From Citricoccus sp. K5 (GTDB lineage Bacteria; Actinomycetota; Actinomycetes; Actinomycetales; Micrococcaceae), in contig NZ_LR732817.1 in NCBI RefSeq assembly GCF_902506195.1, forward strand, positions 1,130,909-1,194,908: a stretch of 64,000 bases of DNA, written 5' to 3'. Below are positions 1-64,000 of the stretch, one piece after another. Under the pieces are notes generated by a model. It saw only the letters and a list, made by a program, of their open reading frames with translations, was not told where the DNA came from and made no database searches. The position numbers and the translations under genes are program-made. Position 1 is the first letter of the stretch. The number at the start of each line of letters is the position of its first letter.

Positions 1-211
1 ACAGCAGGTGGCACTCGGCGAGGGCCGCGAGCAGGAGCTGTTCGGGGTTCCACCGGGAGTCGCTCCCGTGGAAGGCCCGCGCTGCGGAGCCGTTGAGTTC
101 GCCGGGGCCTTCGGCGCGGACCACGAGCTCACGGCCGTAGTCCTTGTATCCGGAGGTGCCGGAGCCCCGGTTTCCGGTCCATTCGGCATGCAGGGAGAAG
201 GAGTGTTCCAC
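1..211 (-). CDS. OsmC family peroxiredoxin, N-terminal part (cut by window edge)
   Basis: The reverse strand encodes an N-terminus reading MEHSFSLHAEWTGNRG, then GTSGYKDYGREL and SRWNPEQLLLAALAECHLL. This is the hallmark start of OsmC/Ohr-type hydroperoxide-reducing proteins: a WTGNRG motif, then WNPEQLLLAALAECH, whose Cys is the peroxidatic residue of the family. The rest of the gene, including the second Cys, lies outside the window. I chose the GTG at 209-211 because it gives the usual family N-terminus; another in-frame GTG at 260-262 would add 17 residues. Neither start has a convincing Shine-Dalgarno sequence. The gene is divergent from the molybdenum-cofactor genes that follow. Confidence 0.8.
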   Translation of the reverse strand, partial: MEHSFSLHAEWTGNRGSGTSGYKDYGRELVVRAEGPGELNGSAARAFHGSDSRWNPEQLLLAALAECHLL

Positions 212-345
212 GTCCTCTACGGTACCGCCCGCGGCGTCGCAGCCGTGCGTCGGCTCCGCCACGGTCCGCAGTGGTGGTGTCTGGGGTGACGCCGCTGGCC
301 GGACCGCCCTCGTCAGCCTAGACTCGAGAGACGCTGGGAGGTTTG

Positions 346-834
346 ATGCCACACATCCACATCTTGACCGTCTCCGATCGGGCCCATGCGGGTCAGGCTC
401 CGGATACGGCGGGGCCGCGCGCTCTCGAGCTGGCGGCCCAGTATCTGAGCGAGTGGACGGCAGACGGGGCCGTGGTGGCGGACGGGGTTGAATCCGTCCG
501 GTCCGGTGTCCGGGCGGCACGGAGCGACGGAGCTGACGTGGTCATCACGCTGGGCGGGACCGGGGTGTCCCCGCGAGACCTGACGCCGGAGGCGATGGAC
601 GGGCTCCTCGACACGGAGTTGCCCGGCATCGCCGAGATGCTGCGCCGTGAGGGTGCCGAACAGACCCCCACCGCGGCCCTGGGACGCGGACGCGCCGGGA
701 TCATCGGCCGGACCCTCGTCGTGAACCTCCCCGGCTCCCTGCGTGCCACGGAGCAGGGCATTCCACTGCTCGCTCCGGTGCTGCCGCACCTGCTCGCCCA
801 ACTTGGTGGAGGCGGCGACCATGCCCGCCACTGA
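346..834 (+). CDS. mogA: MogA/MoaB family molybdopterin adenylyltransferase
   Basis: This 162-residue protein of the MoaB/Mog fold begins HIHILTVSDRAHAG and contains the nucleotide/molybdopterin-binding segment VVITLGGTGVSPRDLTPEA, followed by the C-terminal VVNLPGSLRATEQG. The family adenylylates molybdopterin before molybdenum insertion by MoeA. I chose ATG 346 because GGAGG lies five bases upstream; the TTG at 343 is too close to that site. The gene opens a three-gene plus-strand operon and its 3' end overlaps moaE by 14 bases. In actinobacteria the MogA and MoaB names are used loosely, so the family is certain and the exact name less so. Confidence 0.92.
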   Translation: MPHIHILTVSDRAHAGQAPDTAGPRALELAAQYLSEWTADGAVVADGVESVRSGVRAARSDGADVVITLGGTGVSPRDLTPEAMDGLLDTELPGIAEMLRREGAEQTPTAALGRGRAGIIGRTLVVNLPGSLRATEQGIPLLAPVLPHLLAQLGGGGDHARH

Positions 835-1327
835 GGACGCAGCCACCGTGAGGCCCGTCTCGACGACGCTCTCCCCAGCACTCCGTTCGGTCGCACCGGT
901 CCGCACCGGGGTGACCGAGGAACCCCTGGACCCGGTGGCCCTGGAGTCCTCGGTCGTGACCCCCGCCTGCGGAGCGGCCCTGACGTTCACCGGCATCGTC
1001 CGGAACCACGATCCGGAAGCCACCGGCACCGTGACCTCGCTGGACTATTCGGCGCATCCGGATGCGGGAGCCGTGCTGGCGGAGATCGTGACGCGTCACG
1101 TCCGCGGCCCCGGGGATCCGCGCGGGGAGGTTCGGGTCGCCGCGGCGCACCGGATCGGACACCTCGACGTCGGCGACCTCGCCCTGGTGGTCTCCGTGGC
1201 GTCAGCGCACCGGGCCGAGGCCTTCGAGGTGTGCCGGGCCGTGGTGGAGGACATCAAGGCCGAGGTCCCGATCTGGAAGAAGCAACAGACCGCGACCGGC
1301 GAGGCCCACTGGGTGGGACTGCCATGA
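821..1327 (+). CDS. moaE: Molybdopterin synthase catalytic subunit MoaE
   Basis: This 168-residue protein carries the MoaE fold: LTFTGIVRNHDP, LDYSAHPDAGAVLAEIV, VAAAHRIGHLDVGDLALVVSVASAHRAEAFEVC and EVPIWKKQQTATG. The Lys-Lys pair near the end supplies the residue that contacts the precursor. MoaE and thiocarboxylated MoaD convert cyclic pyranopterin monophosphate to molybdopterin. The first 30 or so residues are a poorly conserved extension. The start is ATG 821, inside the end of mogA, preceded by GGTGGAGG. The stop overlaps the moaA start in an ATGA arrangement, so the three plus-strand genes are translationally coupled. Its partner moaD is on the opposite strand at 2541-2780. Confidence 0.93.
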   Translation: MPATEDAATVRPVSTTLSPALRSVAPVRTGVTEEPLDPVALESSVVTPACGAALTFTGIVRNHDPEATGTVTSLDYSAHPDAGAVLAEIVTRHVRGPGDPRGEVRVAAAHRIGHLDVGDLALVVSVASAHRAEAFEVCRAVVEDIKAEVPIWKKQQTATGEAHWVGLP

Positions 1328-2490
1328 CCTCGGTGCCAATCACCCTGACCACCCGGACCGCGACCGGGCCGGGCGCACGCCCGGCCGGCGCCGCGGACAC
1401 TGCGCCGGCACCGGGCCCCGAGGCCAGGCGCCTGCTGCCCACCCCGGCCGAGCTGGCCGGCGTCGAGGCCCATGAGGGGAGCGATCGTTCGCTGACGGAC
1501 GGATTCGGGCGCGTGCACCGGGACCTGCGCGTCTCGCTGACGGACAAGTGCTCGCTGCGCTGCACCTATTGCATGCCCGAGGATGCCGGCCCGTTCATGC
1601 CGAAGGACCAGCTGCTCTCGGCCGCCGAGATTGAACGGTTGGTCCGGATCGCGGTGGACCACGGCATCACCGGGGTGCGGTTGACCGGCGGCGAACCGCT
1701 ACTGCGCCGTGACCTCGAGGACATCGTGGCCCGGCTCGCCGGAATCGAGCTCTCCGATGCTGCCGGGGGTGGGCGCCTGCCGGTGGCCATGACCACCAAC
1801 GGGATCACCCTGGACCGCCGACTGGCCGCCCTGCACGAGGCCGGGCTGTCCCGCGTGAACATCTCCATCGACACCCTCCAGCCGGAGAAGTTCCGCCAGC
1901 TGACGCGCCGTGACCGGCACGCCGACGTCCTGGCCGGGATCGCCGCCGCCCGGGATGCCGGGCTGCGGCCACTCAAGCTCAACGCTGTCGCCATGCGCGG
2001 GGTCAACGACGACGAGTTGGCAGACCTGGTGGCCTTCGCCGTGTCCCAGGACGCGCAGATGCGGTTCATCGAGCAGATGCCCCTGGACGCCGGGCACACC
2101 TGGAAGCGGGACAATCTGGTCTCCGGTGAGGAGATCCTCGCCCGGCTCGCCGAGCGCTTCGACCTCGCCGAGGTCCCCGGCCGCGGCTCCTCGCCGGCCG
2201 CGCTCTACACGGTCGACGGCGGCCCTCACACCGTGGGCGTCATCGCCTCGGTCTCGAAGCCCTTCTGCGGAGACTGTGACCGCCTGAGGCTCACGGCCGA
2301 CGGGCAGATGCGCAACTGCCTGTTCGCCCGGGAGGAGACCGATCTGCGAACCCTGCTGGCCGGCTCCGCCTCGGACGCGGACCTGGCCGCAGCCATGAAG
2401 ATCTCGGTCGGGGCCAAGAAGGCCGGTCACGGCATCGACGACCCGGACTTCGTCCAGCCCGGGCGCGGTATGAACGCCATCGGCGGCTGA
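1324..2490 (+). CDS. moaA: GTP 3',8-cyclase MoaA (radical SAM)
   Basis: This 388-residue radical-SAM enzyme performs the first step of molybdopterin synthesis from GTP. The N-terminal SAM cluster is C76-x3-C80-x2-C83 in DKCSLRCTYCMPE. The second cluster is C315-x2-C318-x13-C332 in CGDCDRLRL and RNCLF. The glycine motif TGGEPLLRRD and the C-terminal GG are also present; the terminal GG is needed in MoaA for catalysis. The first 55 or so residues are an Ala/Pro-rich extension before the conserved DGFGRVHRDLRVSLTDKC. The ATG overlaps the moaE stop. The ORF is open further upstream, but that region belongs to moaE. Confidence 0.96.
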   Translation: MTSVPITLTTRTATGPGARPAGAADTAPAPGPEARRLLPTPAELAGVEAHEGSDRSLTDGFGRVHRDLRVSLTDKCSLRCTYCMPEDAGPFMPKDQLLSAAEIERLVRIAVDHGITGVRLTGGEPLLRRDLEDIVARLAGIELSDAAGGGRLPVAMTTNGITLDRRLAALHEAGLSRVNISIDTLQPEKFRQLTRRDRHADVLAGIAAARDAGLRPLKLNAVAMRGVNDDELADLVAFAVSQDAQMRFIEQMPLDAGHTWKRDNLVSGEEILARLAERFDLAEVPGRGSSPAALYTVDGGPHTVGVIASVSKPFCGDCDRLRLTADGQMRNCLFAREETDLRTLLAGSASDADLAAAMKISVGAKKAGHGIDDPDFVQPGRGMNAIGG

Positions 2491-2540
2491 CGGCTCACCC
2501 CACGGCGATAGGGCCGTGCCTAGGGCCCGTCTGCTGGCAG

Positions 2541-2780
2541 CTAGCCGCCGGCGAAGGGCGGCAAGACGTCCACGAGCGAGTCCGCCTGGACCGGGTGGTC
2601 GTCCTCGATCGCGCGCACACCGTCCACCATCAGGGAGCATCGGGAGACGACCTGTTCGGCGCTGGTCCCGTGGCCGGCGACCAGGAGCCGGCGCAGTTCG
2701 CCCGCGGTGGCGGCTTCGAGGGCAAGTTCTGAGGCGCCCAGGATGTCAGCAGCTCCGGCGAAGAGACGGATCCGGGCCAT
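2541..2780 (-). CDS. moaD: Molybdopterin synthase sulfur carrier subunit MoaD
   Basis: A 79-residue ubiquitin-like (ThiS/MoaD) protein that begins MARIRLFAGAADILG and ends in the required Gly-Gly (VDVLPPFAGG). The C-terminal glycine is adenylylated by the MoeB-like protein encoded at the front of the same operon, then thiocarboxylated for use by MoaE. It is the last gene of the minus-strand operon. Its ATG shares one base with the TGA of the mobA-like gene (TGATG), so translation is coupled. Confidence 0.93.
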   Translation of the reverse strand: MARIRLFAGAADILGASELALEAATAGELRRLLVAGHGTSAEQVVSRCSLMVDGVRAIEDDHPVQADSLVDVLPPFAGG

Positions 2781-3946
2781 CAGCCCTCACTCCCTGCCGG
2801 GTCGTAACCGAGGGCGAGAACCTGGACGCGGGCCGAGAGCCGGTCCACCAGGCCGGCGATCTCCTCCGGTGTTCGCTCCTGACCGGCCAGCTGTAGTCCT
2901 ACAGCCACACCGATCAGGTAGGTCGAGGTCGGGGCCCCGGGACGCAGGACCCCGTGGGCCACGTCTCGGGCCACGTCCAACAGGGGACCGGGGAGCACAA
3001 CGGAGGCCGGCAGACCCAGTTCTCCGGCGACGGCGTCCAGCCAGTCCGCCAGTCCGGGGATGTCCTGCTGGTGGTCGCGGTGGGGGACGCGGTGCGTACC
3101 GGCCGGGACCTCGCCGGCGTGGGGTTCGGTGGAGTGGGGTTCGGTGGTGCTGTTCTCAGGCACGGGGGCTCCTGGTGGTGTCGTGGCAGATCCTGCCGGG
3201 TGGGGCCGGTGGCGTTGCAGATCCTCGGGGGTGTCCATATCGTCCCAGAGACCGGGGCGGCTTGCCGGTTCGGGAACCTCGAGCAGGTCCAGGCCGGCGA
3301 CCCGCTCCCGTACACGGGTGACGCGGGTGCCACCGTCCGTGGTGTCAGGTGCCGCCTGCCTGCGCAGGGCCGGAAGCCGGAAGAGGGCGGTGAGGTGCTG
3401 GCGGCGGCCGGTGGAGTCCACGGCGACGACGCCGTCGTGGCCTCCGCCATTCAGGGCACCGTCAATGGTTGCCCCCACGGTCCCGTCCAGGACCCCGGCC
3501 CGGGTGCGGTCGGAGGCTCGGACGAGCTCTCGGGCGGCCGCCACCGGATCGGCCAGATCGCAGGGCAGCACCAGGACGTGATCTGCTTCGAGGGCCGTCA
3601 GGGCGTCCAATGCGGCGTCCAGGGCCGCGACCGGGCCGGACCGCGGTGGGTCCTCACGCACGAACCGGACGACCGGCGAGTCCAGGACGGAGCGCTGAAC
3701 GGATCGGTGGGGGGCCGCCGAACCCGTGGGCGCAGACGCCGGCAGAGCCTGCGCCGTGGGCGCAGCAGTCACCGGCCGGTCACCGGCCACGACGACGGTG
3801 GTGGCTCCGGCCGAGAGCGCGGCGTGGACGGTGCGCTCGAGCAGGGTGGTTCCCTCGGCGGGATCCACCACGATCGAACCCTTGTCCCGGCCCATGCGAG
3901 TGGACGCTCCTCCCGCCAGGACGATCGCCGCCAGGATCTCAGCCAC
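2780..3946 (-). CDS. MobA-like nucleotidyltransferase fused to a DUF6457 domain
   Basis: This is a two-domain protein of about 388 residues. The N-terminal 240 residues are a MobA-type NTP transferase: the signature AAIVLAGGASTRMGRDKG, then VVVAGDRPV, VLVLPCDLADP and DDMDTPEDL. MobA attaches GMP to molybdopterin. After a Pro/Thr/His-rich linker, the last 90 or so residues (DIPGLADWLDAVAGELGLP to the end) form a DUF6457 domain, a small actinobacterial helical domain often next to or fused with MobA. I prefer the GTG at 3944-3946, giving VAEILAAIVLAGG and an 8-base overlap with moaC; the GTG at 3991 would add a basic 15-residue leader. Because of the fusion I give no gene symbol. Confidence 0.88.
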   Translation of the reverse strand: MAEILAAIVLAGGASTRMGRDKGSIVVDPAEGTTLLERTVHAALSAGATTVVVAGDRPVTAAPTAQALPASAPTGSAAPHRSVQRSVLDSPVVRFVREDPPRSGPVAALDAALDALTALEADHVLVLPCDLADPVAAARELVRASDRTRAGVLDGTVGATIDGALNGGGHDGVVAVDSTGRRQHLTALFRLPALRRQAAPDTTDGGTRVTRVRERVAGLDLLEVPEPASRPGLWDDMDTPEDLQRHRPHPAGSATTPPGAPVPENSTTEPHSTEPHAGEVPAGTHRVPHRDHQQDIPGLADWLDAVAGELGLPASVVLPGPLLDVARDVAHGVLRPGAPTSTYLIGVAVGLQLAGQERTPEEIAGLVDRLSARVQVLALGYDPAGSEG

Positions 3947-4502
3947 GGTCGACCGGTGCCTCCGGCGCTGCCGGGTGCTCCGCGTTGTCACGGCGCCACG
4001 TGCCGGAGCGGCCGCCGGTCTTCTCCAGCAGCCGGACTCCGGTCAGCTCAACGGCCCGGTCCAGGCCCTTGACCATGTCCACCATGGCCAGCCCGGCCAC
4101 GGAGGCGGCGGTCAGGGCCTCCATCTCCACCCCGGTCCGGTCGGCGGTCCGGGTGGTGGCGACGATGCGGATGCGACCCTCGCCGACCTCGAAGTCCACC
4201 GTGGCTCCGTGGACACCGATCACATGGGCGAGCGGCAGCAGTTCGGCGCACTTCTTGGCGCCCTGGATGCCGGCGATCCGGGCCACGGCCCAGACATCCC
4301 CCTTGGGCACGGTGCCCCCGGTCAGGGCCTCGAGGACCTCCGGGGCCACAAGCACGGTGGCCTCGGCGGTGGCGCTGCGGATCGTCGGCGTCTTGGCCGT
4401 GACGTCGACCATGCGGGCCGAGCCGTCACCGGCGAGGTGGGTGAAGCCGTCGGCTCCGTCGGCACCGAGAGCGGTGGATTGGACGGTGGGGGATTCGGTC
4501 AT
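3939..4502 (-). CDS. moaC: Cyclic pyranopterin monophosphate synthase MoaC
   Basis: MoaC (187 residues) works with MoaA to build the pyranopterin ring. Family motifs seen are FTHLAGDGSARMVDVTAK, KGDVWAVARIAGIQGAKK, LLPLAHVIGVHGATVDF, TADRTGVEMEALTAASVAGLAMVDMVK and the C-terminal LLEKTGGRSGTWRR. All catalytic segments are intact. The ATG at 4500-4502 shares one base with the moeA stop, and the 3' end overlaps the mobA-like gene by 8 bases, so it is embedded in the moeB-moeA-moaC-mobA-moaD operon. Confidence 0.95.
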   Translation of the reverse strand: MTESPTVQSTALGADGADGFTHLAGDGSARMVDVTAKTPTIRSATAEATVLVAPEVLEALTGGTVPKGDVWAVARIAGIQGAKKCAELLPLAHVIGVHGATVDFEVGEGRIRIVATTRTADRTGVEMEALTAASVAGLAMVDMVKGLDRAVELTGVRLLEKTGGRSGTWRRDNAEHPAAPEAPVDRG

Positions 4503-5842
4503 CAGGCCTCCAGGGCTCGGTAGAGGACGGTGTCTCCGGCGGACACCGCGTCGGTGGTGGCGGGCACGCGGGCCAGTCCGGTGGCGCGGGCCATCCGGCC
4601 GGCCAGATGTGATCCGGAGCCACGCTCGGTCGCCTGGGCGATCCGCAGTGGTTCCCCGGGGGCGGAGACCACCCGTGCCGGCACGAACTGCTCGCGCCCG
4701 GGCGGTGAACGCCAGCCCTCTTCTATGGTCACCGGCTGCCACGGGGCCACGGGCGTATCGCGGCCCTGCATGGCCAGCAGCCCCGGCTCCACGAACAGCA
4801 GATAGGACACCCAGGCACTGACCGGGTTGCCCGGCAGCGACCACACGGCCCGCCCGTCCGGCAGCAGGCCGAAGCCCTGGGGCTTGCCCGGCTGGACCGC
4901 GACCCGGTCGAAGCGCACGGTGGGATCCTCGGGGGCCGGGGTGCCGCCGTCGGGCGTGGAGGGTTGCGTGGACGGCACCGTGCCGCCCGGCGAGTCCGGC
5001 GCCAGGACGAGGCGGGCGACGTCATGGGCACCCACGCTGGCCCCTCCGGTGAGGATCACGGCGTCGGAGGCGCCATGGGTGGACTGCAGCACGGTCTGCA
5101 GTTCAGCGGGGTCGTCGGAGACGCGGCCCCGGTGCACCACCAGCCCGCCGCTGGCCGCCACCAGGGACGCCAGCAGGAGGCTGTTGGAGTCGGGGATCTG
5201 GCCGCGGCGGACCGATGCGCCGGGTGCCACCAACTCTGAACCGGTGCTGACGACCACGACCTGCGGCCGGCGCCGGACCCGCACCTCGGCGATACCGGCG
5301 GCGGCGAGCGCGGACAGCCGGTGAGGCGTCAACGGCCGGCCGGCAGGGGAGACGAGGTCGCCGGCACGCACATCCTCGCCGCGCCGCCGCAGATGGCGTC
5401 CCGCCGCGGCGGGGTGGTGGAGCTCCACGTGCGCGGGGGTCTCGGTGCCGGCGGTGGGCGCGGCCGGGTCCCAGCCCACGGCATCCTCCAGGGGCACGAC
5501 GGCGTCCGCGTCCGTGGGCAACGGCGCGCCGGTCATGATGCGGGCCGCCTGGCCGGGAGCCAGCGCCGGATCGGCCTCCGTGCCGGCGGGGAGTTCCGCG
5601 ATGAGGTCCAGGCGGACCGGTGCCTGCGCGGAGGCTCGCGTGGTGTCCTCCGAGCGGACGGCGTATCCGTCCATGGCGGAGTTGTCCCACGGGGGCAGGT
5701 CCAGGGTGGCGGTGGCGTCGGCCGCCAGGGTGAGCCCGGCGGCCTCGGCCAGGGGCAGGGTGTCGGCGGGCAGGAGGGGGGCCAGGGCGAGGATCCGGTG
5801 CTGGTGGTCCTCGACGGTGCTGCGGTAGCGGGCCTCAGCCAC
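4502..5842 (-). CDS. moeA: Molybdopterin molybdenumtransferase MoeA
   Basis: This 446-residue protein has the complete MoeA architecture. The N-terminal part is DLPPWDNSAMDGYAVRSED; the segment RIMTGAPLPTDADAVVPLED follows. The MogA-like domain has VVVSTGSELV, IPDSNSLLL and VILTGGASVGAHD, with PGKPQGFG and SLPGNPVSAWV. A C-terminal beta domain ends the protein. MoeA inserts molybdate into adenylylated molybdopterin. The start is GTG at 5840-5842, preceded by GGGAG; the first codons overlap the moeB stop by 8 bases. A Pro/Thr-rich insert lies near residues 285-305. Confidence 0.95.
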   Translation of the reverse strand: MAEARYRSTVEDHQHRILALAPLLPADTLPLAEAAGLTLAADATATLDLPPWDNSAMDGYAVRSEDTTRASAQAPVRLDLIAELPAGTEADPALAPGQAARIMTGAPLPTDADAVVPLEDAVGWDPAAPTAGTETPAHVELHHPAAAGRHLRRRGEDVRAGDLVSPAGRPLTPHRLSALAAAGIAEVRVRRRPQVVVVSTGSELVAPGASVRRGQIPDSNSLLLASLVAASGGLVVHRGRVSDDPAELQTVLQSTHGASDAVILTGGASVGAHDVARLVLAPDSPGGTVPSTQPSTPDGGTPAPEDPTVRFDRVAVQPGKPQGFGLLPDGRAVWSLPGNPVSAWVSYLLFVEPGLLAMQGRDTPVAPWQPVTIEEGWRSPPGREQFVPARVVSAPGEPLRIAQATERGSGSHLAGRMARATGLARVPATTDAVSAGDTVLYRALEA

Positions 5843-6986
5843 GGTGGTCTCCCGAGGGCTCGGTGGTTGCGGTGGGAAGCCCGCCGTCCAGGTACCCCTG
5901 GACAGGCCAGCCGAGGCGCGCCAGGTGACGGGCCGCCGTCGCGCTCCGGGGGCCGGCCGCGCAGAAGGGCAGCAGCGTCGCTCCGTCCGGCGGCCCTACC
6001 ATGCCACCGGGTGCCAGGGCAGCCTGGACGGGCGCCAGCGGGTGGTCGGGAGGCAGCGGCAGCTCCGGGCCGTGGCGTAGACGCAGGAGCCGGTCGAGGG
6101 GCAGTTCGACGGTGCCGGGCGGGCCGGGGCGCTCGCGGGATTCCTCCGGCCTCCGGACGTCGAGCCAGACAGCCGCCGGATCCACGTCGGGGCGGTCGAT
6201 CGGGACCACTCGGGCGGTGTCTCCGCCTGACGCGGCAGATGGCGTGAGGGGGATGTCCGTGGTGGTGCCGGAGAGCCCGTCGATCAGCATCATCCGCCCC
6301 AGCAGCGGCGTGCCGGTGCCGAGGATGAGCTTGATCGCCTCCAGGGCCATCAGGGAGCCGGTGATCCCGACGACGGCGCCCAGGACCCCGGCCTCGGCGC
6401 ACCCGGGAGCGGCATGGGTGGCGGCATTGTCCGGGAAGACATCGGTGAGGACGACGGCGGGAAAGTGGGAGGCCACGGGCGGATCGGACCAGAAGACGGT
6501 GACCTGGGCGCTCCATTGCATCAGGGCTCCGAATACCACCGGCGTGCCGAGGGCGGTGGCGGCCCGGTGGATGATGAATCGGGTGGTGAAGGTGTCGCTG
6601 CCGTCCATGATCAGGTCGGCTCCGGCGAGCAGGTCCGCTGCGTTGGCGTCCGTCAGGCGGACGGTGTGCGGGATGACGGTGGTCTCGGGGGAGAGGCGCC
6701 GGGCCGCAGACACCGCACCGTCGGTCTTGAGCCCGCCGAGGGTGTCCACGCCGTGCAGGGTCTGCCGGTTGAGGTTGCTCAGCTCCACGTGATCGTCGTC
6801 GATGACGTGGAGGGTGCCGATGCCGGCGGCCGCGAGGTAGCTGATGACGGGCGAGCCGAGGCCTCCGGCGCCGACGACGGCGATGGAGGCCTGTGACAGG
6901 AGATCCTGTCCGGAATCGCCGATCTGGGGCAGGGTCCGTTGACGGAGCGTCCGTTCTGCTGTGTGCGCGGGGCGGTCCTGGGGCAT
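5835..6986 (-). CDS. moeB: MoeB/ThiF-type adenylyltransferase with C-terminal rhodanese domain
   Basis: A 383-residue E1-like enzyme that adenylylates the MoaD C-terminus and probably passes sulfur to it through its own rhodanese domain. The N-terminal part has the ATP-binding Rossmann motif VVGAGGLGSPVISYLAAAGIG, then DDDHVELSNLNRQ, DGSDTFTTR and the family Cys segment PGCAEAGVLGAVVG. The C-terminal 110 residues are rhodanese-like (VWLDVRRPEE, then FCAAGPRSATAARHL with a persulfide-type Cys). The two CxxC zinc pairs of E. coli MoeB are both absent: PPVASHFPAVVL stands where the first pair should be. It is the first gene of the minus-strand operon and divergent from fdhD. Confidence 0.93.
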   Translation of the reverse strand: MPQDRPAHTAERTLRQRTLPQIGDSGQDLLSQASIAVVGAGGLGSPVISYLAAAGIGTLHVIDDDHVELSNLNRQTLHGVDTLGGLKTDGAVSAARRLSPETTVIPHTVRLTDANAADLLAGADLIMDGSDTFTTRFIIHRAATALGTPVVFGALMQWSAQVTVFWSDPPVASHFPAVVLTDVFPDNAATHAAPGCAEAGVLGAVVGITGSLMALEAIKLILGTGTPLLGRMMLIDGLSGTTTDIPLTPSAASGGDTARVVPIDRPDVDPAAVWLDVRRPEESRERPGPPGTVELPLDRLLRLRHGPELPLPPDHPLAPVQAALAPGGMVGPPDGATLLPFCAAGPRSATAARHLARLGWPVQGYLDGGLPTATTEPSGDHRG

Positions 6987-7124
6987 GGGGCCAGCCTAGT
7001 CCGCGGCGTCCTCACCAGTCCGCGGCGCACTCACCCCCGCGTTTTCCATTGATTTCGGGTGGGCCTGGGGCCTCAGGACCCACCCGAAGTCGACGGAAAG
7101 CGGGCCGGGGGCGAAGATGGAGGC

Positions 7125-7988
7125 ATGGCACGAAGTGAATCGCGGGTCCGCGTGGTCAGGGTCAAAGCCGGGGAACGTGACGCCCGGGCGGACGTGCTGG
7201 CGGCCGAGGAGCCCCTGGAGATCCGGGTGAACGGCCGGCGGCTCGCGGTGACGATGCGCACGCCCACGGAGGACTTCTCACTGGCCGTCGGCTTCCTGCT
7301 CAGCGAGGGGCTGATCGGGGCCGCCGACGAGGTGCACTCCGTCAGGTACTGTGGCCGCGATTTCGGCCCGGGGGCGGAGGAGACCGACAACACCGTGGAC
7401 GTGGTCCTGCGCCCCGGGGTCCAGGCCCCGGCGCCGGAGATGGAACGCCAGGTGCTCATGTCCAGCGCCTGCGGCCTGTGTGGTCGGACCAGCATCGAGA
7501 ATGTCCGCACCCAGTCGCGGTTCCCCGTGGACGGCGACCCGATGCAGGTCACCGAGTCCTTCGTCCTGCAGATGCCCGAGGTGCTGCGCGAGCGGCAGAA
7601 GGTCTTCGACCGCACCGGCGGGCTGCACGCCGCCGGCCTGTTCAACACCGCCACGGGCGAGCTGGTGGCGGTGCGTGAGGACGTGGGCCGCCACAACGCC
7701 GTGGACAAGGTCCTCGGCTGGGCCCTGCTGGAGGGAAAACTGCCCCTGTCCGGGCATGCCCTGATGGTCTCCGGCCGGGCCAGCTTCGAACTCACCCAGA
7801 AGGCCATGATGGCCGGGGTGCCGATGCTCGCCTCCGTCTCCGCGCCGTCGTCGTTGGCGGTGGACCTGGCCCGGGAGGCCGGGATGACGCTGGCCGGCTT
7901 CGTCCGCGGCGACCGCTTCGTCATCTACGCCGGGGAGCAGCGGATCGTGGCCGACGCTGAAGCTGTTTTGGAGGCCGAACCACGGTAG
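7125..7988 (+). CDS. fdhD: Formate dehydrogenase sulfurtransferase FdhD
   Basis: FdhD (287 residues) transfers sulfur from a cysteine desulfurase to the molybdenum cofactor of formate dehydrogenase. Motifs: AAEEPLEIRVNG, TPTEDFSLAVGFLLSEGLI, the essential CxxC pair C116/C119 in SACGLCGR, GGLHAAGLFN and REDVGRHNAVDKVLG. I chose ATG 7125 for its family-like N-terminus; the upstream ORF extension is not conserved. GGAGG is unusually close (one base away), so the start could be slightly different. No formate dehydrogenase gene lies in the window, so its client must be elsewhere. Confidence 0.94.
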   Translation: MARSESRVRVVRVKAGERDARADVLAAEEPLEIRVNGRRLAVTMRTPTEDFSLAVGFLLSEGLIGAADEVHSVRYCGRDFGPGAEETDNTVDVVLRPGVQAPAPEMERQVLMSSACGLCGRTSIENVRTQSRFPVDGDPMQVTESFVLQMPEVLRERQKVFDRTGGLHAAGLFNTATGELVAVREDVGRHNAVDKVLGWALLEGKLPLSGHALMVSGRASFELTQKAMMAGVPMLASVSAPSSLAVDLAREAGMTLAGFVRGDRFVIYAGEQRIVADAEAVLEAEPR

Positions 7989-7995
7989 TCCGACC

Positions 7996-8035
7996 CTGTG
8001 CGGGCCATCCCCAGCGGTGGGGAGTGCCCGCACAG
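7996..8035. terminator. Convergent hairpin between fdhD and pepN
   Basis: A 10-bp perfect stem (CTGTGCGGGC at 7996-8005 with GCCCGCACAG at 8026-8035) encloses a second short stem (CCCC/GGGG). It lies between the convergent fdhD and pepN stop codons. There is no T-tract on either strand, so it would be a U-less, possibly bidirectional, terminator. Confidence 0.55.
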
Positions 8036-8070
8036 CGTCGGCGAGAGGCGACCGACCTGGCGCGGCGTGG

Positions 8071-10686
8071 CTACCGGGCGGCATCCGCCTGGCGCGCGGC
8101 CAGGGTGCGGACCATCTCGTCGCGGGACTCGGCCACCGTGCGGGACAAGGCGGCCTGCGTGCCCCGCGAGCGCTCCACCAGGGCATTCGCGGCGTCAATG
8201 GTCTCCTGGGAGACCTGGGCACCCGGGAACAGCCCGATCGCCGCGGACTCCGCCATCTCGTGTGAACGCGAGGCCCACAGCTCCTCCACACCCGCGAAGA
8301 ACTCGGCGGCGAACGGGGCCAACAGGTCCGGATCGTGCACGCGGTTGAAACCCAGCAGCACGTTGCGCTGGGTCATGTTGGACAGTTCCCCACTCGCCAC
8401 CTGGTCCCACGCCGTGCGCTTGGCCTCGGCGGTGGGCACCGCGGCGCGAGCCTGGGATGCCGCCAGGGCACCGGTGGCGGTGGCGTCCGCGGCCTCCGCG
8501 GCAGCGATCTCCGCCTCGCCGGCGCGGCCTCCGGCCACGAGCCCGGTGAGCATCTCCCACTTCAGGTCCGTGTTCAGGTCCAGCCCGTCCAGTGACTCGG
8601 TGCCGGCCTGCAGGGCGGCCAGCGTGTCCAGCTGCCGCTCCGAGCGGGCCGCCGCCGCGAACGCCTTGGTGAACTGGAGCTGGTTGTCCGAGCCCGCCTC
8701 CGCGTTCCGGGCCAGGTCCAGCAGGCGGTCGGCAGCGGAAACACGCAACCGCACAGCGTGCTCGGGCGCGGCGTACTGGGACAGCGTGGTGGCCAGCTGG
8801 CGCAGCAGGGTCTGCACCACGGAGGAATCGCGTTCGTGACCGATGTTGGTCAGCACCAGGTCCGTGAACCAGCCCGCCGTGGCCTCGGCGTCACGGACGG
8901 TGTCCCACGCCGCACCCCACAGCAAGGTACGGGGCAGGGACTCCGCCACATCCTTCAGGTGGGTGGCCACGAAGGCCCAGGAAGCGTCGTCCAGGCGGAT
9001 CTTGGCGTAGGCCAGGTCGTCGTCGTTCGGCAGGATCAGGTCCGGGCGCCGCTGGCCGGCGGCCTCCATGACCTCGGTGACCTCGCCGGCCACATCGAGT
9101 TCGAACCGGTGGGTGCGCACCAGCCGTCCGGAGCCGTCCGCGGAGTAGAAGCCCACGGCCATGCGGTGCGGACGCAGCACGGCGTCCCCGGGTTGGTGGT
9201 CTCCCGGCGCTGACTGGCGCAGGCGCAGGGAGGTGATGGCGCCGGCGTCGGGAGTTCCTTCGTCAGTGGTGCCGGAGCCGGACGCCCCGGCGGTCTCGAC
9301 CTCCACGGACAGGGTGTTCACCCCCGAGGTCTCCAGCCACAGCCGGGTCCACTCGGTCAGGTCGCGGCCGGAGGAGGCCTCGAGCTCCCGCATCAGGTCC
9401 GGCAGCTCGGTGTTGGACCAGGCGTGCTTGCCGAAGTACGCGCGGACGCCGGCCATGAAGTTCTCCTGGCCCACCCAGGCCACGAGCTGGCGCAGCACGG
9501 ACGCACCCTTGGCGTAGGTGATGCCGTCGAAGTTGACCAGGACGTCATCCAGGTCCCGGATCTCGGCCTTGATCGGATGCGTGGTGCTCAGCTGGTCCTG
9601 CTTGTAGGCCCAGTTCTTCTCCATGGCGGAGAACGTGGTCCAGGCCCCCGTGTACCGGGTGTTCTCCGCGGCGGAGAGCGTGGACATGAACTCGGCGAAG
9701 GACTCGTTGAGCCAGAGGTCGTTCCACCACTTCATGGTCACCAGGTCGCCGAACCACATGTGGGCCAGCTCGTGCAGGATCGTGATGGCGCGGCGTTCCA
9801 CCATGGCCTCGGTGACGGTGGAGCGGAAGACGTAGTTCTCCAGGAAGGTCACGGCGCCGGCGTTCTCCATGGCCCCGGCGTTGAACTCCGGGACGAAGAG
9901 CTGGTCGTACTTGGCGAAGGGGTAGGGGGTGCCGAACTGGGCCTCGTAGAACTCGAAGCCCTGGCGGGTCAGCTCGAAGATGTTCTCGGCGTCCAGGTAC
10001 TCGAACAGGGAGGCGCGGCAGTAGGCGCCCAGCGGGATCGTCCGGCCGTCGGAACTGGTCAACTCGGAGTGGGTGGACTTGTACGGTCCGGCGATCAGCG
10101 CCGTGATGTAGGAGGAGATGACCGGGGTGGGCTCGAAGGCCCACGTGGAAACCCCGCCTCGTGTGCCCTCGGCGGGCACCGGCCGCGGGGTGGGGGAGTT
10201 GGAGACCACGGCCCAGTGATCTGGGGCGGTGATGGTGAAGGCGAACGTGGCCTTCAGGTCCGGCTGCTCGAAGACCGAGAACATGCGGCGGGAGTCCGGA
10301 ACCTCGAACTGCGAGTACAGGTACGTCTCCCCGTCCACCGGATCCACGAAGCGGTGCAGGCCCTCACCGGTGTTCATGTAGTCGGCCAGCCCGTCCACCA
10401 CCAGCAGGTTCTCGGCCGCCAGTGGCCCGATGGCGATGCGGGTGCCGTCGAAGGCCTCCGCCGGCAGCACATCTCCGTTGAGGGTGACGGTCGGTGCCTG
10501 GGTGGAGACGAAGTCGATGAAGGTGCTGGTGCCCACGGCCGCCTCCGCCGCGGAGAAGGTGACGGTGGTCGCCGAGCGGAAGTGGTCGCCGTCGAGCGTG
10601 AGGTCCAGGTCGACCTCGTAGGAGGCGACTCTCAGGGCTGCGGCACGCTCGGCGGCCTCGGTGCGGGTGATGTTCAGAGTGGGCAC
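8071..10686 (-). CDS. pepN: Aminopeptidase N (M1 family zinc metallopeptidase)
   Basis: This 871-residue cytosolic M1 aminopeptidase carries the exopeptidase motif GAMEN (271-275) and the zinc site H305-E-L-A-H309 with the third ligand E328 in NESFAEF. The remainder is the ERAP1-like helical C-terminal domain typical of the actinobacterial PepN. It removes N-terminal amino acids from peptides, probably acting after the Clp protease. The GTG at 10684-10686 was chosen because GGAGG precedes it by four bases and it gives VPTLNITRTEAAERA, the usual N-terminus. The open frame runs further upstream but is unconserved. A Gly/Ser/Thr-rich insert lies near residues 465-480. Confidence 0.96.
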   Translation of the reverse strand: MPTLNITRTEAAERAAALRVASYEVDLDLTLDGDHFRSATTVTFSAAEAAVGTSTFIDFVSTQAPTVTLNGDVLPAEAFDGTRIAIGPLAAENLLVVDGLADYMNTGEGLHRFVDPVDGETYLYSQFEVPDSRRMFSVFEQPDLKATFAFTITAPDHWAVVSNSPTPRPVPAEGTRGGVSTWAFEPTPVISSYITALIAGPYKSTHSELTSSDGRTIPLGAYCRASLFEYLDAENIFELTRQGFEFYEAQFGTPYPFAKYDQLFVPEFNAGAMENAGAVTFLENYVFRSTVTEAMVERRAITILHELAHMWFGDLVTMKWWNDLWLNESFAEFMSTLSAAENTRYTGAWTTFSAMEKNWAYKQDQLSTTHPIKAEIRDLDDVLVNFDGITYAKGASVLRQLVAWVGQENFMAGVRAYFGKHAWSNTELPDLMRELEASSGRDLTEWTRLWLETSGVNTLSVEVETAGASGSGTTDEGTPDAGAITSLRLRQSAPGDHQPGDAVLRPHRMAVGFYSADGSGRLVRTHRFELDVAGEVTEVMEAAGQRRPDLILPNDDDLAYAKIRLDDASWAFVATHLKDVAESLPRTLLWGAAWDTVRDAEATAGWFTDLVLTNIGHERDSSVVQTLLRQLATTLSQYAAPEHAVRLRVSAADRLLDLARNAEAGSDNQLQFTKAFAAAARSERQLDTLAALQAGTESLDGLDLNTDLKWEMLTGLVAGGRAGEAEIAAAEAADATATGALAASQARAAVPTAEAKRTAWDQVASGELSNMTQRNVLLGFNRVHDPDLLAPFAAEFFAGVEELWASRSHEMAESAAIGLFPGAQVSQETIDAANALVERSRGTQAALSRTVAESRDEMVRTLAARQADAAR

Positions 10687-10934
10687 GTGGCCTCCGGTCG
10701 GTCGGAACGGACAGTAACGATGGCGGCGCGGATGCCATCGGGTGGACAGGACCAGCAGACACCCTGGTGTGAAACGAATGCTGGATAACTGGTCCAGAGA
10801 GTATTGTGCCACCGGACACATCCCAGCGGGTAGTGGATCCGCCCCGGTAGGCTGGTCGCTGGTCCCGACCGTATCCCACCGCATCGCCACGGCCGCACGA
10901 GAACCCGCCAGATGCCGACAGCAGGAGCAGACCC

Positions 10935-11408
10935 ATGCGCGTGCACATCGCCACCGACCACGCCGGCCTCGAGCTGAGCGCCCACCTCATCGAGCACCTC
11001 ACGGCCGCCGGATACGAGATGGTCGACCACGGACCCCAGTCCTATGATCCGCAGGACGACTATCCGGGGTTCTGCATCAACGCGGCCGCTGCCGTGGTGG
11101 TGGACCAGCAATCCGGGGTGGAGGCGCTCGGGATCGTCCTGGGCGGCTCCGGCAACGGTGAGCAGATCGCCGCCAACAAGGTCCGCGGCATCCGCGCCGC
11201 CTTGGCCTGGAGCCTGGACACCGCCAGGCTCGCCCGTCAGCACAACGACGCCAATGTCATCGCCGTCGGCGGCCGGCAGCACTCCCTCGAGGAGGCCACC
11301 GCCATCATCGAGGCCTTCCTGGCGGAGCCCTTCTCCGGCGACGAGCGCCACGTGCGCCGCATCGGCAAGATCGGGCACTACGAGCAGACCCGCGAGATCG
11401 TCAGCTGA
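10935..11408 (+). CDS. rpiB: Ribose-5-phosphate isomerase B
   Basis: This 157-residue RpiB/LacAB enzyme interconverts ribose-5-phosphate and ribulose-5-phosphate in the pentose phosphate pathway. Motifs are the N-terminal RVHIATDHAGLELSAHL, the Gly-rich GIVLGGSGNGEQIAANKVRGIRA and HNDANVIAVGGRQHS. As in mycobacterial RpiB, the catalytic base is a Glu (GNGEQ) where E. coli uses a Cys. GGAGC precedes the ATG. The gene is divergent from pepN across about 250 bases and 14 bases upstream of the DNA glycosylase, a neighbour pair common in this family. Confidence 0.95.
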   Translation: MRVHIATDHAGLELSAHLIEHLTAAGYEMVDHGPQSYDPQDDYPGFCINAAAAVVVDQQSGVEALGIVLGGSGNGEQIAANKVRGIRAALAWSLDTARLARQHNDANVIAVGGRQHSLEEATAIIEAFLAEPFSGDERHVRRIGKIGHYEQTREIVS

Positions 11409-11422
11409 CGCTGGCCTGAGCC

Positions 11423-12400
11423 ATGCCCGAGGGCCATTCGATCCACCGCCTCGCGCGGCAGTTCTCCGACGTCTTCGCCGGTGAGCGCCTGCGGGTGAGC
11501 TCCCCGCAGGGCCGCTTCGCCGCTGGCGCTCGTCTGATCGACGGGGCCACGCTGACGGCGGCCCGGGCCCACGGCAAACACCTGTTCCTCGACTTCAGCC
11601 GGGACACCGGCACCGCATTCGTCCTCCGCGTACACCTCGGCCTCTACGGCGCCTGGAGCTTCGGCGGCGATGAGACGTTCCGTGGGTCCTCCAGCATCGG
11701 CGCACCCCGCAGGATGGGAGAGACGGACACCTTTGACGCTCGGGCTGCGCCCGCACACACGGCAGCAGACACGGCACCGTACACCCCAGCGCACGACGCC
11801 GGCGCGGCACCCGCGTACGCCGGCCCGCCAGCACCGGTGGGTCAGGTGCGCGTCCGGTTGGTCTCCGCCCACGGGTGGGCGGATCTGCGTGGCCCGAGCG
11901 CGTGCGAGGTGATCACGCCGCCCGAGGCGGCCACCGTCGTGGACCGCCTGGGGCCGGACCCCTTGACGCCCGGCACCGGACCCGAGGAGTTCCTGCGGCG
12001 GGTCTCCGGCCGCGGGGTGGCTCTTGGGCAGCTCCTGATGGATCAGAACGTGCTGGCCGGGGTGGGCAACATCTACCGCGCCGAGTCCCTGTTCCGGCAG
12101 GGGCTCGACCCGTACCTGCCCGGGCGGTCGCTGGGACGGGAGGCCGGTGTGGCCCTTTGGGAAGATCTCGTGGCGCTGATGAACGACGGCGTCCGCGACG
12201 GCAAGATCATCACCACGCGCCCCGAACACCGCAACTCGAAAGATGAGCGCGGGAACGTGGCTCCGGTGTGGCCGGACAATGCCTACTACGTGTACCAGCG
12301 GGACGGGCTGGACTGCCGGGTCTGCGGGACCACGGTCCGGCTGGCCGAGATGCAGGCCCGCAAGCTCTTCTGGTGCCCGGGCTGTCAGCTCGCGGGGTGA
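11423..12400 (+). CDS. Fpg/Nei family DNA glycosylase-lyase
   Basis: A 325-residue formamidopyrimidine/endonuclease VIII family base-excision repair enzyme. The N-terminus MPEGHSIHRLA supplies the catalytic Pro2 and Glu3. The H2TH region includes LLMDQNVLAGVGNIYRAE. The C-terminus has a zinc finger (CRVCGTTV with CPGC), which places it among actinobacterial Nei-like enzymes rather than MutM. An Ala/Pro/Thr-rich insert of about 40 residues (around residues 93-135) interrupts the usual fold; it is low-complexity and in frame. It probably forms an operon with rpiB. Confidence 0.9.
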   Translation: MPEGHSIHRLARQFSDVFAGERLRVSSPQGRFAAGARLIDGATLTAARAHGKHLFLDFSRDTGTAFVLRVHLGLYGAWSFGGDETFRGSSSIGAPRRMGETDTFDARAAPAHTAADTAPYTPAHDAGAAPAYAGPPAPVGQVRVRLVSAHGWADLRGPSACEVITPPEAATVVDRLGPDPLTPGTGPEEFLRRVSGRGVALGQLLMDQNVLAGVGNIYRAESLFRQGLDPYLPGRSLGREAGVALWEDLVALMNDGVRDGKIITTRPEHRNSKDERGNVAPVWPDNAYYVYQRDGLDCRVCGTTVRLAEMQARKLFWCPGCQLAG

Positions 12401-12490
12401 ACGACGGGGCGACCGACGGGGTGATCGACTGGGCGACTGACAGGGTGGAGGCCGGCGATACCTGGTGATCGAGAGAACTCCCGGTGATGA

Positions 12491-13459
12491 TCACCGGGAA
12501 TACGCAGGATCGCGGGGAGCGGCAGGGCGGTTCCGGGCGACCAGCTCTGTGCCGCGGCGGTACAACGCCTCCCGTACTGCCGGTGGATCCTGCACCTCGA
12601 CGCCGGGAACCTGCAGGAGCTGTGCCACGGCGATGCCCTGGTGCTCCATGAGCAGGTCCAGTTCCAGCCGGTCACCCTCATGGCGCGCCGACTCCAGAGA
12701 CTCGGCGGTTCCCGGTCCCGGGACCGCCGCCCGCAGGGCTTCGAGGGACGCCAGCGGGACGGACAGACGGACCGGAAGGCTCTGGACGGACGCCTCGAAG
12801 GAGGCTCGACTGGCCTCCCAGTAGCGCGAGAGGGAGAAGTCCTCCGGGCGCCACGCCGCCTCTGGCCGGATCTCCGCGGAGACGATGCGGGAGAGCCGAT
12901 AGGCCCGCGGCTGGCGACGATGCGCCGCCACGAGGTACCAGACGTCCGTCTTGAGGACGAGGCCGAGCGGATCGACCAAGCGGGACCCCCTGCTGTGGTC
13001 GATGCTCAAGCGCCGACCGGACCACACCGCCTGGGAGACCACCGCCAGAGACGCGGGCCGCTCCGGCTCGGCGAACCACCGCTCATGGTCGATGAGGAAG
13101 CGCTCGCTGACGGAGCCGACACCCGGATCCCGGCCCGTCCTCGTGCCCAGCATCTTCAGCCGGGCGGTCTCGAAGTGCGGTTGCAGACCGAGATCGCGGG
13201 ATCCGGCCTCGCCGATCAGCAGCGCCTGAAGCTCGGATGCCGTCATCCCGGTGATGGGAGAGGACCATCCCTCCACCAACCCGACCCCGCCGGCGGGACC
13301 TGTGCGGGTCCACACCGGGACGCCAAGCTGGTGCAGCGCCGTCAGGTCCCGTTGGATGGTGCGGGTGGAGACCCCGTGGTGGTCGGCGAGCTGCCGGACG
13401 GACGTCTGCTGACGTCGTGACAGGTCCATCATGATTGCCAACAGCCGGGTGGTGCGCAT
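12491..13459 (-). CDS. WYL-domain transcriptional regulator (YafY family)
   Basis: A 322-residue DNA-binding regulator. The N-terminal DeoR-like helix-turn-helix (RQLADHHGVSTRTIQRDLTALHQLGVPV) is followed by a WYL domain (RRLSIDHSRG, then VDPLGLVLKTDVWYLVAAHR with the WYL triad and YRLSRI) and a C-terminal WCX-like segment. Such proteins sense nucleic acid or small ligands and usually control neighbours. The gene is transcribed away from the SDR gene at 13510 with only 50 bases between them, so shared control is likely but not proven. Confidence 0.88.
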   Translation of the reverse strand: MRTTRLLAIMMDLSRRQQTSVRQLADHHGVSTRTIQRDLTALHQLGVPVWTRTGPAGGVGLVEGWSSPITGMTASELQALLIGEAGSRDLGLQPHFETARLKMLGTRTGRDPGVGSVSERFLIDHERWFAEPERPASLAVVSQAVWSGRRLSIDHSRGSRLVDPLGLVLKTDVWYLVAAHRRQPRAYRLSRIVSAEIRPEAAWRPEDFSLSRYWEASRASFEASVQSLPVRLSVPLASLEALRAAVPGPGTAESLESARHEGDRLELDLLMEHQGIAVAQLLQVPGVEVQDPPAVREALYRRGTELVARNRPAAPRDPAYSR

Positions 13460-13509
13460 GAGGCACCCTAACCGATTGACGACATGGGTTGTCCTGAATA
13501 GGCGGAACC

Positions 13510-14595
13510 ATGGTGAACACAGGATCGAACACGAGAACCGGAGTGGACAGAGTCATGGCGATGAAACCAGCCGAATCAACGGACGAGACAGGTCCGGCAA
13601 CACCGGCCGAACGAACGGGAGCAACGGAGTCGGCAGGGCAACGTCCCCGGACCCTGGAGGGGAGGATCGCCCTGGTGGCGGGAGCCACCCGCGGTGCCGG
13701 CCGGGCCATCGCCCGGGAACTGGGCCGGGCCGGGGCGATCGTCTACTGCACGGGCCGGTCCACGGCTGGCCAGCCCTCGGACTATGGGCGGCCAGAAACG
13801 GTCGAGGAGACCGCCGGACTGATCCGGGCCGAGGGCGGGACGGCCCATGCTGTGGTCGTGGACCATCTCGACGTGAGCGCCGTCCGCGAACTCGTGGCGC
13901 GGATCGACCGGGAACAGGGTCGGCTGGACATCCTCATCAACGACATCGGAGGAGAGGCCTACGTGGAGTTCGGCATTCCGCTGTGGGAGTACGACCTCGA
14001 CGACGGTATGCGGCTCTTCGACGCAGGCTTCCGCACCCATCTGCTGACCAGCCACGCCGCCTTGGGCCTGCTGATCCGCCACTCCGGGGGCCTGGTGGTG
14101 GAGACGACCGACGGGACCCGGGACTACAACCAGGGCCATTTCCGGGAGACCGTGTTCCTGGACCTCGCGAAGACCGCTGTCGACCGGCTGGCCTTCGCCG
14201 AGGGGCACGAGCTGAAGGCACACGGGGGTACGGCGGTCTCCGTCTCAGCCGGATGGTTGCGCTCGGAGATGATGCTGGATGCCTTCGGCGTCACCGAGCA
14301 GACCTGGCGCGAGTCGGCGGCAGCCAACCGCGGGAAGTCCGACGTGGTCCCGCCCTACGAGTTCGTGATCTCGGAGACCCCCGCCCTGCTCGCTCGCGGC
14401 ATCGTGGAACTGGCGGCCGATCCGCAACGGGAGCAGTGGAACACCCGGTCCGTCAGTTCCTTCGAACTGGCCCGTCACTACGGCGTGACCGACGTGGACG
14501 GCTCCCGGCCGGACGCCTGGGGGTTCATCGCGGCCATGGACACGACGCCGTCCGCGGACCTGGCCGTGGAGGACTACCGATGTGCCGGGGGGTGA
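13510..14595 (+). CDS. Short-chain dehydrogenase/reductase-like protein lacking the catalytic Tyr
   Basis: A 361-residue SDR-fold protein. A 50-residue disordered N-terminal extension precedes the cofactor motif LVAGATRGAGRAIARELGRAG. The segments VVDHLDVSAV and LDILINDIGGEAY follow. In place of YxxxK the sequence reads VFLDLAKTAVDRLAF, so the Tyr position four residues before the Lys is Leu; the preceding Ser position is in ETTDGTRDYN. Catalysis may be lost or altered. Two ATG starts are possible, 13510 and 13555; I kept the first. It is divergent from the WYL regulator. Confidence 0.85.
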   Translation: MVNTGSNTRTGVDRVMAMKPAESTDETGPATPAERTGATESAGQRPRTLEGRIALVAGATRGAGRAIARELGRAGAIVYCTGRSTAGQPSDYGRPETVEETAGLIRAEGGTAHAVVVDHLDVSAVRELVARIDREQGRLDILINDIGGEAYVEFGIPLWEYDLDDGMRLFDAGFRTHLLTSHAALGLLIRHSGGLVVETTDGTRDYNQGHFRETVFLDLAKTAVDRLAFAEGHELKAHGGTAVSVSAGWLRSEMMLDAFGVTEQTWRESAAANRGKSDVVPPYEFVISETPALLARGIVELAADPQREQWNTRSVSSFELARHYGVTDVDGSRPDAWGFIAAMDTTPSADLAVEDYRCAGG

Positions 14596-14614
14596 GCTGC
14601 GGGTGAGGCCTGGC

Positions 14615-14642
14615 CGCCCCGGGGCTGGGCAGCCCCGGGGCG
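14615..14642. terminator. Convergent GC hairpin
   Basis: A perfect 12-bp inverted repeat, CGCCCCGGGGCT with AGCCCCGGGGCG, flanks a GGGC loop. It lies between the convergent SDR and SRPBCC genes. No T-run follows on either strand, so the terminator role is inferred from its position and stability. Confidence 0.55.
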
Positions 14643-14647
14643 CCGGA

Positions 14648-15304
14648 TCAGGCGTCCGACCCGGTATAGAAGCCATAGGTGGCGTCCGCAGCGCGGGCGG
14701 CCACCGTGGGGTCCGCGCCGGCGGCCACGTGGGCCGCTGCCCAGCCGTCAGCAGCTCCGCGATAGAAACGCTTGCCCTCCTCGGTGACGGCCCAGGCCTC
14801 CGCCTCCTGGGGCGAGAGGGAGCCTTCGATGGCCCCGAGGTGCAATCCCAGGCCCAGCAGACCGCCGTCCCAGCCCACCCCGGTGGCGCCGGGGCCGTAG
14901 GTGTCCCACATCCCCTCCGGGAGGTCTGCGGCGCGGGCGACGTGTTCGAGGATGAATCGCGTCGAGTCACCCTCGGCGGCCAGCCGCACGGTCACCCAGG
15001 AGACGCCTCCTCCGAATTCCCAGGTGATCCGGTAGCGTGCCGTGCCGTCCGCAGGAGGGGCGCATTCCAGTACGGTGCCGCCGGCATTGCCCTCGAGCTG
15101 GTACTGGCCGCCGAGGCCGAGGTCACCGCTGACCGGCAGGAACCAGCGGGCGATGCGATCGGCAGTGGTGACCGCCTCCCACACGTCCTCAAGCCCTGCC
15201 GGGTAGGTCTGCTCGAGCGTTTGGACGTGTGAGGGCTCGCCGTCCCGGTCCTCGAGTGAGAGGCCGCGTGTGACAGCGGAGAGTTGATTCTGGATATCGA
15301 CCAT
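14648..15304 (-). CDS. SRPBCC (AHSA1-like) domain protein
   Basis: A 218-residue START/Bet v1-like protein. The conserved part runs LEQTYPAGLEDVWEAVTTADRIARWFLPVSGDLGLGGQYQL and WVTVRLAAEGDSTRFILEHVA, with a C-terminal helical extension that includes TYGPGATGVGWDGGLLGLGLHL. The AHSA1 group binds small hydrophobic ligands or interacts with Hsp90-like clients. Here it is the second gene of a two-gene unit, starting one base after the ArsR stop. ArsR-SRPBCC pairs are common in actinobacteria; substrate unknown. Confidence 0.88.
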   Translation of the reverse strand: MVDIQNQLSAVTRGLSLEDRDGEPSHVQTLEQTYPAGLEDVWEAVTTADRIARWFLPVSGDLGLGGQYQLEGNAGGTVLECAPPADGTARYRITWEFGGGVSWVTVRLAAEGDSTRFILEHVARAADLPEGMWDTYGPGATGVGWDGGLLGLGLHLGAIEGSLSPQEAEAWAVTEEGKRFYRGAADGWAAAHVAAGADPTVAARAADATYGFYTGSDA

Positions 15305-15305
15305 G

Positions 15306-15707
15306 TCATGACTCCTGGTGGGATGGATGGTGGTGTTCGGTGGCGTCTACGGTGGTCTCCGCAGCCGCACGCTCCGCCGCCAGCCTCTGCTGGCGCTTGC
15401 CTCGGGCCAGTTCAGTCCCCAGGGCATCCAGGCGCGGACGCCAGAACTGCTCGAACGGACTGAGCCAGTCGCTGGCCTGCCGGGGGCCTTGGGGGTCCAC
15501 CGCGTAGAGTCGGCGCGTGCCCTCGGGACGCACGGTGGCGAAGCCGTGATCACGAAGGACCTTCAGCTGCTGCGAGACCGCCGGCTGGCTGATCCCGAAT
15601 TCGGCCTGCACCTGGGTGCCGACCTCTCCGGCGCTGAGTTCGCCCCCGGCCAGCATCTCGAGGATGCGGCGCCGGACGGGGTCACCCAGGACATCGAGAG
15701 CGTGCAT
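15306..15707 (-). CDS. ArsR-family transcriptional repressor
   Basis: This 133-residue winged helix-turn-helix protein begins MHALDVLGDPVRRRILEML and has the recognition helix ISQPAVSQQLKVLRDHGFATVRPEGTRRLYAVD. No metal-binding ELCVCDL motif is visible, so it probably senses something other than metal. It heads a unit with the SRPBCC gene. The palindrome at 15727-15740 sits 20 bases upstream of its ATG and overlaps a TATAAG-like -10, which suggests autorepression. No Shine-Dalgarno sequence is visible, so the transcript may be short-leadered. Confidence 0.9.
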   Translation of the reverse strand: MHALDVLGDPVRRRILEMLAGGELSAGEVGTQVQAEFGISQPAVSQQLKVLRDHGFATVRPEGTRRLYAVDPQGPRQASDWLSPFEQFWRPRLDALGTELARGKRQQRLAAERAAAETTVDATEHHHPSHQES

Positions 15708-15726
15708 GAACTCATGATTGCATCGA

Positions 15727-15740
15727 GTCTTATATAAGAC
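15727..15740. promoter_or_regulatory. Perfect 14-bp palindrome, likely ArsR operator
   Basis: GTCTTATATAAGAC reads the same on both strands. It is by far the most AT-rich stretch in the neighbourhood and contains TATAAG or TTATAT -10-like hexamers. Its position 20 bases ahead of the arsR-type ATG fits an operator overlapping the promoter. The dimeric repressor encoded next to it is the obvious candidate ligand. Confidence 0.65.
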
Positions 15741-15769
15741 AAGGGTTAAGTAGTGGCGTGCGGGAGTTA

Positions 15770-15807
15770 AACACGAAGGCCCCGGACGGATCCGGGGCCT
15801 TCGTGTT
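15770..15807 (-). terminator. Strong terminator after tRNA-Gly
   Basis: A perfect 17-bp stem (AACACGAAGGCCCCGGA with TCCGGGGCCTTCGTGTT) has a 4-base loop. Read on the minus strand it starts a few bases after the tRNA-Gly CCA end and is followed by TTTAACT. It also insulates the ArsR promoter. Confidence 0.8.
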
Positions 15808-15811
15808 GCGG

Positions 15812-15885
15812 TGGAGGGGATGACGGGAATCGAACCCGCGTAGCCAGTTTGGAAGACTGGGGCTCTACCATTGAGCTACATCCCC
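15812..15885 (-). tRNA. tRNA-Gly (anticodon TCC)
   Basis: The minus strand folds as a 74-base cloverleaf. Acceptor GGGGATG pairs with CATCCCC, the D arm is GCTC-AATGGTA-GAGC, and the anticodon arm is CCAGT-CTTCCAA-ACTGG with anticodon TCC. The T arm contains GGTTCGATTCC, and the 3' end has an encoded CCA. It reads GGA codons. Confidence 0.96.
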
Positions 15886-15944
15886 GCGGCGTCGGCCGGG
15901 ATGGATGATCCCGCAGGGGTCATCAGCCGAACGCAGCGAAGATA

Positions 15945-15974
15945 ATCCTATCAAGCAGTCCGTGTGAGCAGCAA
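15945..15974 (-). promoter_or_regulatory. Promoter of tRNA-Gly
   Basis: On the minus strand, TTGCTG (-35, 15974-15969) and TAGGAT (-10, 15950-15945) are separated by 18 bases. The tRNA 5' end lies 60 bases further on. Confidence 0.6.
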
Positions 15975-16015
15975 AACAGGCCCACATCGGCGCGCCGCAG
16001 AGGTTCAGCCGGGGC

Positions 16016-16044
16016 TTGAATGTCGCAGAAATGCGGAGTATGGG
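16016..16044 (+). promoter_or_regulatory. Candidate promoter of tRNA-Pro (and tig)
   Basis: TTGAAT (16016-16021) and TATGGG (16039-16044) are spaced by 17 bases. The tRNA begins at 16094. A TACACT at 16056 is an alternative -10 without a good -35. The trigger factor gene follows the tRNA with no terminator between them, so the two may be co-transcribed. Confidence 0.45.
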
Positions 16045-16066
16045 GCCGTCATGCGTACACTGGTCT

Positions 16067-16084
16067 CTGGCCAGAAATGGCCAG
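16067..16084 (+). other. GNRA-tetraloop hairpin in the tRNA-Pro leader
   Basis: CTGGCCA and TGGCCAG pair perfectly over 7 bp with a GAAA loop, ending 9 bases before the mature tRNA 5' end. It could be a processing or stability element in the pre-tRNA. Confidence 0.45.
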
Positions 16085-16093
16085 GGCCGTCTG

Positions 16094-16167
16094 CGGGGTG
16101 TAGCTCAGCTTGGTAGAGCGCGCGCTTTGGGAGCGTGAGGCCGCAGGTTCAAATCCTGTCACCCCGA
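16094..16167 (+). tRNA. tRNA-Pro (anticodon TGG)
   Basis: The cloverleaf has acceptor CGGGGTG with CACCCCG, D arm GCTC...GAGC, and an anticodon loop TTTGGGA with anticodon TGG. The T arm contains GGTTCAAATCC and the discriminator is A. CCA is not encoded. It reads CCN (mainly CCA and CCG) proline codons. Confidence 0.95.
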
Positions 16168-16274
16168 CGTCATGGTCGCCCCGCTTGCCGGGGCGGCCTG
16201 ATTCACCGGATGCCCGACGGCCGGGCCCATCCGCGCCATATAGACGAGACGATCAATCCACACAGGAGTCCCAC

Positions 16275-18029
16275 GTGGTCAAGAGCACCGCAGAAAACCT
16301 CAGCCCGACCCGGGTCAAGCTGGACGTCGAGGTCCCCTTCGAGGACCTCAAGCCGCGCCTGGACCAGGCCTACAAGACGGTGGCGAACCAGATCCAGGTC
16401 CCCGGCTTCCGCAAGGGCAAGGTTCCTGCGCGCCTCATCGACCAGCGGGTCGGCCGTGGCTACGTGGTGGAGACGGCCGTCAACGAGGGCCTGAACGACT
16501 ACTACCAGGAAGCCCTGGCCCAGACTGAGACCACCCCGATGGCACGCCCCGAGGTCGAGGTCACCTCCATGCCCGGCGTTGACGGCGAGGCCGAGGGCCC
16601 GCTGAAGTTCAGCGTCGAGGTCGACATCCGTCCCGAGGTCGAGCTGCCCGACTACAAGGGGCTCAAGGTCACCGTCGAGCCGGCGGCCGCGTCCGAGGAG
16701 GACGAACAGAAGGCCCTCGACGAGCTGCGTTCCCGCTTCGGCACCCTCAAGGCCGTGGAGCGCCCCGCCGCCAAGGATGACTTCGTCACCATCACCTTGA
16801 CCGCCACCGTCGGGGACGAGCAGGTCGACCACGCCGAGGACCTGTCCTACCAGGTCGGTGCCGGCACCATGCTGGACGGCATGGACGAGGCCCTCGAGGG
16901 CCTGTCCGCCGGTGAAGACGCGGTCTTCGAGACCGTCCTGGCCGGTGGCGACCACTCCGGTGAGAAGGCCACCGTCAAGGTCATCCTCGGTGGCGTCAAG
17001 GAGCGCGAGCTGCCCGAGGCCGACGACGACTTCGCCCAGCTGGCCTCAGAATTCGACACCATCGACGAGCTCAAGGCCGACCTGAAGGAGAAGGCCGCCG
17101 AGGGCGCCGTCACCGGTCAGGGCATCGAGGCCCGTGACAAGGTCCTCGAGGAGCTGGTGAAGCTCGTCGAGGTGCCGGTCCCGGACTCCGTGGTCAACGA
17201 GCAGATCGAACAGCACTTCTCCCAGCAGGGTCACTCCGAGGGCGACGATCACGACACCGCGGAGCACCGCGCCGAAGTCGAGTCGAACGCCCGCGAGGCC
17301 TTCCGCAACGAGATCATCCTCGACAAGGTCGCGGACGCCGAAGAGGTCGGCGTGGACCAGGGCGAGCTGATCGAGTACATCATCTCCACCTCCCAGCAGT
17401 ACGGCATGGACCCGAACCAGTTCGCCCAGATGCTGGACCAGGCCGGCCAGGTGCCGATGATCATGGGTGAGGTCCGCCGCCGCAAGGCCCTGGCCAAGGT
17501 CCTCGAGTATGCCGTGGTCACCGATACCGCTGGCAACACCGTGGACCTGACCGCCTTCGTCACCCCGGGTGGCGAAGACGGCGCTACCTCGGCGGACTCC
17601 GCAGATTCTGCCGACTCCGCAGATTCTGCCGACTCCGCAGATTCTGCGGATTCAGCCCCCTCAGCCGATTCCCCGGCCGAGGCGGAGAAGACCCCCGCGA
17701 AGAAGGCCCCCGCCAAGAAGGCTCCGGCGAAGAAGGCTCCGGCCAAGACCGCTGCCGCCAAGAAGGCTGAGGCAGAGGCAGAGGCAGAGGGAGCGGCGGA
17801 TGCCGAGGAGGCTCCGGCGAAGAAGGCCCCCGCCAAGAAGGCTCCGGCCAAGACCGCTGCGAAGACGGCCACCACCAAGGCTCCGGCCAAGACCGCCGCC
17901 GCCAAGAAGGCCGAGGCCGAGGGTGAGGAGAAGGCCCCCGCCAAGAAGGCTCCGGCGAAGAAGGCTCCGGCCAAGACCGCTGCCGCCAAGAAGACCGCCG
18001 AGGACAAGGCCGCAGACACGGCCGAGTGA
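16275..18029 (+). CDS. tig: Trigger factor with long Lys/Ala-rich C-terminal tail
   Basis: A ribosome-associated chaperone and peptidyl-prolyl isomerase of 584 residues; the family is usually 430-470. The N-terminal ribosome-docking motif is [11 protein letters not shown] (about 43-53). The FKBP-type domain includes [14 protein letters not shown] and [18 protein letters not shown], and the C-terminal chaperone domain follows to about residue 435. After that come repeats of Ala-Asp-Ser (residues 440-465) and then about 110 residues of [15 protein letters not shown] repeats, resembling histone H1 or HupB tails. GTG 16275 is preceded by AGGAG six bases away; the open frame continues upstream through the tRNA and is not coding there. 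The clpP genes follow, a conserved order. Confidence 0.96.
17592..17645 (+). repeat. Three tandem 18-bp units inside tig
   Basis: Three nearly identical 18-base units (GCC GAC TCC GCA GAT TCT, the first beginning GCG) encode Ala-Asp-Ser twice each. A fourth, diverged copy follows. The near-identity at wobble positions shows recent slippage expansion rather than old protein-level repetition. Confidence 0.85.
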
Positions 18030-18093
18030 TCGCCGAACCGCCGGCCGCCTGCTGAAACTGATCCCCACCGGATCGGCTGCAGCGGGAGTCGAA

Positions 18094-18138
18094 CGCCCGG
18101 GCCGACCATGCACCATGCGTGGTCGGCCCGGGCGTTTT
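18094..18138 (+). terminator. Rho-independent terminator after tig
   Basis: CGCCCGGGCCGACCA (18094-18108) pairs perfectly with TGGTCGGCCCGGGCG (18120-18134), followed directly by TTTT. This separates tig from the clp operon. Confidence 0.88.
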
Positions 18139-18176
18139 GGCGACCGGATCAGGGAGGCCGCCGCCGTCGTCGTCCA

Positions 18177-18194
18177 TCCACGCCAACAGCGAAC
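18177..18194 (+). promoter_or_regulatory. Candidate ClgR operator upstream of clpP1P2
   Basis: TCCACGCCAACAGCGAAC fits at every defined position the ClgR consensus known from Corynebacterium glutamicum, WNNWCGCYNANRGCGWWS (quoted from memory). It lies 125 bases ahead of clpP1. ClgR activates clpP1P2 and clpC in several actinobacteria. The clgR gene itself is not in the window. Confidence 0.6.
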
Positions 18195-18318
18195 AGCCGG
18201 GCCAGGAGGGCCCGGGCGGCGCCGTTGGACAGTAGTCTCGATCCAAGACCAATGCCGGACGTGTACCACCAGGTGCCGTCGTCGCATGTGAAGTCCATCT
18301 GAAGGAAGGCAGGGCGCC

Positions 18319-18942
18319 ATGTCCGCATCGTCCACTGCTCCCCGTATGGCGTCGGTTGATCCGGCGGCCCGCGAGGACTACATCTACAACCGTCTGCTCA
18401 AGGAACGCATCATCTGGCTGGGCTCCGAGGTGATGGACGAGAACGCCAACGCGATCTGCTCCCAGATGCTCCTGCTCTCCGCCGAGGACCCGGAGAAGGA
18501 CATCTACCTGTACATCAACTCCCCGGGCGGCTCCATCACCGCGGGCATGGCGATCTACGACACGATGAAGTACATCCCGAACGACACGGTCACCGTCGCC
18601 ACCGGCATGGCCGCCTCCATGGGCCAGTTCCTGCTGTCCTCGGGCACGCCGGGCAAGCGCTATGCCACTCCACACGCCCGCATCCTGATGCACCAGCCCT
18701 CTGGCGGCATCGGCGGCACCGAGTCGGACATCCGCATCCAGGCACAGCTGATCCTGCACATGAAGCAGGTCATGGCTGAGCTGACCGCGGAGCAGACCGG
18801 CCAGACCGTGGAGACCATCCTCAAGGACAACGAGCGGGACAAGTGGTTCACCGCCACGGAGGGCCTGGAGTACGGGTTCTTCGACCACATCGCCGAACGT
18901 GCCGGGACCGTGGCCGGCGGCGGTGGCGTGGACAACTCCTGA
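18319..18942 (+). CDS. clpP1: ATP-dependent Clp protease proteolytic subunit ClpP1
   Basis: ClpP peptidase subunit of 207 residues. Catalytic triad: Ser100 in TGMAASMGQ, His125 in [10 protein letters not shown] and Asp174 in NERDKWF. The family oxyanion region [18 protein letters not shown] is intact. In actinobacteria ClpP1 and ClpP2 form a mixed tetradecamer that works with ClpX or ClpC. The ATG is preceded by GAAGGAAGG. The gene heads the clpP1-clpP2 pair behind a candidate ClgR site. Confidence 0.96.
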
Positions 18943-19009
18943 TCCGGCTCCGGCCCTCCCAGGACCCTCCTCCCCACCTCACAGACCCTTCGCCCAGGAG
19001 AAACCAGAC

Positions 19010-19690
19010 ATGAACCACTTCACCACGGGAACACCGACCGGAATGCCCTCCGGTGCCGGTCAGCCGGCGCCGAGCAACCGTTACGTCCTGCCGCAGTTCG
19101 AGGAGCGTACGCCCTACGGATTCAAGCGCAACGATCCCTACGCCAAGCTGTTCGAGGACCGCATCGTGTTCCTCGGCTCGCAGGTGGATGATGTCTCCGC
19201 GGATGACATCATGGCCCAGCTGCTCGTGCTGGAGTCCATGGACTCGGAGCGGGACATCACCCTGTACATCAACTCGCCGGGTGGCTCGTTCACCGCGATG
19301 ACCGCGATCTACGACACCATGCAGTTCGTCCGTCCCGAGATCCAGACCGTGTGCCTCGGCCAGGCGGCCTCGGCCGCGGCCGTGTTGCTGGCCGCCGGTG
19401 CACCGGGCAAGCGACTGGCCCTGCCGAACGCCCGCGTGCTGATCCACCAGCCGTCCATGGGCGGGGACCGAGGCACGGCCACGGACCTGCAGATCCATGC
19501 CGAGGAACTGCTGCGGATCCGCACCTGGATGGAGGAGACGCTCGCCATGCACACCAACAAGTCGGCCGAACAGATCCGCCAGGACATCGACCGGGACAAG
19601 TTCCTCTCGGCCCAGGGCGCCAAGGACTACGGCCTGGTGGACGAGGTCCTCGAGTCCCGGAAGATCACCCGTCCGCAGCTCTCCAACTGA
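19010..19690 (+). CDS. clpP2: ATP-dependent Clp protease proteolytic subunit ClpP2
   Basis: The 226-residue second ClpP paralogue. Triad Ser121 (GQAASAAAV), His146 ([11 protein letters not shown]) and Asp196 (DIDRDKF). A 30-residue N-terminal extension precedes the conserved [32 protein letters not shown], as in other ClpP2 proteins. ATG 19010 is preceded by CAGGAG. It lies 67 bases after clpP1, with no terminator between them. Confidence 0.96.
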
Positions 19691-19909
19691 TCCGGTCCGG
19701 CTGGCGGACCTGCGACCGTGTGAGCGGTGGCAGGGATCGCCGGGGACCAGGGATCGCCCGACGGCGGCCTGCACCTGGACGTGCTTCGTCACGTCCGGTG
19801 TGGGCCGCCGTTGCAATCCACCGTCCTAACGTGTCCACCCCCTAAGCTGTAATGGCAGTACCCCGGGCAGCTTCGTCTGGAGGCCCGACCCAATCGAGGA
19901 GATTCCCGC

Positions 19910-21223
19910 ATGGCTCGCATCGGTGAAAGCGCCGACCTGCTCAAGTGCTCATTCTGTGGAAAGAGCCAGAAGCAGGTCCGGAAACTGATCGCCGGACCCG
20001 GCGTCTACATCTGCGACGAGTGCATCGAGTTGTGTAACGAGATCATCGAGGAGGAACTCTCCGAGGTCGCGGAGACCGCCGAGGTTGAACTGCCCAAGCC
20101 TCGGGAGATCTACGACTTCCTCGAGGAATACGTCATCGGCCAGCCCGATGCCAAGCGGTCCCTCGCCGTCGCCGTGTACAACCATTACAAGCGCATCCGC
20201 TCCGGCCAGCAGTCCACGCAGGCCAAAAGTGACTCCTTCGCCGACCGCTCGGCCGAGGAAACCGACGAGCTGGCGGATGTGGAGGTCGGAAAGTCCAATA
20301 TCCTGCTCGTGGGCCCCACCGGATCCGGCAAGACCTACCTCGCCCAGACCTTGGCCAAGAAGCTCAACGTGCCGTTCGCCGTGGCGGATGCCACCTCGTT
20401 GACGGAGGCGGGCTACGTGGGCGAGGACGTCGAGAACATCCTGCTCAAGCTCATCCAGGCCGCTGACTATGACGTCAAGAAGGCCGAGCAGGGCATCATC
20501 TACATCGACGAGATCGACAAGATCTCGCGCAAGTCCGAGAACCCCTCCATCACCCGGGATGTCTCGGGCGAGGGGGTCCAGCAGGCCCTGCTGAAGATCC
20601 TGGAGGGCACCACGGCCGCCGTCCCGCCACAGGGCGGCCGCAAGCACCCGCACCAGGAGTTCCTGCAGATCGACACGTCGAACGTCCTGTTCATCGTGGC
20701 CGGGGCCTTCGCCGGCCTGGACGAGATCATCTCCTCGCGAGCCGGGTCCAAGGGCATCGGCTTCGGCGCGCCGATCAACACCATCGGCAAGCGGGACGTG
20801 TCCTACTCCGATGTCCGCCCGGAGGACCTGCTGAAGTTCGGCCTGATCCCCGAGTTCATCGGCCGTCTGCCCGTGATCACCACGGTGGACAACCTGGACC
20901 ACGAGCAGCTCGTGAACATCCTGACCAAGCCCCGGAACGCCCTGGTGAAGCAGTACCAGAAGATGTTCCTCATGGACGGTGTCGAGTTGCAGTTCGAGGA
21001 TGAGGCGCTGGACGCGGTGGTCGAGCAGGCCGAAGAGCGGGGGACCGGCGCCCGCGGGCTGCGCTCCATCCTGGAGGAGGTCCTCAAGCCGGTCATGTTC
21101 GACCTGCCCTCCCGTGATGACATCGCCACCGTGGTCATCACCGGTGACGTGGTCCGCGAGGGGACCGAGCCCACGCTGATCTCCCGTGAGGTGCAGCGCA
21201 AGCGCCGCACCAAGTCCGCCTGA
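19910..21223 (+). CDS. clpX: ATP-dependent Clp protease ATP-binding subunit ClpX
   Basis: AAA+ unfoldase, 437 residues. The zinc-binding domain has Cys13, Cys16, Cys35 and Cys38. Walker A is GPTGSGKT (135-142), Walker B is [10 protein letters not shown], and sensor and arginine motifs are present ([12 protein letters not shown] at the C-terminal domain). It delivers substrates to the ClpP1P2 chamber. GAGGAG precedes the ATG. It is separated from clpP2 by 219 bases, which contain a 7-bp hairpin with a CTTCGT loop (19777-19796), so it may also have its own promoter. Confidence 0.97.
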
Positions 21224-21286
21224 GTCCCACCAGGGCTTCACCGCGGACCTCTTCCCGAATCACCCAGACGCACGCCAGGAGGCACC

Positions 21287-21934
21287 ATGACCGAGACCGC
21301 AGACGCCACGAACACCGCCACCGAGGAGGGGACCCAGACCGTCGACTTCTGGTTCGACTCCGTCTGCCCGTTCGCCTGGATCACCTCACGCTGGATGCTG
21401 GAGGTCGAGAAGGTCCGCCCGATCAGGGTGAACTGGCACATCATGTCCCTGTCCGTCCTCAACGAGCACCAGGATCTGGACGAGGACTACCGCTCCATGC
21501 TCGATCGGGCATGGCTGCCAGCCCGCGCCGCCACCCAGATCCAGGAGCGCCACGGCAATGAGGCCATCGGCGCCTTCTACACGGCCGTGGGCACCCGTAT
21601 CCACAACGAGGGACAGAAGGACTTCGAGGCCGCCGTCCGCGGGGCGCTGGAGGAGCTGGGACTGGAGACCGAGGAGATCCTCGCGGCGGCCCGCACCGAT
21701 GTGTTGGACGAGGCGCTGCGGGCCTCCCACGCGGAAGGCATCGAGAAGGTCGGGGACGACGTCGGCACGCCGGTGGTCTCCTTCAACGGCACCGCTTTCT
21801 TCGGGCCGGTGATGACCCGCATCCCGCGCGGTGAGGAGGCCGGCCGGATCTTCGATGCGGCCGTGACCCTGGCCGGGTTCCCCTACTTCTACGAGATCAA
21901 GCGTTCCCGCACGACCAGCCCTCAGTTCGACTGA
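21287..21934 (+). CDS. Mycothiol-dependent nitroreductase Rv2466c-like DsbA-fold protein
   Basis: This 215-residue protein aligns with M. tuberculosis Rv2466c throughout: FWFDSVCPFAWITSRWMLEVEKV, HIMSLSVLNE, YTAVGTRIHNEGQKDFE, GEDVGTP-like GDDVGTPVVSFNGTAFFGPV, IPRGEEAGR and the C-terminal KRSRTTSPQFD. Rv2466c reduces via mycothiol and has a CPWC active site. Here the motif is CPFA, so the first Cys is kept and the second (resolving) Cys is Ala, suggesting a one-Cys mechanism. Mycothiol use implies an actinobacterial host. Confidence 0.9.
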   Translation: MTETADATNTATEEGTQTVDFWFDSVCPFAWITSRWMLEVEKVRPIRVNWHIMSLSVLNEHQDLDEDYRSMLDRAWLPARAATQIQERHGNEAIGAFYTAVGTRIHNEGQKDFEAAVRGALEELGLETEEILAAARTDVLDEALRASHAEGIEKVGDDVGTPVVSFNGTAFFGPVMTRIPRGEEAGRIFDAAVTLAGFPYFYEIKRSRTTSPQFD

Positions 21935-21998
21935 CCTTCCGTCCGGAACGAAGGGCTGATCCCGGCCTCAGCCCCGCCGTGGTGCGCTGCGGGCGGGT

Positions 21999-22388
21999 TC
22001 AGCGTCCGCGGGCCAGACGCCCCGCGGCCCGGATCATCGGGATCTGCAGGGGCAGCCGTGCCAGTGTGACGGCCCGGGTGACAGGTGTGGCCGTCCGGGC
22101 ACGCCATGCGTGGTAGAAGTTCCCCGGCCAGACGGCTATGAAGAGGATCTGAGCGGCCCGGCCGCCCACGCGGCGGGTGGCCGGTACGGCCAGCATCCCA
22201 GCGACGGCGAGTTCTGCCACGCCCGAACCGTAGGTCCAGGTACGGGCCGAGCCCGGTAGGGCGCGAGGGATGAGTCCATCAAAGGCCCGAGGTCGCGCGA
22301 AGTGCAGTACGCCCATGCCCGCCAGGGCCGTGGCCATGGCTCCAGCTCGTCCTGGGGTCTCATCACGATTCTTGCCACTCCGTGCCAT
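21999..22388 (-). CDS. DoxX-like small membrane protein
   Basis: A 129-residue protein with the DoxX-type pattern: AMATALAGMGVLHFARPRAFDGLIPRALPGSARTWTYGSGVAELAVAGML and a second hydrophobic stretch AAQILFIAVWPGNFYHAW. Three or four membrane helices are likely. The function is unknown; related proteins are linked to redox or lipid stress. ATG 22388 starts four bases after the stop of the anti-sigma kinase gene, so it is the last member of that operon. Confidence 0.75.
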   Translation of the reverse strand: MARSGKNRDETPGRAGAMATALAGMGVLHFARPRAFDGLIPRALPGSARTWTYGSGVAELAVAGMLAVPATRRVGGRAAQILFIAVWPGNFYHAWRARTATPVTRAVTLARLPLQIPMIRAAGRLARGR

Positions 22389-22392
22389 GGAT

Positions 22393-22836
22393 CTACTCCG
22401 TCGGGTTCGTCGGGCGGTACAGGCGCCACACGTTCGTGGCACCGGTGCGTTCGAAATCCAGGCTGACAAGGGCTCGGATCAGGTCCAGTCCCCGTCCCGA
22501 TTCCGCCAGGGCATCGGCCATGACGTCCTCGAGCGGCACGGTACCCAGCGGGACACTCGGCGCCGCCGAAGCGGCACCGAACTCAATGATGGTCGCCCGC
22601 AGCTCGGCGGGGGAGGCCACGAGTTCCATTCCCAACTCGACTGGACCCGGGTCGCCTACACCGTGTCGGATGGTGTTGCTGACCGTTTCGATGACGGCGG
22701 TGTCGAAGGCCATCCGGTCCAGGGCCGGAACATGGTCGGCCGCCGCCCACAAGTCTTCCAGGTGGTCGTGGACGGTCTCGATAGTGCCCAGTTCTGCCGG
22801 AAGACGGTCGGCACAGAGCAAGATCGGCTCAGGCAC
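22393..22836 (-). CDS. RsbW-like serine kinase / anti-sigma factor (HATPase_c)
   Basis: A 147-residue GHKL ATPase of the anti-sigma type. The N-box is FDTAVIETVSNTIRHG, and the G-box region is LAESGRGLDLIRALV. In partner-switching systems such kinases bind a sigma factor and phosphorylate the STAS antagonist. The GTG start overlaps the STAS gene by 8 bases, so the two partners are translationally coupled. No sigma factor gene is adjacent, so its target must be elsewhere or not a sigma factor. Confidence 0.88.
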   Translation of the reverse strand: MPEPILLCADRLPAELGTIETVHDHLEDLWAAADHVPALDRMAFDTAVIETVSNTIRHGVGDPGPVELGMELVASPAELRATIIEFGAASAAPSVPLGTVPLEDVMADALAESGRGLDLIRALVSLDFERTGATNVWRLYRPTNPTE

Positions 22837-23161
22837 GGGCGAATGCCGAGGCGGAGTCGGGGTAAGGGGTCAGCACGCGGTCCATGTTAGTCAGTTGTAG
22901 CACCATCAGCACCTGTGGTGGCACCTGGGCGATGCGCAGGTCGCCGCCGGCCTGTCGAGCCAATTTGAGACAGCCGATGAGGGCCCCCAGGCCGGATGAG
23001 TCCATGAACTCGGTGGCGCCGAGATCCACCACGATGTGCCGCGAGCCAGCGCTGATCTCGCTGGAGATCACGTCCTTGAGCTTGGGAGCGGCGACCATGT
23101 TCAGGCGGCCCTCGCTCCTCACCTCCGTGTAGGTGTCATGTCTTTCTACGGTGACCTGCAT
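22829..23161 (-). CDS. STAS-domain anti-sigma factor antagonist
   Basis: SpoIIAA/RsbV-like protein of 110 residues. The phosphorylatable Ser55 is in EFMDSSGLGALIG. When unphosphorylated, such proteins capture the anti-sigma kinase. It sits between the phosphatase (upstream, sharing a TAATG overlap) and the kinase (8-base overlap), which is the classic order of a partner-switching module. Confidence 0.92.
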   Translation of the reverse strand: MQVTVERHDTYTEVRSEGRLNMVAAPKLKDVISSEISAGSRHIVVDLGATEFMDSSGLGALIGCLKLARQAGGDLRIAQVPPQVLMVLQLTNMDRVLTPYPDSASAFARA

Positions 23162-24273
23162 TAGCTTTGGTCCTTTCCTGGGATACCGGGATGACGGTGG
23201 ACGACGACGGCGGTGACGTCATCGTGTTCGGGATCGTCCTGGGCGAGCCGGGCGAGATGGTCCGCCACGTCCTGGATGGTGCGGTGGGCGAGGACGACCT
23301 CCGACATGGCCGCGAAGGTCCCCTCGAGGTCGCCGACGGCATCGAGGACACCGTCGCTGACGAGGATCAGTGACTCTCCGGGATTCAGGTCGGCCCGCTG
23401 GGCCACCCACTGGTCCTGGGCCCAGAGGCCCACCGGCGGCCCTCCCGGATCCAGGCGCCTCGTGCCGCCGTCGGGGCCCACGATGGCCGCGATTCCATGG
23501 CCGGCATCCACGTAGGAGAAGCGGCCGTTGGCGGGGTTGAGGCGGACCTTGAAGACCGTGGCATAGGAATCGGAGCTTTCCAGCGCGCCCCCGAGCGATT
23601 GGGCTGCGTGGTTGAAGGCCGAGGTCAGGCCCGGCATGTTCCCGACGGTCCGGAAGGCAGATCGCACGGCTGCGGCGATCATGGCCGCGCCCATGCCCTT
23701 ACCCATGACGTCCGCGAGGATGACGTGCAACTGGCCGGAGGAGACGTGCCAGTCGTAGAGGTCGCCCCCGACCGCCCGGGACGGGCGGAAGCTCGCGGCC
23801 ACCTCGTACCCCGGCAGATCCGGAGAGGCATCCGGCAAGAGACCACGCTGGACCTCGATGGCGCGTTCGAGTTCCGTCGAGCCCGTCATCAAGTCGCGGG
23901 GCCGCCGGAACAAGGCGGCGACCCGGGCCCTCAGCTCGCGGGTGCTGAACGGCTTGCTGAGGTAGTCATCGGCACCGGCCTCCAACCCGGCCAGTTTGTC
24001 GATCTCCGTTGCGCGCGCGGAGATCATCACCACATAGGCGTTGGAGTACTCGCGCAACTGGCGGCAGACCTCCAGCCCGTCGAGGCCTGGGAGCTGCACG
24101 TCCAGGGTGATCAGTTCGGGATTGAGTGTTCGGACCAGTTCCACGGCCCGGGTGCCGCTGGGGGCTTCGGACACGGTGAAGCCCTCCCGGTACAGGGTGT
24201 GGACCAGCAGACTGCGGATGTCCTCGTCGTCCTCGACCACGAGGGCATGACGAGTAGAGGATGGTGGCGCCAT
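23161..24273 (-). CDS. Response regulator with PP2C (SpoIIE/RsbU-type) phosphatase output
   Basis: A 370-residue two-domain protein. The receiver domain (1-125) has the acidic pocket VVEDDEDI, phospho-acceptor Asp58 in LITLDVQLPG, and the conserved Lys in LSKPF. The phosphatase domain (150-365) has GGDLYDWHV, LADVMGKGMGAAM, GHGIAAIVGP, SDGVLDAVGD and HDDVTAVVVH, with the metal-binding Asp residues present. It should dephosphorylate the STAS protein encoded next to it in response to a sensor kinase that is not in the window. Confidence 0.93.
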   Translation of the reverse strand: MAPPSSTRHALVVEDDEDIRSLLVHTLYREGFTVSEAPSGTRAVELVRTLNPELITLDVQLPGLDGLEVCRQLREYSNAYVVMISARATEIDKLAGLEAGADDYLSKPFSTRELRARVAALFRRPRDLMTGSTELERAIEVQRGLLPDASPDLPGYEVAASFRPSRAVGGDLYDWHVSSGQLHVILADVMGKGMGAAMIAAAVRSAFRTVGNMPGLTSAFNHAAQSLGGALESSDSYATVFKVRLNPANGRFSYVDAGHGIAAIVGPDGGTRRLDPGGPPVGLWAQDQWVAQRADLNPGESLILVSDGVLDAVGDLEGTFAAMSEVVLAHRTIQDVADHLARLAQDDPEHDDVTAVVVHRHPGIPGKDQS

Positions 24274-24458
24274 GAGAAGACCAACTCCCGTCGGAAGATA
24301 CGGAGATCGTGTGGGTCAATGACGGGCGTCCTGGGGATAGAACGCGGGTCATCCACTGATCCCTATATCAGCACGGCAGCCGGACTTTTTTACCCTGGCC
24401 CAGGTTTGTTCACTGGTCCGGCATCATGGAGCAGGGGCGTCCCGCCTGACGGCCGTGC

Positions 24459-27146
24459 TTATCCGGCAGTGGCCTCCGAGACGTCCGGTGCGGCCAGCTC
24501 CACCTGGGACACCTCGATGCCGGCGTCCCCGTCCGGGCTGCCGGCCACCAGGGTGAGTTCGCGGACGTTGCCCGCAGCCTTGAGATCGGCGAGTCCGCCG
24601 CGCAGGGAACCGAGGCGGTTCTCCGGGGCGGTCACGACGGCGGCGAGCACCTCGGTGCGCTGCTTCACCTTCGCCTCTGACTTGGCCCTCCGGATGCCGC
24701 CGAGGGCGAGGGCGACTGCTGCCAGCACATCGGCGGTGGCGCCGGCGGAGGCGGCCTCGATGCCGGAGATCTCCTCAGACCGGCCCGGCCAGGGGGCGCG
24801 GTGCACGGAACCGGTCCGCCACCAGCCCCAGACCTCGTCAGTGGCGAAGGGCTGGAAGGGTGCCAGCAAGCGCAGCAGGGCGTCCAGCGTGGTCGCCAGG
24901 GTCGCCAGCACGGAGGCCTGCTCAGCCTTGCCGTGGCCGCCGTAGGCCCGGTCCTTGATGAGTTCGACGTAGTCGTCCGTGAACTGCCAGAAGAAGGATT
25001 CCGTCAGGTTCAGCGCTCGGGCGTAGTCATACGTCTCGAAGGCCCGCGAGGACTGCTGGACGGTGTCATACAGGCGGACCATCAGGGCCTTGTCCAGCGG
25101 GTTGGTGATGACCGCGGCATCATCGGCAGAGCGGACCACGTTGTCCACCGAGGCGCCGAGGTTCAGGGCGAACTTCGAGGCGTTGAGGAGCTTGATCGCC
25201 AGCCGTCGGCCGATCTTCATCTGCGCCACCTCATAGGCGGTGTCCGCGCCGAGCTTGGCGGAGGCCGCCCAGTACCGGACCGCGTCGGAACCGTACTCGT
25301 CCAGCACATCGGTCGGGACCACCACGTTGCCCTTGGACTTGGACATCTTCTTCCGGTCCGGATCCAGGATCCAACCGGAGAGGGCGGTGTGGTTCCACGG
25401 CACCGAGCCGTTCAGGGCCTCGGCCCGGACCACGGTGGAGAACAGCCACGTGCGGATGATGTCGTGGCCCTGGGGCCGCAGGTCGAACGGGAAGACCTTG
25501 CCGAAGAATTCCTCGTCCCGGCTCCAGCGCCCCACGATCTGCGGGGTCAATGAGGAAGTCGCCCAGGTGTCCAGCACGTCCGGGTCACCGGTGAAGCCAC
25601 CGGGCACGTCCCGCTGGGTCTCGACGTAGCCCGGAGCCGCCTCGGCCACCGGGTCCACCGGCAACTGGTCCTCGGCGGGCACGATCGGGTGCTCGTAGTC
25701 CGGTTCGCCGGAGGCGTCGAGCGGGTACCAGACGGGGATCGGTACACCGAAGAACCGTTGGCGGGACACCAGCCAGTCGCCGTTGAGACCCTCCACCCAG
25801 TTCTCGTAGCGGGAGCGCATGAACTCGGGATGCCAGGACAGCTGGCGCCCTCGGGCAATGAGCTTCTCGCGGCGTTCGGCGTCCCGGCCGCCGTTGCGGA
25901 TGTACCACTGGCGGGAGGAGATCACCTCGAGCGGCTTGTCACCCTTCTCATAGAAGTTCACCGGGTGGGTGATCTTCTTCGGCTCACCGTCCACCAGCTC
26001 GGCCTCGGTCAGTGCGGTCACCACGGTCTCCTTGGCGGAGAACACGGTCTTGCCGGACAGCTTCTCGTACTCGGCGCGGCCTGCCTCGGTGGTGATCCAC
26101 TCGGGCGTCTCGGCATGGAAGCGGCCGTCACGGCCCACCACGGTGCGGGTCGGCAGGTCCAGCTCGCGCCACCACGTGACGTCGGTGAGATCACCGAAGG
26201 TGCAGACCATGGCGATGCCGGAACCCTTGTCCGGCTTGGCGAGGCCGTGGGCGCGGACCTCGACCTCGACCCCGAACAGCGGAGAGGTCACGGTCTGGCC
26301 GAACAGCGGCTGGTACCGCTCGTCGTCGGGATGGGCAACGAGGGCCGAACAGGCCGGCAGCAGCTCGGGACGGGTGGTCTCGATGAAGACCTTGTCCCCG
26401 GCAGCGGTGAAGAACGGGATGCGGTGATAGGCGCCGGGCACCTCGCGGTCCTCGAGCTCGGCCTGGGCCACGGCGGTGCGGAAGGTGACATCCCACAGCG
26501 TGGGGGCCTCGGCCATGTAGGCGTCCCCGGAGGACAGGTTGCGCAGGAAGCCGCGCTGGGAAACGGCGCGGGAGGTGTCGTCGATCGTCCGGTAGGTCAG
26601 GGACCAGTCCACGGACAGGCCGAGCCGTGTGAACAGGTTCTCGAAGACCTTCTCGTCCTCGACGGCCAGTTCCTCGCACAGTTCGATGAAGTTGCGGCGG
26701 GAGACCACGTCCCAGTCCCGCTGGTTCTTCGCGGGCTTCTCCGGCGGCTGGTACCCCGGGATGTAGGGCTTGGTCGGATCGCAGCGGACGCCGTAGTAGT
26801 TCTGCACGCGGCGTTCCGTGGGCAGGCCGTTGTCGTCCCAGCCCATGGGGTAGAAGACGTTCTTGCCGTTCATGCGCTGGTAGCGGGCCAGCACGTCGGT
26901 CTGCGTGTAGGAGAACATGTGCCCCACGTGCAGCGATCCGGAGGCGGTCGGCGGCGGGGTGTCGATCGAGTAGACCTGCTCCCGCGTGGTGTCCGTCTCG
27001 AAGGCATAGGTGCCCTCGGTCTTCCACCGGGCGGAGAGCTTGTCCTCCAGCCCCTCGAGGGCGGGGCGGTCCGGAACGGTCACGGCAGGACTGGTGGACG
27101 CGGTCGTGGAAACGGGCGTGTCTGTGCCCGGGATCTGTTCAGCCAT
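24459..27146 (-). CDS. valS: Valine--tRNA ligase
   Basis: Class I synthetase of 895 residues. HIGH motif in PTASGSLHVGHMFSY, KMSKS motif in DRKKMSKSKGNVVVPTD, and the editing domain in between. The anticodon-binding domain follows, and the last 100 residues hold the C-terminal region. The N-terminus has a 25-residue Ser/Thr-rich extension. The start is ATG 27146, divergent from the FAD-oxidase gene over 95 bases with no T-box visible. Between its stop and the next gene (24274-24458) I see no canonical terminator. Confidence 0.97.
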   Translation of the reverse strand: MAEQIPGTDTPVSTTASTSPAVTVPDRPALEGLEDKLSARWKTEGTYAFETDTTREQVYSIDTPPPTASGSLHVGHMFSYTQTDVLARYQRMNGKNVFYPMGWDDNGLPTERRVQNYYGVRCDPTKPYIPGYQPPEKPAKNQRDWDVVSRRNFIELCEELAVEDEKVFENLFTRLGLSVDWSLTYRTIDDTSRAVSQRGFLRNLSSGDAYMAEAPTLWDVTFRTAVAQAELEDREVPGAYHRIPFFTAAGDKVFIETTRPELLPACSALVAHPDDERYQPLFGQTVTSPLFGVEVEVRAHGLAKPDKGSGIAMVCTFGDLTDVTWWRELDLPTRTVVGRDGRFHAETPEWITTEAGRAEYEKLSGKTVFSAKETVVTALTEAELVDGEPKKITHPVNFYEKGDKPLEVISSRQWYIRNGGRDAERREKLIARGRQLSWHPEFMRSRYENWVEGLNGDWLVSRQRFFGVPIPVWYPLDASGEPDYEHPIVPAEDQLPVDPVAEAAPGYVETQRDVPGGFTGDPDVLDTWATSSLTPQIVGRWSRDEEFFGKVFPFDLRPQGHDIIRTWLFSTVVRAEALNGSVPWNHTALSGWILDPDRKKMSKSKGNVVVPTDVLDEYGSDAVRYWAASAKLGADTAYEVAQMKIGRRLAIKLLNASKFALNLGASVDNVVRSADDAAVITNPLDKALMVRLYDTVQQSSRAFETYDYARALNLTESFFWQFTDDYVELIKDRAYGGHGKAEQASVLATLATTLDALLRLLAPFQPFATDEVWGWWRTGSVHRAPWPGRSEEISGIEAASAGATADVLAAVALALGGIRRAKSEAKVKQRTEVLAAVVTAPENRLGSLRGGLADLKAAGNVRELTLVAGSPDGDAGIEVSQVELAAPDVSEATAG

Positions 27147-27241
27147 GATCCCGATTGTCCCACGCCCCCTGAGGCTCTCCGAACCGGGTCACTCGGGACG
27201 GCGCGGTGGCGAGCCGGGGGATCCCGGCCTACCGTGGGGCC

Positions 27242-28690
27242 ATGTCCACCTCACGCAGTACAGTCGTCAGCACAGCCGGCAACACCCTGGCGCAGCGACT
27301 GGTCGACGAGTTGGGACCCGAGCTCACCCCGGGCGCCGTCAGCGTCGAGCCGGGCGTCGTGGCGGGCCATGCCGCGGACCAGGCACCCTTCGGCGCGGTG
27401 GGTGATGCGCTGGCGCTGGTGCGGGCCCGCACCGTCCAGGATGTCCAGGCGACGCTGCGTCTGGCGTCCCGGCTCGGCATCCCGGTGGTGCCCCAGGGCA
27501 CCCGCACCGGCATCTCCGGTGGCGCGAACGCCGTGGACGGGTGCATCCTGCTCTCCGTCGAGCGGATGGACTCGATCCTGGAGATCAACGCCGGGGAGCA
27601 GACGGTGACCGTGGAACCCGGGGTCATCAACCAGACCCTCAAGGAGGCCCTCGTGCCCCACGGCCTGGCGTATCCGCCGGATCCCGGCTCGGTGGCGATC
27701 TGCTCCATCGGCGGGAACGTGGCCACGAACGCCGGCGGTCTGTGCTGCGTGAAGTACGGGGTGACACGGGACTACGTCCGGGAACTCAAGGTGGTGCTGG
27801 CTGACGGCACGCTGACCCGGCTGGGGCATCGGACGGCCAAGGGAGTGGCCGGACTGGACCTCGTCGGCCTGTTCGTCGGCTCGGAGGGGACCCTGGGCGT
27901 CGTCGTGGAGGTGACGTTGCGATTGGTGCCCCTGCTGCCGCCCCCGTTGACGGCCGTGGCGGCCTTCGCCACGGAACGCGCGGCCGCCTCCGCCGTGGCC
28001 GCGTTCATGGCCACGGGCGCCCGCCCCTCGATGCTGGAGTCCCTGGACCGCCATGCCATCACGCTCCTCAACGAGTTCGGCGACTTCGGACTCGACGCGG
28101 AGGCCGGAGCCCTGCTGCTGATGCAGTCCAACGGGGACGGCCACCGGGAGGCCGCCGAACAGGAGGTGGCCGCCTTCGCCGCGACGGCCGAGCACCACGG
28201 CGCCCTGGACGTCGCGTTCAGCACGGACCCGGAGGACAGCGACGCCCTGGTGGCCACACGGCGGATGGCCCAGCCGGCCTTCGAACGCCATGCGCAGACC
28301 CACGGCGGCGGACAGCTGCTGGACGATGTCTGCCTGCCACGGATGGCATTGCCCGAGTTCTACGACCGTCTGGAGACCATCCGCGAACGGACGGGCCTGA
28401 TGATCGCCGTGGTCGCCCATGCCGGTGACGGCAACGTCCACCCCTCCGTGTTCTTCGACGCCCAGGACCCGGAATCTACCCGTCAGGCCCATGAGGCGTT
28501 CGAGGAGATCATGGACATCGGCCTGCAGCTGGGCGGCACCATCACCGGCGAGCACGGGGTGGGATCGCTGAAGCGTGCCTGGTTGCCCCGGGAACTGGAC
28601 GAGGGGAGCCGGCGGCTGCACCGGTCGATCAAGGACGCGGTGGATCCCGGGGGCATCCTCAATCCCGGCAAACAACTCGCCGAACTCTGA
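27242..28690 (+). CDS. FAD-linked oxidase (GlcD / D-lactate dehydrogenase type)
   Basis: A 482-residue flavoprotein. The PP-loop FAD-binding domain has VVPQGTRTGISGGANAVDG, VEPGVINQTLKEALVPHGLAYPPDPGS, GGNVATNAGGLCCVKYG and GLFVGSEGTLGVV. The C-terminal substrate domain has VVAHAGDGNVHPSVFFD and ITGEHGVGSLKR. Related enzymes oxidise glycolate, D-lactate or D-2-hydroxy acids. ATG 27242 was chosen over the in-frame ATG at 27206 because it gives the family-length N-terminus. It is in tandem with the SDR gene at 28710. Confidence 0.9.
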   Translation: MSTSRSTVVSTAGNTLAQRLVDELGPELTPGAVSVEPGVVAGHAADQAPFGAVGDALALVRARTVQDVQATLRLASRLGIPVVPQGTRTGISGGANAVDGCILLSVERMDSILEINAGEQTVTVEPGVINQTLKEALVPHGLAYPPDPGSVAICSIGGNVATNAGGLCCVKYGVTRDYVRELKVVLADGTLTRLGHRTAKGVAGLDLVGLFVGSEGTLGVVVEVTLRLVPLLPPPLTAVAAFATERAAASAVAAFMATGARPSMLESLDRHAITLLNEFGDFGLDAEAGALLLMQSNGDGHREAAEQEVAAFAATAEHHGALDVAFSTDPEDSDALVATRRMAQPAFERHAQTHGGGQLLDDVCLPRMALPEFYDRLETIRERTGLMIAVVAHAGDGNVHPSVFFDAQDPESTRQAHEAFEEIMDIGLQLGGTITGEHGVGSLKRAWLPRELDEGSRRLHRSIKDAVDPGGILNPGKQLAEL

Positions 28691-28709
28691 CCGTGCCTAG
28701 AGTGGTGCC

Positions 28710-29495
28710 ATGACTGGTGAGAAGAACACCCGACCGAACCGAGCCGCCGTCGTGACCGGGGCCTCCTCCGGCATCGGCCGGGCCACCGCCGCTCAACTCG
28801 CGGCCGAGGGCTGGACCGTCTACGCCGTGGCCCGCCGCGCCGAGAGGCTCGAGTCCCTCGCGGAGGCGGTGCCCGCGGGTACCGGCACCATCGTCCCCGT
28901 GCCCGCAGACGTCACGGACGCCGAGCAGATGGCCAGGGCCCGCCAGGTCGTCGAGGACGGCGGGGGAGTGGACACCGTGCTGTGCATCGCCGGCGGCGCC
29001 CAGGGCACCGACCGGGTGGCGGACGGCCGGGCGGGGGACTGGGACTGGATGTACCGCGTCAACGTGCAGGGCACCCTGAACACCACTCAGGCGTTCCTGC
29101 CCCTGCTCCGCGCGACCGGACACGGCACCGTGCTGGTCCTGACCTCGACGGCGGCGCTTGCCAGCTATGAAGGCGGCGGCGGGTACAACGCAGCGAAGAT
29201 GGCCCAGCACGGACTCGTCGGCGCGCTGCGCCTCGAGGAGGTGGACCACAACATCCGGGTGGTCGAGGTGCTGCCGGGACTGGTGCACACGGAGGAGTTC
29301 ACGCTGAACCGACTCGGCGGCGACCAGGAGGCGGCGGACCGCGTCTACGCGGGGGTGGAGAAGCCCCTGACCGCCGAGGACGTCGCGGACGTCTGCACCT
29401 ATGCCGTCTCGGTGCCCCACCACGTGAACCTGGACCAGATCGTGCTGCGGCCCGTGGCCCAGGCGGCCAACTTCAAGATGATCAGAACAACGTAG
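28710..29495 (+). CDS. Short-chain dehydrogenase/reductase (YdfG-like)
   Basis: A classical SDR of 261 residues. Cofactor motif VVTGASSGIGRATA, VNVQGTLNTTQAF, catalytic Ser in VLTSTAALAS, and YNAAKMAQHG with the YxxxK pair intact. The ARRAERL segment after beta-2 favours NADP. It lies 19 bases after the FAD-oxidase gene and probably shares its transcript. Substrate unknown. Confidence 0.9.
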   Translation: MTGEKNTRPNRAAVVTGASSGIGRATAAQLAAEGWTVYAVARRAERLESLAEAVPAGTGTIVPVPADVTDAEQMARARQVVEDGGGVDTVLCIAGGAQGTDRVADGRAGDWDWMYRVNVQGTLNTTQAFLPLLRATGHGTVLVLTSTAALASYEGGGGYNAAKMAQHGLVGALRLEEVDHNIRVVEVLPGLVHTEEFTLNRLGGDQEAADRVYAGVEKPLTAEDVADVCTYAVSVPHHVNLDQIVLRPVAQAANFKMIRTT

Positions 29496-29524
29496 GACTG
29501 TAGGACTAAGTGAGGAACACCAGC

Positions 29525-30088
29525 ATGGCAGGACAGCACCGAGACCAGCCGACCGCCGCCCGGGGCAGCAGCAAGGACAGCGGCGCGGTCAGCAGCACGG
29601 ACACCGGCCACCCCGGCGTGGACGTCCCACGACTCCGGAAGGCACTCGGCCTGGGCGTCGCCACCGGGATCGTCTCCGCCTTCCCCCTGTGGAAGATCCC
29701 GCGCAAGCCGCTGGCCCTGTGGTCCGGCGGCATCGCCGCCGCGGTGGCGACCGGCGTCCTGATGCTGAAACGGGACCAGCTCGAGCGTGAGGCCGAGGTG
29801 CAGGGCGAAGCCCCCACCGAAGCGTCCCGGGCCCGGCGGCTCGGCGCCCCCGTGGTCACGGGGGCCCTCTTCGGCGGCCTCATGGCCGGCTCCATGTGGC
29901 TGACCTCGGTCACCGACGAGTGGTCCGAGAAACTGATGGCCCGGCTCGGTGCCAAACGGCCTCGAGCCACCTACGCCGTCCTCGCCGGGGTGGGGACGGC
30001 GCTGATCGACTACTTCGACGATTCGCCGGGAAGGAGCGGACAGGACGGGAAAGTCGATCCAGGCGAGACGAGCGGGAAAAGAGCGTAG
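29525..30088 (+). CDS. Hypothetical membrane protein
   Basis: A 187-residue protein I do not recognise beyond being of the type found next to ileS in Micrococcaceae. A charged, disordered first 40 residues is followed by KALGLGVATGIVSAFPLW, LWSGGIAAAVATGVLML, VVTGALFGGLMAGSMWL and ATYAVLAGVGTALIDYF, giving about four hydrophobic segments. The C-terminus is polar. ATG 29525 is preceded by GAGGAA seven bases away; a GTG at 29510 is a weaker start. Confidence 0.75.
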   Translation: MAGQHRDQPTAARGSSKDSGAVSSTDTGHPGVDVPRLRKALGLGVATGIVSAFPLWKIPRKPLALWSGGIAAAVATGVLMLKRDQLEREAEVQGEAPTEASRARRLGAPVVTGALFGGLMAGSMWLTSVTDEWSEKLMARLGAKRPRATYAVLAGVGTALIDYFDDSPGRSGQDGKVDPGETSGKRA

Positions 30089-30099
30089 AATCAACGCCA

Positions 30100-30378
30100 G
30101 CAGCACCAGTAGCACTGACCCGGCCATCACCGGCGAGCTTCCGGAAGAACGGGCACGGCACGCGCCGGCCCCAGTAGACCCGGACGGGTAAGCCCGTCAC
30201 AGCAGTCATGAGCGGCCGATCGCGTCTCACGGGACCACCGGGGAGCGGGACGGCAAGCAGGGTGGTACCGCGCCGCCGTCGTCCTCGATCTCCACGCCGG
30301 AGTTTGAGGACAACGTCAGGCGTCCTTGCAGGAAGACCAGACAGCACCACAGTCGACCCCTGCAAGGATGGAACGCCC
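30100..30378 (+). promoter_or_regulatory. T-box riboswitch for ileS (tRNA-Ile sensing, translational type)
   Basis: The leader carries the conserved T-box core AGGGTGGTACCGCG (30259-30272), which pairs with the tRNA acceptor end. A candidate Ile specifier ATC is at 30126-30128 in GCCATCACCGG, part of a short stem I as in actinobacteria. A stem II-like GACGGG-TAAG-CCCGTC is at 30183-30198. Downstream, GTCCTC (30281) pairs with GAGGAC (30306), and then a 10-bp hairpin hides the Shine-Dalgarno. It should raise IleS synthesis when uncharged tRNA-Ile accumulates. Confidence 0.93.
30323..30368 (+). promoter_or_regulatory. Shine-Dalgarno sequestrator hairpin of the ileS T-box
   Basis: TCCTTGCAGG (30323-30332) is the exact reverse complement of CCTGCAAGGA (30359-30368). 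The second arm contains the AAGGA ribosome binding site of ileS. This hairpin would block initiation, showing that the T-box works at translation rather than at transcription termination. There is no T-tract. Confidence 0.85.
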
Positions 30379-33300
30379 GTGTACCCCCTCGCCAGCTCGG
30401 ATCCTCACGCCCAGTCCGGCACACCCTCCTCTCCGCGTTTCCCGGAGATCGAGGAGCGCGTCCTGAAGTACTGGGACGAGGACGGCACCTTCCAGGCCTC
30501 CATCGACGCTCGGCCTGCCACCCACGAGGATGGCTCCGGCAACGAGTTCGTCTTCTATGACGGCCCGCCCTTCGCGAACGGCCTGCCCCACTACGGCCAC
30601 CTGCTGACCGGGTACGTCAAGGACCTCGTGGCCCGCTACCAGACGCAGCAGGGCCGCCGGGTGGAGCGCCGCTTCGGCTGGGACACGCACGGGCTGCCCG
30701 CCGAACTCGAGGCCATGAAGCAGCTGGGCATGACGGACAAGGCCCAGATCGAGGCCATGGGGATCGACAAGTTCAACGACGCCTGCCGCGCCTCCGTGCT
30801 CAAGTACACGGACCAGTGGAAGGACTACGTCAACCGGCAGGCCCGCTGGGTCGACTTCGAGAACGACTACAAGACCCTGAACCCCGAGTTCATGGAGTCC
30901 GTGCTCTGGGCGTTCAAGGACCTGCACTCCAAGGACCTCACCTACCGCGGCTTCAGGGTCCTGCCCTACTGCTGGCAGGACGAGACCCCGCTGTCCAACC
31001 ACGAACTGCGGATGGACGAGGACGTCTACAAGTCCCGCCAGGACCCCTCGGTCACCGTGGCCTTCCCAGTCACCGGCCTGGCCGCAAAGCCAGAACTGGT
31101 TCCCGACGGCGGCGCTGACGCCGAGCTCGCGGCTCAGCTCACCGGCGTGCGGGTGCTCGCCTGGACCACCACCCCCTGGACCCTGCCGACCAACCAGGCA
31201 CTCGTCGTCGGGCCGGAGATCACCTACGCGGTGGTCCCCGCCGGACCGGAGGCGGCGGAGGACGTCGCCGGATCCTCGTATCTCCTGGCGCAGGACCTGC
31301 TGGGGGCGCACGCCAAGGAACTGGGCTATCCCGACGCCGGCGCCGCCACCGAGGCGGTCCAGCGCACCTACCTGGGCTCCCGGCTGGGCGGTCTTGCCTA
31401 CGAGCCGCTGTTCACGTACTTCACGGATGTGGAGGCCTACGGCACCGAGCACGCGTGGCAGATCCTCGTGGACGACTACGTGACCACCGAGGACGGCACC
31501 GGCGTGGTCCACCAGGCCCCGGCCTACGGTGAGGACGACCAGCGGATCTGTGAGGCCAACGGCATCCCGGTGATCCTCTCCGTGGACGAGGGCGCGCGCT
31601 TCCTGCCCCTGTTCGGGGACGTGAACCGGGGCGGCGGTGTGCTCCAGGACATCGCGGGCGTGCAGGCCTTCGAGGCCAACCGGACCATCATCCGGGCGCT
31701 GAAGTCCGCCGGGAAGCTGCTCAAGGAGACCTCCTACGAGCACTCGTACCCGCACTGCTGGCGCTGCCGGACGCCCCTGATCTACCGCGCCATCACCAGC
31801 TGGTACGTCTCCGTCACCGCGTTCAAGGACCGCATGGTCGAGCTGAACGAGGACATCAACTGGATCCCGTCCAACGTCAAGCACGGGCAGTTCGGCAAGT
31901 GGCTCGAGAACGCCCGGGACTGGTCCATCTCCCGCAACCGCTACTGGGGCTCGCCCATCCCGGTATGGGAGTCAGACCATCCGGAGTACCCGCTCCAGGA
32001 GGTCTACGGCTCGCTGGCCGAGATCGAGGAGGCCTTCGGGCGGTTGCCGCGCAACGCCCAGGGCGAGGTGGACCTGCACCGGCCCTGGATCGACGATCTG
32101 ACCCGGCCGCACCCGGACCCGGAGGCGGCCGCCGCCGGGGCCGTGATGCGCCGGGTGGAGGATGTGCTGGACGTCTGGTTCGACTCCGGCTCCATGCCGT
32201 ATGCCCAGGTGCACTACCCCTTCGAGGCGAAGGAGTGGTTCGAGACCCACAACCCGGCCGACTTCATCGTGGAGTACATCGGTCAGACCCGCGGCTGGTT
32301 CTACACCATGCACGTGCTGGCCACCGCTCTGTTCGACCGCCCGGCGTTCTCCAACGTCATCAGCCACGGGATCGTCCTGGGCTCGGACGGGCAGAAGATG
32401 TCCAAATCCCTGAAGAACTACCCGGACGTCTCCGAGGTCCTGGACCGGGACGGCTCCGACGCCATGCGCTGGTTCCTGATGGCCTCGCCCATCCTGCGCG
32501 GAGGGAACCTGGTGGTCACCGAGGAGGGCATCCGGGAGGCGACCCGCCAGGTCCTGCTGCCGGCCTGGAACGTGTGGCACTTCTTCAGCCTCTACGCGAA
32601 CTCGGCACGCGGCCGGGCCGCTGACGACACAGAGCGCCCGGACGGCTACCGTGCCTCCTTCCGCTATGACTCCACGGATCCGCTGGACCAGTACATCCTG
32701 GCCGCCACCGGGCGCATGCTCCGCGAGGTCAAGGCCGGCCTCGACTCCTACGAGGTCTCCGACGCCACAGACGCCCTGCGCGCCTACATGGACACCATGA
32801 CCAACTGGTACATCCGCCGCTCCCGCCAGCGTTTCTTCGACGAGGACACCCAGGCGCTGGACGTGCTGTACACCTCCCTGGAGGCCTTCTGCCGGGCCGC
32901 GGCGCCGTTGATGCCGCTGGTGGCCGAGGAGATCTGGCGCGGACTGACCGGCGGCCGATCGGTGCACCTGACCGACTACCCTGATGCCGCGCCGTTCTTC
33001 GCCGGCTTCGCCTCGGAGGCGGAGGCACAGGCCCTGGTCGAACGCATGGAGACCGTCCGCCGCATCGCCTCGGCCGGCTCCTCGTTGCGCAAGGGGGCCA
33101 AGCGCCGCGTGCGGCTGCCGTTGCAGTCCCTGACCGTGGTGGTGCCGGATGCCGCCGGCCTGACCGGCGCCTACACGGACATCATCATGGATGAGCTGAA
33201 CCTGAAGTCCGTGGACCTGCAGGACGCCGCCGAGGTGTCCGCCACCGATTTCGGCATCAGCCAGTCCCTGGCCGTCAACGCCCGTGCTGCCGGCCCGCGC

Positions 33301-33864
33301 CTGGGCAAGCAGGTCCAGGTCGCCATCAAGGGCGCCAAGTCCGGTGACTGGTCCGTGGCCGAGGACGGGACGGTCGTCTCGGGCGGCATCGCGCTCGTCG
33401 AGGGGGAGTACTCCCTCGAGACCACCGTCGGAGCGGCCGGGGCTGCGGCTGACGGAAGCCGAAACAACGACGCCGACGCCGATGCCGGCGCCGCGGCTGC
33501 ATCGCGCGCGGTCACCGTGGTGCCCGGCGGCTTCCTGGTGCTGGACACCTCGGTTCCGGCGGACATGGCCGCCGAGGGAACGGCGCGTGACGTGATCCGG
33601 GCCGTCCAGGCGGCCCGCAAGGAGGCCGGACTGGAGGTCTCGGACCGGGTGCGGACCGTGATCACGGGACCGGCCGCCGTCGTGCAGGCCGTAGATGTGC
33701 ACCGTGACCTCGTCTCCGGGGAGACCCTGACGGTGGAGTTGGTGCTGGAGGACTCCGGGGCCGCGGATCCGCGTCAGGACCCCGCCGACGATGCGACCAA
33801 GACCGTGCAGGTGGCCGTGGCCAAGGCCGCCGCCGCATCCATCTCGACCGGGAGTGACGCGTGA
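30379..33864 (+). CDS. ileS: Isoleucine--tRNA ligase
   Basis: Class I synthetase of 1161 residues, a bit longer than the usual 1040-1110. HIGH variant HYGH in [23 protein letters not shown] in [15 protein letters not shown], editing domain between, and a long C-terminal region. The extra length is partly an Ala/Asp-rich insert near residues 1018-1045. The GTG at 30379 is ten bases after AAGGA. The ATG at 30369 is out of frame. The stop overlaps the folC GTG. Confidence 0.96.
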
Positions 33865-35528
33865 GCATGAAAGACCACAAGAACAAAAGCAAGAACAAGA
33901 AGAGCACCCAGAACGAGGACTATCAATTCCCGGATGAACCGGCCGAGGCACCCGAGACGGTCGAGGCCGTCTACCGTGACCTGCTCGCGCGGGCCCCGGA
34001 GAACAAGATGGAACCGCGCATGGAACCGATGTTCCGGGCGATGGAGTTGCTCGGCGAACCGCAGCGGGCGGCTCCGGTCATCCACCTGACGGGGACGAAC
34101 GGCAAGACCTCCACGGCGCGCATGATCGAGTCGGTGCTACGGGCCTACGGCCTGCGCACCGGTCGGTACACCTCGCCGCACCTGAGCTCGGTGACCGAGC
34201 GCATCAGCATCGACGGGGCTCCGGTGGACCGCGGCACCTTCGTGCGGATCTGGAACGAGATCCTGCCGGTGGTCCAGGTGGTCGACGCCGAGCTGGAGGC
34301 GGCCGGGGAGAACCGGCTGACCTACTTCGAGGCCGTGACCGTGCTCGGCTTCGCCGTCTTCGCGGACGAGCCGGTGGATGTGGTGGTGCTCGAGGTCGGC
34401 CTCGGCGGGATCACGGACGCCACCAATGTGGCCGACGCGGCGGTGTCCGTGGTGAGCCCTATCTCACTGGACCACAGCGACCTGCTCGGGGACACCGTGG
34501 CCGAGATCGCCGCGGAGAAGGCCGGGATCATCAAGCCCGGCGGCTTCCTCGTCTCGGCCGCCCAGGAACCGGACGCCGCGCAGGTCCTGCTGGACGTGGC
34601 CCGTGCGGTGGACGCGGGTTTCCGGTTCGGCGGCGTCGACTTCGGTGTGGAGTCCCGCTCCGTGGCCGTGGGTGGACAGCAGGTGTCCGTCCAGGGCATC
34701 GCGGGCCGCTACCCCGAGCTCACACTGCCGCTGCACGGCGGGCACCAGGCCGAGAACCTGGCCCTGGCCGTGGCCGCATTGGAGGCGTTCTTCGGGGGCG
34801 AGAAGCCGCTGAAGTTCGACCTGCTGCAGCAGGGCATCGCCGAGGTCACCGCGCCCGGCCGGCTCGAGGTGGTGCGCAACGCACCGACGATCGTGGTGGA
34901 CGCGGCGCACAATCCGGCAGGCATCAAGGCCACCGCCGGGGCACTCCAGGAGGCGTTCGGGCTGGAGAAGCTCGTGCTGGTGGTCGGTGTCCTCCAGGAG
35001 AAGGACGCCCTGTCCATGCTCACAGAGCTGTACCGGGAGTTCGGCGACCTGGTGGAGGACCTCTGCTTGACCCAGTCCGATTCGCCGCGGGCCATCCCGG
35101 CCGGCGAACTGGCCCAGACGGCCCTGGACGCCGGCTGGCCGGAGGAGGATCTCTTCGCCACGGAGTCCATTCCGGACGCCATCGAATGGGCGGTGGGACG
35201 TGCCGAGGCCACCGTTGCCGGGGAAGCCGGCCTAGGCGGCGGTGTGCTGATCACCGGATCCATCACCCTGGTGGCCCAAGCCCGTGAGCTCCTCGGTGCA
35301 CCCTCAGCGGGTGCGCCCGGTTCCGGGACCCCGGAGGCCGTGGCCGTGCCCACCGCCGTGGACGTATTCAACGACTTCGGCCTGGAGCTGGGTGACGGCC
35401 TCGACGAGGACGAGGAGGACTTCGACGACATCTTCGACGAGAACGATCCTGATGACGATGCCGATGGCGGAGCCCCAGGGGCGGGACGCTCCCGGGGATT
35501 CCGGGCAGACGGAGGGAACAACGCATGA
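33861..35528 (+). CDS. folC: Bifunctional dihydrofolate/folylpolyglutamate synthase
   Basis: FolC adds glutamate to dihydropteroate and tetrahydrofolate. The P-loop is [35 protein letters not shown] and [26 protein letters not shown] are also typical, with [11 protein letters not shown] in the second domain. At 555 residues it is long: a Lys-rich N-terminus of about 20 residues and an acidic C-terminal tail ([19 protein letters not shown]) are extra. The GTG overlaps the ileS stop; an ATG lies two codons later. Confidence 0.94.
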
Positions 35529-36016
35529 GTTCGGACCACTCATCCGAGACGACGACCGGGCACGAGCCCTGGCGACCGGCACGGGAGACCAAGTCCCAGA
35601 GGCAGTGGAAGCCGGGGCAGGTCAAGAAGGTCCGCTCCATCCGGGCGACCTTCACCTCCACCGTCCTGGTCATGGAGGCCTTCGTGCTGGCCTTCTTCGG
35701 CATGGCCGTCTACGGGGTCAACCGTGGCGAGCCGATGGCACCCTGGGCGCTGGGCCTGTCCCTGGGCCTGGCGGTGGTGGCGATCCTGACGTGTGCGCTG
35801 GTCCGGAAGCCGCTCGGCATCTGGATCGGCTGGACCATCCAGATTCTCCTGGTGGCGTCAGCCTTCATCGAGTACACCATGGCCATCGTGGGCGTGGGCT
35901 TCGGCCTGGCCTGGTGGTACGCCGTGGTCAAGGGCGCGCAGATCGACCGTGAGAACACCTCGCGCGCCGAGGCCGAGGCGAAGTGGCGTGAAGAGCACGG
36001 CCCCGCATCCCAGTAG
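35525..36016 (+). CDS. DUF4233 membrane protein
   Basis: A 163-residue protein with a polar first 40 residues and four predicted membrane helices: TSTVLVMEAFVLAFFGMAVYG, PWALGLSLGLAVVAILTCAL, GIWIGWTIQILLVASAFIEY and MAIVGVGFGLAWWYAVVKG. A charged tail of about 25 residues ends it. DUF4233 is found almost always between folC and ndk in actinobacteria, as here; the function is unknown. The ATG overlaps the folC stop. Confidence 0.9.
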   Translation: MSSDHSSETTTGHEPWRPARETKSQRQWKPGQVKKVRSIRATFTSTVLVMEAFVLAFFGMAVYGVNRGEPMAPWALGLSLGLAVVAILTCALVRKPLGIWIGWTIQILLVASAFIEYTMAIVGVGFGLAWWYAVVKGAQIDRENTSRAEAEAKWREEHGPASQ

Positions 36017-36098
36017 GGTTGGACCCGGAGTTCGCGTGAGCGGCCTAGAAACCATCCATTCCGGGACCACCCGACCCCTGGAGATCCAAGGAGCATCT

Positions 36099-36521
36099 GT
36101 GACCACCACTGTTGAAGAGACCCTCGTCCTCATCAAGCCCGACGGAGTCGCCCGCAACCTGACCGGCCAGATCCTGGCCCGTGTCGAGGCCAAGGGATAC
36201 ACCGTCGCGGACCTGAGGATGCTTGAGCCGAGCCGCGAGATGCTCGTGCAGCACTACGCCGAGCACGAGGGCAAACCCTTCTTCGAGCCGCTGGTCGAGT
36301 TCATGGGTTCCGGCCCGGTCGTGGCCGTGCGCCTGCAAGGCAACCGGGTCATCGAGGGCTTCCGCTCACTGGCCGGCGCCACGGAGCCCACCACCGCGGC
36401 CCCTGGGACCATCCGTGGTGACCTCGGCCGCGACTGGGGCGAGTCCGTGCAGAAGAACCTGGTCCACGGCTCCGACTCCACCGAGTCGGCCACCCGCGAG
36501 CTCGGCATCTGGTTCGCCTGA
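36099..36521 (+). CDS. ndk: Nucleoside diphosphate kinase
   Basis: This 140-residue enzyme balances nucleoside triphosphates through a phospho-His intermediate. The active-site His is in NLVHGSDSTESATRELGIWF. TLVLIKPDGVARNLTGQIL and GATEPTTAAPGTIRGDLG are family motifs. GTG 36099 is preceded by AAGGAG six bases away. The open frame extends upstream into the end of the DUF4233 gene but is not conserved there. Confidence 0.96.
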   Translation: MTTTVEETLVLIKPDGVARNLTGQILARVEAKGYTVADLRMLEPSREMLVQHYAEHEGKPFFEPLVEFMGSGPVVAVRLQGNRVIEGFRSLAGATEPTTAAPGTIRGDLGRDWGESVQKNLVHGSDSTESATRELGIWFA

Positions 36522-36714
36522 CCTGTCCGACCGCTCTGACTGAATCCCGCTGAACTTTCTCGGTCCCTCGGAGGGACTGCCGATGCAGACCGCAGGTATG
36601 GAGTGGGGCCGCGGGGGTCAGGGTCCTAGGGTGATCCTGGAATTCCGCCGCCGCTCGACAGAGCACATCGACAGAGAACAGTGGGGGGCACCCCCCCGGA
36701 CCCGAGGAGTCATC

Positions 36715-37236
36715 ATGACGCAGAACGCCTCCAGCCCGTACTACCTGGCCGAGCCCTATACCGAGGTCACGGTTCTCGAGGTGCCGCCGGTCACCACGGT
36801 GGTGCAGGCCGTCACCGATTCGCCGATGGCGTCCATGGCGGAGGTGTTCGACTCCACCTTCTCGGCTCTCTTTCCCGCGCTCGGCGCCCACGGCCTCCAG
36901 CCGGTCGGTCCCGCCTTCTCGCTGCACACCCGGATGCCCACGGACACGGTGGACATGGAGGTGGGTCTGCCGGTGGACCGGCCTCTGGCCGAGCCGGTCA
37001 CCGCGGGAACAGGAATCACGTTGGCGTCCTCCGAGTTGCCGGGAGGCCGGATCGCGATCGTGTCCCACCTCGGCGCGTATGACGGCCTGGGGGACGCCTG
37101 GGGCACCTTCATGCAGGCCGTGGCCGAGGCCGGGCATCAGCCGGCGCTGCCGTTCTGGGAGATCTACGTGACCGAGCCGAGCCCGGACCAGGACCCGGCC
37201 GCCATGCGCACTGACCTGGTCACGCTGCTCGCCTGA
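36715..37236 (+). CDS. GyrI-like (AraC effector-binding) domain protein
   Basis: A 173-residue SOUL/GyrI-like ligand-binding protein without a DNA-binding part. TVLEVPPVTTVVQAVTDSPMASMAEVFDSTFSALFPAL is the N-terminal half-repeat. VDMEVGLPVDRPL, LPGGRIAIVSHLGAYDGLGDAW and the C-terminal WEIYVTEPSPDQDPAAMRTDLVTLL are also typical. It may bind a hydrophobic drug-like or regulatory ligand. ATG 36715 follows GAGGAG. Confidence 0.85.
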   Translation: MTQNASSPYYLAEPYTEVTVLEVPPVTTVVQAVTDSPMASMAEVFDSTFSALFPALGAHGLQPVGPAFSLHTRMPTDTVDMEVGLPVDRPLAEPVTAGTGITLASSELPGGRIAIVSHLGAYDGLGDAWGTFMQAVAEAGHQPALPFWEIYVTEPSPDQDPAAMRTDLVTLLA

Positions 37237-37292
37237 GCTTCCACGCTGTTCGCCCGAGTCAGTTCGCTGGGGCAGGCCGCCCGGACAGCGGC

Positions 37293-37958
37293 TCAGAAGA
37301 AGGCGTTGGAGAAGCGCAGCAGGATGGAGGCCAGCACGCCCACGTAGAGCAGGACGATGATCGGCCAGGACCACTCGGCGGCGAACTTCCGTAGGCCGGC
37401 CGGGGCGGGGATCACGCCGTGTTGGATGTTCCGGGACGTCAGCAGGACGAACAGGGGGATCATGCCGGCCCAGACGACCATGCAGTACAGGCAGAGGATG
37501 TTGATCTCGTAGACGGCCTGGCTCCACAACCAGACGATGAAGACGAAGCCGGCCAGGACTCCGAGGTTCATTCCGATCCAGAACCAGCGGGCGAACCGCG
37601 CCCGGGCGAACAGGCCCATGGCGATGGTGATGACGATCGGGAATGCCACCATGCCGATGAATTGGTTGGGGAAGTTGAACAGCTGGGACTGCCACGTCTT
37701 CATGACCTCGCCGCAGGACACCCAGGGATTGAGGTCGCAACTGGTGATGTGGTTCGGATCGTTCCACAGCATCACCCGTTCCATGACCAGCATGAGGGTG
37801 CCGTAGAGGCCCAGCAGGGCGGTGACCAGCATCATCCAGGCCGTGCCGAGAGGACGGGCGTACCAGCTGAGCCGGTCGTCGAGCCCACCGCCGGGGGTGG
37901 CGACGTCGCTGCCAGCGTCGGTCGCGGTGCGGGGGGGAGCATCTGCGGAAGAGTTCAC
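37293..37958 (-). CDS. Vitamin K epoxide reductase (VKOR) family membrane protein
   Basis: A 221-residue integral membrane oxidoreductase. Loop cysteines are in SCDLNPWVSCGEVM, and the redox CxxC is in INILCLYCMVVWAGM. About five hydrophobic segments are seen. Bacterial VKOR reoxidises DsbA-like proteins during disulfide formation outside the membrane. The GTG at 37956-37958 follows GGAG, but with a spacing of only 2 bases, so the start is somewhat uncertain. The long upstream open frame lies in the rne leader and is not coding. Confidence 0.92.
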   Translation of the reverse strand: MNSSADAPPRTATDAGSDVATPGGGLDDRLSWYARPLGTAWMMLVTALLGLYGTLMLVMERVMLWNDPNHITSCDLNPWVSCGEVMKTWQSQLFNFPNQFIGMVAFPIVITIAMGLFARARFARWFWIGMNLGVLAGFVFIVWLWSQAVYEINILCLYCMVVWAGMIPLFVLLTSRNIQHGVIPAPAGLRKFAAEWSWPIIVLLYVGVLASILLRFSNAFF

Positions 37959-38453
37959 CGCTCCATCGTAGAACGTGGGGTGCTGCCGTGAACGAGTCCT
38001 GCTGCGGAGTACGGCCGTGGCGCCGGATGGTGGAGGCCCATCGGCTTCATCCCGCCGATCAGGCGCCCCGTGTGAGAGAATGGTCCTCGACCCGCCGATG
38101 GCCACACCATGGGCAGGGTCCATTGGACGGCCACCGGGCCGGCGGTAGAGGACTGAGGCAGTGTAAGGAAACTGCCAGGCCTTCAGAGACGCGGACCACG
38201 CGTCCTCGGCCTTGCGACAGCCGCCATTGGCACGCGACAAGACGCGTGAGACCGGGATGGCCGCCGATGGTTCCGGGGGAGGACGCCGCATCCAGCGGAG
38301 ACCGAACCTACGGTTCACCTAAGACTTTTTGGAGTCCGTCGACGGCGGCACCCCGAGTACCGCTTGACGGATCGGGGGAAACGCCACCGGGAACGGACCG
38401 AGCCGCTCCACGGGCACGAGTGTGGCGTGACCGCGGTGCAGGAGGTGCTGTCC
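37959..38453 (+). other. Long structured leader of rne (about 370 bases of 5' UTR)
   Basis: This is the only gap over 300 bases without a gene. A GAGAAT -10-like box is at 38076. Several hairpins follow: GGCAGT/ACTGCC (38157-38176), GACGCG/CGCGTC (38188-38204) and CACGCG/CGCGTG (38231-38248). A U-rich element, GACTTTTTGGAGTC, lies near 38321. The ribosome binding site AGGAGG is eight bases before the rne ATG. No known riboswitch consensus was recognised. RNase E leaders are autoregulated in other bacteria, so a similar role is plausible. Confidence 0.6.
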
Positions 38454-41400
38454 ATGGCAGCCAACGAACATCACGACAACGATGCAGCAGCAACGTCCGA
38501 ACAGGACGCGCAGTCCACGGGAGACCGGACGCTGGATCCGCCCTCAGCGGTTCCCGAGGACGCCGGGGCAATGGTCGTCCAGGAATCATCCTCCGCTGAG
38601 GATTTCCCGGCCACCGAGTCTGAGGCGCCGGCCGGCCCCTCGGATACGGCCACTGCTGGCGGCACCGCGGCAACGGAACCCGCCGAGGAGAAGCCGGCCG
38701 TTGATGACCCCTTCGCCATCCCGGATGACCCGTTGGCCCTGATCTTCAAGGCTCCGGACCTGTCCACCCTTCCCCCGGTACCGCGCAGGTCCCGCGATGA
38801 CCGCAGCGAACGCAGTGAGCCAGAAGGCCGGGGCCCGCGTCAGAACCGCAACCGCCGTCAGGACGAGGACGCCAGCGGCGGCGATGACGAGCTCGAGGCC
38901 ACGGCTGACGGCACACGCATGTCCCGCGATGACCGGGACGAGCAGGAGGACGAGGGCGGGCAGTCCGGTTCCCGCAGCTCCCGCCGTCGCCGCCGCGGCC
39001 GGGGCCGCTCGGGCAGCGCCTCGGACCAGGGCAGCACCACGTCGGAAGACGAGGACGGCGATGACCAGTCCCAGCGCAGCTCCGGTGCGCGCGGCGGAGA
39101 CGGCCGTGAGAACCCGTCCCACGTGGACGGCTCGGACGCCGAGGGCGACGGCAACGGTTCGCGCCGCCGCCGCAAGCGCCGCCGCGGTGACGTGGACATG
39201 GAGCTGGAGGGTGGCGCCGGGGATGACCCGGAGAACACCGTGACCCGTGTTCGCGCGCCCCGCCAGACCGCCTCCACCGGTCCGGAGGCCGTCACCTCAC
39301 TCAAGGGCTCCACCCGTCTGGAGGCCAAGCGCCAGCGCCGCCGCGATTCACGCTCCGGTGGCCGCCAGCGCCGCCATGTGATCACCGAGGCCGAGTTCCT
39401 GGCCCGCCGCGAGTCGGTGGACCGCAAGATGCTGGTCCGCCAGCGTGAGCACCGCATCCAGATCGCCGTCTTGGAGGACGGGGTCCTGGCCGAGCACTTC
39501 GTGTCCAACACCACCCAGGACTCGATGATCGGCAACGTCTACGTGGGCAAGGTCCAGAACGTGCTGCCGTCCATGGAGGCCGCCTTCGTGGATATCGGCC
39601 GCGGCCGCAACGCGGTGCTCTATGCCGGCGAGGTCAATTGGGATGCCGCCAACCTCGAGGGCAAGTCCCGCAAGATCGAGAATGCCCTGAAGTCCGGCGA
39701 CTCCGTCCTCGTCCAGGTCACCAAGGACCCGGTCGGTCACAAGGGCGCCCGGCTCACCAGCCAGATCTCCCTGCCGGGCCGCTACCTCGTCTACGTGCCG
39801 GGAGGTTCCATGACGGGCATCTCCCGCAAGCTTCCGGACGTCGAGCGCTCCCGCCTGAAGAAGATCCTGAAGGACCATCTCCCGGAGAACGCCGGCGTGA
39901 TCGTTCGCACGGCGGCCGAGGGCACCTCGGAGCAGGAGCTGATGCATGACATCAACCGCCTGCGTGCCCAGTGGGAGGGAATCGAGGAGAAGTCGACCTC
40001 CACGAAGACCCTGGCGCCGGAACTGCTCTACTCGGAACCGGACCTGACGATCAAGGTGGTCCGGGACGTCTTCAACGAGGACTTCTCCGGCATGATCGTC
40101 CAGGGCGAGGACGTCTGGGACAACATCGAGGCCTACGTGACCTACGTGGCGCCGGACCTGCTGCCCCGCCTGGAGCAGTGGAAGCCCGAGGAGCATGGCG
40201 GCGAGGACCTGTTCGCGTCCAACCGCATCGACGAGCAGCTGCAGAAGGCGCTGGACCGCAAGGTCTTCCTGCCCTCCGGCGGCTCGCTCGTCATCGACCG
40301 CACCGAGGCGATGACCGTGGTGGACGTCAACACCGGCAAGTTCACCGGGTCCGGCGGCAACCTCGAGGAGACCGTCACCAAGAACAACCTCGAGGCGGCC
40401 GAGGAGATCGTCCGGCAGCTGCGCCTGCGGGACATCGGCGGCATCATCGTCATCGACTTCATCGACATGGTGCTCGAGTCCAACCGTGATCTCGTGCTGC
40501 GCCGCATGGTCGAGTGCCTCGGCCGCGACCGCACCAAGCACCAGGTCGCCGAGGTGACCTCGCTCGGCCTGGTCCAGATGACCCGCAAGCGGATGGGCAC
40601 CGGCCTCGTCGAGATCTTCTCGGAGACCTGCGAGCACTGCAACGGCCGCGGCATCATCGTCCATGACATGCCGGTGGAGCACCGCCGCGCCCACAATGCG
40701 CACGGCGAACCGCGGGCCCACAGTGCGCCCCCCACCCACGGCGGATCGGGGGGATCCGGTGGTTCCGGCGGGTCCGGGCAGGACGACTCCAACGACGCGG
40801 GCCGGAAGTCCTCCCGCAGTGAGCGCCGCCGCCGCAGCCGGGAACGCCAGGCCGAGCGTGAGCGTCATGAGCAGCATGAGCCGCCGGTCGAGCAGCAGCT
40901 CACCCCCGAGGAGGAGGCCGAGCGCAAGGCCCGTGCCGAAGCGGCCCGGGCGGCCTTCGCCAACATGGCAGCCGCTGCGGCCAGCGCGCATGAGGAGAAG
41001 GACGGACCCTCCGGCTCCGAGAAGGCCTCCCAGCCGGCACCGGAACGGCAGACCCGCCAGGAAGCCGGCCAGGATCAGCCGGATCCGGCACCCTCGACCC
41101 TGACCCTCGCGGGCGAGGCCGTCGAGGTTCCGCAGGCCAAGCGCCGTTCCCGGCGTTCGAAGGCCACGGCGGCGGCCCCCCAGGCGGACCTGGCATCACT
41201 GGAGAGCGCCCTCGACCAGAAGACCCCCCGCGACCAGCGTGCCTCCGGAGACGCGCCTCAGACAGGCCAGACAGGTCAAACAGCTCAGACAGAACCGGCA
41301 GCGCGGCCTCAGCGCCGTCGTCGGGCGGCCTCCTCCGAGGGTGCCGGTGACATCCGGACGGTGGAGGTCGCGGCGGCCGGAGAGAACGCTGGCGGTGGTC

Positions 41401-41537
41401 ATCGCTTCAGCGCAACCGCCGCCCCGGCCAGGAGCGGCACGGGGTCGGAGGCCCAGCAGAAGGCGGCGACGCCCTCGGCTGCGCCGATGATGCTCGGCGT
41501 CGGGGTCAAGGCGGAGGATATCGCCCGCCCCGAGTGA
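38454..41537 (+). CDS. rne: Ribonuclease E/G family endoribonuclease
   Basis: A 1027-residue RNase E with the actinobacterial layout: the catalytic part is central. About 330 charged, Arg/Asp/Glu-rich residues come first. The S1 domain starts near residue 333 ([18 protein letters not shown]). The DNase I-like catalytic domain has [11 protein letters not shown] (about 622) and IIVIDFIDM, and the zinc-link CEHC is near residue 724. The C-terminal 280 residues are disordered, with [12 protein letters not shown] and Arg/Glu-rich tracts. ATG 38454 follows AGGAGG. It heads the rplU-rpmA-obg block. Confidence 0.95.
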
Positions 41538-41546
41538 GCGTGTCAT

Positions 41547-41769
41547 TTGGCCCGAGGGGGCACCGGCGGGTAGGATAGATACTCGGTGCTGCGCCGCCGT
41601 CGTTTTCTGTCTGCCCGGTGAATTGGGTATTGGAAAGCCCGCCGGTACGCCGAGAGCCGTTGCCCCCGCTGTCCGGGACCGTCCGCCTTTGCCGGCCGGA
41701 CACCGCTGGTTTGGGCAGGCCGGGTTGCAGTCAAACAGATTCGTAAATGTCGAGAGAAGTGAGTCCCAA
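41547..41769 (+). promoter_or_regulatory. Promoter and long leader of rplU
   Basis: TTGGCC (41547-41552) and TAGGAT (41571-41576) are spaced by 18 bases. This gives a leader of about 185 bases before the rplU GTG. The leader contains several GC-rich inverted stretches. Actinobacterial L21 operons are known to have an autoregulatory RNA leader; this region sits in the right place, but I could not verify the consensus. Confidence 0.5.
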
Positions 41770-42078
41770 GTGGTGTACGCGATTGTCCGCGCTGGCGGCC
41801 GCCAGGAAAAGGTCTCCGTTGGAGACCTCGTTACCCTTGACCGCGTTGCCGCTGAGGCCGGAAGCTCCCTGGAGCTGTCCGCCGTCATGCTGGTGGACGG
41901 GGACAAGGTGACCACCGGTACCGATGACCTGGCCAAGGTCAAGGTCACTGCCGAGGTCGTTGACCATTCCCGTGGCAAGAAGATTGTCATCCAGAAGTAC
42001 AAGAACAAGACCGGCTACAAGAAGCGCCAGGGTCACCGTTCCGAGCTGACCACCGTCAAGGTCACCTCGATCGCCTGA
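41770..42078 (+). CDS. rplU: 50S ribosomal protein L21
   Basis: This 102-residue L21 protein begins [25 protein letters not shown] and includes [25 protein letters not shown], the rRNA-binding C-terminal part. Two successive GTG codons (41770 and 41773) could start it, with MVYAIV or MYAIV as the N-terminus; the first is preceded by AGAAGTGAG. It is followed at 44 bases by rpmA. Confidence 0.97.
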
Positions 42079-42122
42079 TCCGGACTTCCAGGTCCCCGAG
42101 ATAAACACCGAAGGATTGCACC

Positions 42123-42383
42123 ATGGCACATAAGAAGGCCGGTAGTTCCTCCAAGAACGGCCGCGATTCGAACGCACAGTTCCTGGGCGTCAAGCGTTTC
42201 GGCGGCCAGGCCGTCAACGCCGGCGAGATCCTGGTCCGCCAGCGCGGTACCAAGTTCCACCCGGGCTCCAACGTCGGCATCGGCAAGGACGACACCCTGT
42301 TCGCCCTGTCCGCCGGCGCCGTCGAGTTCGGCAACCGTCGTGGCCGCAAGGTCGTGAACATCGTTACTGCCGCTGCTGAGTGA
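42123..42383 (+). CDS. rpmA: 50S ribosomal protein L27
   Basis: L27 of 86 residues: [42 protein letters not shown]. It starts directly with AHKKAG, so it is not the cleaved-leader form seen in Firmicutes. It sits near the peptidyl-transferase centre and contacts tRNA. AAGGA precedes the ATG. Confidence 0.98.
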
Positions 42384-42430
42384 TCATTCAGCTGACGGCA
42401 CCGGGGGAGTGATCCCCCAGTAGTTCAACG

Positions 42431-42471
42431 CTCCGGCGGGGGTGGGCCACTGCGGCCCGCCTCCGCCGGAG
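42431..42471 (+). terminator. Hairpin after rpmA
   Basis: CTCCGGCGG (42431-42439) pairs with CCGCCGGAG (42463-42471), with GGGCC/GGCCC inside. A smaller GGGGGA/TCCCCC hairpin is at 42403-42418. There is no T-tract, so termination could be partial, allowing read-through to obg. Confidence 0.5.
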
Positions 42472-42572
42472 TGGTTAACGCGCGCTGTGCTCCACCGGCG
42501 GAACACAGCGATCTGCGCAAGACTGGTCACCACCGCACGGGTGGTACCGAGAAGTTCTGAGGAGAGGCGGCC

Positions 42573-44240
42573 ATGGCGGCTTTCGTGGACCGGGTGGTCC
42601 TGCACGTTTCCGGCGGGCATGGAGGGCACGGCGTGGCTTCCGTGAAGCGGGAGAAGTTCAAGCCCCTGGGTGGTCCCGATGGCGGCAACGGCGGGGACGG
42701 CGGTGACGTCACCCTGGTCGTGGACTCCCAGACCACGACGTTGCTCTCCTACCATCACGCACCGCACCGTCATGGTGGCAATGGCGGTCCCGGGATGGGC
42801 GATTTCCGCAATGGCGGCAACGGCGAGTCCCTGACGCTGAGCGTGCCGGACGGCACCGTGGTCAAGGACGCCGAGGGGAACATCCTCGCCGACCTCGTGG
42901 GCCACGGCGCCAGCTTCGTGGCCGCGGAGGGCGGCATGGGCGGCCTCGGCAACGCGGCGCTGGCCTCGGCCAAGCGCAGGGCCCCCGGCTTCGCCCTGCT
43001 TGGCATCCCCGGGGATGAGCGGGACATCGTCCTGGAACTGAAGTCCGTGGCGGACGTGGCCCTGGTGGGTTTCCCCTCGGCCGGCAAGTCCTCCCTCATC
43101 GCCTCCATCTCCGCAGCCCGCCCGAAGATCGCCGACTATCCGTTCACCACCCTGGTACCGAACCTGGGCGTGGTCCAGGCCGGGGACACCCGCTACACCG
43201 TCGCCGATGTCCCGGGCCTGATCCCGGGTGCCTCCGAGGGCAAGGGCCTGGGCTTGGAGTTCCTGCGCCACGTGGAGCGCTGCGCGGCCCTGGTGCACGT
43301 ACTGGACTGCGGTTCCCTGGAGTCAGACCGGGATCCGCTCTCCGACTTCGAGGCCATCGAGGCGGAACTCGCCGCCTACGCCGTGGAGCCGACCTTCGCC
43401 CAGGGCGGCCAGGGCGTCATCCCGCTGAACGAACGCCCACGGCTGATCGCCCTGAACAAGACCGACCTTCCGGACGGCCAGGACATGGCGGACATGGTCC
43501 GCTCCACGCTGGAGGCGCGTGGACTGCGCGTCTTCGAGGTCTCCGCCGTCTCCCACAAGGGACTGGACCCCTTGAAGTTCGCGATGGCCGACCTGGTCCG
43601 CCAGGCCCGCGAACGGCTGCCCGAGCCCGAGGAGATCGCCGAACCAGAGGTCGTCCGCCCGCGGTCCGTCCGCTCGCGCAAGGGCCGCAGCGGAGAGTTT
43701 GAGATCCACCGTGAGGAGCGCAACCTCGAGCCCCTGTTCCGGGTCCGTGGCATCAAGCCCGAACGGTGGGTGGCCCAGACCGACTTCACCGTGGATGAGG
43801 CCGTGGGCTACCTGGCTGACCGCCTCAATCGCCTCGGCGTGGAGGATGAGCTGTTCAAGCAGGGCGCCAAGCCCGGGGATGCCGTGGTCATCGGCTCGGA
43901 TGACAACGGGGTGGTCTTCGACTGGGAGCCGACCATGGCCGCCGGTGCTGAGCTGTTGGGCGGCCCCCGCGGCGCCGACCTCCGCATGGAGGATCGCGAC
44001 CGGCCCACCCGTGAGGACAAGCGCCGCGACTACGAGGAGCGCAAGGCCGCCCGCGCCGCGACCCAGGCCGACCTTGCCAGTGAGCGCCGCACCGGTGTGT
44101 GGGCCGTGGACCAGGAGATCAACCGCCTGGCGGGTATCAGCGACGATGAGACCGGCACGTCCGACGAGACAGTCGGTTCCGGCACGGCCGATTACGCTGA
44201 TACGACGGCGGGCTCCGGCTCTGAGGACTCCCATGGCTGA
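42573..44240 (+). CDS. obg: GTPase Obg (CgtA)
   Basis: Ribosome-assembly GTPase, 555 residues. The Gly-rich Obg fold has [13 protein letters not shown]-like repeats ([19 protein letters not shown]) and [13 protein letters not shown]. The G-domain has P-loop [11 protein letters not shown], switch [16 protein letters not shown], and NKTD. The OCT C-terminal domain starts around 375. An acidic tail of about 50 residues is extra relative to most homologues. ATG 42573 follows GAGGAGAGG. It overlaps proB by 8 bases. Confidence 0.96.
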
Positions 44241-45393
44241 GCAGGTCCCCAATCCGGTGACGGGTCGGGACACCCTGCACCGGGCCCGCCGCCTGGTCAT
44301 CAAGATCGGTTCCTCATCCCTGACCACCCCCACGGGCGTGAACCGGGAAGCCATTGATTCGCTCGTGGACACGATCGCCGCCGTCCGCGCCCGCGGCACG
44401 GAGGTCATCCTGGTGTCCTCGGGGACCATCGCCGCCGGCATCCACCCCCTGGGGTTGGGCAAGCGCCCGCGTGACCTGGCCACGCAGCAGGCCGCGGCCG
44501 CAGTCGGGCAGGGCAAGCTGCTGGCCGAGTACACGGCCTCCTTCGCGCGCCACGGCACCGAGGTGGCGCAGGTGCTGCTGACCGCGGAGGACCTGATCCG
44601 CCGCACCCAGTACACCAATGCGCACCGGGCACTGAACCGGCTGCTGGCCTTGTCGGTGGTCCCGATCGTGAACGAGAACGACACCGTCACCACCGCGGAG
44701 ATCCGGTTCGGGGACAATGACCGGCTCTCGGCACTGGTGGCCAACCTGCTGCGCGCGGATGCGCTGCTGCTGCTGACGGATGTCGATGCCCTGTACACCG
44801 CGCCGCCGTCACGCCCCGGCTCGGAACGCATCGCCCACGTGGTCTCGAAGGCTGAACTGGACACGGTGCTGATCGGGCGGACAGGGCCGGCCGGCGTCGG
44901 GACCGGAGGGATGGTCACCAAAGTGGACGCCGCCGGGATCGCCACCGGCTCGGGGATCCACGCGATCGTCACCTCGGCGCAGAACGCCGAGGCGGCGCTG
45001 GCCGGAGAGGACGTGGGCACCTGGTTCCAGGCCTCCGGGAAGCGGCAGTCCGCGCGCGGCATCTGGCTCGGCCTGCTCGCCGAGGTGCAGGGCCGCGTGG
45101 TGCTCGACGACGGCGCGGTCGCCGCGGTCGTGAAGAACCGCCGGTCCCTGCTGCCCGCCGGGATCACCGGGGTGGAAGGGGCCTTCGAGGCCGGCGACCC
45201 GGTCGAGTTGGCGGACGCCCATGGCACCGTGGTGGCCCGTGGCTTCGTCAATTACTCCTCGACGGAGCTTCCGGCCATGCTCGGTCGGCACACCGTCCAG
45301 CTGCGTGAGGAGTTCGGGCCTGAGTATCAGCGGCCCGTGGTGCACACCGACGATTGTGTCCGACTGCCGGCGAGGGCACGGCCTCGGCGCTAG
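44233..45393 (+). CDS. proB: Glutamate 5-kinase
   Basis: The first enzyme of proline synthesis, 386 residues. The amino-acid kinase domain has [44 protein letters not shown] and [14 protein letters not shown]-terminal PUA domain follows ([24 protein letters not shown]). The ATG at 44233 overlaps the end of obg. It is 9 bases upstream of proA, so ProB and ProA are made together. Proline is also an osmolyte. Confidence 0.96.
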
Positions 45394-45402
45394 GCTGGGG
45401 GT

Positions 45403-46761
45403 ATGTCCACGACTGCCCAGAACAACGCCCCCGTCACCGACTCAGCGACCGGAACCGGGCCCTCCGGCGAACCGGCCGTGGCCACGGTGCCGGAGGAGAT
45501 CCGCGAAGCGATCCTCGCGGTGGCCGAGCGGGCCCGCAGGGCGCGGCCGGAGCTGGCCACCGCGCGTCGGGCCCGGAAGGACGAGACGCTGCAGGGCATG
45601 GCGGACGCGCTGCGTGAGAACGCCTCCGCGATCCTGGCGGCCAACCGCAAGGACGTGGAGAAGGGCCGCGAGAAGGGCACGTCAGAGGCCATGCTCGATC
45701 GGCTCAGCCTGGACGGGCCGCGGATCGAGGCCCTGGCGGCCGCCCTGGAGGAGCTCGTGGCGTTGCCGGACCCCGTCGGAAACGTGGTGCGCGGACGGGA
45801 CCTGCCCAACGGCCTGCACATGACCCAGCTGCGCGTCCCCCTGGGCGTGGTGGGAGCCATCTACGAGGCACGCCCCAACGTCACCGTGGACATCGCCGGG
45901 CTGGCCCTGAAATCCGGCAACGCCGTGATCCTGCGCGGCGGCTCCGCCGCGCGGGAGACCAACACGGTGCTCATCCAGATCCTCCGGGAGCAGGCACTGT
46001 CCCACGGCTTCGAGTCGGACATCGTCCAGGGGATCGATGAGTTGGGCCGGGACGGCGCCACGGCCCTGATGTCCGAGCGCGGCTCCGTGGACGTCCTGGT
46101 GCCGCGCGGCGGACGGGAGCTGATCCAGTCCGTGGTCCGCAACGCCAACGTGCCCGTCATCGAGACCGGTGAGGGCAACGTGCACCTCTACATCGACGAG
46201 TCGGCTCCGGTGAAGATGGCCGTGGACATCGCTCTGAATGCCAAGACCCAGCGCGTCTCCGTGTGCAACACCGCCGAGACCCTGCTGATCCACGCGGGGG
46301 CGGCGGAGGCCGGCCGCGAGGTGCTGCGCGCACTGCACCGGGCCGGGGTGCTCCTGCACGTGGACGAGGGCGCCCGCGCGTGGTTGCCCACCGAAGCGGA
46401 GGCCACGGCCACGCCGGCCACGGAGGAGGACTGGGGCACCGAGTATCTGGCCCTCGAACTGGCCGTGAAGACCGTGGGCTCGCTCGATGAGGCCATGGAC
46501 CACATCCGCCGCTGGTCCACCGGGCACACCGAGGCGATCGTGACCAACGACCTGGCCAACGCAGACCGGTTTGTCGCGGAAATCGACTCCGCCGCTGTCA
46601 TCGTCAACGCCTCGACCCGCTTTACGGACGGCGGCCAACTGGGGCTCGGCGCTGAGGTGGGGATCTCCACGCAGAAGATGCACGCACGCGGCCCCATGGG
46701 CCTCGAGGAACTCACCACCACCAAGTGGGTGCTGCGCGGCCAGGGCCAGGTCCGATCCTGA
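45403..46761 (+). CDS. proA: Glutamate-5-semialdehyde dehydrogenase (gamma-glutamyl phosphate reductase)
   Basis: This 452-residue NADPH-dependent enzyme acts after ProB. Catalytic Cys is in QRVSVCNTAETLL. IYEARPNVTVDIAGLALKSGNAVILRGGSAA and TRFTDGGQLGLGAEVGISTQKMHARGPMGLEEL are family motifs. A 35-residue N-terminal extension is present. ATG 45403. Confidence 0.96.
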   Translation: MSTTAQNNAPVTDSATGTGPSGEPAVATVPEEIREAILAVAERARRARPELATARRARKDETLQGMADALRENASAILAANRKDVEKGREKGTSEAMLDRLSLDGPRIEALAAALEELVALPDPVGNVVRGRDLPNGLHMTQLRVPLGVVGAIYEARPNVTVDIAGLALKSGNAVILRGGSAARETNTVLIQILREQALSHGFESDIVQGIDELGRDGATALMSERGSVDVLVPRGGRELIQSVVRNANVPVIETGEGNVHLYIDESAPVKMAVDIALNAKTQRVSVCNTAETLLIHAGAAEAGREVLRALHRAGVLLHVDEGARAWLPTEAEATATPATEEDWGTEYLALELAVKTVGSLDEAMDHIRRWSTGHTEAIVTNDLANADRFVAEIDSAAVIVNASTRFTDGGQLGLGAEVGISTQKMHARGPMGLEELTTTKWVLRGQGQVRS

Positions 46762-46877
46762 CGGGGGCCGGAGCTGTGCGGGGAACGTACTAGGATGGAC
46801 CGCAGACATCACCGTGATACGAGGCCGGGGCGCCGGCCATCTTAGTAGTCTGAGCAGTTTTAAGGGAGAACCACCAG

Positions 46878-47105
46878 ATGCAGAACATCACCGCGGCCGT
46901 GACCGTTGCCGCTGAAGAGGCCCACGTGGTCAACGAGCTCATCGCCCCGGACTGGGTCTTCGGTGTGGGGACCTTCGCCATCCTGATGCTGTTGCTGGTG
47001 GCCACCATGTCCCTCCGTTCCGTCTCGCAGCGCCACCCCGCGCCGGCCACTGACGTCAACGTCCACGGATCGGCTGGCCACGGCGGCCAGCGTTCCGGCC
47101 ACTGA
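46878..47105 (+). CDS. Small single-pass membrane protein
   Basis: A 75-residue protein with one hydrophobic helix (WVFGVGTFAILMLLLVATMSL) flanked by an acidic N-terminus and a His/Gly/Pro-rich C-terminus (HPAPATDVNVHGSAGHGGQR). AAGGGAG precedes the ATG. Small proteins at this position between proA and nadD recur in Micrococcaceae. Function unknown. Confidence 0.75.
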   Translation: MQNITAAVTVAAEEAHVVNELIAPDWVFGVGTFAILMLLLVATMSLRSVSQRHPAPATDVNVHGSAGHGGQRSGH

Positions 47106-47129
47106 TCCACCCCTGAACCGCATCTCACT

Positions 47130-47876
47130 GTGACCCACCGTCGCTTCCGCCTGGGCATCATGGGTGGCACCTTCGACCCCATCCACCACGGGCACCTCGT
47201 CGCCGCCTCTGAGGTGGCCTCCGAGCTGGACCTGGATGAGGTCGTCTTCGTGCCCACCGGCCAACCCTGGCAGAAGGACGCGGGGAGGGTGTCACCCGCC
47301 GAGCACCGGTATCTCATGACCGTGGTCGCGACTGCCTCGAACCCCCGCTTCACGGTGTCCCGCGTGGACATCGACAGGCCCGGCCCCACGTACACGGCGG
47401 ACACCCTGCGGGACCTGAAGACCCTCCGGCCCGAGGCCGAGCTGTTCTTCATCACCGGTGCCGACGCCCTCGAGCAGATCATGACCTGGAAGGACGTCGA
47501 GAAGCTCTGGGACATGGCCCAATTCGTGGGCGTGACCCGCCCGGGACATGACCTGGTGGAGCTGGGGCCGGAGACCGGCGTCAAGCTCATGGAGATCCCC
47601 GCCATGGCGATCTCCTCCACCGATTGCCGAGACCGGGTCCAGGACGGAAAGCCGGTCTGGTACCTGGTGCCGGACGGCGTGGTCCAGTACATCGCCAAGC
47701 ACAACCTGTACCTCCCGTCCGCCCATATCCCCGGAGGGGGGCTGGGCGGCGGCAGCGGTGACGGCCAGGAGCCGTTCACCGGGGGGAGCCGTCCGCCCGA
47801 GATGCTCCCGGACACACCACGGCAGTCCGGGAATCCGGCTGCCGCACCAGCATCGACGCCGGGAACCACCGTATGA
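47130..47876 (+). CDS. nadD: Nicotinate-nucleotide adenylyltransferase
   Basis: NadD forms deamido-NAD from nicotinate mononucleotide. The nucleotide-binding motif is [16 protein letters not shown] and the C-terminal signature is [16 protein letters not shown]-like YTADTLRDL and [15 protein letters not shown] are also typical. The core ends near residue 205 and is followed by a Gly/Pro-rich tail of about 40 residues. The GTG at 47130 is the conserved start. The stop overlaps the next ATG. Confidence 0.95.
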
Positions 47877-49048
47877 GTCAGCAGGACCAGAAGCCGCAGG
47901 CCGCCAAGCCCCGTCTGGGCAGGCCCCAGATCAAACGCGGTGCGCCGGGGGTGGAGCCCGCCGAGACCTCCACCGGCGGAACCCCGGCCGAGCTGCAACT
48001 GCCGACGCGGCGCTCACTGCGCCAGCACCGCCGTGCGGACAGCGAGGCCGGCGCCCCGGCCGGCGATCTCTCCAGGGCGACGATCCTGGAGTTGCCAGCC
48101 ACCTCGATCAGCCCCGCCGACGTCGGCCCGCTCACCGGACAGCTGCCCCGCGTCATCTACGCCACCGGTGAGCCCGGAGGCGGTGGATATGCCATCAAGT
48201 CCCCGGACGAGGCGGTGCCCTCGATCGGCGGTGACACAGCCCCCGCGGACCGGCCCGCGCTGAAGGCCCGCCGGGCCACCGGTGCAGCGGACCGTGAGGC
48301 CGGGGGACCGGGGAAGCAGTCCACCGCGTCGGTGGCGGCCTCCTCAGCTGGCCTGCTGCCCGAGGACGTGACGCTGGACCGTGACGGCGTTCCCGTGGGC
48401 CCGGACGGGCAGCCGCTCTCGCGGCGGCAACTGCGCGAATGGCGCCGCCAGCAGGGCACTGCCATGCCGGTCGCTGCCACGCCGGCCACCCGCCGTGAGG
48501 CCACCCGGGCCCGCCGGGCGGAGGCACCTGCGGGGGCGCCCTCCGGAGCCGTGGCGGAGGGCGCTGAGATCGCCGACGGCGGCACGGTCACGTCCGCTGC
48601 ACCGGGCACCTCCGCTGGACAACCGTTCACCCGGGAGTCCCTCGCCGCGGAGGGCGCCGCGCTGGCTGCCCGGATCGAGGCCGCGGAAGGGGCGGACCCC
48701 TCCACGGTCGACCCGTCCCTGCTCCGGGAGCAGGAGCTGTTGGCCGAGAAGGCTCGGCAGCTCAACACCGGCCTCATCCGCCAGGTCCCGCCGTCGGCTC
48801 CGCAGGTCTCTTCGACCTCGGTGGCCAGGTCACCGGCCGTAGCGAAGCCGGCGGCTGGCCCTGCCGCACCGAAGCACGGGGCAGTCTCGCCCACCGACCG
48901 GCACGAGCCCGTGGACGCACAGTCCGCGCATGGGCTCGACTCCATCCAGGCCTCCGAATGGTCCTCACGCGAGCGGACCCTGATGATCGTGGCCGGGATC
49001 GTGGTCCTGATCCTCGTGGTCGCCCTGATTCTCGCCATCGTCTTCTGA
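47873..49048 (+). CDS. Tail-anchored hypothetical protein (between nadD and rsfS)
   Basis: A 391-residue protein of low complexity. The N-terminal 360 residues are hydrophilic, with several basic or Ala-rich stretches ([30 protein letters not shown]). [23 protein letters not shown] is the most conserved-looking element. The C-terminus is a single hydrophobic helix ([21 protein letters not shown]) with nothing after it, so the protein is probably tail-anchored. The ATG overlaps the nadD stop. No catalytic motif was recognised. Confidence 0.8.
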
Positions 49049-49164
49049 CGGCCGTCCCTCCACCGCTACCTCCGTCCTGTCCACTGCTTTCACCGTTTCT
49101 TCACAATTCCTTCCCGATTCCACTCATCCGACCCGTTCGCTGACCGATCCACACCGAGGTGCCT

Positions 49165-49611
49165 ATGACCATTCCCGAGACCACCCTGACCGCACTCAAA
49201 CTGGCCGGACAGGCCGCCGCAGACAAGCAGGCCACAGACATCGTGGCCGTTGACGTGGCGCAGCAGATGGGCCTCACGGACGCCTTCCTGATCGCCTCCG
49301 CCGGCTCCGAACGGCAAGTCGTCTCGGTGGTGGACGAGATCGAGGACGTGCTGACCCAACAGCTCACGCTGGATGCCCTCCGCCGCGAGGGCAAGGCCGG
49401 TGGCCGATGGGTCCTGCTGGACTACGGACACTTCGTGGTGCACGTCCAGCACGAGGAGGAGCGCGTGTTCTATGCGCTGGACCGCCTCTGGAAGGATTCC
49501 CCCCTGGTGGACCTTGGGTTGGCCGATGGCGTGGCCGCGGAAGAGGGCGGCTCCACGGTGCACCCGGACGAGGGCCAGCGGGATTGGACCCCCAGCCGGG
49601 ATCAGGATTGA
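49165..49611 (+). CDS. rsfS: Ribosome silencing factor RsfS
   Basis: RsfS (148 residues) binds L14 and blocks subunit joining in starvation. Seen: DIVAVDVAQQMGLTDAFLIASAGSERQVVSVVDEIEDVL, GRWVLLDYGHFVVHVQHEEERVFYALDRLW. The C-terminal 30 residues are an acidic extension. ATG 49165 follows GAGG; a GTG two codons earlier is less likely. Confidence 0.95.
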   Translation: MTIPETTLTALKLAGQAAADKQATDIVAVDVAQQMGLTDAFLIASAGSERQVVSVVDEIEDVLTQQLTLDALRREGKAGGRWVLLDYGHFVVHVQHEEERVFYALDRLWKDSPLVDLGLADGVAAEEGGSTVHPDEGQRDWTPSRDQD

Positions 49612-49620
49612 TCTCTCTCC

Positions 49621-49660
49621 ACACGGTTGAACAAGACTGAACAGTACTGACCGAGACTGA
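49621..49660 (+). repeat. Four 10-bp units each ending in TGA
   Basis: ACACGGTTGA, ACAAGACTGA, ACAGTACTGA and CCGAGACTGA follow each other exactly, so TGA recurs at 49628, 49638, 49648 and 49658. They lie just before the phosphatase gene. Each TGA also adds stops after rsfS. Confidence 0.7.
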
Positions 49661-49675
49661 ACCGGGGGAGACGGG

Positions 49676-50290
49676 ATGCGACTGGTCTTGTTGCGGCATG
49701 GCCGCACGGCGTGGAACGCCGAGGAGCGCTACCAGGGACACACGGATATCCCCCTGGACGACGTCGGCCGGTCCCAGGCCGCGGAGGCCGCGGTCCGGCT
49801 GGCCGGCCACCATTTCGACCTGGCGGCATCCTCACCCTTAGTCCGGGCCCGCGCCACCGCGGAATCCGTGGTGGACGGCCGTGGTCTGGACCTGGTGCTG
49901 CACGAGGAGTTCAAGGAGACCGGCGGCGGCACCTGGGAGGGTCTGAGCTTCAGCGAGATCCGGACCCAGTGGCCGGACGACTGGACCACGTGGCGCAACT
50001 CCCATCTGGACCACGGCCCCTTGGACGGGGAGACCCCGCGGCAGTCGGGCACCCGGGTGATCACTGCCATCACCCGCATGGTGGGCGAGGCGGAGTCCAC
50101 CCTCGGCACGCCGGAGGCCATGCTGGTCACGGCCCACGGCAACTGCCTCCGGGCCGCGGCTACGCTTCTGACCGGCATGGACGCCGCCGGGATGGGGCGG
50201 TTGGAGCGGCTGCGCAATGGTGCGGCGATCGTGCTCGAGGGCTCGCCGCAGCGCCCCGGGCGTTGGCGGATCGAGGCCTACAACGCGTGA
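49676..50290 (+). CDS. Histidine phosphatase (phosphoglycerate mutase-like)
   Basis: A 204-residue phosphohydrolase. RHG motif in LVLLRHGRTAWNAEERYQG, SSPLVRARATAE, GGGTWEGLSFSEI and the second His in LVTAHGNCLRAA. The family removes phosphate from small metabolites such as alpha-ribazole phosphate or sugar phosphates; the true substrate cannot be told. GGGGGAG precedes the ATG. It follows rsfS, a common actinobacterial neighbour. Confidence 0.9.
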   Translation: MRLVLLRHGRTAWNAEERYQGHTDIPLDDVGRSQAAEAAVRLAGHHFDLAASSPLVRARATAESVVDGRGLDLVLHEEFKETGGGTWEGLSFSEIRTQWPDDWTTWRNSHLDHGPLDGETPRQSGTRVITAITRMVGEAESTLGTPEAMLVTAHGNCLRAAATLLTGMDAAGMGRLERLRNGAAIVLEGSPQRPGRWRIEAYNA

Positions 50291-50376
50291 TGAGCGGGTG
50301 ATCAACGGGTGACGGCCGGCGCGCGGACGACTATCTGTACTGCTCTGTGCCCTCGGCCACAGGGGATCCGTTCGAT

Positions 50377-50406
50377 TTGCGGAGCGTGCGAAGTGCTGTG
50401 TATATT
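50377..50406 (+). promoter_or_regulatory. Promoter of tRNA-Ala
   Basis: TTGCGG (50377-50382) and TATATT (50401-50406) are spaced by 18 bases. Transcription would start about 45 bases before the tRNA. Confidence 0.7.
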
Positions 50407-50459
50407 TATGGAGTTGCTTCGGACGGAACGGAAACGGGAAAGCCAGAAACAACGCATCT

Positions 50460-50535
50460 GGGGGTATGGCGCAGTTGGTAGCGCGTCTCCATGGCATGGA
50501 GAAGGTCAGGGGTTCGAATCCCCTTACCTCCACCA
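50460..50535 (+). tRNA. tRNA-Ala (anticodon GGC)
   Basis: A 76-base cloverleaf: acceptor GGGGGTA with TACCTCC (one G-T pair), D arm, and an anticodon stem TCTCC/GGAGA with loop ATGGCAT, anticodon GGC. The T arm is AGGGG-TTCGAAT-CCCCT, and ACCA is encoded at the 3' end. It reads GCC codons. Confidence 0.96.
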
Positions 50536-50540
50536 GGTGA

Positions 50541-50573
50541 AAAGCCCTTGTTCTTCGGAATAAGGGCTTTTTT
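50541..50573 (+). terminator. Rho-independent terminator after tRNA-Ala
   Basis: AAAGCCCTT pairs with AAGGGCTTT around a 12-base loop and is followed by TTT, starting five bases after the CCA. Confidence 0.9.
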
Positions 50574-50667
50574 GTTGCCTCGATACGGCGGCCACCCTGC
50601 ACCGGGGCGGCGGAGCTCCACCGTGAGGGGTAGCATGGGGAGTTGATCTCCCTGTAGCGGTCCGCGT

Positions 50668-50695
50668 CCATGCCGGATCCGTGCAGTCGGCATGG
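50668..50695 (+). other. Hairpin in the RNase J leader
   Basis: CCATGCCG (50668-50675) pairs perfectly with CGGCATGG (50688-50695) about 40 bases before the RNase J start. A smaller GGGAG-TTGA-TCTCCC hairpin lies upstream near 50638. Possible self-processing or stability element of an RNase mRNA. Confidence 0.45.
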
Positions 50696-50735
50696 TCCCC
50701 CTGTCTTGAAACAATCCCGATGAAAGCGTGATCCT

Positions 50736-52421
50736 TTGGCCCGTTCGCCCCGCAAGTCCAAGTCCCCGTCCGGCGTTCCTTCCGGGGGGCTGCGGGTCAC
50801 GCCGCTGGGAGGCCTCGGCGAGGTCGGGCGCAACATGACCGTCTTCGAGTACAACGGCAAGCTGTTGATCGTCGACTGCGGTGTGCTGTTCCCCGAGGAG
50901 CACCAGCCCGGTATCGACGTCATCCTGCCGGACTTCACGTCCCTGCAGGGCCGCTGGGATGACATTGTCGGCATCGTCCTGACGCACGGCCACGAGGACC
51001 ACATCGGCGGCGTCCCCTACCTGCTCAAGGAACGCCCGAACATCCCCCTGATCGGCTCCCAGCTGACCTTGGCGTTCATCACCGCCAAGCTCACCGAGCA
51101 CAAGATCACCCCGGTGACAGTGCACGTGGAGGCCGAGGACATCCACCAGTCCGGCCCCTTCGAGCTCGAGTTCGTGGCCGTGAACCACTCCATCCCGGAC
51201 GCGCTGGCCGTGGCCATCCGCACCCCGGCCGGCCTGGTCCTGCACACGGGCGACTTCAAGATGGACCAGTTCCCGCTGGACGGCCGGATCACGGACCTGC
51301 GTCACTTCGCCCGCCTGGGCGAGGAGGGCGTGGACCTGTTCCTCACCGACTCCACCAACGCCGAGGTCCCCGGCTTCACCATCTCCGAGCGCGAACTGAC
51401 CCCGGCGATCGACCAGGTCTTCGCCACCGCACCGAAGCGGATCATCGTCTCCAGCTTCGCCAGCCACGTGCACCGGATCCAGCAGGTCCTGGACTCCGCG
51501 CACGCCCACGGCCGCAAGGTGGCGTTCGTGGGGCGGTCCATGGTCAAGAACATGGGGATCGCGCGCGAGCTGGACTACCTGAAGATCCCACGCGGGCTGG
51601 TGGTGGATTTCAAGAAGCTGCAGTCGATGCCGGACAACAAGGTCACCCTGATCTGCACCGGCTCCCAGGGCGAGCCGCTGGCGGCGCTGTCCCGGATGGC
51701 CAACGGCAGCCACCAGATCAGGCTCGGCGCGGATGACACGGTGCTGATGGCCAGCTCGCTGATCCCCGGCAACGAGAACGCCATCTACGGCATCATCAAC
51801 AAGTTCACGGACCTCGGGGTCAAGGTGGTGCACAAGGGCAACGCCAAGGTGCACGTCTCCGGACACGCCTCCGCCGGCGAACTCGTCTACTGCTACAACA
51901 TCGTCCAGCCCACGCACGTCATGCCCGTCCACGGTGAGTCCAAGCACCTGCACGCCAACGCGGACCTCGCCGTCAAGACCGGCATCGCCCCTGAGCGCGT
52001 GCTGGTCGTCAAGGACGGCACCACCGTGGACCTGGTCAACGGCAAGGCCGCTGTCTCCGGTCAGGTCGAGGCCGGCCTGGTCTATGTGGACGGCCACACC
52101 GTCGGCAAGGTCACCGAGGAGACCCTGAAGGAGCGCACGTCGCTGCAGGAAGGCGGCGCCGTGACGGTCGTGGCCCTCGTGGACGCGGACACCAACCAGC
52201 TCGCCGAGCCGCTCGAGTTCGTCACCAAGGGCTTCATCCAGGACAAGGTGATCTTCGACGGTGCAGCCAAGAAGGTCTCGATCGCCCTGTCCAAGCCGTC
52301 CGTGTCCGAGATCGACGACCTCGACAAGCTCGAGCAGCTGATCGGCGAGACCGTGGCCCGTCACCTCGACCGTGCCTACCGCCGGGCGCCCGTCCTGACC
52401 GTCGTCGTCATCGACGCCTGA
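50736..52421 (+). CDS. rnj: Ribonuclease J
   Basis: A 561-residue metallo-beta-lactamase/beta-CASP RNase with 5'-exo and endonuclease activity. Metal site THGHEDHIGG, HTGDFKMDQFPLDG, SHVHRIQQ and HVSGHASAGELVYCYNIVQPTHVMPVHGE are intact. The N-terminal 20 residues are basic (ARSPRKSKSPSG). The only in-frame start near the conserved region is TTG 50736, which has a poor ribosome binding site (AAAGCGTGA). RNase E and RNase J are thus both encoded within 13 kb. Confidence 0.95.
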   Translation: MARSPRKSKSPSGVPSGGLRVTPLGGLGEVGRNMTVFEYNGKLLIVDCGVLFPEEHQPGIDVILPDFTSLQGRWDDIVGIVLTHGHEDHIGGVPYLLKERPNIPLIGSQLTLAFITAKLTEHKITPVTVHVEAEDIHQSGPFELEFVAVNHSIPDALAVAIRTPAGLVLHTGDFKMDQFPLDGRITDLRHFARLGEEGVDLFLTDSTNAEVPGFTISERELTPAIDQVFATAPKRIIVSSFASHVHRIQQVLDSAHAHGRKVAFVGRSMVKNMGIARELDYLKIPRGLVVDFKKLQSMPDNKVTLICTGSQGEPLAALSRMANGSHQIRLGADDTVLMASSLIPGNENAIYGIINKFTDLGVKVVHKGNAKVHVSGHASAGELVYCYNIVQPTHVMPVHGESKHLHANADLAVKTGIAPERVLVVKDGTTVDLVNGKAAVSGQVEAGLVYVDGHTVGKVTEETLKERTSLQEGGAVTVVALVDADTNQLAEPLEFVTKGFIQDKVIFDGAAKKVSIALSKPSVSEIDDLDKLEQLIGETVARHLDRAYRRAPVLTVVVIDA

Positions 52422-52443
52422 CCCGAGCTACTACGGTTGGGGC

Positions 52444-54276
52444 ATGGAATCGCCCATCCAGGAGTACCTCGAGTCGCTGCTCGCTGACGTCCAGCGCCTG
52501 CGCGGGGGAGAGCCCTACGAGGTGCACCCCACGGGGCGGGAACCGAACCCGGAGGACTTCGGCATCTGCCTGGCCACCGTGGACGGCCGGGTCTACTCCG
52601 TAGGGGTGGCCGACCAGGAGTTCTCGATCCAGTCGATCTCCAAGCCGTTCAGCTACGGACTGGCTCTGGCGGACTATGGCTTCGAGGCCGTGGACGAGAA
52701 GGTGGACGTGGAACCCTCCGGGGACCCGTTCAACCAGATCTCCCTGGCCCCGGTGACGGGCCGGCCGCCGAACGCCATGGTGAACGCCGGTGCGCTGGCG
52801 GTGGCCTCGATGATTCGTGGCGGCGGCGGCAAGTCCGCCGTGCGCCGGATCGTGGACACCTACTCCCGCTTCGCCGGGCGGGATCTGTCCAGCAGCCGTT
52901 CGGTCTTCGACGTGGAGATCCGGCACAGTGACCGCAACCATGCGTTGGCCTACCTGCTCAGCTCCGTCGAGGTCATCGAGAACGACCCCAGCCGCGCCCT
53001 GGAAAACTATCTGCGTCAGTGCTCGGTCCAGGTCACCTGCCGTGACCTGGCCATGATGGCGGCCACCCTCGCCAACGGCGGCACGCAGCCCGTCAGCGGT
53101 GAGCAGGTCTTCGAGATCGACGTGGTGGAACGGGTCCTGTCCGTCATGATGACCTCCGGCATGTACGACGACGCCGGTGCCTGGGTCAGCAGCGTCGGCA
53201 TGCCCGCGAAGTCCGGGGTGGGCGGCGGGACGCTGGCCGTGCTGCCCGGACAGGCCGGCCTGGCCGTCTTCTCGCCCCCGCTGGACGGGCACGGCAACAG
53301 TGTCCGAGGTCTGGAGACCTGCCGGCGGGTGTCGAAGGACATGGAGATGCACTTCGTGCGCGCCGCCCGCAGTGGGCGGTCCGCGGTCAAGGACACCATG
53401 GAGATCTCCCGATTCCCCTCCCGCGTGCGGCGCACCGAGGAGGAGGCCGAGGTCCTGGAGCGCTACGGAGACCGTGCCCGCATCATCGAGGTGACCGGTG
53501 ACCTCTTCTTCGCCGGCACCGAGTCGCTGGTCCGCGCGGTCAGCGAACTGGAGGACGGCGTCGTCTTCGTGGTCCTGGACCTGCGGCAGGTGTACGACGC
53601 CGGCCGGCTCGCCCGCCAGATGATCACCGGCCTCCAACGGCAGCTGGCCGCGGCCGGACGGGAATTGGTCCTCGTCACCGGTGAGGAGGCCCCTGCCCTG
53701 ATCGTCCACCCCGACGCCGGCCCCGAGGGTCACGCGGCCCAGGTACCGGTCTTCCAGGGCCTCGGTGAGGCGGTCGAACACTGCGAGGACGCCCTGTTGG
53801 AACGCTACGGCGCGCCGATCCCGGCCACGGAGCGGGTCCCGGTGACCGAGTCGCCTGCACTTGACCTCCTGGAGGAGGGTGACCGTGAACGGCTGGCCGC
53901 CCTGATGGAGCACCGGTTCCATGAGGACGGGGACATCATCCGCCGGGTGGGGCAGCGCTTCGGTGGCGTGCACTTCATCGTCTCCGGACAGATCAACACC
54001 ATCGCCACCAATCCCCTGGGTGAACGGGTGCGGTTGAACACCCTGGGGGCCGGGATGACGTTCGGCGAGCTGGCCCTCGGGACCGCGGACCGGCAGGAGA
54101 CCACCGAGAAGGCCGTCGGCGAGGTCGAGATCATGGTCCTCACCCCGGAGGCGATCGAAGTACTGGAACAGGATGATCCGGCGCTGGCGCTGCAACTGTG
54201 GCGCGCCCTGACCCGGGACGCGTACTCGCTCGTGGACCGCTACCTGCGTGAGGCCGCCGTCCGCCTGACCTACTGA
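52444..54276 (+). CDS. glsA: Glutaminase fused to STAS and cyclic-nucleotide-binding domains
   Basis: A 610-residue three-domain protein. Residues 1-305 are a serine-dependent beta-lactamase-like glutaminase, with Ser64-x-x-Lys67 (SISK) in EFSIQSISKPFSYGL and FNQISLAPVTGRPPNAMVNAGAL. A STAS domain (about 330-435) follows, with VTGDLFFAGTESLVRAVSEL and VFVVLDLRQVYDAG. A cNMP-type domain (about 475-590) ends it, with HEDGDIIRRVGQRFGGVHFIVSG and GAGMTFGELALGTADRQETTEKA. Glutamine is hydrolysed to glutamate and ammonia; the extra domains suggest regulation by a nucleotide or by protein binding. ATG 52444. Confidence 0.93.
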   Translation: MESPIQEYLESLLADVQRLRGGEPYEVHPTGREPNPEDFGICLATVDGRVYSVGVADQEFSIQSISKPFSYGLALADYGFEAVDEKVDVEPSGDPFNQISLAPVTGRPPNAMVNAGALAVASMIRGGGGKSAVRRIVDTYSRFAGRDLSSSRSVFDVEIRHSDRNHALAYLLSSVEVIENDPSRALENYLRQCSVQVTCRDLAMMAATLANGGTQPVSGEQVFEIDVVERVLSVMMTSGMYDDAGAWVSSVGMPAKSGVGGGTLAVLPGQAGLAVFSPPLDGHGNSVRGLETCRRVSKDMEMHFVRAARSGRSAVKDTMEISRFPSRVRRTEEEAEVLERYGDRARIIEVTGDLFFAGTESLVRAVSELEDGVVFVVLDLRQVYDAGRLARQMITGLQRQLAAAGRELVLVTGEEAPALIVHPDAGPEGHAAQVPVFQGLGEAVEHCEDALLERYGAPIPATERVPVTESPALDLLEEGDRERLAALMEHRFHEDGDIIRRVGQRFGGVHFIVSGQINTIATNPLGERVRLNTLGAGMTFGELALGTADRQETTEKAVGEVEIMVLTPEAIEVLEQDDPALALQLWRALTRDAYSLVDRYLREAAVRLTY

Positions 54277-54344
54277 GACGTATCGCGGAAATTCGCTGAA
54301 CTATAGTCGTCATCAGGCATTATTCGTCTCGGAAGGGGGCAGCC

Positions 54345-54989
54345 GTGGAATTCCTCGAGTTCCTGGGGAACCGGGCAGACGACCTGCTCGAGATGGGTCT
54401 GGCGCACGCCGCGATCGTCGGTGCAGCAGTCCTCATCGCCACCGTCGTCGGCGTGGCCCTGGGCATCGCCACCTATCAGACGGAGCGTCCGCGGGAGTTC
54501 GTGCTCGCGATCACCGGGACGTTCCTGACCATCCCGTCCTTCGCCCTGTTCATCCTGCTGCTGGGACCGCTCGGCCTCGGCTGGCCGCCCGTGCTGTTCG
54601 CCCTGGTGCTGTACGGACTGCTGCCCGTGGTGCGCAACACGATCACCGGACTGCGGGAAGTGGACCCGGCCGTCATCGAATCCGCCCAGGGCATGGGACT
54701 GACCCGGCGGCAGCGCCTGCTGCGAATCGAACTGCCGCTGGCCTGGCCCGTGGTCATCACCGGTGTCCGGGTCACCACCCTCGTGCTGCTGGGCATCGCG
54801 GCCATCGGCGCGGTGGTCAACGGACCGGGCTACGGCGAGATGATCTTCACCGGGCTGGCCCGGGTGGGAACCCCCGTGGCCGTGAACATGGTGCTGGCCG
54901 GCACCCTCGGCGTGATCGTGCTGGCCGTCCTGTTCGACCTGATCTTCTACACCGTCCAGCGACTCACAACTTCGCGAGGTATCCGATGA
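54345..54989 (+). CDS. Compatible-solute ABC transporter permease (OpuCB/ProW-like)
   Basis: A 214-residue inner-membrane permease with the BPD transport signature ESAQGMGLTRRQRLLRIELPLAWPVVITGVRVTT. Membrane segments include AAIVGAAVLIATVVGVALGIA, FALFILLLGPLGLGW and TTLVLLGIAAIGAVV. GTG 54345 is preceded by GGAAGGGGG. A TATAGT -10-like box is at 54302, so a promoter for the four-gene operon is likely here. The stop overlaps the ATPase gene. Confidence 0.92.
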   Translation: MEFLEFLGNRADDLLEMGLAHAAIVGAAVLIATVVGVALGIATYQTERPREFVLAITGTFLTIPSFALFILLLGPLGLGWPPVLFALVLYGLLPVVRNTITGLREVDPAVIESAQGMGLTRRQRLLRIELPLAWPVVITGVRVTTLVLLGIAAIGAVVNGPGYGEMIFTGLARVGTPVAVNMVLAGTLGVIVLAVLFDLIFYTVQRLTTSRGIR

Positions 54990-56188
54990 CCCAGACACCG
55001 CAGACCACACCGGAGCCCGAGGTCATGATCCGCCTCGAGAACCTGACCAAGCGCTTCCCCGGGACGCAGCGCAATGCCGTGGACGGACTCACCCTGGACA
55101 TCCACGCCGGCGAGATCGTGGTCCTCGTGGGACCATCGGGCTGTGGCAAGACCACCACCATGAAGATGATCAACCGGATCATCGAACCGACTTCCGGCCG
55201 GATCATCCTCGGCGGCGAGGACGTCACCACCACGAATGCGGACCAGCTGCGCCGGAGGATCGGCTACGTCATCCAGCAGACGGGTCTGTTCCCGCATCTG
55301 ACCATCGGCGAGAACGTGGCCACCGTGCCGAAGCTGCTGGGCTGGGACGCCGCCCGCACCCGGGCCCGGGTGGACGAGCTGCTGAGCATGGTGAACATGG
55401 ATCCGGAGGAGTACCGCGGCCGCTATCCGAAGCAGCTCTCGGGCGGGCAGCAGCAGCGCGTCGGGGTCGCCCGCGCGCTCGGTGGCGACCCGCAGGTCAT
55501 GTTGATGGACGAGCCTTTCGGGGCGATCGACCCCATCACCCGCGAACGCCTCCAGAACGAGTTCCTCCGCCTCCAGTCCGAGGTGCGCAAGACGATCGTG
55601 TTCGTCACCCATGACATCGATGAGGCCATCAAGATGGGGGACCGGATCGCGATCTTGCAGGAGGGGTCCTCGATCGCCCAGTACGACACCCCGGAGAAGA
55701 TCCTCACCGCACCGGCCAACGACTTCGTCCGTGACTTCATCGGTGGAGGCGCCTCCCTGAAGCGGCTGAGCCTGTCCCGGGTCCGGGACATCGAGCTCGC
55801 GCCGTGGCCCACGGTGTCCGCCGCGGACTCCGTGGAACAGGCGCACCGGGTGCTGCGCGAATCGGACCACAGTGCGGTCCTCGTGCTGGATACGGAGGGG
55901 CGCCCGGCCCGCTGGGTCGGTGCAGATGACCTGCGCCGGGGCGAGGGGCAGTCCCTGGACCGGATCGGCACCGTGCCTCAGGCCGTCGTGGAGTCCCGGG
56001 CCACCCTGAGTGACGCGCTCAACGAGCTCATCGCCGCCCGCTACGCCGTCACCGTCGTGGTGGATCAGGATGGTCGGCACCTGGGCGTCGTGGACATCGA
56101 GCAGATCAACGAGGCCATCCGCTCCATGCGCCACTCCGCCGTCGCCGAGGCCCGCACCGAGTTCGCGGACGGGAGGACGACACCATGA
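54986..56188 (+). CDS. Compatible-solute ABC transporter ATP-binding protein with CBS domains
   Basis: OpuCA/ProV-type ATPase, 400 residues. Walker A GPSGCGKTTTMKMINR, signature LSGGQQQRVGVARAL, Walker B VMLMDEPFGAIDP, and H-loop VTHDIDEAIKMGDRIAI. Two CBS domains (about 260-385) follow, which in OpuA/OpuC sense ionic strength or c-di-AMP. The ATG overlaps the first permease stop and the end overlaps the second permease start. Confidence 0.95.
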   Translation: MTQTPQTTPEPEVMIRLENLTKRFPGTQRNAVDGLTLDIHAGEIVVLVGPSGCGKTTTMKMINRIIEPTSGRIILGGEDVTTTNADQLRRRIGYVIQQTGLFPHLTIGENVATVPKLLGWDAARTRARVDELLSMVNMDPEEYRGRYPKQLSGGQQQRVGVARALGGDPQVMLMDEPFGAIDPITRERLQNEFLRLQSEVRKTIVFVTHDIDEAIKMGDRIAILQEGSSIAQYDTPEKILTAPANDFVRDFIGGGASLKRLSLSRVRDIELAPWPTVSAADSVEQAHRVLRESDHSAVLVLDTEGRPARWVGADDLRRGEGQSLDRIGTVPQAVVESRATLSDALNELIAARYAVTVVVDQDGRHLGVVDIEQINEAIRSMRHSAVAEARTEFADGRTTP

Positions 56189-56994
56189 GCACCGTCACCC
56201 CTGCCGGGGTCCGGGACACCGACGTCGTCGCCCAGACCCCGCCCGCCGCGGGCCGCCGCGGATGGGTGGGTTACCTGATGATGCCCCTCATCCTGGCCGT
56301 CGTCCTGGTCTCCCTGTACCTGTACGTGACCGGCCGGGAACTCGATTCGATCGAGGCACGTTCACTGAACGCGGCCGCGCTGTCCACGGCCGTGGGGGAG
56401 CACGTGGCCCTCACCGCGGTCTCCACCGCGATCACGCTCCTGATCGCCGTCCCCCTGGGCATCCTGCTGACCAGGCCGTTCACCCGCCGGGTCCGTCCGT
56501 ACATCATCACCCTCCTGACCCTGGGCCAGGCGGTGCCGACGATCTCCGTCCTCGTGCTGCTGGCCGTGATGTTCCTGTTCCTCGGGTTCCAGGCCGCGAT
56601 CGTCGGCCTGGTGCTCTACGCGATCATCCCGGTGCTGCTGAACACCATGGTTGGACTGGAACAGGTGGACGAGAACGTGCTCGAGGCAGGGCGGGGCATG
56701 GGCCTGTCCCGGTTCCAGGTCCTGCGTCGCCTGGAGCTGCCCTTGGCCGTGCCCGTGATCCTGGCGGGCGTCCGCACCGCCCTGGTGATCAACGTGGGCA
56801 CGGCAACGCTGGCGACCTACATCAACGGCGGTGGACTGGGTGACGTCATCATGGCCGGGCTGTCCACCAACCGGGTCCTGGTGCAGGTGGTCGGTGCCGT
56901 GCTGACCTCCGTGCTGGCCCTGCTCATCGACTACCTCGCCGGGTTGGCAGAGAACCTGCTGCAGCCCAAGGGACTACGGTCCGCCGGGACCTGA
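56185..56994 (+). CDS. Compatible-solute ABC transporter permease (OpuCD-like)
   Basis: A 269-residue second permease with an N-terminal segment WVGYLMMPLILAVVLVSLYLYV, then the core with LEAGRGMGLSRFQVLRRLELPLAVPVILAGVRTALVINVG, the EAA-type loop that contacts the ATPase. About six hydrophobic segments. ATG 56185 overlaps the ATPase stop. Confidence 0.94.
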   Translation: MSTVTPAGVRDTDVVAQTPPAAGRRGWVGYLMMPLILAVVLVSLYLYVTGRELDSIEARSLNAAALSTAVGEHVALTAVSTAITLLIAVPLGILLTRPFTRRVRPYIITLLTLGQAVPTISVLVLLAVMFLFLGFQAAIVGLVLYAIIPVLLNTMVGLEQVDENVLEAGRGMGLSRFQVLRRLELPLAVPVILAGVRTALVINVGTATLATYINGGGLGDVIMAGLSTNRVLVQVVGAVLTSVLALLIDYLAGLAENLLQPKGLRSAGT

Positions 56995-57083
56995 GCGAAC
57001 GCACCGTGACCGCATCCTGACCGCATCGTTGAACGCACCCTGATCGCACCGATCACAGTGATCGCACTGAAATGAGGAACTGA
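56992..57083 (+). repeat. Degenerate TGA-phased repeat between permease and binding-protein genes
   Basis: From the permease stop onward, TGA recurs at 56992, 57007, 57018, 57030, 57041, 57059, 57068 and 57081, mostly within copies of TGAnCGCAnCC about 11 bases long. The ribosome binding site (GAGGAAC) of the next gene lies at its end. Confidence 0.65.
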
Positions 57084-57084
57084 C

Positions 57085-58035
57085 ATGAGAAACGCAACCA
57101 CCCGCAAGACCACGCTCGGCGGCATCGGCCTGACGGCGGTGGCCGCGCTGCTGCTGACCGGCTGCGGAGGCGGCGACGGCGGCGGAGACAGCGCCAACGC
57201 CGGCAAGCTGGACGGGGCCGAGCTGACCGCGGGCTCCAAGGAGTTCACCGAGTCCGTCGTCCTGTCCCAGATCACCTCGCTCGCCCTGGAGGACGCGGGG
57301 GCCAGCATCGAGGACCAGACCGGGATCTCCGGCAGCGCCACCGTCCGCGAGGCGCTGGAGACGGATGAGATCGACTTCTACTGGGACTACACCGGCACCG
57401 GCTGGGTCAACATCCTCGGCAACACCACCGAAGAGGTGCCCGAGGACCTGTTCGCGGCCGTCTCGGAGGCGGACGCGGAGAACGGCATCGCCTGGCTGGA
57501 CGCGGCCCCGTTCGAGAACACCTACCGCATCGCGGTCAAGCAGGACTTCGCCGACGAGAACTCCCTGGTCACGCAGTCCGACGCGGCGGAGTTCATCAAT
57601 GCGAACCCGGACCAGGCCCGCGTCTGTGCGGCCAGCGAGTTCATCAACCGCGATGACGGCCTGCCCGGGCTGGAGGAGGCCTACGGCTTCGAGTTCTCCG
57701 AGGTCGTGGAACTCGAACTGAACCTGATCTACACGCAGGTCGGGGACACCTGCGAGTTCGGTGAGGTGTTCTCCACCGACGCCCGGATCGCGTCGAACGA
57801 CATGGTGGTCCTGGAGGACGACCAGGAGTTCTTCGTCGAGTACCAGGGTGCCATGACCCTGCGTCAGGAGACTTTGGACGAGTACCCGGCGATCGCCGAG
57901 ATCATGGCCCCGATCTCGGAGAAGCTCACCAACGAGACCATGATGGAGCTCAACGGCAAGGTCGACACCGACGGCGAGGATCCGCGGGACGTGGCCGAGG
58001 AGTGGCTCCAGGACCAGGGTCTCATCGGCGGCTGA
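57085..58035 (+). CDS. Glycine betaine/choline-type substrate-binding lipoprotein
   Basis: An OpuCC/OsmX-like solute receptor of 316 residues. The signal peptide ends in a lipobox LLTGCGGG with Cys27 as the lipidated residue. The mature part has LTAGSKEFTESVVLSQITSLALEDAG, the paired aromatic motif DFYWDYTGTGWVNIL, and a C-terminal half ending DVAEEWLQDQGLIGG. The substrate group is quaternary ammonium osmolytes. It is last in the operon. Confidence 0.93.
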   Translation: MRNATTRKTTLGGIGLTAVAALLLTGCGGGDGGGDSANAGKLDGAELTAGSKEFTESVVLSQITSLALEDAGASIEDQTGISGSATVREALETDEIDFYWDYTGTGWVNILGNTTEEVPEDLFAAVSEADAENGIAWLDAAPFENTYRIAVKQDFADENSLVTQSDAAEFINANPDQARVCAASEFINRDDGLPGLEEAYGFEFSEVVELELNLIYTQVGDTCEFGEVFSTDARIASNDMVVLEDDQEFFVEYQGAMTLRQETLDEYPAIAEIMAPISEKLTNETMMELNGKVDTDGEDPRDVAEEWLQDQGLIGG

Positions 58036-58079
58036 CCGCCCCCGCCACGGACCGCACCGCCCCCTCCATCGCATCCAAG

Positions 58080-58125
58080 GTCGGCCGGTTCCCGGGTCTG
58101 ATCAGGCCTCTGGGAACCGGCCGAC
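58080..58125. terminator. 14-bp hairpin overlapping the end of the asparagine-synthetase gene
   Basis: GTCGGCCGGTTCCC (58080-58093) pairs perfectly with GGGAACCGGCCGAC (58112-58125). The right arm lies inside the last codons of the convergent minus-strand gene. It can serve the transporter operon on the plus strand; no T-run is present. Confidence 0.65.
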
Positions 58126-59625
58126 GGTCTCTTGGGCGTTGACGCCGCGCAGGACGGCCTCGAACATCCGGAAGTAGGCGAGTTCCTCCCGGGTGCGCAC
58201 CGGCGGGGTGAGGGCATCCGCCTCGGCCGCCAGGTCGTCGTCGCTGACGGTCTGACCGAAGTGTTCGGCCAGGACGTCGTTCATGCCGGTGCCTTCGCCG
58301 AACTGTTCCTTGCGTCGCCACAGCACCTCGTCCGGCAGCCACCCATCGAAGGCCTTGCGCAGCAACCACTTGGCCGGGCGGTCCCGTCCCACGAGCTTCC
58401 ATTCCGGGGGCAGGGCCATCGTCAGTTCCACCATGTCCAGGTCCAGGAACGGCAGGCGGGGCTCCACTCCGAGCGCGCCGGCCACACGGTCCACCCGTTG
58501 CAGCCCGCCGATATGCATGCCCTGCAGGGTCTCCAGCAGTTCCGCGTGCAGTTCGGATCCGTCACGATGGCGCCCGTAGTGGGTGTAACCGGCGAACAGC
58601 TCATCGGCGCCCTCACCCACGAGGACGATCTTGACGTGCAGGGAAGCCAGGCGGGAGACGAAGTAATTGGGCACCGCCGAATGCACGAGCTTCGGATCGA
58701 AGGACTCGAGTCCGGCGACGACCTCGGGCACCGCCTCGATGGCGTCCTGGGCGGTGTAGACCAGCTCGTGGTGGTCCGTACCGCAATGCTCGGCCACGAT
58801 CCGGGCGGCCGCGAGATCCCCGCTGCCCTCGAGCCCGACGGCGAAGGTCTTCAGCGGTGCAGACGTCCAGTCGCCGCGCCGGGCGGCGATGGCGGTGATG
58901 ATGCTGGAGTCCACGCCACCGGACAACAGCACCCCGGGACGCTGCCGGCTGGCGAGGCTGCGGTCCACGGCCCGGATCAGGGTCTCGCGCAGGGCATCGA
59001 ACACCCATGCCGGCGGCTCGTCGTCCGCGGACCGGCTCTGCAGGAGTACGGGCGTGGTGCCGGGGAAGCGCCGGATGGGCTTGAGCCCCTCCTGCGGGGT
59101 CCAGCAGTGTCCGGGCGGGAAGGGCCGTACCGCGGGGCGCTGATCCTCGTCGAAGGCCTTCAGCTCCGAGGCGAACACCACCGTCTCGCCCTCGTGCACC
59201 CAGTACAGCGGGGCCAGCCCGAGGATGTCTCGGGCCGCGGCGAATCGGCCGTCCGCGGCGGCGACCACGAGGGCGAAGGGCCCCCACAGGTGTTCGAAGG
59301 CCTCGGAGCCGTGCTCGTCGACGAGGACGATCGCGGCTTCCAGGTCCGAGTCGGTGCGGAAACGCCCGTCACCCAGCCGCTCGCGGATCCGGCGGTGGTT
59401 GTGGATCATGCCGTCTCCGACGACCCAGAGTCCACCGTCCCGTCCGCCGGACAGTGGCTGGTCACCGGAGACCGGATCGACAATGGAAAGGTACCTGCTG
59501 CCGAGCCAGGACCGGCCCAGTTCCCGGCTGCCCGCCCCGTCCGGCCCGCGGTGGGCCAGCCGGTCCAGCATCCGCTGGCCGCGGCGGGGATCGAAGGACC
59601 CGTGGGCTGCGACTACTCCTGACAT
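58102..59625 (-). CDS. Asparagine synthetase B-like protein with Ser instead of nucleophile Cys
   Basis: A 507-residue AsnB homologue. The glutaminase (GATase II) domain has HRGPDGAGSRELG, LGSRYLSIVDPVSGDQP and FALVVAAADGRFAAARDILGLAPLYWV. The synthetase domain has the ATP pyrophosphatase loop VLLSGGVDSSIITAIAA, LVGEGADELFAGYTHY and KWLLRKAF. Family members start MCG; here it reads MSGVVAAHG, so the catalytic N-terminal Cys is Ser. I chose ATG 59625 because AGAGG is nine bases upstream; ATG 59631 is also possible and gives MSMSGVV. Convergent with the osmolyte transporter operon. Confidence 0.88.
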   Translation of the reverse strand: MSGVVAAHGSFDPRRGQRMLDRLAHRGPDGAGSRELGRSWLGSRYLSIVDPVSGDQPLSGGRDGGLWVVGDGMIHNHRRIRERLGDGRFRTDSDLEAAIVLVDEHGSEAFEHLWGPFALVVAAADGRFAAARDILGLAPLYWVHEGETVVFASELKAFDEDQRPAVRPFPPGHCWTPQEGLKPIRRFPGTTPVLLQSRSADDEPPAWVFDALRETLIRAVDRSLASRQRPGVLLSGGVDSSIITAIAARRGDWTSAPLKTFAVGLEGSGDLAAARIVAEHCGTDHHELVYTAQDAIEAVPEVVAGLESFDPKLVHSAVPNYFVSRLASLHVKIVLVGEGADELFAGYTHYGRHRDGSELHAELLETLQGMHIGGLQRVDRVAGALGVEPRLPFLDLDMVELTMALPPEWKLVGRDRPAKWLLRKAFDGWLPDEVLWRRKEQFGEGTGMNDVLAEHFGQTVSDDDLAAEADALTPPVRTREELAYFRMFEAVLRGVNAQETVGRFPEA

Positions 59626-59691
59626 GGACATCCACCTCTGATTGAGACAACCGGTACGTCTGGCTTCCAGCCTAGTCTTCCAGGACGGTCC

Positions 59692-61947
59692 TCAGTCCTC
59701 CAGGATCACCAGCTGCTGGGTGGCCCGGCTCATGGCCACGTACCGGTCCACTGCACCCTCGATCCCGGTGCCGAATTCCTGTGGGTCGACCAGGATCACC
59801 AGGTCGAACTCGAGGCCCTTGGCCAGAGCGGGCGTCAGGGACCGCAGCCGGTCCCGCACCGCCGTGCCCGGTGCCTTGCCCTGAACCGGACCGGCCGCGG
59901 CGGTCCCGTCCGCACTGATCACGACGGCGGTGCCCTCACCCTGGTCGTGTTCCTCGAGCCAGGCGTCCAGCACCTGGTCCAGCTCGTCAGGGGTGCCGTG
60001 GCGCACCGCGTTGCCCGAGGCCCGGACCGAGGTCGGCACGTTGGCATCCGGGATCTGGGCCCGGATCACCGGGGCCGCCTCCGCCATGACCTTTTCGGGT
60101 GTGCGGTAGTTGATCGTGAGCGTGGCGATCTCCACCGATCCGACCCCGACGCGTTCCAGCCGCTGCCGCCAGCTCTCCGTGAACCCCCGCCGGGCCTGGG
60201 CTCGGTCCCCGACGATGGTGAGGCTGCGGGACGGGCACCGGGCCAACAGCATCTGCCACTCGGCATCGGTGAGTTCCTGCGCCTCGTCCACCACGATGTG
60301 CTCGAAGGGTCCGGCCAGCGGGTCACGGGTGTCCGCCGGCAGGTGCTCGTCGACGGTGAGTTTGTCCCGGATGTCCTCGGTCTGCAGGGACGTCATCAGC
60401 TGCAGGTCGGAGACGTCGGCGGCGACCAGGTCTTCGATCACCCGGTCCATGACGGCTTGGTTCCACTCACGTGCCCGGTCTCGGGTGCGGCGTTTCCAGG
60501 CCGTGACCGGGTCACCGATGCGGCGGCGTGCCGCGTCCAGGATCGGCAGGTCGGACAGTGTCCACGCCTGAGGATCCGCACGCTGCAGGGATCGCACCTC
60601 GGACGGCTCCAGTGTGGGCGCGCACCGGGACAAGTAGGCGGGCACCGTGAACAGGTCGCCGACGATCTCCTCGGCACGCAACACGGGCCAGGCGCGGGCG
60701 AAGGCCGCCCGTAGCCCACGGTTCGACTCGAAGGACCGGTACAGCAGTTCGGTGGACGGTCCGCTGTTCTCCCCGTCCCGGGCGGCGTTCGGGTCCGTTC
60801 CGGCGCTGTGGGCCTCCACCAGGATCTGGAGCAACGCCGTCCAGACGTCCTCCCGGGCCTCGTTGTGTGGGGTGCCGGAGTCGGGGGCGCCGAAGGCCTC
60901 GGCCCAGTCCTCGGGATACAACCAGACCTCGTCCCACGGCGTCTCCACCAGCAGGGCCTCAGCCGGAGGTTCCTCATACAGCCGGACCGCCGGCTCCACG
61001 GCGTCCACCAGGTCACGGCGGGACTTCAGATCGGCGACGCGCTGATCCGCCTCGGCGGGAGCCGTGGCCCCCTCCGGGAGCAGCCCGCGCACCGTCGCGG
61101 TGAGTACCCCGTCCTCGCCGAGTGAGGGCAGCACGTCCGCGACGTAGGCCAGGTAGGGCTCGTGGGGGCCCACGACGAGCACGCCTCCACGGTGGCGGCG
61201 CAGCCGCTCGTCAGAGTAGAGCAGGTGGGCCGTGCGGTGCAGGGCGACGACGGTCTTTCCGGTGCCCGGGCCGCCGTCGACCACGAGCGCCCCGCGCGAA
61301 CCGGCGCGGATGATCGCGTCCTGATCCGCCTGGATGGTGCCGAGCACGTCCCGCATGCGTCCGGTCCGGTGGGCCCCGAGGCTGGCGATGAAGGCGGACT
61401 GGTCGTCGAGTGCGGCGTGGGCCTGCAGTCCGCCGGACAGTCCCTCCGTGGTGAAGACCTCGTCCCAGTAGTCGGTGACGCGCTCCCGGCTCCACCGGTA
61501 GCGGCGGCGGCTGGCCAGGCCGAGGGGTTGGGCGTGGGTGGCGGCGAAGAACGGCTCAGCCGCGGGGGAGCGCCAGTCGATGAGCAGACGGTGGCCGTCA
61601 CCGTCGGTCAGGCCGGTGCGTCCCACGTAGACGGTGGTGCCGCTGCCGTCGGACGGGACCATCCGGCCCAGCACCAGGTCCAGGCCGAACCGTTGGAGCA
61701 GGAGCAGGCGGGAGGACAGCCGGCGGATCTCGGCATCCCGCTCCAAGGCGTACTCGCCGCTGCCACGCGGCTGCCGGCGCAGGGCGTCGAGGCGGCGGCC
61801 GTCCTCGAAACGTCGGTAACCGAGGGCGGCGGCGATGGCCGCGAAGTGGGCGTCGTCGCCGGCCACCAGGTCCGGATCTGCCTTGGCGGAAAGGTGCTCC
61901 GGCAGCGCGAAGACTGAGGTGCTGGTGCGGTGGTGGTCTGTGGTCAT
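59692..61947 (-). CDS. helR: RNA polymerase recycling motor ATPase HelR (HelD/UvrD-like)
   Basis: A 751-residue SF1-type ATPase. Walker A is GGPGTGKT (225-232), Walker B VVDEAQELTDAEWQML (from residue 552), plus TINYRTPEKV and YVAMSRATQQL. The N-terminus (FALPEHLSAKADPDLVAGDDAHFAAIAAAL) matches HelR, the Streptomyces/Mycobacterium relative of HelD that frees RNA polymerase from rifamycins and stalled complexes. Start ATG 61947 has GGAG at 8 bases. Two features favour HelR over a repair helicase: the N-terminal coiled region and the RAE palindrome just upstream. Confidence 0.88.
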   Translation of the reverse strand: MTTDHHRTSTSVFALPEHLSAKADPDLVAGDDAHFAAIAAALGYRRFEDGRRLDALRRQPRGSGEYALERDAEIRRLSSRLLLLQRFGLDLVLGRMVPSDGSGTTVYVGRTGLTDGDGHRLLIDWRSPAAEPFFAATHAQPLGLASRRRYRWSRERVTDYWDEVFTTEGLSGGLQAHAALDDQSAFIASLGAHRTGRMRDVLGTIQADQDAIIRAGSRGALVVDGGPGTGKTVVALHRTAHLLYSDERLRRHRGGVLVVGPHEPYLAYVADVLPSLGEDGVLTATVRGLLPEGATAPAEADQRVADLKSRRDLVDAVEPAVRLYEEPPAEALLVETPWDEVWLYPEDWAEAFGAPDSGTPHNEAREDVWTALLQILVEAHSAGTDPNAARDGENSGPSTELLYRSFESNRGLRAAFARAWPVLRAEEIVGDLFTVPAYLSRCAPTLEPSEVRSLQRADPQAWTLSDLPILDAARRRIGDPVTAWKRRTRDRAREWNQAVMDRVIEDLVAADVSDLQLMTSLQTEDIRDKLTVDEHLPADTRDPLAGPFEHIVVDEAQELTDAEWQMLLARCPSRSLTIVGDRAQARRGFTESWRQRLERVGVGSVEIATLTINYRTPEKVMAEAAPVIRAQIPDANVPTSVRASGNAVRHGTPDELDQVLDAWLEEHDQGEGTAVVISADGTAAAGPVQGKAPGTAVRDRLRSLTPALAKGLEFDLVILVDPQEFGTGIEGAVDRYVAMSRATQQLVILED

Positions 61948-61976
61948 GGGGCGGCTCCGATCCGATGCGAGCCATG

Positions 61977-62007
61977 ATTCTGACAGCACCAGGGGGCCTT
62001 GCGGCAA
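61977..62007 (-). promoter_or_regulatory. Candidate helR promoter overlapping the RAE
   Basis: On the minus strand, TTGCCG (62007-62002), inside the inverted repeat, and CAGAAT (61982-61977) are spaced by 19 bases (18 if TCAGAA is used as -10). The predicted start is about 25 bases ahead of the helR ATG. Confidence 0.5.
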
Positions 62008-62014
62008 GGCCCCC
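61992..62014. promoter_or_regulatory. Rifamycin-associated element (RAE), 23-bp inverted repeat
   Basis: GGGGGCCTTGC (61992-62002), a single central G, then GCAAGGCCCCC (62004-62014): an 11-bp perfect inverted repeat. The centre matches the RAE core CTTGCGGCAAG as I remember it from published rifamycin-resistance gene promoters of actinomycetes. It lies 45 bases upstream of helR and 68 bases upstream of the divergent yjbR gene. Confidence 0.88.
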
Positions 62015-62027
62015 GCTCGGGCATAGT
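61999..62027 (+). promoter_or_regulatory. Candidate yjbR promoter overlapping the RAE
   Basis: TTGCGG (61999-62004), in the heart of the inverted repeat, and CATAGT (62022-62027) are spaced by exactly 17 bases, which is the ideal spacing. Transcription would start near 62034, about 48 bases before the yjbR ATG. Confidence 0.65.
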
Positions 62028-62081
62028 CTGAAGATGGCGGAGGGGATTCGACCCCATGCGAGCACCGGGGGAACGGACACC

Positions 62082-62474
62082 ATGAACGGGACCACAGTGC
62101 ACCGGATCGCCCGAGATGCGGCACTCGAATTCCCCGCCGTCACCGTGGAGCAGCCGTTCGGGCCGGACTATGACGTGTTCAAGGTCAAGGGCCGGATGTT
62201 CATGTTCCTGGCCGAGCTGGACGGCGAACCGATCGTCAACCTCAAGGCCGAACCCGAGGACTCCGGCGCACTGCGCCAGGCCCATCCCGAGATCACCCCC
62301 GGCTACCACATGAACAAGAGGCACTGGATCACCGTGACCGGCGGGGACACCGTCACCGGCGGACTGGTCCAGGAACTCGTGCTCGATTCCTACCGCCTGG
62401 TGGTGGAGAAACTGCCACGGCACGCCCGCCCGGTGGACCCCGAGACCTTTGGCACCACCACACCGGCCCGTTAG
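62082..62474 (+). CDS. MmcQ/YjbR family protein
   Basis: A 130-residue protein with the YjbR fold: ALEFPAVTVEQPFGPDYDVFKVKGRMFMFLAELDGEPIVNLKAEP and ITPGYHMNKRHWITVTGGD. The fold resembles DNA-binding double-wing proteins, but the biochemical role is unknown. ATG 62082 follows CCGGGGGAA. It is divergent from helR and its candidate promoter overlaps the RAE. It is followed 17 bases later by the DinB-like gene. Confidence 0.9.
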   Translation: MNGTTVHRIARDAALEFPAVTVEQPFGPDYDVFKVKGRMFMFLAELDGEPIVNLKAEPEDSGALRQAHPEITPGYHMNKRHWITVTGGDTVTGGLVQELVLDSYRLVVEKLPRHARPVDPETFGTTTPAR

Positions 62475-62491
62475 CGAGAGAGGGAACCACC

Positions 62492-63082
62492 ATGACCAGC
62501 ATCGACCTCACCGAGAGCACACGGAGGGTGGCGTCCGTGGTCCGCGGGATCGAGGACGCGCACCACTATGCCCCCACGCCGTGCCCCCAGATGCCCGTCC
62601 ACTTGCTCCTGGCCCATCTGCACGGCCTGGCCATCGCCTTCCGTGACGCCGCCCGCAAGATCGACGGCCCGACCACCCACACGGCTCCGGACCCGTCACG
62701 GCTGGAACTTCCCGAGGACTGGCGGGAATCCCTGCCGGCCGAGTTGGAGAACCTTGCCGCCGCCTGGAACGAGACCGGGGCACGCACCGGAACGACGACG
62801 GCCGGGGCGCAGACCATGCCCGCCGAGGTGGCGATGCTGGTCGCGCTGGACGAGGTGGTGCTGCATGGCTGGGACCTGGCGGTGGCGACCGGCCAGGACT
62901 ATGCGGTGGAGCAACAGGCCCTTGACGCCGTCGAGCAGTTCTGCGCTGGTATCCCCGAGGAGCCGGGCGAACGGGAGGGGCTCTTCGGCCCCCGGATCCC
63001 GGTGCCGGCGGACGCACCCCAGCTGGACCGGGTGCTGGGCCTGTCCGGCCGAGATCCCGGGTGGCGGCCCCCGGGCCACTGA
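62492..63082 (+). CDS. TIGR03086-type metal-binding protein (DinB / maleylpyruvate isomerase fold)
   Basis: A 196-residue four-helix bundle protein. The likely metal ligands are histidines in HLLLAHLHGLAIAF and DEVVLHGWDLAVATG. The C-terminal VEQFCAGIPEEPGEREGLFGPRIPVPADAPQLDRVLGLSGRDPGW is the TIGR03086 signature. Many members act with mycothiol in detoxification. GAGAGAGGG precedes the ATG. It probably shares the yjbR transcript. Confidence 0.9.
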   Translation: MTSIDLTESTRRVASVVRGIEDAHHYAPTPCPQMPVHLLLAHLHGLAIAFRDAARKIDGPTTHTAPDPSRLELPEDWRESLPAELENLAAAWNETGARTGTTTAGAQTMPAEVAMLVALDEVVLHGWDLAVATGQDYAVEQQALDAVEQFCAGIPEEPGEREGLFGPRIPVPADAPQLDRVLGLSGRDPGWRPPGH

Positions 63083-63158
63083 GCCGTGCGGCCCCACACC
63101 AGTACCGCCTGCAGCCTGTCCGCAGCTGGAACACCCGGGCCGGTATAGCCTGATATGT

Positions 63159-63179
63159 GCGGTGCCACTGCGGCACCGC
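63159..63179 (+). promoter_or_regulatory. Inverted repeat upstream of the ornithine-derivative synthase gene
   Basis: GCGGTGCC and GGCACCGC flank ACTGC: an 8-bp perfect inverted repeat. A TATAGC box lies a little upstream at 63144, so the repeat covers the expected start of transcription. It could be an operator or a 5' UTR hairpin. Confidence 0.5.
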
Positions 63180-63195
63180 AGAATGGACGTGCACC

Positions 63196-64000
63196 ATGGC
63201 ACCATCGACTCATCCTGTCCTCGGCGTGTTGGGGACCACCCGGAAGACCGCCGAGTACCGCGTGCCCCTGCACCCGGACCACCTGCAACGCATCGATCCC
63301 TCCGTACGGAGCAGGATGGTCCTGGAGGAGGGCTACGGCGAACGGTTCGGATACTCGGACGCGAACCTCGCTGAGCTGGTGGGTGCCGTGGCTGACCGGG
63401 CGGCGGTCATCGCCACCGCCGACACCGTGTTGCTGGCCAAGCCGCAGGCGGCAGACCTGGCCGAATTGCGGGACGGTCAGACGCTCTGGGGATGGCCGCA
63501 CTGTGTGCAGGACCGCGAACTCACCCAGCAGGCCATCGACCGGCGGCTGACCCTGATCGCCTTCGAGGCCATGAACCACTGGGCCAGTGACGGCGGCTTC
63601 TCACTGCACGTCTTCCATCAGAACAACGAACTGGCCGGGTACTGCTCCGTGCTCCATTCCCTGGCCCTGACCGGTGTCACCGGGGACTACGGCCGCCGGC
63701 TCAGTGCCGTGGTGATCGGATTCGGCGCCACCGCACGGGGAGCCGTCACGGCCCTGAAGGCGCACGGCATCTCAGATGTCCGTGTGCTGACCAACCGCAA
63801 GGTCGCCTCGGTCGCCTCACCGATCCATTCCGCGCACATGATCCAGTTCGACCATGACGGTGGCCCCTACCTCAGCGAGGTCATCACCGATGACCGCGGA
63901 CGGGTCCCGCTGGCTCCCTTTCTGGCCGAGAGTGACATCGTCGTCAACTGCACGCTGCAGGATCCCAATGCGCCACTGCTCTACCTGCGCTCCGACGATC
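63196..64000 (+). CDS. N5-(carboxyethyl)ornithine synthase, cut by window edge
   Basis: The first 268 codons of an alanine dehydrogenase/PNT-like protein. GVLGTTRKTAEYRVPLHPDHLQRIDPSVR and EEGYGERFGYSD are the N-terminal signature, and AVVIGFGATARGAVTALKAHG is the NAD(P)-binding loop. The Lactococcus enzyme (CEOS) joins pyruvate to ornithine reductively. ATG 63196 was chosen because it gives the family N-terminus. The C-terminus is missing. Confidence 0.85.
   Translation, partial: MAPSTHPVLGVLGTTRKTAEYRVPLHPDHLQRIDPSVRSRMVLEEGYGERFGYSDANLAELVGAVADRAAVIATADTVLLAKPQAADLAELRDGQTLWGWPHCVQDRELTQQAIDRRLTLIAFEAMNHWASDGGFSLHVFHQNNELAGYCSVLHSLALTGVTGDYGRRLSAVVIGFGATARGAVTALKAHGISDVRVLTNRKVASVASPIHSAHMIQFDHDGGPYLSEVITDDRGRVPLAPFLAESDIVVNCTLQDPNAPLLYLRSDD

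Follow-up and report, generated by a model that had tools for sequence, protein, structure and literature searches.

The 64-kb stretch of DNA analysed here, referred to as the window, carries a palindrome between helR, on the minus strand (59692-61947), and yjbR, on the plus strand (62082-62474). At 61992-62014 stands GGGGGCCTTGC G GCAAGGCCCCC, perfect 11-bp arms about a single-base centre (11+1+11), with 44 bp between the palindrome and the helR ATG; this is the inverted repeat that a sequence-only reading of the same DNA had placed in the helR/yjbR intergenic region. That reading had also put a HelR-type motor next to the repeat, and the neighbouring product does score 1097.8 bits against the curated NCBIfam model NF041254 (motor_HelR), the cut-off of which is 750. 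Compared with HelR/class II HelD it aligns with M. smegmatis HelD (6yxu) over most of its length, and no unusual feature was seen. On the other side the product matches Pfam YjbR; a search for yjbR in congeners found it in five of seven, with 43-63% identity in three. The mycothiol-isomerase-like gene that follows is probably co-transcribed with yjbR in a putative operon. The features, with promoter parts and leaders as predicted, are these:

59692-61947, minus strand: helR, RNA polymerase recycling motor ATPase, 751 aa (NF041254 and structure-sequence alignment)
61948-61970, minus strand: predicted short helR leader, its start near 61970 being deduced from the -10 spacing
61977-61982, minus strand: -10-like CAGAAT of P_res, 19-bp spacer, first position C (sequence and 261-site register)
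61992-62014, no strand: RAE palindrome, centre 62003 (sequence, uniqueness and genome scans)
61999-62004, plus strand: -35-like TTGCGG belonging to P_out, the outward promoter, and sharing 3 bp with the -35 of P_res
62002-62007, minus strand: -35-like TTGCCG of the gene-facing promoter P_res (sequence; register from 261 sites)
62024-62029, plus strand: -10-like TAGTCT of P_out, 19-bp spacer, first position T (sequence and 261-site register)
62036-62081, plus strand: predicted 46-nt leader from P_out to yjbR, without a 6-pair hairpin at its start
62082-62474, plus strand: yjbR, MmcQ/YjbR family protein, downstream of P_out (Pfam match)
62492-63082, plus strand: TIGR03086 / mycothiol-dependent isomerase-like gene (profile match)

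Judged by its letters and its setting, the palindrome before helR is a genuine rifamycin-associated element (RAE). Its 21-bp core occurs once in the window, even with up to three mismatches tolerated, and is absent from all 100 dinucleotide-preserving shuffles of the window. The site contains the palindrome GGGNCTTGCNGCAAGNCCC, which, as at the sites collected below, we take to be the RAE form. The length of 19 bp comes from a review (PMC10719064), which, in the sections available, describes the RAE of actinomycetes as a palindrome upstream of helR and other rifamycin-resistance genes that overlaps the -35 of the gene-proximal promoter, and which places it over the -35 of promoter 2 of M. smegmatis helD. 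The same holds in the window, where the element lies upstream of a rifamycin-resistance gene, helR, and overlaps the -35 of a predicted gene-proximal promoter, TTGCCG-N19-CAGAAT. The looser pattern GGGNNTTGCNGCAANNCCC, with one mismatch tolerated, has the window site as its sole match in the 3.88-Mb genome; reversed, as a control, it matches two places genome-wide, so that alone it is not above chance. Rfam gave no structured-RNA match within 61000-63000, and within 61700-62300 there was neither a terminator-like site nor a hit in a generic promoter scan, which misses both predicted promoters because it requires a TTGACA-like -35 and a spacer of 16-18 nt. The RAE and its link to helR are already known. 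The identification of the repeat as an RAE stands, since its core is the same as that before HelR, Rox-, Rgt-, Rph- and Arr-type genes and its neighbour is a HelR by the curated model; what the sequence-only reading overlooked is that the RAE is part of a predicted two-promoter unit.

Conservation of the repeat before helR in close relatives, on which that reading had staked its claim, is borne out. Among 149 genomes of the family HelR exceeds the cut-off in 23, and a 24th has a broken helR; upstream of these 24 loci the strict palindrome is present in 21, a degenerate one in two (L021, L022), and in one (L023) there is no TTGCNGCAA. Within the genus (eight genomes) HelR over the cut-off and the strict palindrome occur in the same three, and the remaining five have neither, one of these (G133) having a loose match without the CTTGC core. 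The guess of a Micrococcaceae-like host also fits, named Arthrobacter loci being at most 86% identical over 1.5 kb to same-family loci.

How far the anatomy in the window is general was judged from sites collected with GGNNCTTGCNGCAAGNNCC from family, order and phylum samples, from a search for HelR and from named genomes that were scanned. The collection patterns ignored the flanks; the HelR-search loci were chosen by gene, and the named-scan set without regard to gene. Reversed-pattern controls matched about a dozen of 297 genomes in one sample and some genomes in other samples. After four sites at locus ends were dropped there were 261 distinct RAE-type sites with 110 bp on each side. The second site of genome G935 is not included in the counts given here. 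Read outward on each strand, NANNNT stands exactly 19 bp from TTGCNG in 492 of the 522 arms, and in 353 of 382 after dereplication on the outer flanks. At spacers of 15-18 and 20 bp the count is 0 to 12 (12 at 17, 5 at 18, 8 at 20), at 21 and 22 bp it is 34 and 65, and the 127 arms at spacer 25 are due to further A-rich sequence that lies beyond the outward -10. Both arms conform at 241 of the 261 sites (172 of 191 dereplicated); the other 20, some before resistance-type genes, lack one or both 19-bp arms. Thirty TTGCNGCAA palindromes outside the strict RAE form had neither arm in 23 cases, one in two and both in five, and these five, three of which had entered the pool via the promoter-layout search, adjoin HelR or Rox and are degenerate RAEs.

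The RAE is thus best described, on this anatomy, as the probable shared core of two divergent sigma-70-type promoters, a description in which we have clearly more confidence when it is taken by itself than when it is joined to the mechanism proposed below. MerR-type promoters have spacers of 19-20 bp with the operator palindrome centred between -35 and -10. An operator of that type was rejected here, the palindrome being centred on the -35 elements and not in the spacer. Also left aside were at least 120 stretches of viral contigs that match the 15-base two-promoter layout, which were taken as chance and not used.

The two arms are unequal. A -10 that begins with T is present on one arm and one arm only at 230 of the 241 sites, the -10 of the other arm beginning with C (202), G (23) or A (5); the 31 of 261 sites that could not be oriented comprise the 20 without a -10 on one or both arms and 11 with T on both or neither. 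In the T arm, called outward, TANNTT leads into a discriminator rich in A and then into conserved sequence resembling GG(A/C)AGG, and the non-T arm has the consensus CAGAAT followed by a GC-rich CGCCGGCC-like stretch. With genes called on both sides irrespective of this asymmetry, the gene ahead of the non-T arm is of the HelR, Rox, Rgt, Rph or Arr type at 228 of the 230 sites, 221 by clustering and seven by tblastn, for which the references were the clustered proteins of the same loci. The 221 clustered neighbours divide into 113 HelR, 63 Rox-like, 20 Rgt-like, 15 Rph and 10 Arr, family names that rest on one representative each, those of Rox and Rgt scoring below the NCBIfam rif_monoox and Rgt cut-offs. 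Of the two exceptions, L198 has a transporter gene of the DHA2 type in that place and L148 a gene for a DUF6624 protein. At L224 and L292, where the weak side has Rgt or HelR as its resistance-type gene, the T side has a HelR gene too. The possibility of a leaderless peptide from the outward start (RTG near +1) was set aside because conservation ends about 41 bp from the centre.

A further asymmetry lies at the predicted outward transcription start, where the RNA would often fold. By the criterion of at least six pairs starting 31-38 bp from the centre, near the predicted start, a hairpin is present in 124 of 229 outward arms (one of the 230 sites being too near its locus end) compared with 20 of 229 gene-side arms; the 105 outward arms without one include that of the window, and the two helR congeners (L013, L014) also lack a start hairpin of at least six pairs on the outward arm. 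Swapping arms between sites gave a mean of 75.7 hairpins and a maximum of 91 in 20 trials, against the native 124; the swap lowers the count yet keeps much of it, and therefore the pairing is part shared sequence, part site-specific. The 8 nt after the outward hairpin hold 3.8 T's on average, compared with 1.4 at a control position, and under stricter terminator criteria 83 of 230 outward arms and 5 of 230 gene-side arms qualify, one shuffle of each giving 30 and 9. Promoter-like arms, 19-bp spacers, asymmetry, orientation with respect to resistance genes and outward hairpin can all be read in the letters of the DNA.

The layout is not confined to Actinobacteria. Among the matches listed in the scan of named genomes there were 121 sites in at least 119 stretches, with names for 80 (L179-L258). 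Of these listed sites 104 combine the full pair of arms with a neighbouring gene of resistance type; four have both arms with no gene found (L198, L219, L243, L288), four have a gene and fewer than two arms (L186, L245, L270, L283), eight, in records titled as non-actinobacterial or unplaced, have no gene and fewer than two arms, and one is at an edge. An exception among the non-actinobacteria in those listed matches is Stenotrophomonas maltophilia, with the full layout before arr. In its gammaproteobacterial family the strict palindrome is present in 23 of 149 genomes (L456-L478), before Arr in 15, Rox in seven and Rph in one; a wider sample of the class yielded an RAE in one of 239 genomes, that of the query only. 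Seventeen of the 23 loci have both -10 hexamers at 19 bp; all 17 outward hexamers start with T, and on the gene side the first base is C in 13 and T in four. Six loci (five Rox, one Rph) have no NANNNT on one arm. In the Rox and Rph elements L457, L464-L466, L468 and L469 the gene-side -10 has no A at position 2 (e.g. CTCAAT) and an outward TAAGAT stands nearer to the -35. Hairpins occur on 19 of the 23 outward arms and on 11 of the 23 gene sides, and the 15 loci in which the outward hairpin is followed by at least four T's in 8 nt are the 15 Arr loci. One record titled as a Chloroflexi bacterium MAG (L249) has the layout before Rph, which could be mis-binning.

Where has an arrangement of this kind been met before? 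In the parts available of a report on B. subtilis (PMC12802891), helD and pps are each read from a sense promoter that faces an opposing one, and the spacer of the opposing promoter is 19 bp in both cases; the one opposing helD dominates and makes a terminated RNA of ~90 nt, and the proposal is that rifampicin below inhibitory levels arrests whichever promoter is busier and so frees the other. The RAE anatomy as predicted has the same ingredients in another geometry. By sequence the RAE would share a weaker sense and a dominant opposing promoter, the 19-bp opposing spacer, a short terminated opposing RNA (shown in B. subtilis for helD) and a position before HelD or a rifampicin-modifying enzyme. 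At the RAE the opposing promoter is recognized by its 19-bp spacer and the TANNNT on the outward arm, and looks strong. What differs is that the B. subtilis promoters converge, with 39 bp between starts, whereas by sequence those of the RAE diverge from overlapping -35s and share a -35 region. According to the accessible text of the report its authors noted that RAE genes are not under two convergent promoters, with the RAE mechanism remaining to be elucidated, and found that moving the B. subtilis promoters clash-close abolished inducibility, on account of which their model does not transfer simply to the RAE.

For the RAE we picture the following. The palindrome centre TTGCNGCAA would be two -35 elements face to face with a 3-bp overlap, and because of that overlap the RAE would accommodate one RNA polymerase at a time. 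P_res, here the promoter for helR, looks weak: its -10 usually begins with C and is followed by GC-rich sequence. P_out, with TANNNT, an AT-rich discriminator and, at about half of the sites, a start hairpin, looks strong, and its RNA would be short and terminated at the hairpin sites because the hairpin comes right at the start. Occupancy of P_out would normally keep polymerase off P_res; rifamycin would arrest polymerase at P_out after 2-3 nt and so end the competition, upon which rifamycin-free polymerase could fire P_res. Since it is through arrest of the polymerase that rifamycin would disable P_out, the polymerase itself would be the sensor. That P_out is such a competitor, switched off by rifamycin, with the RAE as the core of a two-way promoter, is a reading toward which we lean, if only slightly. 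A bolder version would do without any RAE-binding regulator: the two promoters would exclude each other, the polymerase itself would read the drug, and the RAE, a rifamycin sensor with no protein of its own, would have spread with resistance genes across phyla as a solution independent of that in Bacillus. This we offer tentatively, as falling short of an even chance. There is a difficulty: polymerase arrested at P_out should also cover the -35 of P_res, unless it leaves or is removed. Candidates for promoting its dissociation or removal would be the unusual spacer and HelR itself, and the kinetics must differ from those in B. subtilis since clash-close promoters abolished induction there. The competitor reading is further weakened by the 105 outward arms that have no hairpin, by how much pairing persists when arms are swapped, by the 20 sites that depart from the 19-bp layout, and by the Stenotrophomonas-family loci in which one arm lacks NANNNT, both arms start with T or a hairpin stands on the gene side.

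Does a protein instead bind the palindrome? A dimeric factor, present in actinobacteria and the Stenotrophomonas family, could sit over both -35s, repress both promoters and be released by rifamycin or a stalled-polymerase signal, P_out then being real but secondary, and the published view, in the parts available of PMC10719064 and PMC12802891, is of a possible rifampicin-responsive factor, not known. Constraint on the outer arms also speaks for it. When 297 genomes of the order were searched with a pattern that fixed the two promoters and left the outer arms free, 57 places in 49 genomes were found, the same layout pattern read backwards having no match in the 297; 30 loci among these places keep C-5/G+5 in all 30, the gene-side GGG in 28 and the outward CCC in 25, from which it follows that the palindrome is constrained past the hexamers. 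Of all that weighs against a reading with polymerase alone, this outer-arm constraint is the chief item. A bound dimer may be its source; so may a common motif of -35 plus spacer, CTTGCNGCAAGNCCC, that both promoters require, and two such motifs set face to face would give rise to the palindrome automatically. Against a factor, five sites with the outer strong-side arm altered (three fully, two by one base) retain both promoters; P_out and its discriminator are conserved despite leading to no common gene; most genomes with a match in one sample carry a single RAE match; the element adjoins five unrelated gene families and recurs in another phylum; and no regulator recurs among the best outward-reading ORFs on the T side of the 230 sites, which yielded no new protein cluster of more than three members. 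On balance a dimeric factor seems to us less likely than polymerase competition, but a serious rival to it.

Two other explanations take up the remaining features singly. The promoters of rRNA genes have GC-rich discriminators and short-lived open complexes and are controlled by initiating nucleotides and ppGpp. P_res might be of that kind, activated under rifampicin by a rise in initiating NTP and a fall in ppGpp, with P_out serving to keep the basal level low; the GC-rich CGCCGGCC-like stretch after the weak-arm -10 would suit it, as would the similar stretch after the gene-side -10 in many Stenotrophomonas-family sites, but the strictly kept palindrome, P_out and the hairpin are left unexplained and the explanation is improbable. 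Alternatively the outward hairpin would be simply a terminator, which stops upstream transcription short of the resistance gene, TANNNT being a by-product of base composition. By crude gene calls, which classified 218 sites (12 of the 230 being too short), the outward gene does seem to read toward the RAE in 114, a class with the highest share of hairpins (69 of 114, compared with 41 of 75 where its start is further off and 10 of 29 where it is within 120 bp). Yet 104 of the 124 hairpins start at 31-33 bp from the centre, near the predicted +1, while in four start windows elsewhere on the outward arm the count is 15-22 of 229; the T's come after the hairpin on the outward strand; and the position of TANNNT is exact to the base, all of which makes a shielding terminator very improbable.

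With the competitor reading, the layout in the window suggests that helR would be induced by rifampicin through its RAE. The window P_out faces yjbR without a hairpin, so that yjbR may respond inversely to helR; as a consequence of the direction of P_out, yjbR and the mycothiol-isomerase-like gene may be repressed by rifamycins.

As described in the sections available of the literature cited above, the RAE is an actinobacterial palindrome, its mechanism not known; here it appears as the centre of a predicted divergent promoter pair whose spacers are 19 bp and whose outward arm often carries a hairpin, and it is also gammaproteobacterial. In the open-access literature searched we found neither the outward promoter and its hairpin nor the 19-bp rule on two strands, the rule of orientation or the gammaproteobacterial RAE, and in 2026 rifamycin sensing by the RAE in actinobacteria was, in the accessible portion of PMC12802891, stated to be unsolved. 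The layout serves as a search pattern that catches elements the strict palindrome missed (L315, L323 and L324, found with the outer arms free), and it extends the RAE to a Gram-negative family. If the competitor reading is true, actinobacterial and Bacillus systems would work on one principle, that of an unequal pair of opposing promoters with a spacer of 19 bp; on the bolder, protein-free version the long-sought RAE-binding regulator would not exist.

A few occurrences deserve mention for what lies beside them. In this genus P_out, which has no hairpin, aims at yjbR and the mycothiol-isomerase-like gene (62036-63082). A full RAE layout precedes a DHA2-type efflux transporter (L198:229-1797) in a genome that has three RAE-pattern matches. 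Elsewhere an RAE layout faces the DUF6624 gene (L148:1939-2451), which is possibly a new rifamycin-responsive gene.
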